The notes below the pieces were generated by a model. That model worked only from the letters and a program-made list of their open reading frames with translations, ran no database searches and had not been told where the DNA came from. This document shows positions 1-22,952 of a stretch of 22,952 nucleotides of DNA, piece by piece. The DNA lies in the IMG/VR virus record IMGVR_UViG_3300046530_000035, positions 1 through 22,952 of that record, one strand, 5' to 3'. This stretch comes from a virus. A program made the position numbers and the translations under genes. Every line of letters starts with the position of its first letter. The first letter of the stretch is position 1.

Positions 1-447
1 GTCCTCGCGCTTGAAGGACTCGAACTCAAGCCCCAGCTCGCGCTTGTACCAATCAGCGCAAACCTGCCAGCAGTCCCACGCACCGTGCACAAATGGGCGA
101 TTGAGCAGCGGCGTATTGCCGACTGGGGTGATGCTACGCAGGTCGCCTTCCGGCCAGCTCAGGATGTGCCAGGGCAGCTCGGTAGCCTCACACATGGCCA
201 AATCGTGCGGCGACGGCCGGCTGGTGGCGTCGGGGTGCGAGTGAACGATACCGATAACCTCGCCCATATCCTCCGCCGCAGCGTAGTCCTCCGGATCAAT
301 CCGAAACTCTTCAGCTGGTTCGGCTGCGATGTTTCGGCAGGGGAAGTATTGCTGCTTTCGCCCCACCGCCAGCAGCAGCCCGCAGCACTCTTTGGGGTAC
401 TCGGCAGCGGCATGTGTCTGGATCGCCAACAGGATGTGCTTGCGCAT
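1..447 (-). CDS. Tail tip assembly protein, lambda gpK-like (JAMM + NlpC/P60), 3' end cut off by window edge
   Basis: The frame opens at ATG 447 and stays open to the left edge, giving 149 residues; the C-terminus lies outside the window. The N-terminal half is a JAB/Mov34 (JAMM) metalloprotease domain: E20, H69-S-H71-P, S79 and D82 fit the E...HxHx7SxxD zinc-site pattern exactly. A second domain begins near residue 121 with HGAWDCWQVCADWY, where C126 fits the nucleophile position of NlpC/P60 peptidases. This JAMM-NlpC/P60 order is that of lambda gpK, which acts in tail tip assembly and possibly peptidoglycan processing. An AGGAG sits 6 nt before the ATG, and the start is 2 nt after the gpL-like stop. 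The gpL-gpK order matches lambda, so I- and J-like genes are expected further left. Confidence 0.93.
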   Translation of the reverse strand, partial: MRKHILLAIQTHAAAEYPKECCGLLLAVGRKQQYFPCRNIAAEPAEEFRIDPEDYAAAEDMGEVIGIVHSHPDATSRPSPHDLAMCEATELPWHILSWPEGDLRSITPVGNTPLLNRPFVHGAWDCWQVCADWYKRELGLEFESFKRED

Positions 448-449
448 GA

Positions 450-1202
450 TCAGCTCCTGGCGATCAGTGAGACGGCGGGGAATCCGCCGTGTGGAAGTTG
501 GTTGTTCTCGCCGAAGCGCAACTTGCAGGACTTAAGTCCACCCTTGCACTCGTCCTTGCTCGGGTCATCCGTAGGGTTGTCGTCGTCATCGAACATCGCG
601 CCGCCGGTGTAGCCGCAGTTCGGCCCGCGGTAGCCACCGGTCATGGCCCAGTGACAGAAGGTCGTCATCTGGCGCCCAGGCAGTCCGTGGTTATCGATCT
701 CGCCCGGAGACGAAAGCTCCCACTGCACAAACTCGCCGTCTTCACCGGTCTTCTGGTCGATGAACCAGATTTCCAGCGCCTCTTGCGTCGGATCAGCAGT
801 CGGGTTGCCACCCGCAAAATTCGACGCGTCGAGGTACTGCGCCATGGTTTCGCGAACAGTCAGCTGAAACTTCAGCAGGTCGTCGAAGGCCAGGCACAGC
901 GCCGTGATTCGCCCGTTGACGTTGCCCGCGCTGAATACCGGTCGAGCCGCCCTGCCGTCACTGTCCGAGCTGAGGCCTTCAATCTGCACCGGCCACGCCG
1001 CGTACTCGTTGCCTTGCCACCAAATCGACTTCGCCGGCAGCTCTTCCGTCGATCCTTCGTAAGCCAGTAGCTCGGCGGGTGTATGGGGAATGGCGTGACC
1101 ATGGAAGCGCAGCACATCGGCGCCATATTCCGTGCCGTCAATCTCAAATAGCCGCACTTCCCCGCCGGGCTCCAGCTTCTGGATGTCCGTTATCAGTGCC
1201 AT
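450..1202 (-). CDS. Minor tail protein L (tail tip, Fe-S type)
   Basis: This 250-residue protein matches the size and character of lambda gpL, a tail-tip protein. I start at MALITDIQKL (ATG 1202), because AAGGA lies 8 nt upstream; a longer frame upstream overlaps the M gene and has no such support. The C-terminal third holds four spaced cysteines, in FCHW, NCGY, ECKG and SCKL, the last followed by RFG. This resembles the cysteine cluster that binds an iron-sulfur cluster in gpL. It lies 11 nt downstream of the M-like gene and 2 nt before the K-like gene, reproducing the lambda M-L-K order. The family call rests on cysteine pattern, length and order together. Confidence 0.92.
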   Translation of the reverse strand: MALITDIQKLEPGGEVRLFEIDGTEYGADVLRFHGHAIPHTPAELLAYEGSTEELPAKSIWWQGNEYAAWPVQIEGLSSDSDGRAARPVFSAGNVNGRITALCLAFDDLLKFQLTVRETMAQYLDASNFAGGNPTADPTQEALEIWFIDQKTGEDGEFVQWELSSPGEIDNHGLPGRQMTTFCHWAMTGGYRGPNCGYTGGAMFDDDDNPTDDPSKDECKGGLKSCKLRFGENNQLPHGGFPAVSLIARS

Positions 1203-1213
1203 GTGGCAGTTCC

Positions 1214-1552
1214 TTATGGATGAAAGGTTTGCTCGAAGGTGCCGGTCAGGGCGTAAACATCCCCGCCCCTGTTCGCAGGCTTGTAACCCGTGCATTTATA
1301 GAGGCCGAGCTCGCCAAGTGGCGGCGTCCACAGGAAGGCTTTCGCCCCAGCGTGACGGTCGAGAAAGGCGATGATCTGCTTTACCGTGGTGGCCTTGCCT
1401 GTGTAGCTGAACGGCCAGGACTGCGATTTGTTGTTGACGCCGTCCGACACCGACTGGCTGTAGCCGTCACCGAATTGCTTGGTGCGCACCCGTTGACTGA
1501 CCTCGCCCTCGGCGCCCTTTTCGACCTGCCAGGTGAAGCGCTCAATTGCCAT
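1214..1552 (-). CDS. Minor tail protein M
   Basis: This 112-residue protein has the lambda gpM look: an N-terminal segment with TKQFGDGYSQ, a central aromatic segment with WPFSYTG, and a C-terminal TGTFEQTFHP. gpM-type proteins help join the tape measure to the tail tip complex. The start is ATG 1552, with an AAGGGTG SD that overlaps the stop codon of the tape measure gene just upstream. Spacing to both neighbours is only a few bases, so translation is probably coupled. Confidence 0.92.
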   Translation of the reverse strand: MAIERFTWQVEKGAEGEVSQRVRTKQFGDGYSQSVSDGVNNKSQSWPFSYTGKATTVKQIIAFLDRHAGAKAFLWTPPLGELGLYKCTGYKPANRGGDVYALTGTFEQTFHP

Positions 1553-1555
1553 AGA

Positions 1556-4228
1556 TCACCCTTTGATTGCTCTCGTTATGCTGCCGCCCTGGCTCAGATC
1601 CTTGCGCAGCAACTGTCGATATTTCTGCTCAACGAAGTCGCCAAGCTCTTTGCCGAACTGCTGAAACGACGGATCGCTCGACGTTGCGCTGGTGCTGCCA
1701 TCGCTCGCGACATTCACCTGCACGGTGATTTGCGTAGTGCCGCCACCGCCCATGCCTTGAACGCCAGCTCCACCGCCAGAGGTCAGCGGAGTAACGCTGC
1801 CGCCATTCGCGCCGGTCATGAGGTAAGAGCGCCCGCCCTCGTTGTACAGCTCAGGGCCGAGCTCGTTGACTTCGTAAAGCGAGTTCGCCGCAACCGGGCC
1901 ACCAGCAGCCCGGTACCCTGAAAAGTCGACATTGCTGTAGCCGGCCTGGGTCGAACCCGCCGACGATGCTGCGCCGCTACCGCCACCGAAGTACGCACTG
2001 GCGGCAGTGCCGGCAAGACTCGAAAGAAGTCCGGAGGCCGCCTGCCGTGTAGCAATGCGCGCCATGTCCGCCAGAATCGATTTGGCGAAATCGGAAAACG
2101 CGAACTTGCCAGATATGGCGAAATTCGCGACCGCGTCTTCCATTCCGCTGAATGCGTTACTGAACAGGTCGTAGGTCTGGCTGGAAACGTCACGCGCCGA
2201 CTCCAGGTAGTCCTGAAAAGAAGCGGTTGCGCCGTTTTTCCAGTCGCTTTGCTTGGCGGCGAGTTGGTCGTAATAGTCCTGATTTGCGGCCAACGCTTCG
2301 TCCAGCTTTGCGCGAATCTTGCCGGACTCGACGTTGTAGGCCGAGCCACCCAACTGATCAGCCGGGGTAGCCTTGTTCAGTTGATCCTGATAGCGCTGGA
2401 ATTCCTTGCGGGTGGCGGCATCCTCTGCGGCACGCTCGGCAGCCTGACGGCCCAGTCCAATGGTCGAGAGCTGCGAAGCGCGCTGATCATTCTTGCTCTC
2501 GCTGGCTGATGTAATCGTCGCCTGAATCTGCGCCGATCGCTCTTGCAGCTTGATCGTCTCGTTGTGCAGCCGAACCTCTTCGGCCACCGCGACGTTCTTG
2601 TCGAGCTGAGCCTTGATGCCGGCCTCACTGGCCAGCAGGCTCTTTTGATCTGCCGTCAGCACCGACCGCGTCTTGAGGTCGGCAATCTGCTGGGTGATCT
2701 CGGCGCGTTTGCGCTCCGCCTCGGTCAGCTTGTCGTCGCTCTTCAGCTGAGCAGAGAGCGAGCTTTCCTGAGCGCGAAGTGTCAGCAGCATCTGGGCGCC
2801 GGCATCACTGCGGACGGCGGCGACCTTCGGGTCTTTGTACTTGTCGTTGATGTTGGCGATGTTCTTATCAATCGTCGCCTGATTGAGTCTCGCGTCGCTG
2901 GGGTTAACCTCCCGGATTTTGTCCAGATCCGCCTTGTACTTCTTGATTTCCGCGCCGCGCAACTGCTCATTGGTGAAGGCGGACTTGGTCAGCGCATCGA
3001 TACGCTCAGCAGCAGCGATAGCATCCTTCTGGCGACTGCCATCCAACGCTTGGGCAGCGGCAATTGCTGCCGCTGTGTCACGCTGCTTGACGAGGAAATC
3101 GAGCTCCAGCTTCGAGTTCGCCAGCTTCTTCTGCGCATCGGTGTCGTCCGGATCACCCTTTAAAGCGCTCTGCGCGGCAGCTATCTGCTGACTGAGATCG
3201 GCGATCCGCTTCGAGGATTCCTCGGCGCGGCCAATGTCATTGAAGGCGTCGAGGGTCTTCTTTGTTTCTGCTGCGACACCTTTCCATGCCCGCTCCCACA
3301 GGCTCAGGTTTTCAATGACCTGCTTGGAGCGGTTCTGGATCGTGTCTGCATAGGTATCGGCCAGTAGCTTGGCTGCACCGGTCTCATCGCCGCTTTTCTT
3401 CAGGGCAACGATCTGCGAATAGATCGAGGCGGTGAGGAAGTTGTATTGGTCGTTCAGCTTCTTGGCGGCGGCAACCGGGTCTTTGCCGATCTCGACGAAT
3501 TCGGCGACGGTTTCCGCCGCGGCCTTGCCGGTGGCCTCTTGCATGGATAGCGCGGCGATGGTGATCGCCTCGAAGCTATCTGAGGCGATCTTTCCGCTAC
3601 CGGCCAACTGGGCCAGAACTTCAGCCGCAGCGCCTGTATTTCCCACGCTAGCGCCGATATTTCGCGCCATAGTGCCGAGTGCATCTGCCGTCGTGCCAGC
3701 GGCATTACCAGTGAGAATCAGCGCCTTGTTGTAGGCGACCGCCTCCTGAGTACCGTTGTTGTAGGCGACAGCCAGACCTACAGCCGCCGCGCCGGCAAGA
3801 GTAAACGGGTTGATCAGTCCGGCGACGTAACCGCCCAGCGCCTGAGCGGCCGGGCCGATACCGCCGAACATATCTTTGAGCTGACCGCCCTGCTGCAGGA
3901 GAACCTGAAGAGGCGCCTGGCCACCTTGGAGCGATACAGCAATGTCAGTGAACTGGGCCGGTACGCCGCGAAGGGCCGCAGCCGTTTGCTTGGCGGAAAT
4001 GCCGAGCTTTTCGGTCTGCTTGGTCAATCCTTCAGTAGACTTCTCGGCCCCCTTAGCCCCTGCACCCATGCCCTTGACGGCTTTCTCGGACTTCTCTGTC
4101 GACTGGGTCAGGCCGATCGTTGATTTCTCGGCCCTTGCGCCCGACTGGGCCAACTTATCCAGGTCATTAGCGGCCTGAGCGGCCTCGGCCGAATTTACGC
4201 GAATGCCCAGTTCGGCGATCGAGGTCAT
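1556..4228 (-). CDS. Tail length tape measure protein
   Basis: This is the longest gene in the window, 890 residues from [10 protein letters not shown] (ATG 4228, GGAG 7 nt upstream). A frame extending 10 codons further upstream runs into the preceding terminator hairpin and is rejected. The N-terminus has repeated AEKST/SEKA-type segments, then [19 protein letters not shown] (about 86-105), a motif of lambda-type tape measures. A hydrophobic Gly/Ala-rich stretch follows, then long charged helical coiled coil. Near the C-terminus, [22 protein letters not shown] is typical of the lambda gpH C-terminal domain. Such proteins set tail length and are ejected at infection. At the usual rule of about 0.15 nm per residue the tail would be near 130 nm; that is an inference. 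Confidence 0.96.
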
Positions 4229-4245
4229 GCAGTTCTCCAGGCAAT

Positions 4246-4264
4246 AAAAAACCCGCATGGCGGG
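4246..4264 (-). terminator. Intrinsic-terminator-like hairpin before the tape measure gene
   Basis: On the minus strand CCCGC, a 3-nt loop and GCGGG are followed by six T residues. It lies between the T-like frame and the tape measure start, so complete termination would block the tail genes. It is more likely partial, or overridden by antitermination. Confidence 0.7.
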
Positions 4265-4282
4265 CTGTGTTGGTCGGCTGAG

Positions 4283-4597
4283 CTATTTCTTCTCTCGCAT
4301 CTGATCGAGCGCTTCGCCTTCCATCAGGCGGACCCAGTCGAACACCTCGGAACGCTCGGACTTGGGCACGCCGCGCAGACGCATCACGTCGGGCAACACC
4401 CCGTAATCAAGCCCCGTAGCCCCGCCCATGCCCGTGCGCCACTGCGTCTCCATCGCCATAAAAACATCCAGAGCCTGCCAGTTGTCGGGCCATATCTCGA
4501 ATTCGTCGCTGCCCATATCCTCGGGCGTGAAGCCGAACGCGGCTAGCTCGCTCTTGGCGGGGCTTTTCGCGTAAAGCCTACGAGCAGCGTCGATTAG
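4283..4597 (-). CDS. Tail assembly chaperone T-like domain, read by -1 frameshift from the upstream G-like gene
   Basis: This frame has an internal ATG at 4516 (77-residue product) but stays open upstream to the slippery site at 4597-4603. A -1 shift there joins it directly to the upstream chaperone frame. The shifted segment adds 104 residues, starting LIDAARRLYAKSPAKSE, for a fusion of about 208 residues. The body contains WPDNWQALDVFMAME and resembles the DUF1799-like C-terminal partners of phage tail chaperones. In lambda the GT fusion bridges tape measure and tail tube protein during assembly. No good SD precedes ATG 4516, which favours frameshift expression. The stop at 4283 is just upstream of the tape measure gene's hairpin. 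Confidence 0.85.
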   Translation of the reverse strand, partial: LIDAARRLYAKSPAKSELAAFGFTPEDMGSDEFEIWPDNWQALDVFMAMETQWRTGMGGATGLDYGVLPDVMRLRGVPKSERSEVFDWVRLMEGEALDQMREKK

Positions 4598-4908
4598 TTT
4601 TTTCGGCGGGCCTGCTTGATCTCGTCGATGTATGCATCGGTGATCACGGTGCCGGTGCCGGCGTAGTTCTGAGTCAGCAGGTCAAAGCTGGCCAGTTCGC
4701 ACTTGTCGTCCAGATCCCAGCCGGCAATGTAGGTCGCCAAGACCTCGCCGTCGGTCATGCCCTGAATGTCCTTGCCCCAGGATTCCAGCTCGGCCTTGGT
4801 GCGGTGCTTGAACTCGAAGGTCACGGCGACGGATTCGCCGCCATGGACCGGAAGGTCTACCGCTTTCTTGAAAGTCGGCGCGGCCTTGAGGCTGAATTTA
4901 ACGGTCAT
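4594..4908 (-). CDS. Tail assembly chaperone, lambda gpG-like
   Basis: This 104-residue protein starts at MTVKFSLKAA (ATG 4908), with GGAG 6 nt upstream; the longer TTG-started frame would swallow that SD. It sits between the tail tube and tape measure genes, where lambda-like phages encode gpG. Its last codons are CGA AAA AAC TAA, placing an A AAA AAC heptamer in the correct phase immediately before the stop. Sequence similarity to gpG is not obvious by eye; the call rests on size, position and the frameshift arrangement. Confidence 0.88.
   Translation of the reverse strand: MTVKFSLKAAPTFKKAVDLPVHGGESVAVTFEFKHRTKAELESWGKDIQGMTDGEVLATYIAGWDLDDKCELASFDLLTQNYAGTGTVITDAYIDEIKQARRKN
4597..4603 (-). 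promoter_or_regulatory. Programmed -1 ribosomal frameshift slippery heptamer A AAA AAC
   Basis: In the chaperone frame the codons read CGA AAA AAC TAA, a canonical X XXY YYZ heptamer next to the stop. Slipping back one base gives CTA ATC GAC..., which is open through to 4283. This is the expected G/GT device of siphophage tail operons. Confidence 0.88.
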
Positions 4909-4920
4909 CAACTGCTCCAA

Positions 4921-4945
4921 AAAGAAAGCCCGCGCAGTGGCGGGC
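4921..4945 (-). terminator. Terminator-like hairpin between tail tube and chaperone genes
   Basis: GCCCGC and GCGGGC pair over a 6-nt loop, and the minus strand continues TTTCTTTTT. It sits directly between the tail tube stop and the chaperone SD, so it may lower expression downstream of the abundant tube protein. Confidence 0.65.
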
Positions 4946-4952
4946 TGGATGG

Positions 4953-5600
4953 TTATGCCGAGTAGCGCATCGGCTCGGACGTCAGCGAGACAGTGGCCTG
5001 CAAGCCCATGATCTCGTTCTTGGTCAGGGTCGGCGTTTTGTTCAGCGTCACATACCCGTTGTAGAGGATGCTCGACTGCGACGGCAGGGTGATGCGCACG
5101 GCGCGCGGGATGCGGTCATCGTTGGCAGCAGACAGCAGCGCATACCACGGCAGCGAGGCGTCATCGCCGATGGTCATGGCGAAGCTCGACGCCGACTTCA
5201 CGGTCGGGATCTGGTGCTCTACGTCTTCTTCGAGGAATGAGTAGGTAACGAACTGCTGCTCGCCGCCCGAGGTCGTGAACTCCAGCACCTGGGTGATCTG
5301 AACCCACGTCAGGATCTTGCGAACCGTGCCCGCGCCACCGCCGACCGGGTACAAGCTGACGTTACTGGTGTCCACGCCTTCGAGCACGAAAGCGTCAGCC
5401 GTTTGCGACTTCACTCGCACGATGCGGGAGTTCAGGCGGGACCAACCGGAAGTGACTTCCAAGATATCGCCGACTACGAAGCCATGGCCGACAGAGCTGC
5501 AGGATGCCTCAGCGGCGTTACTGATGGCAGTTACGGTCTTCGGCGCTTGATACGTCGAGGCCGCGGCGACTACCGCGCCGTTGGGAAGCGAAACAGACAT
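4953..5600 (-). CDS. Major tail tube protein
   Basis: This 215-residue protein starts at ATG 5600 with GAGGA 6 nt upstream. It is rich in beta-type segments such as GHGFVVGDILEVTSGWSRLN and VTYSFLEEDVEHQIPTVKSA, as in lambda gpV/phage tail tube proteins. A tail tube identity also follows from its place between the tail terminator and the G/GT chaperone pair. The product would form the stacked ring tube of a long non-contractile tail. Hairpins on both sides isolate the gene, fitting a highly expressed structural protein. Confidence 0.9.
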   Translation of the reverse strand: MSVSLPNGAVVAAASTYQAPKTVTAISNAAEASCSSVGHGFVVGDILEVTSGWSRLNSRIVRVKSQTADAFVLEGVDTSNVSLYPVGGGAGTVRKILTWVQITQVLEFTTSGGEQQFVTYSFLEEDVEHQIPTVKSASSFAMTIGDDASLPWYALLSAANDDRIPRAVRITLPSQSSILYNGYVTLNKTPTLTKNEIMGLQATVSLTSEPMRYSA

Positions 5601-5622
5601 GGGTTTTCCTCATGCACAAATG

Positions 5623-5644
5623 AAAAAACCCGCACTAAGGCGGG
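5623..5644 (-). terminator. Terminator-like hairpin upstream of the tail tube gene
   Basis: CCCGC and GCGGG enclose a 6-nt loop, followed on the minus strand by TTTTTT. It lies between the tail terminator stop and the tail tube SD. Confidence 0.65.
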
Positions 5645-5667
5645 CTCTGGTGTTGCTCTGCGACGGG

Positions 5668-6084
5668 TCAGTTGGTGTCGGCGCGGTATTGGAAACTGGC
5701 GGCGATTGTCCAGGTATTGCCCTCTGGAACGCCGGGGCCGGGCTCTAACGGCGTCAGCGTCATGACGGTGATGCCAGCTTTGGCGTATCGGTCATTCAGC
5801 GGGAATAGCGCGGCCAGCTCGTCGACGATGCCCTCGGCCTTGCCGGTGCCGGCTCCTGCTGGAGTAACGACGCTGATCTGAAACAGGCCGGTATAGGCCC
5901 TATGGTCACCGCCCAGCGTTGCGCTGCTGGTCCCAGCCGGCAGCGTGAAGGCTGCAAGGTAGGTCTCGCCGTCGTTCGGGGTGAAGGACACGCCTTGATA
6001 GGCGATGCGCAATGCCGGCGCTCTGGCGGCAACCCACGCAGCAAGACGAGCCTCGTAGATCTGGCGAATGGTTCGATGGCTCAT
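5668..6084 (-). CDS. Tail terminator protein (gpU/DUF4128-like)
   Basis: This 138-residue protein starts with MSHRTIRQIYEARLAAWV and includes YTGLFQISVVTPAGAGTGKA followed by a segment ending LAALFPLNDRY. That layout is typical of DUF4128-type tail terminators, which cap the tail tube and join it to the head. ATG 6084 overlaps the preceding stop by four bases (ATGA). Position between the gp10-like and tail tube genes supports the role. Exact family membership is a recognition call. Confidence 0.83.
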   Translation of the reverse strand: MSHRTIRQIYEARLAAWVAARAPALRIAYQGVSFTPNDGETYLAAFTLPAGTSSATLGGDHRAYTGLFQISVVTPAGAGTGKAEGIVDELAALFPLNDRYAKAGITVMTLTPLEPGPGVPEGNTWTIAASFQYRADTN

Positions 6085-6515
6085 ACGTGGTGATTCCTGA
6101 CCGCCTCGTCGACGATCTGCTGAAAGCGAGCAAGTGTTACGCGGACCATACCGCCCGGCGCCTGCGTCGAGTGGCCGTATTCCAATGGGATGGCGTAGGG
6201 CAGGCTGTTGGTGATGTACGCCACCTGGCCCGCAGTGAAGGCGCCCGCCTCCGCAACAATTCGGCCCAGTGTCTCGGCCCCAGTCGGGTCAACGTTCAGG
6301 CTTGTGCTGTTGTCCGGCGTCGCCAGACTGAATTGCCAGTTGCCTCGGAACCGCCCGGAATCCACCGGCGACATGCGGATCAGTGAACCGGCAACCTCGA
6401 TGATGATCTCGCGCAGACTGGCGTCGATCGCCTCAGTTGCTTGCTCGGCGAACTTGGCCAGCTCCAGAGCGAAGCCGCCCTGTTTGCCACCATATTTGGC
6501 TTTCATGTTGGCCAT
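6081..6515 (-). CDS. HK97 gp10-like tail completion / head-tail joining protein
   Basis: This 144-residue protein has the HK97 gp10-type core: MSPVDSGRFRGNWQ (about 48-61), then YITNSLPYAIPLEYGHS and a C-terminal helix beginning MVRVTLARFQ. These proteins act in tail completion or head-tail joining. ATG 6515 overlaps the previous TGA as TGATG, and its own stop overlaps the next ATG as ATGA, so the three connector genes are translationally coupled. Confidence 0.9.
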   Translation of the reverse strand: MANMKAKYGGKQGGFALELAKFAEQATEAIDASLREIIIEVAGSLIRMSPVDSGRFRGNWQFSLATPDNSTSLNVDPTGAETLGRIVAEAGAFTAGQVAYITNSLPYAIPLEYGHSTQAPGGMVRVTLARFQQIVDEAVRNHHV

Positions 6516-6883
6516 CAGCTGCGCACCTGCAATTCGTACAGAAGCGGCGTGCCGGCCGGGTTGATCTCTTTCAGCGGGGGCACGATTGACCAGGTCTTGC
6601 CATCGGCAATGACCTTGCTCAGCAGCGACGGCGCCGAGGTCAGGCCATTGGCCGCGAGCTTCAGCTTCTTGTCGCCGTAATTGATCAGGCTGTTGGCCTG
6701 GAACTCAAGACCGGTGTAGTCGATCAGCATGCCATGCCCGTCTTGCTCGGTGATCGTCTCGGGAGTCGTTTCGCCAAGCTCAGGGTCGTACCCGCCCGGG
6801 GTCACAGTGCGGAGGGTTACTTGCATGCCAAACTCTTTAATTAGATCGAGGGCCATCATGGCCATTTCGTCATAGAAGGCCAT
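6515..6883 (-). CDS. Putative head closure / neck protein
   Basis: I choose MAFYDEMAMM (ATG 6883; AGG 5 nt upstream), giving 122 residues. The frame could be extended 14 codons upstream, but that start lies inside the 6,901-6,923 hairpin. The protein has a short N-terminal helix, then a beta-rich body with VTLRTVTPGGYDPELGET and WSIVPPLKEINPAGTPLLYE, resembling the small barrel-like head-closure proteins that plug the connector. The order adaptor, this gene, gp10-like, tail terminator is typical of siphophages. I do not recognise a named family, so the role comes from position and size. Confidence 0.72.
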   Translation of the reverse strand: MAFYDEMAMMALDLIKEFGMQVTLRTVTPGGYDPELGETTPETITEQDGHGMLIDYTGLEFQANSLINYGDKKLKLAANGLTSAPSLLSKVIADGKTWSIVPPLKEINPAGTPLLYELQVRS

Positions 6884-6900
6884 AACTACCTCATAAGCAG

Positions 6901-6923
6901 GAAGCCCGCACAAAGCGGGCTTC
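6901..6923 (-). terminator. Perfect 9-bp hairpin downstream of the XRE moron
   Basis: GAAGCCCGC, loop ACAAA and GCGGGCTTC form a perfect stem 10 bases after the XRE gene's stop. The following minus-strand bases are not a strong T tract, so termination may be partial. Confidence 0.55.
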
Positions 6924-6933
6924 ACATGAAGGA

Positions 6934-7254
6934 TTAAGCGTTTGAGAGACTTACTTTGGCGAACCCACGGCGTTTGAGCTCTTCAAGTATCTCTTCGATT
7001 GAAGCCTCGCTCAGCATTGAATCTTTCGATTTCTGGGCTGCTACGATTTCGCTTTCTTTTGCATCAGGGAAAAGAGCGCGATTGATTTTTCCCCAATTTT
7101 CCATGTCGGGTACGTGTATTCCGCGCTCGTAACGCCCCGGCATCACTTTTGCGACACCAGCCTTTTTTGCCAATTCTTCTTGCGTTAGGCCAGCGCTCTT
7201 ACGGGCTTTCTGCAAGGCATCTGGAAAGTTTTTGCTGGTAGGATTAGGTAGCAT
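6934..7254 (-). CDS. XRE-family helix-turn-helix regulator, accessory (moron) gene in the late operon
   Basis: This 106-residue protein starts at ATG 7254 (MLPNPTSKNF), with GAGG 9 nt upstream; a GTG five codons earlier lies in the SD region and is less likely. Residues about 11-62 form an XRE-type helix-turn-helix, with LTQEELAKKAGVAKVMPGRYERG (23-45) as the clearest part. A C-terminal helix contains SIEEILEELKRRGF. It interrupts the connector genes and is visibly more AT-rich than its neighbours, suggesting separate acquisition. It has its own promoter overlapping a perfect inverted repeat and a hairpin after its stop, so autoregulation is likely. Its targets are unknown; it could control the prophage, host genes, or only itself. 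Confidence 0.9.
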   Translation of the reverse strand: MLPNPTSKNFPDALQKARKSAGLTQEELAKKAGVAKVMPGRYERGIHVPDMENWGKINRALFPDAKESEIVAAQKSKDSMLSEASIEEILEELKRRGFAKVSLSNA

Positions 7255-7286
7255 TATAAAATACCTCACTGGTTGGCTTGGAGGCG

Positions 7287-7314
7287 ATTCTACAGACTAA
7301 ATAATACTAGTCAA
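7287..7314 (-). promoter_or_regulatory. Predicted sigma70 promoter of the XRE moron
   Basis: On the minus strand TTGACT (7,309-7,314) and TAGAAT (7,287-7,292) are separated by 16 bp, each one base from consensus. The predicted start near 7,280 leaves a leader of about 25 nt containing the gene's SD. Confidence 0.7.
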
Positions 7315-7328
7315 CGTATTATTTAGTC
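7295..7328. promoter_or_regulatory. Perfect 13-bp inverted repeat, candidate XRE operator
   Basis: GACTAAATAATAC (7,295-7,307) and GTATTATTTAGTC (7,316-7,328) are exact reverse complements around the spacer TAGTCAAC. The dyad covers the -35 box and most of the promoter spacer, so a bound dimer would occlude RNA polymerase. It is AT-rich with no T tract after it, which argues for an operator rather than a terminator. Confidence 0.75.
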
Positions 7329-7340
7329 CTATAACTACAC

Positions 7341-7844
7341 CTACGAACGCACTGCGAATATTCCTCGTCGCTGGAGATAGTTGGAAAATTGAATAGCGCT
7401 TGGCTGGGCCGGCACCACAGGCAAAAGTCGAGCACTGGTGTCCGGGATAGTTGCGTACTCACGAGTCACCGCGCCCTCTACCCGCTCCAACGTCACTGCG
7501 CCTTTGCGCTTGTCGACCGGGTCGATGTCGTCAGTGTGGATCTCGGCGGCAAGCGCCATCTGCCCGGACTTGATCCGAACAGGAATCGAATCTGACGGCA
7601 GGGTTCGCCCGTCGATGGTTACGTCTCGACGTGGCCACGACAAGGCCTGATCGCCGATGGTGCGGGTGCCTTTCCAGTTGTAGGCATCCATGGCCAGTGC
7701 AGCGCGGCGCAATAGGGATTCTTGTGCAGGCTCGTCGGCAGGGATGGTCGCGCCGTACTTGGCGGCATAGTCGACCAGCTCGGTGGCCGTGGCGAAACTG
7801 TCGGCGTCCGGCTTCCCGGTGCCATCTTCAATGATCAGTGACAC
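7341..7844 (-). CDS. Head-tail adaptor, DnaT-like / HK97 gp6-like
   Basis: This 167-residue protein begins MSLIIEDGTGKPDADSFATA and contains LLRRAALAMDAYNWKGTR, then QALSWPRRDV. The pattern 'SLIVEDGTG...W.G.R...Q.L.WPR...G' is a common phage adaptor family often annotated 'DnaT-like'. In that family the product is thought to attach below the portal as the first connector ring. The start codon appears to be GTG at 7844, supported by GGAGG 9 nt upstream and by the family's usual SLIIEDGTG N-terminus. It follows the capsid gene block and precedes the XRE insertion. Confidence 0.85.
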   Translation of the reverse strand: MSLIIEDGTGKPDADSFATATELVDYAAKYGATIPADEPAQESLLRRAALAMDAYNWKGTRTIGDQALSWPRRDVTIDGRTLPSDSIPVRIKSGQMALAAEIHTDDIDPVDKRKGAVTLERVEGAVTREYATIPDTSARLLPVVPAQPSAIQFSNYLQRRGIFAVRS

Positions 7845-7862
7845 TGGCTACCCTCCGGGCAA

Positions 7863-7883
7863 AGCCCCTCCGGAGAAGGGCTG
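7863..7883 (-). terminator. Hairpin between capsid-accessory and adaptor genes
   Basis: AGCCCCT and AGGGGCT pair over a 7-nt loop, with a short TTTGC on the minus strand. This is a weak terminator or mRNA-stabilising hairpin just before the adaptor gene's SD. Confidence 0.45.
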
Positions 7884-7924
7884 CATTGCTGGTTACTCGC
7901 TGGCCTGGGCCGCCTTATCAGCGG

Positions 7925-8428
7925 TCAAGGCGTTGGCGGCTTGGCATCAGGCTTGGACTTGGCGGCCTTCTCGACGCGCTCGGCTTCCACTTTCTTCAAC
8001 GCGTCGACTTCTGCCTGCAGGGCGTTACGCTCCCGGGCGGCCAGATCTCGGCTTTCGGCCAACTCGTCAACCTTGTTGCGGATAAGGTCGAGCGCATCGT
8101 ACAAGCGCATAGCCAGTTCACCCGCGTCTGGCTTTAAAACCTCACCGGATTCCAGGCCGTCGACCAACGCACGAATGGTGTCGCTTTCGGCTTGCAGCTT
8201 ACCGATCATCTCTTCCAGCACGGTCTTGTCGTCGCCGATTATCGTAACTACCGGGGGAGCCGCCACGTCCTTCAGCTTCACCTTCGGCGGCTTCTCGCAT
8301 TCACCGTCGCGACTCTCGGTTACGTTGGCGTCGACGATACGCAGACCGGCCTTCTTGGCGATGGCCTTCACGTCGTCTTCGTAGCGGTGAAACGGGCCTG
8401 GCAGATACCAGATGCTCTTATCGGTCAT
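7925..8428 (-). CDS. Unrecognised head-region protein with C-terminal coiled coil
   Basis: This 167-residue protein starts at ATG 8428 with GGAGGA 6 nt upstream. Residues 1-35 form a compact N-terminal segment with IWYLPGPFHRYEDDVKAIAKKAGLRIVDANV. After a Pro/Lys-rich linker near 47-62, the rest is charged and helical, with heptad-like segments from about 65 to 155, and ends in a Lys/Pro tail. It sits directly downstream of the major capsid gene, where decoration, head-fibre or adaptor-associated proteins are often found. I do not recognise the family and assign no function. Confidence 0.78.
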   Translation of the reverse strand: MTDKSIWYLPGPFHRYEDDVKAIAKKAGLRIVDANVTESRDGECEKPPKVKLKDVAAPPVVTIIGDDKTVLEEMIGKLQAESDTIRALVDGLESGEVLKPDAGELAMRLYDALDLIRNKVDELAESRDLAARERNALQAEVDALKKVEAERVEKAAKSKPDAKPPTP

Positions 8429-8476
8429 GCTTGATCCTCCGCGGCGCCAGGCTGCCCCGGCGCGGCATTAAGTGGG

Positions 8477-9445
8477 TTACTTGGAAGCGTCACCGATCAG
8501 GGCCACGCCAGCGGTGTCCTTGATGCTGGTGGCGGTCTTGTCCCAGTTGGTACCGGTGGCCAGCGCCGCGTTGGACGGAGACTTGCCGCCGTTCGCGGTG
8601 TCCCAGGTGTAACCCTTCAGGCCCAAGCCGAAGGTGTAGTCGGTCTGGATGGTGGTTTCGATGCGCTCTTTGCCGTTGACGGTCTGAACGTTCGAAATGA
8701 TGTCGCGGTTGTCGTGAACCAGCGCAGCGCCGGCCGCCAGAGACAAAATGATCTCTTTGTTCGGAGTGCCGGCCTGAGCCAGAGCCGGGGCGTCGGTAAC
8801 GACGGAGATTTTGCCAAGGATGTCGACGATGCGAACGTTGCCGGCCTGGAACAGCTGCGCAGCGTTGACCAGGTTCTGACCTACCAGCTTGTGGTAGGTG
8901 GTGCCCTGCATGACCTGAGCAATCAGGTTCTGCGAGGCATCGCCGAACTTGGCGTGCGAGTTGTTCAGGGCGGCCTGAGTGATACCGGCGGTGGCAGATA
9001 CATCATTGGTCGCGGCGGCCTGCGCAGTGATCGCGGCAACCAGCGCGGCAATGGCAGTGTTCAGCTGATCTTTCAGCAGAACCTCAGCGAAGGCGCGCGA
9101 TGCGACCTCGACGCCTTGCACGGTCGGGCGCTCCAGCCAGGTCATTTGCGAAGGCTCGTAACGCAGCGGGCCGAAACCGCCAGCAACCTTCACAGTGGTG
9201 TTTTTCAGCTCGGTCAGGTCGGTAACCGACGCCGCACCGTTGGCTGCATTGCGATCCACGCGACGTTGAGCGCCACCTAGAGCACTGAAAAACGACTCTT
9301 GCAGGAAGTCGCCAGTGAAGCCGTCCGGGGACAGGATGATCGCGCCATTGCTGGCAGCGTTGAACGCCGCAAGCATCTGATCCAGGCTTTCCAGCGTGGC
9401 CGGCATGATGAAGTCGTTGAAAACCTGCATTTGTGCAAGGGACAT
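8477..9445 (-). CDS. Major capsid protein
   Basis: This 322-residue protein starts at ATG 9445 (MSLAQMQVFNDF), with AAGGA 8 nt upstream and only 12 nt after the scaffold stop. It has capsid-like features: an N-terminal helix, LLKDQLNTAIAALVAAITAQAA in the middle, and a C-terminal half with TDYTFGLGLKGYTWD. Position straight after a coiled-coil scaffold and after portal/minor head genes makes it the major capsid candidate. No other gene in the window is suited to the role. It looks like the group of phage capsids around 320-340 residues with a separate scaffold; family naming is by eye only. Confidence 0.9.
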   Translation of the reverse strand: MSLAQMQVFNDFIMPATLESLDQMLAAFNAASNGAIILSPDGFTGDFLQESFFSALGGAQRRVDRNAANGAASVTDLTELKNTTVKVAGGFGPLRYEPSQMTWLERPTVQGVEVASRAFAEVLLKDQLNTAIAALVAAITAQAAATNDVSATAGITQAALNNSHAKFGDASQNLIAQVMQGTTYHKLVGQNLVNAAQLFQAGNVRIVDILGKISVVTDAPALAQAGTPNKEIILSLAAGAALVHDNRDIISNVQTVNGKERIETTIQTDYTFGLGLKGYTWDTANGGKSPSNAALATGTNWDKTATSIKDTAGVALIGDASK

Positions 9446-9457
9446 GAAGTGAATCCT

Positions 9458-10165
9458 TTATTTAAGAGGGAGATCCGGGAACTTGCTGGCGATTGCCGCA
9501 GTGCGTTCCGTCTTGGTGCCGCCGATATTGCCTTTTGCGGCCCCGCCGCCATTCCCAGCACCTGAAGCCCCGCCACCAGATGCCTTGCTACCCGCGATCA
9601 ACGGCGCGAAGGCCGTGTCGTTTGCGAATTCTGCTTTCAACTCATCCAGCGTCGCCGCCGAGAGCTTGCCCTGCTGGTCGAGCACGACCACAACAGGCTT
9701 CCCGTCGCGCTGCTCGACGCACAGACGGCGCTCGATGTGCGGCAACAGGGCTTTGGCGCTGCCTGGGATTGCCAGGGCAGACGCGATGTCAGTAGCGGTA
9801 CGGCCGACAGTCAGATCTCTGATCTGTCCACTCAAGCTGCCTCGCTCCTGTTCCAGCATGCCGTTCAGCTCGGCTTCGCGGCGGTTGTACTTTTCCAACC
9901 AAGACTTTTCGAGCTCTTCGACGTTGCCGGACTTGCGAGCCGCCTCTTCGCGTTCGGCGCGGGCTGCGTCCTCAGCTTCGCGACGGGCCTTCTCGGCCGC
10001 TTTCTTCTCGCTCAGCAGCTCCTCGACCTTGGACTTCAGGCCCGATACATCTTCTTGCTGCGGCAAACCTTCAATGCCGAGTACGAACTTGCCGTCCTTC
10101 TCGGTGTAAAGAGCGCGCACGGATTCATCGACACCATCCAGGCTGTCCAGTTGGAATTTCAGCAT
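9458..10165 (-). CDS. Capsid scaffolding protein
   Basis: I start at MLKFQLDSLDGVDESV (ATG 10165), with GGGAG 7 nt upstream, giving 235 residues; a longer open frame upstream crosses two terminator hairpins. Residues about 40-120 form a strongly charged coiled coil (SKVEELLSEKKAAEKA onward), followed by a small conserved-looking segment near 120-180 and a Gly/Ala-rich linker at 195-215. This resembles phage scaffolding proteins, which direct procapsid assembly and then leave or are cleaved. Its position just before the major capsid gene supports the call. The SD belongs to a 47-bp leader that is duplicated at 10,599-10,645. Confidence 0.85.
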   Translation of the reverse strand: MLKFQLDSLDGVDESVRALYTEKDGKFVLGIEGLPQQEDVSGLKSKVEELLSEKKAAEKARREAEDAARAEREEAARKSGNVEELEKSWLEKYNRREAELNGMLEQERGSLSGQIRDLTVGRTATDIASALAIPGSAKALLPHIERRLCVEQRDGKPVVVVLDQQGKLSAATLDELKAEFANDTAFAPLIAGSKASGGGASGAGNGGGAAKGNIGGTKTERTAAIASKFPDLPLK

Positions 10166-10167
10166 TG

Positions 10168-10214
10168 GTTGTCTCCCAGAGACGATTGGCGGACCCAGCC
10201 CGCAGATATGAAAA
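10168..10214. repeat. 47-bp leader repeat, copy A (with scaffold SD)
   Basis: Ungapped alignment with 10,599-10,645 gives 38 of 47 identical bases, beginning GTTGTCTCCCAGAG and ending CAGAT-TGAAAA just before a GC-rich hairpin. In this copy the motif contains the SD of the scaffold gene. Confidence 0.8.
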
Positions 10215-10236
10215 GGCCCCGTCATTGACGAGGCCT
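10214..10236 (-). terminator. Terminator-like hairpin upstream of the scaffold gene
   Basis: AGGCC-CGTC and GACG-GGCCT pair with one mismatch around ATT, and the minus strand continues TTTTC. It is the second of two hairpins between the acidic moron and the scaffold SD. Confidence 0.6.
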
Positions 10237-10253
10237 GTGTAAAAAATTGGCAT

Positions 10254-10278
10254 AAAAAACCCCGGCGGGCTGCCAGGG
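10254..10278 (-). terminator. Terminator downstream of the acidic moron
   Basis: CCC-GGC and GCC-GGG arms with one bulged base are followed on the minus strand by six T residues. It lies 60-90 bases after the 52-residue gene's stop. Confidence 0.6.
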
Positions 10279-10340
10279 CTTGATTCAAAAATGTGGGCCT
10301 GTGCGAATGGGTGGGCCTTTTGGGTGTTAAGTTTTTCGTT

Positions 10341-10499
10341 TCAGTCGTCTTGATCTATCTGATCAAGAAAATCAACGTCATCGTCTTCCTCGTCAGCAAT
10401 TGCCTGAGCGCCTTCTTCAACCCATGACTCGTCATCATGGAATTCATGATCGAGCAGGTGGTCGTGCTCGGGCTCTGGAATATCTCGTTCTTCGCTCAT
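10341..10499 (-). CDS. 52-residue highly acidic protein, accessory (moron) gene
   Basis: ATG 10499 opens a 52-codon frame beginning MSEERDIPEP and ending in a D/E-rich tail with FLDQIDQDD. It holds 14 Asp and 10 Glu (24 of 52), one Arg, no Lys and four His, giving a predicted net charge near -23. There is no transmembrane segment or signal peptide. A good sigma70-like promoter lies 32 bp upstream and terminators lie downstream; the SD (GGTAAG) is weak. It sits between the minor head and scaffold genes, a junction where Pseudomonas phages often carry accessory genes, including anti-CRISPRs. Nucleic-acid mimicry is a reasonable hypothesis from composition only; I do not recognise a family. Confidence 0.72.
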   Translation of the reverse strand: MSEERDIPEPEHDHLLDHEFHDDESWVEEGAQAIADEEDDDVDFLDQIDQDD

Positions 10500-10530
10500 G
10501 ACTTACCGAAACAAAAAGGAAAGAACGGAC

Positions 10531-10559
10531 TGTATATGTAGATCTTTTCCCTCAGTCAA
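10531..10559 (-). promoter_or_regulatory. Predicted sigma70 promoter of the acidic moron
   Basis: Minus-strand TTGACT (10,554-10,559) and TATACA (10,531-10,536) are separated by exactly 17 bp. The predicted start near 10,524 leaves a short leader of about 25 nt before ATG 10499. Confidence 0.68.
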
Positions 10560-10598
10560 CGATCACGAAACTACGACGTGTTCACGGAATAGCTTGGC

Positions 10599-10645
10599 GT
10601 TGTCTCCCAGAGTCGGTTTGCAGGCCCTGCACCCAGATGTGAAAA
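10599..10645. repeat. 47-bp leader repeat, copy B (no gene attached)
   Basis: This is the second copy of the scaffold leader, including the GGGAGACAAC SD-like core on the minus strand, but no start codon follows it. It abuts a terminator hairpin just as copy A does, suggesting the whole 'leader plus terminator' unit was duplicated. Confidence 0.78.
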
Positions 10646-10666
10646 ACCCCGCACCTGGCGGGGTTT
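10645..10666 (-). terminator. Strong terminator between the two moron cassettes
   Basis: AACCCCGC, a 5-nt loop and GCGGGGTT form a perfect stem followed on the minus strand by a T run. It separates the membrane moron from the promoter of the acidic moron. Confidence 0.75.
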
Positions 10667-10675
10667 GAGGTAATG

Positions 10676-10711
10676 CGCGACACGAAACGCGGATTGCCGT
10701 TTCGTGTCGCG
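10676..10711. repeat. Perfect 14-bp inverted repeat, CGCGACAC-type dyad, copy 1 (intergenic)
   Basis: CGCGACACGAAACG (10,676-10,689) and its exact reverse complement (10,698-10,711) flank an 8-nt loop CGGATTGC. No T tract follows on either strand, so it is not a standard terminator. The outer 8-bp arms, 28-bp arm-to-arm register and a TTGCC core recur at 22,031-22,066. Confidence 0.8.
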
Positions 10712-10746
10712 GATTAATAAAAAACGTAAATTGACTCAGAATTGAA

Positions 10747-10770
10747 AGGCCCTACCGAGTGGTAGGGCTT
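10747..10770 (-). terminator. Terminator-like hairpin after the membrane moron
   Basis: GCCCTACC and GGTAGGGC pair perfectly over GAGT, just after the stop at 10775. The minus-strand tail (CCTTTCAATTC) is only moderately T-rich. Confidence 0.55.
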
Positions 10771-10774
10771 ACCG

Positions 10775-11386
10775 TTATGGCAGGCTAAGCTTTGCGGCTG
10801 TCTCCCTCATTCTGAAAAGACCTTTAGACAGATGGCCTTCCCAGTAACCCGTCGTAGTGTTCACGACAAATTTCAGACCGTCTGTGCGATTACCGCAGTG
10901 CTCAAGCACAAACTGGGCGATTTGAATTTCCGCACCCGCCTGAAGATGAATACTTGCTCGTTGGCCATATTCAAGGCGAACGGGCAATTTATCGGGAGAA
11001 TGTTGAGCAAGGTCAGTTATTTGCACTCGCATTTTGCTGTGCGGTGAAGTCACATTCAGACCTGTGACAGTGACAGGTCTCTTTCCTTCGGACGTTAGCT
11101 CTACAGAAATAAACGGCAGCCCATAGAATCCTGGACCCACTGGAAAACTGGCATTGGCGACGACCTTAAGCAGTTCGGCATCTTCCCGACGCTGCTTATC
11201 TGCAAGCAACAAGGTGACTATCACTGCCAAAAGCGCTCCAATCCCTGATACCCAATCTCCAGCACTTCCCCAGTTCGGCACAAACCGTACCGTCGACTCA
11301 GGGTTCATATTTATGCCGGCTGTGAGCCCTAGGAACCCGCAAATAACACATGCGGCGACACCGCATAGAACCAAAATCCAGTTCAT
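10775..11386 (-). CDS. Two-helix membrane protein with soluble C-terminal domain, accessory (moron) gene
   Basis: This 203-residue protein starts at ATG 11386 with AGGAGG 5 nt upstream. It has hydrophobic segments at about 4-25 (WILVLCGVAACVICGFLG) and 48-62 (GIGALLAVIVTLLLA), the second followed by KQRRED. A soluble domain of about 135 residues follows, with beta-type segments such as LPFISVELTSEGKRPVTVTG and, near the end, FVVNTTTGYWEGHLSKG. A basic stretch after helix 2 suggests the soluble part faces the cytoplasm. It interrupts the minor head-scaffold junction, has its own promoter and a downstream terminator, and is therefore likely expressed from the prophage. Superinfection exclusion is a common job for such proteins but is only an inference. 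I do not recognise the family. Confidence 0.82.
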   Translation of the reverse strand: MNWILVLCGVAACVICGFLGLTAGINMNPESTVRFVPNWGSAGDWVSGIGALLAVIVTLLLADKQRREDAELLKVVANASFPVGPGFYGLPFISVELTSEGKRPVTVTGLNVTSPHSKMRVQITDLAQHSPDKLPVRLEYGQRASIHLQAGAEIQIAQFVLEHCGNRTDGLKFVVNTTTGYWEGHLSKGLFRMRETAAKLSLP

Positions 11387-11388
11387 TT

Positions 11389-11410
11389 CCGCCTCCTAAT
11401 TTAGAGGCGG
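11389..11410 (-). promoter_or_regulatory. Hairpin sequestering the SD of the membrane moron
   Basis: CCGCCTC and GAGGCGG arms, with an extra CTA/TAG inner stem, enclose the AGGAGG SD (11,392-11,397) on the minus strand. The 5' arm overlaps the predicted start (+1 near 11,406) of the gene's own promoter. Read-through RNA would carry the full hairpin, whereas RNA from the local promoter would lack most of the occluding arm. Confidence 0.6.
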
Positions 11411-11412
11411 GG

Positions 11413-11442
11413 GTTATACCAACTGGTTTGGAGTGCTGTCAC
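11413..11442 (-). promoter_or_regulatory. Predicted sigma70 promoter of the membrane moron
   Basis: Minus-strand GTGACA (11,437-11,442) and TATAAC (11,413-11,418) are 18 bp apart, each one mismatch from consensus. The -35 begins directly after the stop codon of the minor head gene. Confidence 0.65.
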
Positions 11443-12513
11443 TTAAATGCCAGCGCGCTTGAACATTTCCGGTTCAAGTTCGCGCATGCGGTCCAGGGTG
11501 ATGGGCTTAAAGCTCTTCCCCAGCTGCAGGGCGGCGAACCTGTCAGCGTCGAGGCCGCCATTCATCAGCAGCTTGGCGCGGTTCGGGCCGATGGCCAGTT
11601 CGATGAAACTCATCGGCTGGGTCTTCAGCCAGGCGTAATACGTGAGGCTCGCCGGCACCTGGCCGTTGACGCTCGCCCGGGTCGCGCCTTTGCTGAACAT
11701 CTGGCTGAACTTGGTCAGAAGGATGAAGCTGGTGCGGCAGCTCGGGTGGAACGGTGGCCGGGGCCCTGAGTCGACCGGGTAGACCTGCTGATCGATCGAT
11801 CTACACAACGGCGTCGTCTTGCTGTCCAGGGTGGCGATCAGTTGCACACCGGTGACGAACTCGTCGTTCGCCTTGGCAACCTCATTGCGCGCCTGGCTGG
11901 CGACATGCTGCACCGACGTGCGCACCACCGTGCCGGCATTGCGTTCGGTCGTGGCCAGGATGCCGTCGGAGTAGGCGAGCGCCTTGGTGCCGCGGATCTG
12001 TCGGACTATCTCGGCGTTGGTCTGGCCCTCGAACCAGCCTTGTCGAATCGCCCCGCTGATCTTCTCGACCTCGGAGCTAGACCAGTCCTTGATGAAGGAC
12101 TCAAGCAGCTTGCCGCCGCCATTGCCCTTGATGCTGAGCGGGTTCTTGAAGGCTGCGGTCCTGAGTGTCAGGAGCGCCGGAACGGCCGCATCGAGGCTGA
12201 TACCGACCGGCAACGTATTGGTCAGCAGCTTGGCCTCAAAGCTGGCCTGCGACTGCGCAATGTCCATCAAGTCGAGCTGCATCTGATCGGTGTAGCGGCC
12301 GAGAATTTCAGTCAGTACCGCATCGACTTCATTCAGCAGCTTGTCCAGGCGCGCCCGGGTGAAGCTGGTCAGCTCATCGCCGCTCAGCCGCTCCCTGATG
12401 CTCTGGTCGATCTTCACCAGGAAGGGGCTAAACTTCTTCGCCTCTCCCGACTTTAGCCGCTCCAGCATGACCATGTTGCGGATGCTGCTATCCAGCTGCT
12501 CGATGGTCGTCAT
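11443..12513 (-). CDS. Minor head / head morphogenesis protein (Mu gpF / SPP1 gp7 type)
   Basis: This 356-residue protein starts at ATG 12513, overlapping the portal stop as TGATG; a TTG one codon earlier is not needed. The long helical N-terminus is followed by the family motif LDSKTTPLCRSIDQQVY (229-245) and PPFHPSCRTS (253-262). C237, H256 and C259 are the typical Cys/His set of the Mu gpF/SPP1 gp7 domain. Such proteins occur in a few copies in the head, often associated with the portal, and act in head assembly or DNA ejection. Position after the portal gene is canonical. The last bases of the gene abut a promoter for the next (accessory) gene. Confidence 0.93.
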   Translation of the reverse strand: MTTIEQLDSSIRNMVMLERLKSGEAKKFSPFLVKIDQSIRERLSGDELTSFTRARLDKLLNEVDAVLTEILGRYTDQMQLDLMDIAQSQASFEAKLLTNTLPVGISLDAAVPALLTLRTAAFKNPLSIKGNGGGKLLESFIKDWSSSEVEKISGAIRQGWFEGQTNAEIVRQIRGTKALAYSDGILATTERNAGTVVRTSVQHVASQARNEVAKANDEFVTGVQLIATLDSKTTPLCRSIDQQVYPVDSGPRPPFHPSCRTSFILLTKFSQMFSKGATRASVNGQVPASLTYYAWLKTQPMSFIELAIGPNRAKLLMNGGLDADRFAALQLGKSFKPITLDRMRELEPEMFKRAGI

Positions 12514-13937
12514 CAATCACCGCCAAGGGCCAGGCCCGCCGCGCTGGACTCCAGTTCGCCCCGGATTTCCTCGTCGGTCTTCTCGGCGTCGATCACCCCG
12601 CGATCACGCAGGTATTGCCAGAAGTCCGACTCAGGCATGCGACCGGCCTGCACGGCATTGAACAGGGCGGACATGATCGCTGCGTCCAGGCTGACCTGGG
12701 TGAAGTCCTGATTGATCTTGTAGACGGTCTCGCCTGGGGCGTTCGAAAATTCAGCCATCCAGGCCAGGCACTGACTATATGCCTCGCTGACATTGCTCAC
12801 GATCAGCGACAGGACGCTATGGTCGGCGGCGCTGTCATTGTCAGCCTGGGTTGCGGTCTTCACCGCTCTTCCTCGTTCGGTCAGTCGGGCACCGAGGGAG
12901 ACCATGTCGTCTCTCTTGGCGTCCATGGCCTCTTTTACGAGCGTGTTTGGCTCAGGCTGGGCGAATCCGCACGACCCATCCTTTGGTAGAGTGAGAGGCG
13001 CACGGGATCCGACATAGATGCCGTTTGCCTCCAGGTGATCGCGCCAAGCCTCGTCGAGCCCAGAAATCCAGAATTGAGGCTGCCCGGCAAAGTAGGCCGA
13101 ATCCTCATAGTCCGCACTGTTGTGATAATGGCCAATGTTGATCTCGGCCATGTCATACAACGGAGAGTCGTCTATCGAAGGGTCGTTGTTCTCGCTGCCG
13201 AGGAATTGGAAAGGGATCACGCGCCACGGCTGGCCGAGGCCATTCAGCGGGGCAAATGGCGCGGTGACCATTGCCGTCTGGCTGGAGCCCTCTTCCCATA
13301 CCTCTTGCGTATAAACGCCGGCGGCATCCAGCCGTAGCACCCGGTATTGGACAATCTGCTCGCTACCAAATCCGTCATCGGTGTCGACATCCACCGTCTC
13401 GCGCAACACGACCAGGCTCAGCATGTGCTGGCCGCCGACTTGGCGAGTCTTCCAGTTGATGATGGCTTCAGCCGGGTAGCTGCCAATGTTCGCCCGTGCA
13501 CGACCGGATTGTTCATCCGCTTTGCTCACGGTGCCAGCTTCGACAGCGACGTAATCTACCAGTAGCCCATGCCGGCCGACTTCGAGTAGATGCCCGGTAA
13601 CCGACTGCGATTGCTGATAGATGCTCACGCCTTGCCCATCGATGTCTTTCGACACGTAGTCCAGAGCACCGGGAACGGTCAGCGTGGGCCAGGTCCGAAA
13701 CGCCGCCCCGACCAGACTATGCTTCGTCCGGCCGGTGGCGTTGTAGAACACCGCGCGCTTCTTGTAATCCTCATAGCGGGCCTTGTTATCGGCGCTCACA
13801 TCAGTAGAGTTAGGTCGCGGCAAGTACAGGTCGCCAGCCGCCTTGATGGTTTCCGAGCCTTTGCAGACGTCGCGCACCAAGCGCCAGCAGTTTTTCGCCG
13901 CGACGTACTCGGGGCGGGTGAAAGTGACGTCTGCCAT
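12513..13937 (-). CDS. Portal protein (DUF4055-type)
   Basis: This 474-residue protein starts at ATG 13937, overlapping the terminase stop as TAATG. It has the DUF4055 portal layout: VTFTRPEYVAAKNCWRLVRD at the N-terminus, YKKRAVFYNATGRTKHSLVG, SYPAEAIINWKTRQV, RVIPFQFLGSENNDPSID and YHNSADYEDSAYFAGQPQFW. Portal proteins form the dodecameric DNA gate at one capsid vertex and dock the terminase. Gene order TerS-TerL-portal-minor head supports the call. The C-terminal 60 residues are acidic and probably lie in the head interior or crown. Confidence 0.94.
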   Translation of the reverse strand: MADVTFTRPEYVAAKNCWRLVRDVCKGSETIKAAGDLYLPRPNSTDVSADNKARYEDYKKRAVFYNATGRTKHSLVGAAFRTWPTLTVPGALDYVSKDIDGQGVSIYQQSQSVTGHLLEVGRHGLLVDYVAVEAGTVSKADEQSGRARANIGSYPAEAIINWKTRQVGGQHMLSLVVLRETVDVDTDDGFGSEQIVQYRVLRLDAAGVYTQEVWEEGSSQTAMVTAPFAPLNGLGQPWRVIPFQFLGSENNDPSIDDSPLYDMAEINIGHYHNSADYEDSAYFAGQPQFWISGLDEAWRDHLEANGIYVGSRAPLTLPKDGSCGFAQPEPNTLVKEAMDAKRDDMVSLGARLTERGRAVKTATQADNDSAADHSVLSLIVSNVSEAYSQCLAWMAEFSNAPGETVYKINQDFTQVSLDAAIMSALFNAVQAGRMPESDFWQYLRDRGVIDAEKTDEEIRGELESSAAGLALGGD

Positions 13938-15424
13938 TATCGTGCGAATCCCATTTTGATTGATTTAACCGGCTTCCTCGCGCTTTTCGCGACGGCGAAG
14001 TAACGGAAGGCGTCGGAGCCGTGCGATGTCCAGTCGTGCAGCGGGTTGTCTTTCCAGCAGCCGCGCTTGTCGTCCCATTCCTTGCGGTAACCCTCAAGGC
14101 AGGCGATCCCCTCTTCGCACTTGGCGTTGTCGAAGACGCACTTGGGCAGGATCTCGCGCGCCTGCTCGATGCCGTCATTGACGCCGAGCTTCGGCACGAC
14201 CTGAAACGTCATGCTGTAGTTCTGTCCGTCGATCTCGTAGCCCTCACGGGCCAACTCTCGGCGGGTCTTGGCATCGCTGCCGAACTCGCGGTTGTCGATG
14301 TCGTGCGGGCCCCAGTGCTCGGAGTAGGTGTAACCCTTGTCCTTGAGCACCTTCATGTAGTGACGCAGGCCTTCACCGCTGTTCTGGTAGAAGTCGATAA
14401 CGTGGTACTCGTTGCCAACCTGACGCACGAACCAGATGGCCGTGGAGTCGCCGACGCCGATGTCCCAGAAGGTCATCACCGGCAGGTGGTTGTTGTCTGG
14501 CAGCGTGCCGATGCGCTGAGCGGCGTACAGCTTGGTGAACTGCTGGGCGTAGTAGGCGCCCTCGATCGACTGCTGGAAGGCTTCGGCGGGTATCGACGGG
14601 TATTCCCGCTTCATGTCGTCGCCGAGGGTCTTCTCCTTGGCGGCGTACCAGGCGCGCTGGCCCGGGTTGGTGTCGATGCCGTGCTTGGCGAACAGCTCGT
14701 TGAAGTAGTCGGTCAGGCGCTGCGGAATGACCGCCTCAGCCGGGTCGAGCCAGTAGGCCTTATTCTTCCGCCAGCTGAAGAAGAAGAACTTCCAGTCCAG
14801 CTTGCCGAGCGGCGTGCCGGACAGCAGCTGCTTCTCGGCAGTCTGGGAGTAATCGAAGAAGTAGCCGGCCCGGCCCTCAGCCGTCGATTCAATCGTGACG
14901 AAACAATCGGTGGCCACCGCCTCAAAGGCACCGGTGACGATTTCGCGCGCCTTGTGCGGAAACTTGGCGCAGATCTTCCCGAACTCGGAGACGTGCAGGT
15001 AACGCAGAGTGCCGCCACGGAAGGACGTGCTGACGTATAGCGAGCCGCCCTTGCTGAACACTAGCTCGCCGGCAGCGTCATTGCTTGCCGGGTTAGCAGC
15101 GCGGATCTCTTTTGGCAAGTTGTCGTAGGCGTACTTCACCTTCTCCCGAAATAGGCGCTTGGCGTCGTTCAGGGTGTGAGCAATCAATGCACACTTGGCC
15201 GACTCAAAAAGAGCGGCGTCGAGCTGGATGATGCAGCACTCAGTCGTGAATCCGAGCTGACGAGCCTTCAGGATGATGTTGCGGGTGTGCATCCCGTCGA
15301 AGTATTCGATCTGCTCGTCCGTCATCCGAAAGCGGACTTTCTTGCCCTGCTTGTCGGTGATGAAGTAAAGATTGTTCAACCGCCAGCGCTTATCCCGGAG
15401 CAGCTTCATGTGCTCGGGCTTCAT
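13937..15424 (-). CDS. terL: Terminase large subunit
   Basis: This 495-residue protein carries the packaging ATPase and nuclease domains. KARQLGFTT (53-61) is the deviant Walker A seen in many terminases, with the lysine upstream of the loop. YLHVSEFGK (142-150, E147) fits the Walker B/catalytic carboxylate, and TIESTAEG (177-184) the coupling motif. WDIGVGDST (320-328, D321) and PHDIDN (373-378, D375) look like the RNase H-fold nuclease acidic residues, with a third probably in SHGSDAFRYF near the C-terminus. ATG 15424 is one base after the TerS stop, and its own stop overlaps the portal ATG. Whether packaging is cos or headful cannot be told from this sequence. Confidence 0.96.
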   Translation of the reverse strand: MKPEHMKLLRDKRWRLNNLYFITDKQGKKVRFRMTDEQIEYFDGMHTRNIILKARQLGFTTECCIIQLDAALFESAKCALIAHTLNDAKRLFREKVKYAYDNLPKEIRAANPASNDAAGELVFSKGGSLYVSTSFRGGTLRYLHVSEFGKICAKFPHKAREIVTGAFEAVATDCFVTIESTAEGRAGYFFDYSQTAEKQLLSGTPLGKLDWKFFFFSWRKNKAYWLDPAEAVIPQRLTDYFNELFAKHGIDTNPGQRAWYAAKEKTLGDDMKREYPSIPAEAFQQSIEGAYYAQQFTKLYAAQRIGTLPDNNHLPVMTFWDIGVGDSTAIWFVRQVGNEYHVIDFYQNSGEGLRHYMKVLKDKGYTYSEHWGPHDIDNREFGSDAKTRRELAREGYEIDGQNYSMTFQVVPKLGVNDGIEQAREILPKCVFDNAKCEEGIACLEGYRKEWDDKRGCWKDNPLHDWTSHGSDAFRYFAVAKSARKPVKSIKMGFAR

Positions 15425-15425
15425 G

Positions 15426-15947
15426 TCAGGCGTCCTTCGATAGTTCGTCCATCAGGTCGGACAGGCCGCTGACTGTCTTGTCGCCTTCCTCTGTGTCGAG
15501 GTTGTAGGCCTGGCGCTCGCCCTTGATGACTTTCAGCTGAGCATCAACGCCGGCGTTCAGCGCGCGGGAGAAGTCGCCCAGATTCTCGGCTACAACAGGA
15601 AGGTCAGTCAGCGCAGTGCTGAGCTTGTCGGCAATCGCTCGCCACTTGGCCAGTCCGGCACGGTGAGCCAGAACTACTGCGGCACCTTCGTTTGAGGCGT
15701 CCTCAATGATCTGTTTTTCGGTTACCACTTTCGACTGGTAACCGTCAGTGGTAACCGCCCCGGTAACCTTTGCTTTGACTGCCTTGCGTACCTTGTCGCT
15801 CAGGTCGCGCTGCCAGCCTTCCTTCTTGGCCTTCTTGGCAATGGCGACGTGCGAGACTTCGTGCCGCTCGGCTATGGACCGTACAGACAGCGAGCCAGCC
15901 CGGTAGGCGGACTCGATCGCCTCCCAGTCGGGCTGCTTCGTTGCCAT
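15426..15947 (-). CDS. terS: Terminase small subunit
   Basis: This 173-residue protein has an N-terminal helix-turn-helix, YRAGSLSVRSIAERHEVSH (15-33), a typical DNA-recognition domain of small terminases. A central helical oligomerisation region and an acidic C-terminal tail (SGLSDLMDELSKDA) probably contact TerL. It immediately precedes the large subunit, with a 1-nt gap. A short basic linker (KVRKAVKAK, 52-60) follows the HTH. The packaging recognition site is not identifiable by eye. Confidence 0.92.
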   Translation of the reverse strand: MATKQPDWEAIESAYRAGSLSVRSIAERHEVSHVAIAKKAKKEGWQRDLSDKVRKAVKAKVTGAVTTDGYQSKVVTEKQIIEDASNEGAAVVLAHRAGLAKWRAIADKLSTALTDLPVVAENLGDFSRALNAGVDAQLKVIKGERQAYNLDTEEGDKTVSGLSDLMDELSKDA

Positions 15948-15956
15948 GCTGACTCC

Positions 15957-16151
15957 TTACTTGCTCAACTTCGGCTGAAGGATCACGCGGGCAACCATCA
16001 CCAGCAGCCCAAGCACTCCGTAGGCCACCGGTGGCAGCACGGCCTGTAGTTGCGGCAGCAGCTGTTCAGCCATACCAAGGGCAGCAATGGCGCCGCCAGC
16101 CTGAACGCTGGTCATGCTCAGCGCTTGTTTCCAGTTGTCGATCAGTTGCAT
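15957..16151 (-). CDS. Small holin-like membrane protein
   Basis: This 64-residue protein starts MQLIDNWKQALSMTSVQ. It has an amphipathic N-terminus, a weakly hydrophobic stretch at 17-36 and a clear transmembrane segment at about 40-57, ending in a basic tail (QPKLSK). Similar short proteins precede terminase genes in many Pseudomonas and enterobacterial phages and are usually annotated as holin or holin-associated. It is 3 nt downstream of the LydA-type holin gene. No endolysin gene follows in the window, so a lysis role is inferred. Confidence 0.78.
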   Translation of the reverse strand: MQLIDNWKQALSMTSVQAGGAIAALGMAEQLLPQLQAVLPPVAYGVLGLLVMVARVILQPKLSK

Positions 16152-16154
16152 GGG

Positions 16155-16484
16155 TTACTCCTGCCGCTTGGGTAATTTGAAGTCGGTGAATCGGTCGGCC
16201 AGGTCGGCCACTTTCTTAACCCCCAGAGTGCCGATCACGGCGCCGACGGCGGCTGCAAGGCTCGATGGAAGGTTGAAGTATTCGAGCAGCGGGAATGCGC
16301 CGGCTGTGATCGCGCCACACAGGCACGCTTCGAGAACTGCCTGTCGCCGTCCGCCACCGCCGTAGATGACGCGCAAGAAGGCGATCCAGCACGACAGGGT
16401 CGCGGCATAGAACATTGGGGAGTGTTGGCTGAGCCAGGCCATGACGATGAGCCAGGTGTCTGGTTTGTCGGGCATGTTTGGCAT
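16155..16484 (-). CDS. Holin, LydA / superfamily III type
   Basis: I start at MPNMPDKPDTWLIVMAW (ATG 16484), with GGAGGA 6 nt upstream; the longer frame would place that SD inside the coding region. The 109-residue protein has hydrophobic segments at about 23-40, 50-67 and 74-92. The RVIYGGGGRRQAVLEACLCG segment and the C-terminal GTLGVKKVADLADRF are typical of LydA-type phage holins. Holins permeabilise the inner membrane to time lysis. It opens the late operon, ahead of a second membrane protein and TerS. Confidence 0.86.
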   Translation of the reverse strand: MPNMPDKPDTWLIVMAWLSQHSPMFYAATLSCWIAFLRVIYGGGGRRQAVLEACLCGAITAGAFPLLEYFNLPSSLAAAVGAVIGTLGVKKVADLADRFTDFKLPKRQE

Positions 16485-16572
16485 CCGGATTCCTCCCTTT
16501 CGGGGAGAGCGAGAATAGGCCGGCACTCCACGCCTCTTTCATCCGCTCGGAGCAAAGACGATGGCGTGGGTG

Positions 16573-16622
16573 CCAGATACGAAAAAGCCCCAGCGAATGC
16601 AGAGGCCTGAATGAGGCCCTCT
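16573..16622 (-). terminator. Compound hairpin region upstream of the holin gene
   Basis: AGAGGCCT and AGGCCCTCT form a stem with one bulge over GAATG (16,601-16,622). Downstream on the minus strand comes GGGGCTTTTTC, which pairs imperfectly with the same GGCC segment. The CAGAT-CGAAAAA-CCCC sequence resembles the ends of the 47-bp leader repeats. Partial termination is plausible. Confidence 0.45.
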
Positions 16623-16752
16623 ATGAACGAACCGTTTGCAGGTTCAAGAAGGCGCAGCGGGAAATCTGTATATACGAGAAAGCTTTACTCGGACAGACAC
16701 CTGACGATGGAAGAACTCCATGCGCTCGACTCCGAACAGGGCATGAAAAAGA

Positions 16753-16775
16753 AAGCCCCGAACTTGTCGGGGCTT
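16753..16775 (-). terminator. Strong bidirectional terminator after the 16.8-kb accessory gene
   Basis: AAGCCCCGA and TCGGGGCTT pair perfectly (9 bp) around a 5-nt loop. The minus strand continues TTTCTTTTT, and the plus strand has a shorter T-rich tail. It follows the stop at 16808 by about 30 bases. Confidence 0.75.
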
Positions 16776-16807
16776 CTTGATTTTTGTGTGCTTGACGCTA
16801 GCTGAAG

Positions 16808-17203
16808 CTAGGGACGATTTACACGCCAGTAATCCATTAGGTACTTGTACTGTTTTATAAAAAAATCTTGTTCATCATCGAATTCAAAACCGCAGCGACG
16901 AGCCATCTCAAAAAACCCCGCCCCAGGAACCATAGAACCATGCTTGTGAACGACGAGTGCAGTCAGGAAGCCGCGCCCCTCCTCGTGCTCCTTAGTTGAT
17001 ATCTCATCAAGAAGGGCGCTGAGACGCGGATCATGTGCTTCGATCGGCAAATCTAGAAGCGTGACCAAGTCGGAGTACGGAATAAATGGGTTCGGACGAG
17101 CAGTGCGGCGAATCAATATTTCGCGGGCCTGGTCTCGGGCACGAATCCAGTCTGAAGCGGGGAAACCTTGAATTAGCCCTACAGTCACAGCCAGTTCCTC
17201 CAT
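16808..17203 (-). CDS. Unrecognised soluble accessory protein (start uncertain)
   Basis: The C-terminal 131 residues, from MEELAVTVGLIQGF, look like a genuine domain: SDWIRARDQAREILIRRTAR, IPYSDLVTLLDL, DPRLSALLDEIS, then GRGFLTALVVHKHG and VPGAGFFEMARRCG. The frame is open for 161 codons more, but that part is Ser/Cys/Arg-rich and reads less like protein. Alternative starts are ATG 17218 (five residues longer) and ATG 17425; none has a convincing SD, so the 5' end is unsettled. It lies between terminators in the Q-to-holin gap, a usual site for accessory genes. I do not recognise a function; the C-terminal domain recalls uncharacterised bacterial proteins with similar GRG...LVV...PG.GFFE motifs. 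Confidence 0.6.
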   Translation of the reverse strand: MEELAVTVGLIQGFPASDWIRARDQAREILIRRTARPNPFIPYSDLVTLLDLPIEAHDPRLSALLDEISTKEHEEGRGFLTALVVHKHGSMVPGAGFFEMARRCGFEFDDEQDFFIKQYKYLMDYWRVNRP

Positions 17204-17704
17204 GCGTAAAGATAGCATTAAGCCACTTACACAAATCTTACGGCAAGGCGAGGAATGTGCAAACGTCTGATATGTAGGGCGCTGCGGAATTCGAACAAGA
17301 TCCGAATCTGCGAGGCCTAAAGAATGCGCAAGGGACTTTTCCCTCCTGTCCGCCAAAAGTTTCATCATCGCCGGCACCCAACTGCACCAGTCTCGACGGT
17401 TCGTCTCGCGCAGCAACGAAATCATGAGGGCGTTAAGTTTTGTGGTAGCACTGCACGACCGGCTGATCAGTGTCCAAGTCTTCCGTGAGGCCGCCCTGGC
17501 TGCGGTAAATTTGAGGCATAAAAAAGCCCCGCACGATGGCGAGGCTTTGAATTGGTCCCGCATGTGCGGGCAGTTGGCGTTGGTTGTTCTTGCAACATCA
17601 GATGCGCATGACTGCCGGACGTCCCTTGCGGCAACGCATCGTGCTTCACATAGGTATAGGTGGCATGGCCGTAGCTTGTCAAACGCCATGGCCAGGCCTA
17701 TCTC
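17204..17704. other. About 500-bp stretch with no confident gene
   Basis: It holds one terminator (17,524-17,548), a second small hairpin with CCCGC/GCGGG arms (17,557-17,570), and the doubtful 5' extension of the 16.8-kb gene (possible ATG at 17425). Long plus-strand frames here are not supported by an SD or by recognisable protein sequence. Confidence 0.5.
17520..17548 (-). terminator. Terminator downstream of the small acidic Pro-rich gene
   Basis: GCC-CGC and GCG-GGC arms extended by AA/TT, with one mismatch and a 6-nt loop, are followed on the minus strand by six T residues. Confidence 0.7.
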
Positions 17705-17923
17705 CTATCGCATATCGTCTGAGAGCGGTGTTTCTTCATCAGCCTCTGGAGTAGTCCTCTCACCAGGTTGCTTCCAATCCTCGGGACGATCTTCGCTTGG
17801 ATTTTTCAAAGGATCGTATTTGTTCGGATCATCAGGATCGAGCGTCGGTTCATCTGTGCCTGGTTCAGGCTTGGCGGGATCAGAACCTTGCGTTTGGCCT
17901 TGGAAATTCGAATCGTTAGACAT
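17705..17923 (-). CDS. 72-residue acidic, proline-rich small protein
   Basis: I start at ATG 17923 (MSNDSNFQGQTQ), with GAGG 5 nt upstream; a GTG two codons earlier overlaps the SD. The 72 residues include 12 Asp, 8 Glu and 12 Pro, with repeated DP/PD pairs (DPDDPNKYDPLKNP, SEDRPEDWKQPGE). The protein is probably disordered, with no membrane segment. Small proteins of this style occur in Pseudomonas genomes and prophages without known function. It lies between the Q-position gene and the holin, flanked by terminators on both sides. It is another accessory candidate but, unlike the late-operon morons, no clear promoter is visible. Confidence 0.68.
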   Translation of the reverse strand: MSNDSNFQGQTQGSDPAKPEPGTDEPTLDPDDPNKYDPLKNPSEDRPEDWKQPGERTTPEADEETPLSDDMR

Positions 17924-18014
17924 ACCCACCTCACCAATGAGGTCCAGAAATGCTGGGCCGTACTTGTTGGAAGTCGGCGGGCTTAGAGGGTGCGTTCGAT
18001 TAGATGAACGGACA

Positions 18015-18047
18015 TAAAAAAACCCAGCGCGATGGCCGGTTTTTTTT
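18015..18047 (-). terminator. AT-extended terminator after the Q-position gene
   Basis: A run of A residues, ACC, an imperfect GC inner stem, GGT and eight T residues form a long A:T-closed hairpin at about 18,016-18,047. Because of the A and T runs it could work on both strands. It lies about 70 bases after the stop at 18119. Confidence 0.55.
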
Positions 18048-18118
18048 GAATCTTATGGGAAGTTGCCGAAGGCAAAACTCTAACAGTGGCGAAATATTGC
18101 CCTCAGCCGTGCGGGAAG

Positions 18119-18700
18119 TCAAGCGGCCTCTTTCATCTTGTAAATCACCCCGCCGATTGGACTCAGCGCCTTCGCGTCAATGTCGTAGCAGGCATCAAAG
18201 CAGAGCTGCACAAACGGCTCCCAGTCTCGGCCCCAAGCAGCGGATGGAAGCCTGATCCCGTACTCGCCATTCACCCAGGCCCTGAATAGTTCGGGCTTGA
18301 TCAGCGGATCATCATTGGCCGACTGGCCACCCTGGTGCATGTAGCGGTAACGACGGAACACTCCCTTGGCCACGTACTCGGCGCGCTCCCTCTTGTCGGC
18401 GGTCATGCGCGGCGCACGGCTGCACGCCAGATTAAACACCGCCTCTTCTGCCTCTTCCCGATCATCATCGGTCGGCTCGGCCGCGTACATCGCATTACCG
18501 AATGCGCGCAGCTGGCGGTGAAGGCGCGCGATCGCCGATTGAATCTGACCAGCCAATGCGCCGTGCACTGCATGATCCGCGGTCGGTCCCCGCTCGGTGC
18601 CCTGCACCACTACGCCCAGCACGGCGGCGTCGGATTTTTGGCCCGGGGCCGGGCTGTACGTGCAGTCATGCCATGCCTGGCGTGCAGAATTGATCTTCAT
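18119..18700 (-). CDS. Unrecognised protein in the position of antiterminator Q
   Basis: This 193-residue protein starts at ATG 18700, overlapping the NinG stop (ATGA). Features include GALAGQIQSAIARLHRQLRAFGNAMYA (48-74), an acidic DDDREEAEEAVFN segment, a basic MTADKRERAEYVAKGVFRRYRYMHQGG stretch and a C-terminal domain with WGRDWEPFVQLCFDACYDID. In lambdoid phages the gene after ninG-type genes is usually the late antiterminator Q. The many terminators ahead of the late genes make an antiterminator necessary or at least useful. I see no clear zinc finger or named Q family motif, so this is a positional hypothesis. Confidence 0.82.
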   Translation of the reverse strand: MKINSARQAWHDCTYSPAPGQKSDAAVLGVVVQGTERGPTADHAVHGALAGQIQSAIARLHRQLRAFGNAMYAAEPTDDDREEAEEAVFNLACSRAPRMTADKRERAEYVAKGVFRRYRYMHQGGQSANDDPLIKPELFRAWVNGEYGIRLPSAAWGRDWEPFVQLCFDACYDIDAKALSPIGGVIYKMKEAA

Positions 18701-19278
18701 GCTGCTGCTCCCTTCAGTTCCCTGATCAGTGCCCGGTAATCGGCCTTCATGGTTTTCAAATCTTCGATGGTGTAGCGCTGGGGCTTATGAGGCCCTTCAA
18801 CAATCTCGACGCGTTCCAAGCCAATCCGTTTCACCAGGTTGATCCGGTAATTCACGATGTCGCCGGATTTGTGGTTGTTGCAGGGCGCGCACTGCTTGTG
18901 GACGTTGTCGGGATTGAACCGAAGCTCGGGGTTCGCTCCTACGGTGCGATAGTGTCCGGCGTGCCATTGGCCTTCATGGGATCGGCCGCAGCTCACACAC
19001 GGAAGCGCAGCGTCACGCAGGCGGATCCATTCGTTGAAAACAGCTTGAGTCTCACGCAGGTGATCCGCCCGGCTCTTCAACTTCTCCTTGCGGACCTTGA
19101 TCTCCCGGCGCTCGATCTGGGCCAGCGACTTCCGCGCCCTCTCCTGATTCACATCCTTGATGGCCAGGCCGCACTTGGGGCTGCATACAGCCTGTCCCAG
19201 ACGTTGCGGCGGAAAGCTGATGCCGCAGGCTGGGTTCTTGCACTTCTTCGGTCGAGGCTGTTTTGCGGCAAGACTCAT
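18697..19278 (-). CDS. ninG: NinG/Rap-type recombination protein
   Basis: This 193-residue protein matches the lambda NinG (Rap) family. An N-terminal Cys4 knuckle (C13, C18, C32, C36) is followed by a basic coiled helix rich in K/R/E (45-80). The C-terminal domain contains LPCVSCGRSHEGQWHAGHYR (92-111) and DNVHKQCAPCNNHKSGD (124-140), an HNH-like zinc arrangement. Rap acts as a structure-specific nuclease on recombination intermediates in lambda. The gene overlaps both neighbours by ATGA, so it belongs to one translational unit with the replication genes. Confidence 0.94.
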   Translation of the reverse strand: MSLAAKQPRPKKCKNPACGISFPPQRLGQAVCSPKCGLAIKDVNQERARKSLAQIERREIKVRKEKLKSRADHLRETQAVFNEWIRLRDAALPCVSCGRSHEGQWHAGHYRTVGANPELRFNPDNVHKQCAPCNNHKSGDIVNYRINLVKRIGLERVEIVEGPHKPQRYTIEDLKTMKADYRALIRELKGAAA

Positions 19279-19745
19279 GCAGCCACCTCGCCCAGCAGAT
19301 CTGTGAACACCACGCCACGCCCAGTGAAGTCGGCCACGATTCGGTCCGTGTAGGCGATGCCCTGGGCTCGACTGAACAACCGGGTTACCGGGAATCCGTC
19401 CGGGCCGAACAACGGATTGGCGCCCATCAGATCCAGCTTCTCCGCATAGGTCAGATGGCGCATGGTCCGGTACCAGCCGTTGCGGAAATCGTCATCCTCG
19501 TTCACCAGGATCTGCACGCCGAAGTGCAGCTTGCAGTACCGGCGCGCATCCTCGACGTCGCCGATCTGCGTCATCTGGGCGATGCGCTGGTACAGGGCGA
19601 ACCACAGGGCGTTCTGGTCGAGCGTGCGATCCTTGCCAGGGCGCAGCGACACAACGACGAACTTCTTCTCCCGGAACATCGTGTTGAGGCAGGTTATCGC
19701 CTCGGTGAGCTTTGCCTGGCTGTTGACGCTGATCTTGTCGGTCAT
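19275..19745 (-). CDS. NinB-like putative recombination protein
   Basis: I start at MTDKISVNSQ (ATG 19745), which overlaps the preceding small gene's stop as ATGA, giving 156 residues. RTLDQNALWFALYQ (40-53) resembles the conserved segment of NinB (lambda Orf) proteins, which bind single-stranded DNA and help RecA loading. Position next to ninG supports this. The C-terminal VTRLFSRAQGIAYTDRIVADF segment is less familiar. The longer frame, starting upstream at 19883, runs across the helicase loader end and is rejected. Confidence 0.75.
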   Translation of the reverse strand: MTDKISVNSQAKLTEAITCLNTMFREKKFVVVSLRPGKDRTLDQNALWFALYQRIAQMTQIGDVEDARRYCKLHFGVQILVNEDDDFRNGWYRTMRHLTYAEKLDLMGANPLFGPDGFPVTRLFSRAQGIAYTDRIVADFTGRGVVFTDLLGEVAA

Positions 19746-19837
19746 GACGTCACCGCCATGGTGATCAGGACGCAGAACACGCCGATGGAGAAACCAGCCA
19801 TGGTGCAGGCCAGCGTGATTTTGGATTGAGTAACCAT
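19742..19837 (-). CDS. 31-residue predicted single-pass membrane peptide
   Basis: ATG 19837 overlaps the helicase loader stop as TGATG, and this frame's TGA overlaps the next ATG as ATGA. The 31-residue product starts MVTQSKITLAC and has a continuous hydrophobic segment of about 20 residues (roughly 8-28, including FSIGVFCVLITMAV), flanked by a Lys near the N-terminus. AGAGG lies 8 nt upstream of the start. The exact fit between two genes with both kinds of coupling overlap, plus the coherent membrane segment, argue that it is translated. Function is unknown; small membrane peptides in lambdoid nin-like regions are often uncharacterised. Confidence 0.7.
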   Translation of the reverse strand: MVTQSKITLACTMAGFSIGVFCVLITMAVTS

Positions 19838-20631
19838 CAGAAAGCCTCTTTGCCGCGTTGCGATTCCCACTCGAACGGAACAACGATCACCCCACCCTCG
19901 CGCAGGCGATCTGCGCAGCGTTCACCAATGGCGGCAGGCAGCGCTTTTGCGTCCAGGTTGGAGATGATCACCGTCGGGCGCATCTGCTCGTAGCGGCCGT
20001 TGATGATTGCGAACAGCGTGGTCAGCTCGAAGTCGCTCGGGGTTTCCTTGCTCACGCCAATCTCATCGAGGATGAGCAGCGACGGGCTGATCAGCCCCGA
20101 CAGGATCCAGCTCTCGCTGCGATCATTGGCCTTGTCGTAGGTGGCGCGAATGTCCTGCAGGACCGAGCCGATCGTTCGGTACACGGCCGTAGCAGCGGTC
20201 TTGCGCATGATCTCGTTGGCAATGGCCACGCCCAGGTGCGTCTTGCCGGTGCCGGGCTTGCCCAGCAGCAAAAGGCAGCGGCCGGTTTGCGAGATTTCCG
20301 GAAACTTCTCCGCGTATTTGCGGCAGACGCGAAGCGCCTCCTGCTGACCGGCTGATTCCGCGGCGTAGCTATTCAAGGTCTTGGTGGTGAAGCGCTTCGG
20401 CACCAGCGCAGAACCGAGCTTGTAGACCAGTTCGTCGCGAGCCAGCTGCTTGACGCGAGCGGCCTCGGCTTCCTTGGCGATCTGCTGGCAGTCCGGGCAG
20501 CCGGTCTTGAACTCTTTGCCGAAGATCACATTCACGATCTGCGAGAACTGGCCGTGCTCTTCGCATACGCCGGTGGTTTGCCGCGGATCGGGGGCCGTCG
20601 TAGGCATGGTGATAACTTTCTCAGAACGCAT
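19837..20631 (-). CDS. DnaC-type helicase loader (AAA+ ATPase)
   Basis: This 264-residue protein starts at ATG 20631 (MRSEKVITMP), with GGGAGG 9 nt upstream; an ATG three codons earlier directly abuts that SD and is unlikely. C23-x2-H26 and C45-x2-C48 form an N-terminal zinc-binding pattern. The AAA+ core shows Walker A LGKPGTGKT (123-131), Walker B LLILDE (185-190), sensor I IISN (222-225) and an Arg-rich DRLRE (241-245) in the sensor II/arginine region. DnaC-like proteins load the host DnaB helicase at the phage origin. It overlaps the initiator gene upstream by 11 bases and forms the usual O-like/DnaC-like pair. Confidence 0.94.
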   Translation of the reverse strand: MRSEKVITMPTTAPDPRQTTGVCEEHGQFSQIVNVIFGKEFKTGCPDCQQIAKEAEAARVKQLARDELVYKLGSALVPKRFTTKTLNSYAAESAGQQEALRVCRKYAEKFPEISQTGRCLLLLGKPGTGKTHLGVAIANEIMRKTAATAVYRTIGSVLQDIRATYDKANDRSESWILSGLISPSLLILDEIGVSKETPSDFELTTLFAIINGRYEQMRPTVIISNLDAKALPAAIGERCADRLREGGVIVVPFEWESQRGKEAF

Positions 20632-21427
20632 AAGTACCATCCTCCCGCTTGATCAGGCCGGCTTGGTAATCACGGTCAGCGAAGCCGGTGTGCCGGCTGG
20701 TAGGCAGGCGGTGCACGTTGCTCGGCATTGAGACTTCGTCCTCCCAACGTTTGCCGTTCAGCCAGGTTGATGGATGCGGGATGAACTGCCCGCCATCCTT
20801 GGTCCATTCAGCGCACACCACCTGCTTGGAGAGGCCTTGGGCGATCAGAGCAAACAGGTCATCAGTGACATTGAGTTTCTTCCATACCTTCTCGGCGGCG
20901 GCCTTACCCTTCTTGTTCGGGTACAGCTTCCAGAACTTTGGGAAAAGCTCGTCACTCGGCGAAGGCGGCAATGCCGGAGGCGTTGACGTGTTGAGGGGGT
21001 CAGGAGTCAGGGATCCGGAATCAGGAATCAGAGAATCAGCCGGAGCGCTCCCGATTTTGGCAGAAGTAGTTCTGCCAAAATCGGTAGTGATACAACCCAT
21101 TGATGCACAAGGGATAACCGACTCCGGTTCATTACGATGCGGGTTCTGATGTTTGTCGAAGTTCTCAACCTGGATGTACCGCTTTGCATCAACGGTGTAG
21201 CGAGTGATGAAGCTTTCGGAGGCCAAAAAACCCAACAGGCCTTCGATGTCGACACCATCACGGTACGGAAACAGCTCGCCTTTGATACGAATCGGTCGGT
21301 CTTCGAGCCGGCCGGCTTTATCAGCCAGCAGCCACAGGCCCTCAAACAACAACGTCGCCATCGGGTCGGCGACACCGAGGATCTCGTTCTTGAACAGGGC
21401 CGGTTTGATATTGCGTGCGCGAGCCAT
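20621..21427 (-). CDS. Phage replication initiator, O-like, with origin-like repeats inside the gene
   Basis: I start at MARARNIKPALFKNEIL (ATG 21427), which overlaps the T5orf172 stop as TAATG, giving 268 residues. The N-terminal domain (1-100) has a winged-helix character: LFEGLWLLADKAGRLEDRP, IEGLLGFLASESFITRYTVD and YIQVENFDKHQNPHRNEPES. A low-complexity linker (about 110-160: ADSLIPDSGSLTPDPLNTS) follows. The C-terminal domain has FPKFWKLYPNKKGKAAAEKVWKKL and FIPHPSTWLNGKRWEDE, common in phage replication proteins. In lambda the origin lies in the middle of O; here the linker DNA has heptad repeats and a 15-bp hairpin. Pairing with a DnaC-like loader supports the function. Confidence 0.88.
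   Translation of the reverse strand: MARARNIKPALFKNEILGVADPMATLLFEGLWLLADKAGRLEDRPIRIKGELFPYRDGVDIEGLLGFLASESFITRYTVDAKRYIQVENFDKHQNPHRNEPESVIPCASMGCITTDFGRTTSAKIGSAPADSLIPDSGSLTPDPLNTSTPPALPPSPSDELFPKFWKLYPNKKGKAAAEKVWKKLNVTDDLFALIAQGLSKQVVCAEWTKDGGQFIPHPSTWLNGKRWEDEVSMPSNVHRLPTSRHTGFADRDYQAGLIKREDGTYAF
20997..21039. repeat. Heptad direct repeats (GRRTCAG) within the replication gene, candidate iterons
   Basis: On the plus strand GGGTCAG, GAGTCAG, a degenerate GGATCCG, GAATCAG and GAATCAG follow at exact 7-bp steps from 20,997, with another GAATCAG at 21,033. Seven is not a multiple of three, so the pattern is not simply an amino-acid repeat. Confidence 0.65.
21051..21084. repeat. Perfect 15-bp inverted repeat in the replication gene, candidate origin element
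   Basis: CCGATTTTGGCAGAA (21,051-21,065) and its exact reverse complement (21,070-21,084) surround a 4-nt GTAG loop. It lies 12 bases from the heptad repeats, in the linker-coding part of the O-like gene. Confidence 0.8.
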
Positions 21428-22107
21428 TACGCCGCCTCCTGCGTCTTTGCAAAGGCGCTGATGACCCCATCCACATCCTCGAACCATTCACCGTGACGGC
21501 GAAGGTCAGAAAACTTCGTATGGAGCTTGTGCTCAATATCTCTGGGGATAACAGCGAGGGTGGTTAGGATGGCGCCCGCACCGGTTTGCAAGGACTTGAT
21601 GCGGCCAGGGACATCACTGGTCCGGCCGATCTTGATCATCCCTGTGAGCGGGTGCTGAACGATGTAGGTGCTTGTCGAGGACGTGTCGCGCTCTACCGCT
21701 GTCTTGTTCGAAAGCATGAAGAACGGGATCAGAGTGGCTTCGGCGTAGAACAGCGCGCTCAGGTGGTGCTTGATGCTGCTGGCGACTTCTGGGTACTTGT
21801 CGAAAGCTGGGGCGATTAGCTTCAGGTAGTCCCGGCCCGACTCAATCTCATCAAGAGCCAGCCGAGCCTGTGGCGCGTACATGTGATCAAGGTCACCAAG
21901 ATTGATTGATCCAACCTTCTGGCTCGCGAACGCGATCACCTTAAACGCCCACTCGTAAACAACACTGAGCGGTGCGTCTCCAGAAGCAATAGATTCGAGC
22001 GTGGAAGCGATTTCATCGACAGACGAAGTGCGCGACACGTTTTCACCGTTGCCAAAATGTGTCGCGACACTGGCCGGGGTATTGATCGTTTGGATTGATT
22101 GGTGCAT
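21427..22107 (-). CDS. T5orf172 / MUG113-type GIY-YIG-fold protein
   Basis: I start at ATG 22107 (MHQSIQTINT), with GGAG 6 nt upstream; a GTG four codons earlier overlaps that SD. The 226-residue protein has an unassigned helical N-terminal region (1-135), then the T5orf172 signature: TYIVQHPLTGMIKIGRTSDVPGRIKSLQTG (147-176) and EHKLHTKFSDLRRHGEWFE (192-210). K159-IGRT, R169, E192, H196 and GEWF match the family's conserved positions; the fold belongs to the GIY-YIG nuclease superfamily. Known members are often fused to Bro-N antirepressor domains, but no such domain is clear here. It lies directly upstream of and coupled to the replication initiator. A dyad shared with the moron region lies in codons near the N-terminus. 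Confidence 0.85.
   Translation of the reverse strand: MHQSIQTINTPASVATHFGNGENVSRTSSVDEIASTLESIASGDAPLSVVYEWAFKVIAFASQKVGSINLGDLDHMYAPQARLALDEIESGRDYLKLIAPAFDKYPEVASSIKHHLSALFYAEATLIPFFMLSNKTAVERDTSSTSTYIVQHPLTGMIKIGRTSDVPGRIKSLQTGAGAILTTLAVIPRDIEHKLHTKFSDLRRHGEWFEDVDGVISAFAKTQEAA
22031..22066. repeat. CGCGACAC-N20-GTGTCGCG dyad, copy 2 (inside T5orf172 gene)
   Basis: Arms CGCGACAC (22,031-22,038) and GTGTCGCG (22,059-22,066) match the intergenic site at 10,676-10,711 exactly in sequence and spacing, and TTGCC sits in the same register. The inner stem is TTTT/AAAA here, against AAAC/GTTT there. The right arm is also half of the perfect palindrome GTGTCGCGACAC (22,059-22,070). Confidence 0.7.
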
Positions 22108-22135
22108 GATTTGCTCCACAACGCGTTTTTAAGAG

Positions 22136-22162
22136 AGCCAGGCCACGAACCTGGCTTTTTTT
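22136..22162 (+). terminator. Terminator-like hairpin, plus-strand orientation, in the early operon
   Basis: AGCCAGG, a 7-nt loop and CCTGGCT are followed on the plus strand by a seven-T run. On the minus strand, where the genes run, the stem is not followed by T residues. It could stop antisense transcription or act as an mRNA hairpin between early genes. Confidence 0.5.
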
Positions 22163-22197
22163 CGTCTCGGATTTGGCAGAGGCCCTCTTGGTTACCC

Positions 22198-22404
22198 TCA
22201 AGAGTCCCTGCCTGAGGCCCTCATTGGGGTCACCAGTTGAAGCACCTTGGCCTTCTTGCGCCCTACTTCTGAAAGCGCCCCGCCTGCAATGGCGGTTTCC
22301 ATCATTTCGTTGATGGCTCGGTCGAAGCTCCAACCGTTCTGGCGCATCAGTCCCTCTACTGCTTGCCGCGTTTTAGGCGGCAACTTTTCAAGCTCGATGG
22401 TCAT
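22198..22404 (-). CDS. Small early phage protein, unrecognised
   Basis: I start at MTIELEKLPPKTRQ (ATG 22404), with GGAG 6 nt upstream; an ATG four codons earlier contains that SD in its own reading frame and lacks a better one. The 68-residue product is charged and predicted mainly helical, with KTRQAVEGLMRQNGWSFDRAINEMMETAI, a basic GRKKAKVLQLV stretch and no membrane segment. The N-terminal arrangement could suit a small DNA-binding or ribbon-helix-helix-like fold, but I see no firm signature. It lies between an RHH-like gene and a hairpin in the early operon. Confidence 0.72.
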   Translation of the reverse strand: MTIELEKLPPKTRQAVEGLMRQNGWSFDRAINEMMETAIAGGALSEVGRKKAKVLQLVTPMRASGRDS

Positions 22405-22423
22405 TCGGGACTCCATAGGCCCG

Positions 22424-22624
22424 TCAGCCCGCGATATCTTCTTGTTTGTCCTGCATGAGTTCCTCGATCACGCCGTTTGCAACAGCCCACTCGATGATTT
22501 CGTAGAGGTACGTGGCGTGCTGCATGCGGGTCTTTGTAGCGGCCTTGCGCAGAATCCGATCAAGAACAGGTTCGAAACGAACCTTCACCGGAATGGCGCG
22601 CTTTTGATTGGGGTCCATGTACAT
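22424..22624 (-). CDS. Small early protein, possible ribbon-helix-helix fold
   Basis: I start at MYMDPNQKRAIPV (ATG 22624), with AGGAG 9 nt upstream; an ATG two codons later is an alternative. The much longer open frame upstream overlaps the Cro-like gene and is rejected. The 66 residues read RAIPVKVRFEPVLDRILRKAA then MQHATYLYEIIEWAVANGVIEEL: a short basic strand followed by two helices, as in Arc-like ribbon-helix-helix proteins. A transcriptional role is possible. It follows the Cro-like gene by 30 bases and is presumably in the same early transcript. Confidence 0.75.
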   Translation of the reverse strand: MYMDPNQKRAIPVKVRFEPVLDRILRKAATKTRMQHATYLYEIIEWAVANGVIEELMQDKQEDIAG

Positions 22625-22653
22625 GTTTCGATGCTCCTGGCTGTTGAAATTGG

Positions 22654-22893
22654 TTAAGCAGCTGACTTCTTGGGATGAGCCTCGGCAAGCAGCCAGGCTG
22701 GATCGAATGGCTTGCCTTTTACGGCAGCTAGTTCCGCAATTTTTCTGGCGTATTGGGTTTCGCCGGTGTACTCGGTGCGCGGCAGTGCGTCGGCAACAAG
22801 CCACTTGTAGATAGCGCGCGGGGTCTTTCCGCAGGCCAAGGCCACGGTCGGAACACCGCCGGCGTCATCGATCGATTTCTTGAGCGGCCGCAT
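22654..22893 (-). CDS. Cro-like / YdaS-type early regulator
   Basis: This 79-residue protein starts at ATG 22893 (MRPLKKSIDDAGG), with GGAGG 6 nt upstream. GGVPTVALACGKTPRAIYKWLV (12-33) is a helix-turn-helix of the Cro/YdaS type, and the rest contains YARKIAELAAVKGKPFDPAWLL. As first gene of the early operon behind paired operators it should be the Cro counterpart, repressing lysogenic transcription. The divergent CI-type repressor would be on the plus strand beyond the right edge. No second helix-turn-helix gene with early-operator linkage is visible inside. Confidence 0.88.
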   Translation of the reverse strand: MRPLKKSIDDAGGVPTVALACGKTPRAIYKWLVADALPRTEYTGETQYARKIAELAAVKGKPFDPAWLLAEAHPKKSAA

Positions 22894-22913
22894 AAGGCCT
22901 CCGAGTCAAATGT

Positions 22914-22928
22914 GAACTTACAGTACAT
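22914..22928. promoter_or_regulatory. Early operator, proximal site
   Basis: GAACTTACAGTACAT on the plus strand is a quasi-palindrome GAACT-N3-AGTAC, matching the site 24 bp away at 13 of 15 bases. It lies just downstream of the -10 of the early promoter and upstream of the Cro-like SD. Confidence 0.7.
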
Positions 22929-22934
22929 ATTATG
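22929..22934 (-). promoter_or_regulatory. -10 element of the early rightward-type promoter
   Basis: CATAAT on the minus strand is one base from TATAAT and lies between the two operator copies. The matching -35 would fall at the window edge or just outside, so the promoter is only half visible. Confidence 0.5.
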
Positions 22935-22937
22935 TCG

Positions 22938-22952
22938 GAACTGAAAGTACAT
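22938..22952. promoter_or_regulatory. Early operator, distal site (window edge)
   Basis: GAACTGAAAGTACAT has the same GAACT-N3-AGTAC quasi-palindromic form as the proximal site, with 24-bp centre-to-centre spacing. More copies may lie beyond the right edge. Confidence 0.7.

Follow-up and report, generated by a model that had tools for sequence, protein, structure and literature searches.

Morons are a known type of phage cargo, in which one ORF, equipped with a promoter and a terminator of its own, is found between genes that otherwise adjoin. In Pseudomonas aeruginosa, the RGP ORFs of the Mu-like phages are of this type: they have a lower G+C content, vary between phages, and occur at a site by the head genes that also harbors anti-CRISPR genes (PMC4378225). 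More precisely, RGP G holds anti-CRISPR genes, and its label stands immediately ahead of that of RGP H, a region located between the protease-scaffold and the major head genes (PMC4378225). Several small proteins of phages and other mobile elements can also be used for comparison. The anti-CRISPR (Acr) proteins AcrIF2 and AcrIF10, which are DNA mimics, are small and acidic and occur at accessory sites of Pseudomonas mobile elements. Ocr (gp0.3) of phage T7 is another small and acidic phage protein. LUZ24 gp4, an inhibitor of MvaT, is a tiny Pseudomonas phage protein of 46 aa, but is basic (pI 10.5, PMC8501957).

Here, we analyzed a stretch of viral DNA of 22,952 nucleotides (the window) where an ORF named P0001 encodes a short and very acidic protein. 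The features of morons are found at this locus: insertion between genes that adjoin in relatives, an own promoter, an own terminator, and a divergent composition. The locus differs from the morons of Mu-like phages in that the phage group has a Gp13-like capsid and a DUF4055 portal. It also differs in that the cargo comes from a host chromosomal family, the same unit of promoter and ORF recurring at scattered chromosomal sites. While the type of cargo is thus known, the protein family itself appears to be undescribed.

An acidic gene at a variable junction between head genes

P0001 (MSEERDIPEPEHDHLLDHEFHDDESWVEEGAQAIADEEDDDVDFLDQIDQDD) lies on the minus strand at positions 10341–10499, with its ATG start at 10499 and its stop at 10341, and is supported by the ORF call, its translation, its relatives, and the selection acting on it. 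The product is a small, low-complexity protein of 52 aa with 24 Asp or Glu, one Arg, and no Lys, resulting in a calculated charge of around -23. This agrees with an initial annotation of the window, which had pointed to a 52-residue frame with 46% of acidic residues. The fraction of Asp and Glu (0.46) is the highest among the 195 ORFs of the window with at least 40 aa, the runner-up having 0.27, and P0001 is alone in reaching 24 acidic residues among the 15,009 stop-free stretches of 52 residues in the six frames of the window.

Along the minus strand, the genes run from the portal through the Mu F-like head protein, an ORF of 203 aa, and the acidic ORF to the scaffold and the Gp13-like major capsid (8477–9445). 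The junction is anchored upstream by the Mu F-like minor head or head morphogenesis gene (11443–12516, minus strand) and downstream by the head scaffold gene (9458–10165, minus strand; phrog_206, E 2e-59). The initial annotation had the acidic gene breaking the junction between minor head and scaffold genes, which is correct regarding the position, but there are two accessory genes at this place and not one. The second is the 203-aa ORF (10775–11386, minus strand; weak match to phrog_16957, E 3e-4), which has a hydrophobic N-terminus and for which three other loci (L020, L157, and L025) carry homologues at the junction or close to it.

To describe the junction across related phages, we used 80 phage loci (L136–L215) found via the scaffold protein; Mu F and scaffold are both visible in 75 of them. 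Fourteen of these 75 junctions are empty (45–52 bp), three measure 61–130 bp, and the inserts of the other 58 are longer than 300 bp, with many unrelated ORFs. Judged by its gene content, the site is a variable accessory ("moron") hot spot for cargo. The cargo in L136–L215 includes, e.g., a 134-aa ORF in five loci, one of 105 aa in four, and one of 96 aa in four. The comparison made earlier with a head-gene site of Pseudomonas phages known for anti-CRISPR cargo is a fair one, as exemplified by RGP G (PMC4378225). The acidic unit has 45% G+C, versus 61% in the two flanking head genes, Mu F-like and scaffold.

The position of the gene is shared by its homologues in other phages, since the phage copies of the family lie directly 5' of the scaffold gene. 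A syntenic prophage copy is present in L020. In L006 (5661–6700), an additional insert of around 700 bp separates the acidic gene from the scaffold gene. Several decayed prophages in Pseudomonas chromosomes (L018, L022/L014, L025, L050) retain the acidic gene with the phage leader; the scaffold region is broken or gone in several of these remnants, and the acidic gene of the L050 remnant is truncated. One might have expected, from its position between head genes, that P0001 is a phage peptide with a role in virion structure or head assembly. This is very improbable, because most related phages lack the gene, having an empty junction or other cargo instead, and because the gene occurs in host chromosomes far from head genes and has its own promoter. 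We rejected a virion protein on this distribution across phages and chromosomes.

The acidic gene has a putative promoter on the minus strand (10531–10559), identified by sequence and by comparison. It consists of a -35 box TTGACT (10554–10559), a spacer of 17, and a -10 box TATACA (10531–10536), with transcription predicted to start near 10523–10525. The pattern TTGA[CT]-17-TATA[CT]A is found in 79 of 92 homologous upstream regions, versus 67 of 18600 (0.36%) random control windows from the same contigs. Among the 75 distinct regions bearing the promoter, the spacer is 17 in all and the -10 box is TATACA in 67. The predicted element is strongly supported as a conserved promoter of the sigma-70 type. 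A consensus scanner missed it because its -10 box ends in A. The -10 region has a partly palindromic sequence (e.g., GGGCACGCATATACAGGTGCCC and CGCCTATACAGGCG) in L029, L033, and the putida-type loci, a possible operator; arm length and spacing of these palindromes, identified by eye, vary between groups.

Terminator-like hairpins flank the gene, all on the minus strand. One is 3' of the acidic ORF and followed by T6 (10257–10281, -16.7 kcal/mol), a second is within the leader of the scaffold gene (10214–10236, -17.4 kcal/mol, z -6.6), and another, upstream, would insulate the acidic gene from the preceding genes (10644–10666, -16 kcal/mol). The initial annotation, which had described a TTGACT-17-TATACA promoter just upstream and terminators on the flanks, is thus borne out on both points. 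The 203-aa ORF is followed by a long hairpin (10671–10716, minus strand, -27.3 kcal/mol, z -6.9) with 19-nt arms that are 95% complementary; in the closest junctions without a gene (L141, L181), Mu F is followed by a similar hairpin.

The acidic unit is bracketed by two copies of the scaffold-gene leader. In this 52-nt direct repeat, copy 2 (10168–10219, minus strand) is the leader of the scaffold gene itself and ends with GTCTCTGGGAGACAA, while copy 1 (10599–10650, minus strand) is 79% identical to it and upstream of the unit. The same bracketing is found in L004, L009, L010, L011, L015, and L018, whereas the scaffold leader stands alone in gene-free junctions. These repeats look like the result of an insertion via recombination at the leader.

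A conserved protein with an invariant motif and a variable tail

Close relatives of P0001 are encoded in 15 viral contigs and, in Pseudomonas, in 80 loci retained from the 97 that were found. Across 20 distinct 52-codon sequences of the family, pS is 0.37 and pN is 0.047, giving a pN/pS of around 0.13. When the analysis is restricted to codons 1–20, for which 79 distinct sequences are available, pS is 0.74 and pN is 0.10. Since the ORF is small and of low complexity, one could suspect a chance open frame, or a regulatory RNA taken for a gene. This is hardly conceivable given the comparative data, which already refute it: the protein is conserved through many synonymous changes, as are the start, the stop, and the promoter. 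We rejected the chance frame because of this selection and conservation, and the regulatory RNA because a search of Rfam gave no match above the gathering score. A frame lacking conservation or interrupted by internal stops, which the initial annotation had named as evidence against it, was looked for among the relatives, and the gene withstood this check. Comparative sequence analysis thus indicates that the acidic ORF is a real and conserved gene.

The most conserved part of the protein is the core motif EPEHDHLLDHEF, at residues 9–20 (codons at 10440–10475, minus strand), delimited from the 79 distinct sequences and from more distant HMM matches. Residues 9–17, 19, and 20 (EPEHDHLLD.EF) are identical across the 79 distinct sequences, an invariance that is inflated, and partly a search effect, by the retrieval of relatives with exact 8-residue words (seeds). 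Weak HMM matches in whole genomes, obtained with a profile for which no exact-word requirement is stated, still read EPEH[DE]HLLDHEF followed by an acidic tail. The tail of the family has 43–54% of Asp and Glu, whole proteins range from 50 to 68 aa, and Lys is absent from 85 of 87 members. A phage copy in L015 (8001–8183) encodes 61 aa following an in-frame expansion of the tail rich in Asp and Glu, suggesting that tail length is tolerated.

The composition of the motif also raises the hypothesis of metal binding or sensing, in which the His/Asp/Glu cluster of EPEHDHLLDHEF would bind a metal (Zn, Ni, Cu, or Mn), with additional capacity provided by the acidic tail. In agreement with this, H12, H14, E9, E11, D17, and E19 are invariant and H18 is found in 68 of the 79 distinct sequences. 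Yet, P10, L15, L16, and F20 match the His residues in invariance, which is more like a binding epitope. Moreover, we noticed no metal operon among the neighbors of the chromosomal copies, which are instead DoxX-like, tRNA-Leu, sensor kinase and KaiC-like, LysR, or transporter genes. We regard a metal-binding His cluster as rather unlikely, even if it is the main competitor of the reading of the motif as a docking segment.

We searched for similarity to known families. No family of Pfam or PHROG matches any of the 21 sampled members, and there was no family match in NCBIfam and PADLOC for the members tested, nor in the PDB. A near-match to PDB 7t5v/7t5w over the EPEH.HLLD segment has an E-value of 0.07, is not significant, and was treated as chance; the matched fragment of an HTH protein is presumably from the CBASS regulator CapH. 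Searches of P0001 against the INPHARED phages (tblastn), and of the unit of around 245 bp described below against phages and plasmids (blastn), gave no match, which are weak negatives because the low-complexity filter may hide the query. From these comparisons, there appears to be an undescribed family of small acidic Pseudomonas proteins with the motif EPEH[DE]HLLDHEF. P0001 has its features, i.e., the motif close to the N-terminus, the acidic tail, and the TTGAC-17-TATACA promoter.

A family of Pseudomonas chromosomes probably exchanged with phages

To assess the distribution of the family, we relied on a sample of phages and genomes, and the genomes were searched with a profile. We identified members in 83 of the 399 sampled Pseudomonas species, nearly always in single copy, and in none of 368 genomes of other Gammaproteobacteria. 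A common chromosomal locus (L065 10001–14600 and around 30 similar ones) comprises the acidic gene, a convergent DoxX-like gene, a tRNA-Leu, a PAS sensor kinase, a KaiC-like gene, and a response regulator, the names of neighbors being assigned by eye from translations. The loci at this shared DoxX/tRNA-Leu place are mostly from the P. putida group, according to species names, and in P. fluorescens-type genomes the gene is found at unrelated places.

The homology between the window and the scattered chromosomal copies usually spans from -67 to -86 up to +158 to +179 relative to the ATG. Its edges delimit a shared unit of promoter and ORF of around 245 bp (10337–10585, minus strand). In a tree of this unit, phage and chromosomal copies are mixed in one clade (support 100/100) and the deeper branches are all chromosomal. 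Hence, the phage copies are nested, in this tree, inside the chromosomal diversity. The simplest reading would be a capture from the host followed by several exchanges, a direction of transfer that rests on a short tree of weak resolution, in which 12 of the 33 inner branches are open. For one chromosomal copy (L021), a search with joined flanks for an empty site matched each flank, with no match across the join among the matches listed.

What the acidic protein may do

The model of P0001 by AlphaFold2 has a pLDDT of 68, a pTM of 0.16, and almost no secondary structure, a low confidence that is no proof of disorder with 36 related sequences and is compatible with an oligomeric, partner-dependent, or metal-dependent fold. 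A charge-hydropathy estimate places P0001 far on the disordered side, beyond Ocr. T7 Ocr is a folded dimer, whereas P0001 lacks a predicted fold and is also a host gene. The two differ further in length (117 aa versus 52 aa) and in net charge per residue, which is lower in Ocr, and a direct comparison revealed no sequence similarity between them. More generally, we found no sequence or profile similarity to mimics of the Ocr/ArdA type, be it with Ocr directly or with the family against Pfam, NCBIfam, and the PDB. Such a mimic would be expected to have a folded scaffold with DNA-like charges at fixed spacing; here the pTM is 0.16 and lengths vary from 50 to 68 aa, even if models of low confidence permit folding.

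These results bear on the function proposed by the initial annotation, a DNA mimic acting as anti-CRISPR or anti-restriction protein. Such an Ocr- or AcrIF2-like counter-defence protein would display a DNA-like charge surface, in line with a charge of around -23 in 52 residues and with an accessory site by head genes comparable to the anti-CRISPR-bearing RGP G (PMC4378225). Small size and low pI are also associated with DNA-mimic Acrs (PMC7648647). However, a search against the known Acr families gave no PHROG, NCBIfam, PADLOC, or PDB match, in libraries that may not hold every Acr family. In contrast to AcrIF2 and AcrIF10, P0001 matches no family and has no adjoining aca, with no aca-like HTH gene between the acidic gene and the scaffold. 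It is also widespread as an isolated chromosomal gene, and a family that is nearly always in single copy and mainly chromosomal in many Pseudomonas fits poorly a dedicated phage counter-defence gene. Furthermore, the tail length and the positions of charges vary, and the lack of a predicted fold fits a rigid DNA mimic poorly. The part of the initial annotation concerning a real, conserved, and independently promoted accessory gene is therefore strengthened, and its guess of a DNA mimic or counter-defence protein is downgraded: it is possible, from charge and position, but unlikely.

Small phage proteins often target the machinery of transcription or translation. P0001 might accordingly be a regulator that acts by binding RNA polymerase or a sigma factor, a nucleoid protein (for instance HU or MvaT), or a ribosomal factor. 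The range of the family, restricted to one genus, fits a co-evolution with a Pseudomonas partner, and this hypothesis overlaps with the explanation we prefer, for which it would name the partner. Still, each of these partners is a candidate only, and the MvaT inhibitor LUZ24 gp4, in spite of its similar length, is a basic coiled coil (pI 10.5, PMC8501957) that showed no similarity to P0001 in a direct comparison. We consider any such specific target improbable.

The combination of a motif with an acidic tail of variable length and no predicted fold suggests a binding to host proteins guided by the motif, rather than a rigid mimic of the Ocr type. Our preferred explanation, which in our estimate falls just short of probable, is that P0001 belongs to a moron-type unit of around 245 bp derived from the host. 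This unit of promoter and ORF would have entered the scaffold-gene leader of the phage, where its own sigma-70-type promoter could drive its transcription in the lysogen, with terminators as insulation. Through the near-invariant N-terminal motif EPEHDHLLDHEF, the protein would dock onto a conserved protein of Pseudomonas. The tail, probably disordered in the cell, may occupy or shield, in the manner of a polyanion, a basic surface of this partner, probably one that binds nucleic acids. The prophage copy would then supplement or replace the chromosomal one, to the benefit of the lysogen. Beyond this locus, we tentatively suggest that the family could represent a class of polyanionic regulators specific to Pseudomonas, built from a near-invariant 12-residue docking motif and a disordered acidic tail of adjustable length, and encoded in a minimal unit of around 245 bp shuttling between host chromosomes and phage accessory sites, with which a phage may retune one conserved host machine during lysogeny.

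The Mu F–scaffold junction is a likely source of uncharacterized phage cargo genes, and what is at stake with the one described here is whether phage ORFans should be taken for DNA mimics when they are acidic. Around one fifth of the sampled Pseudomonas species keep the family, nearly always as one copy and under strong selection at the protein level. With its near-invariant 12-residue motif and conserved promoter, it lends itself readily to pull-down experiments. An answer on its function would show what a phage gains from carrying its host's own tiny acidic protein.
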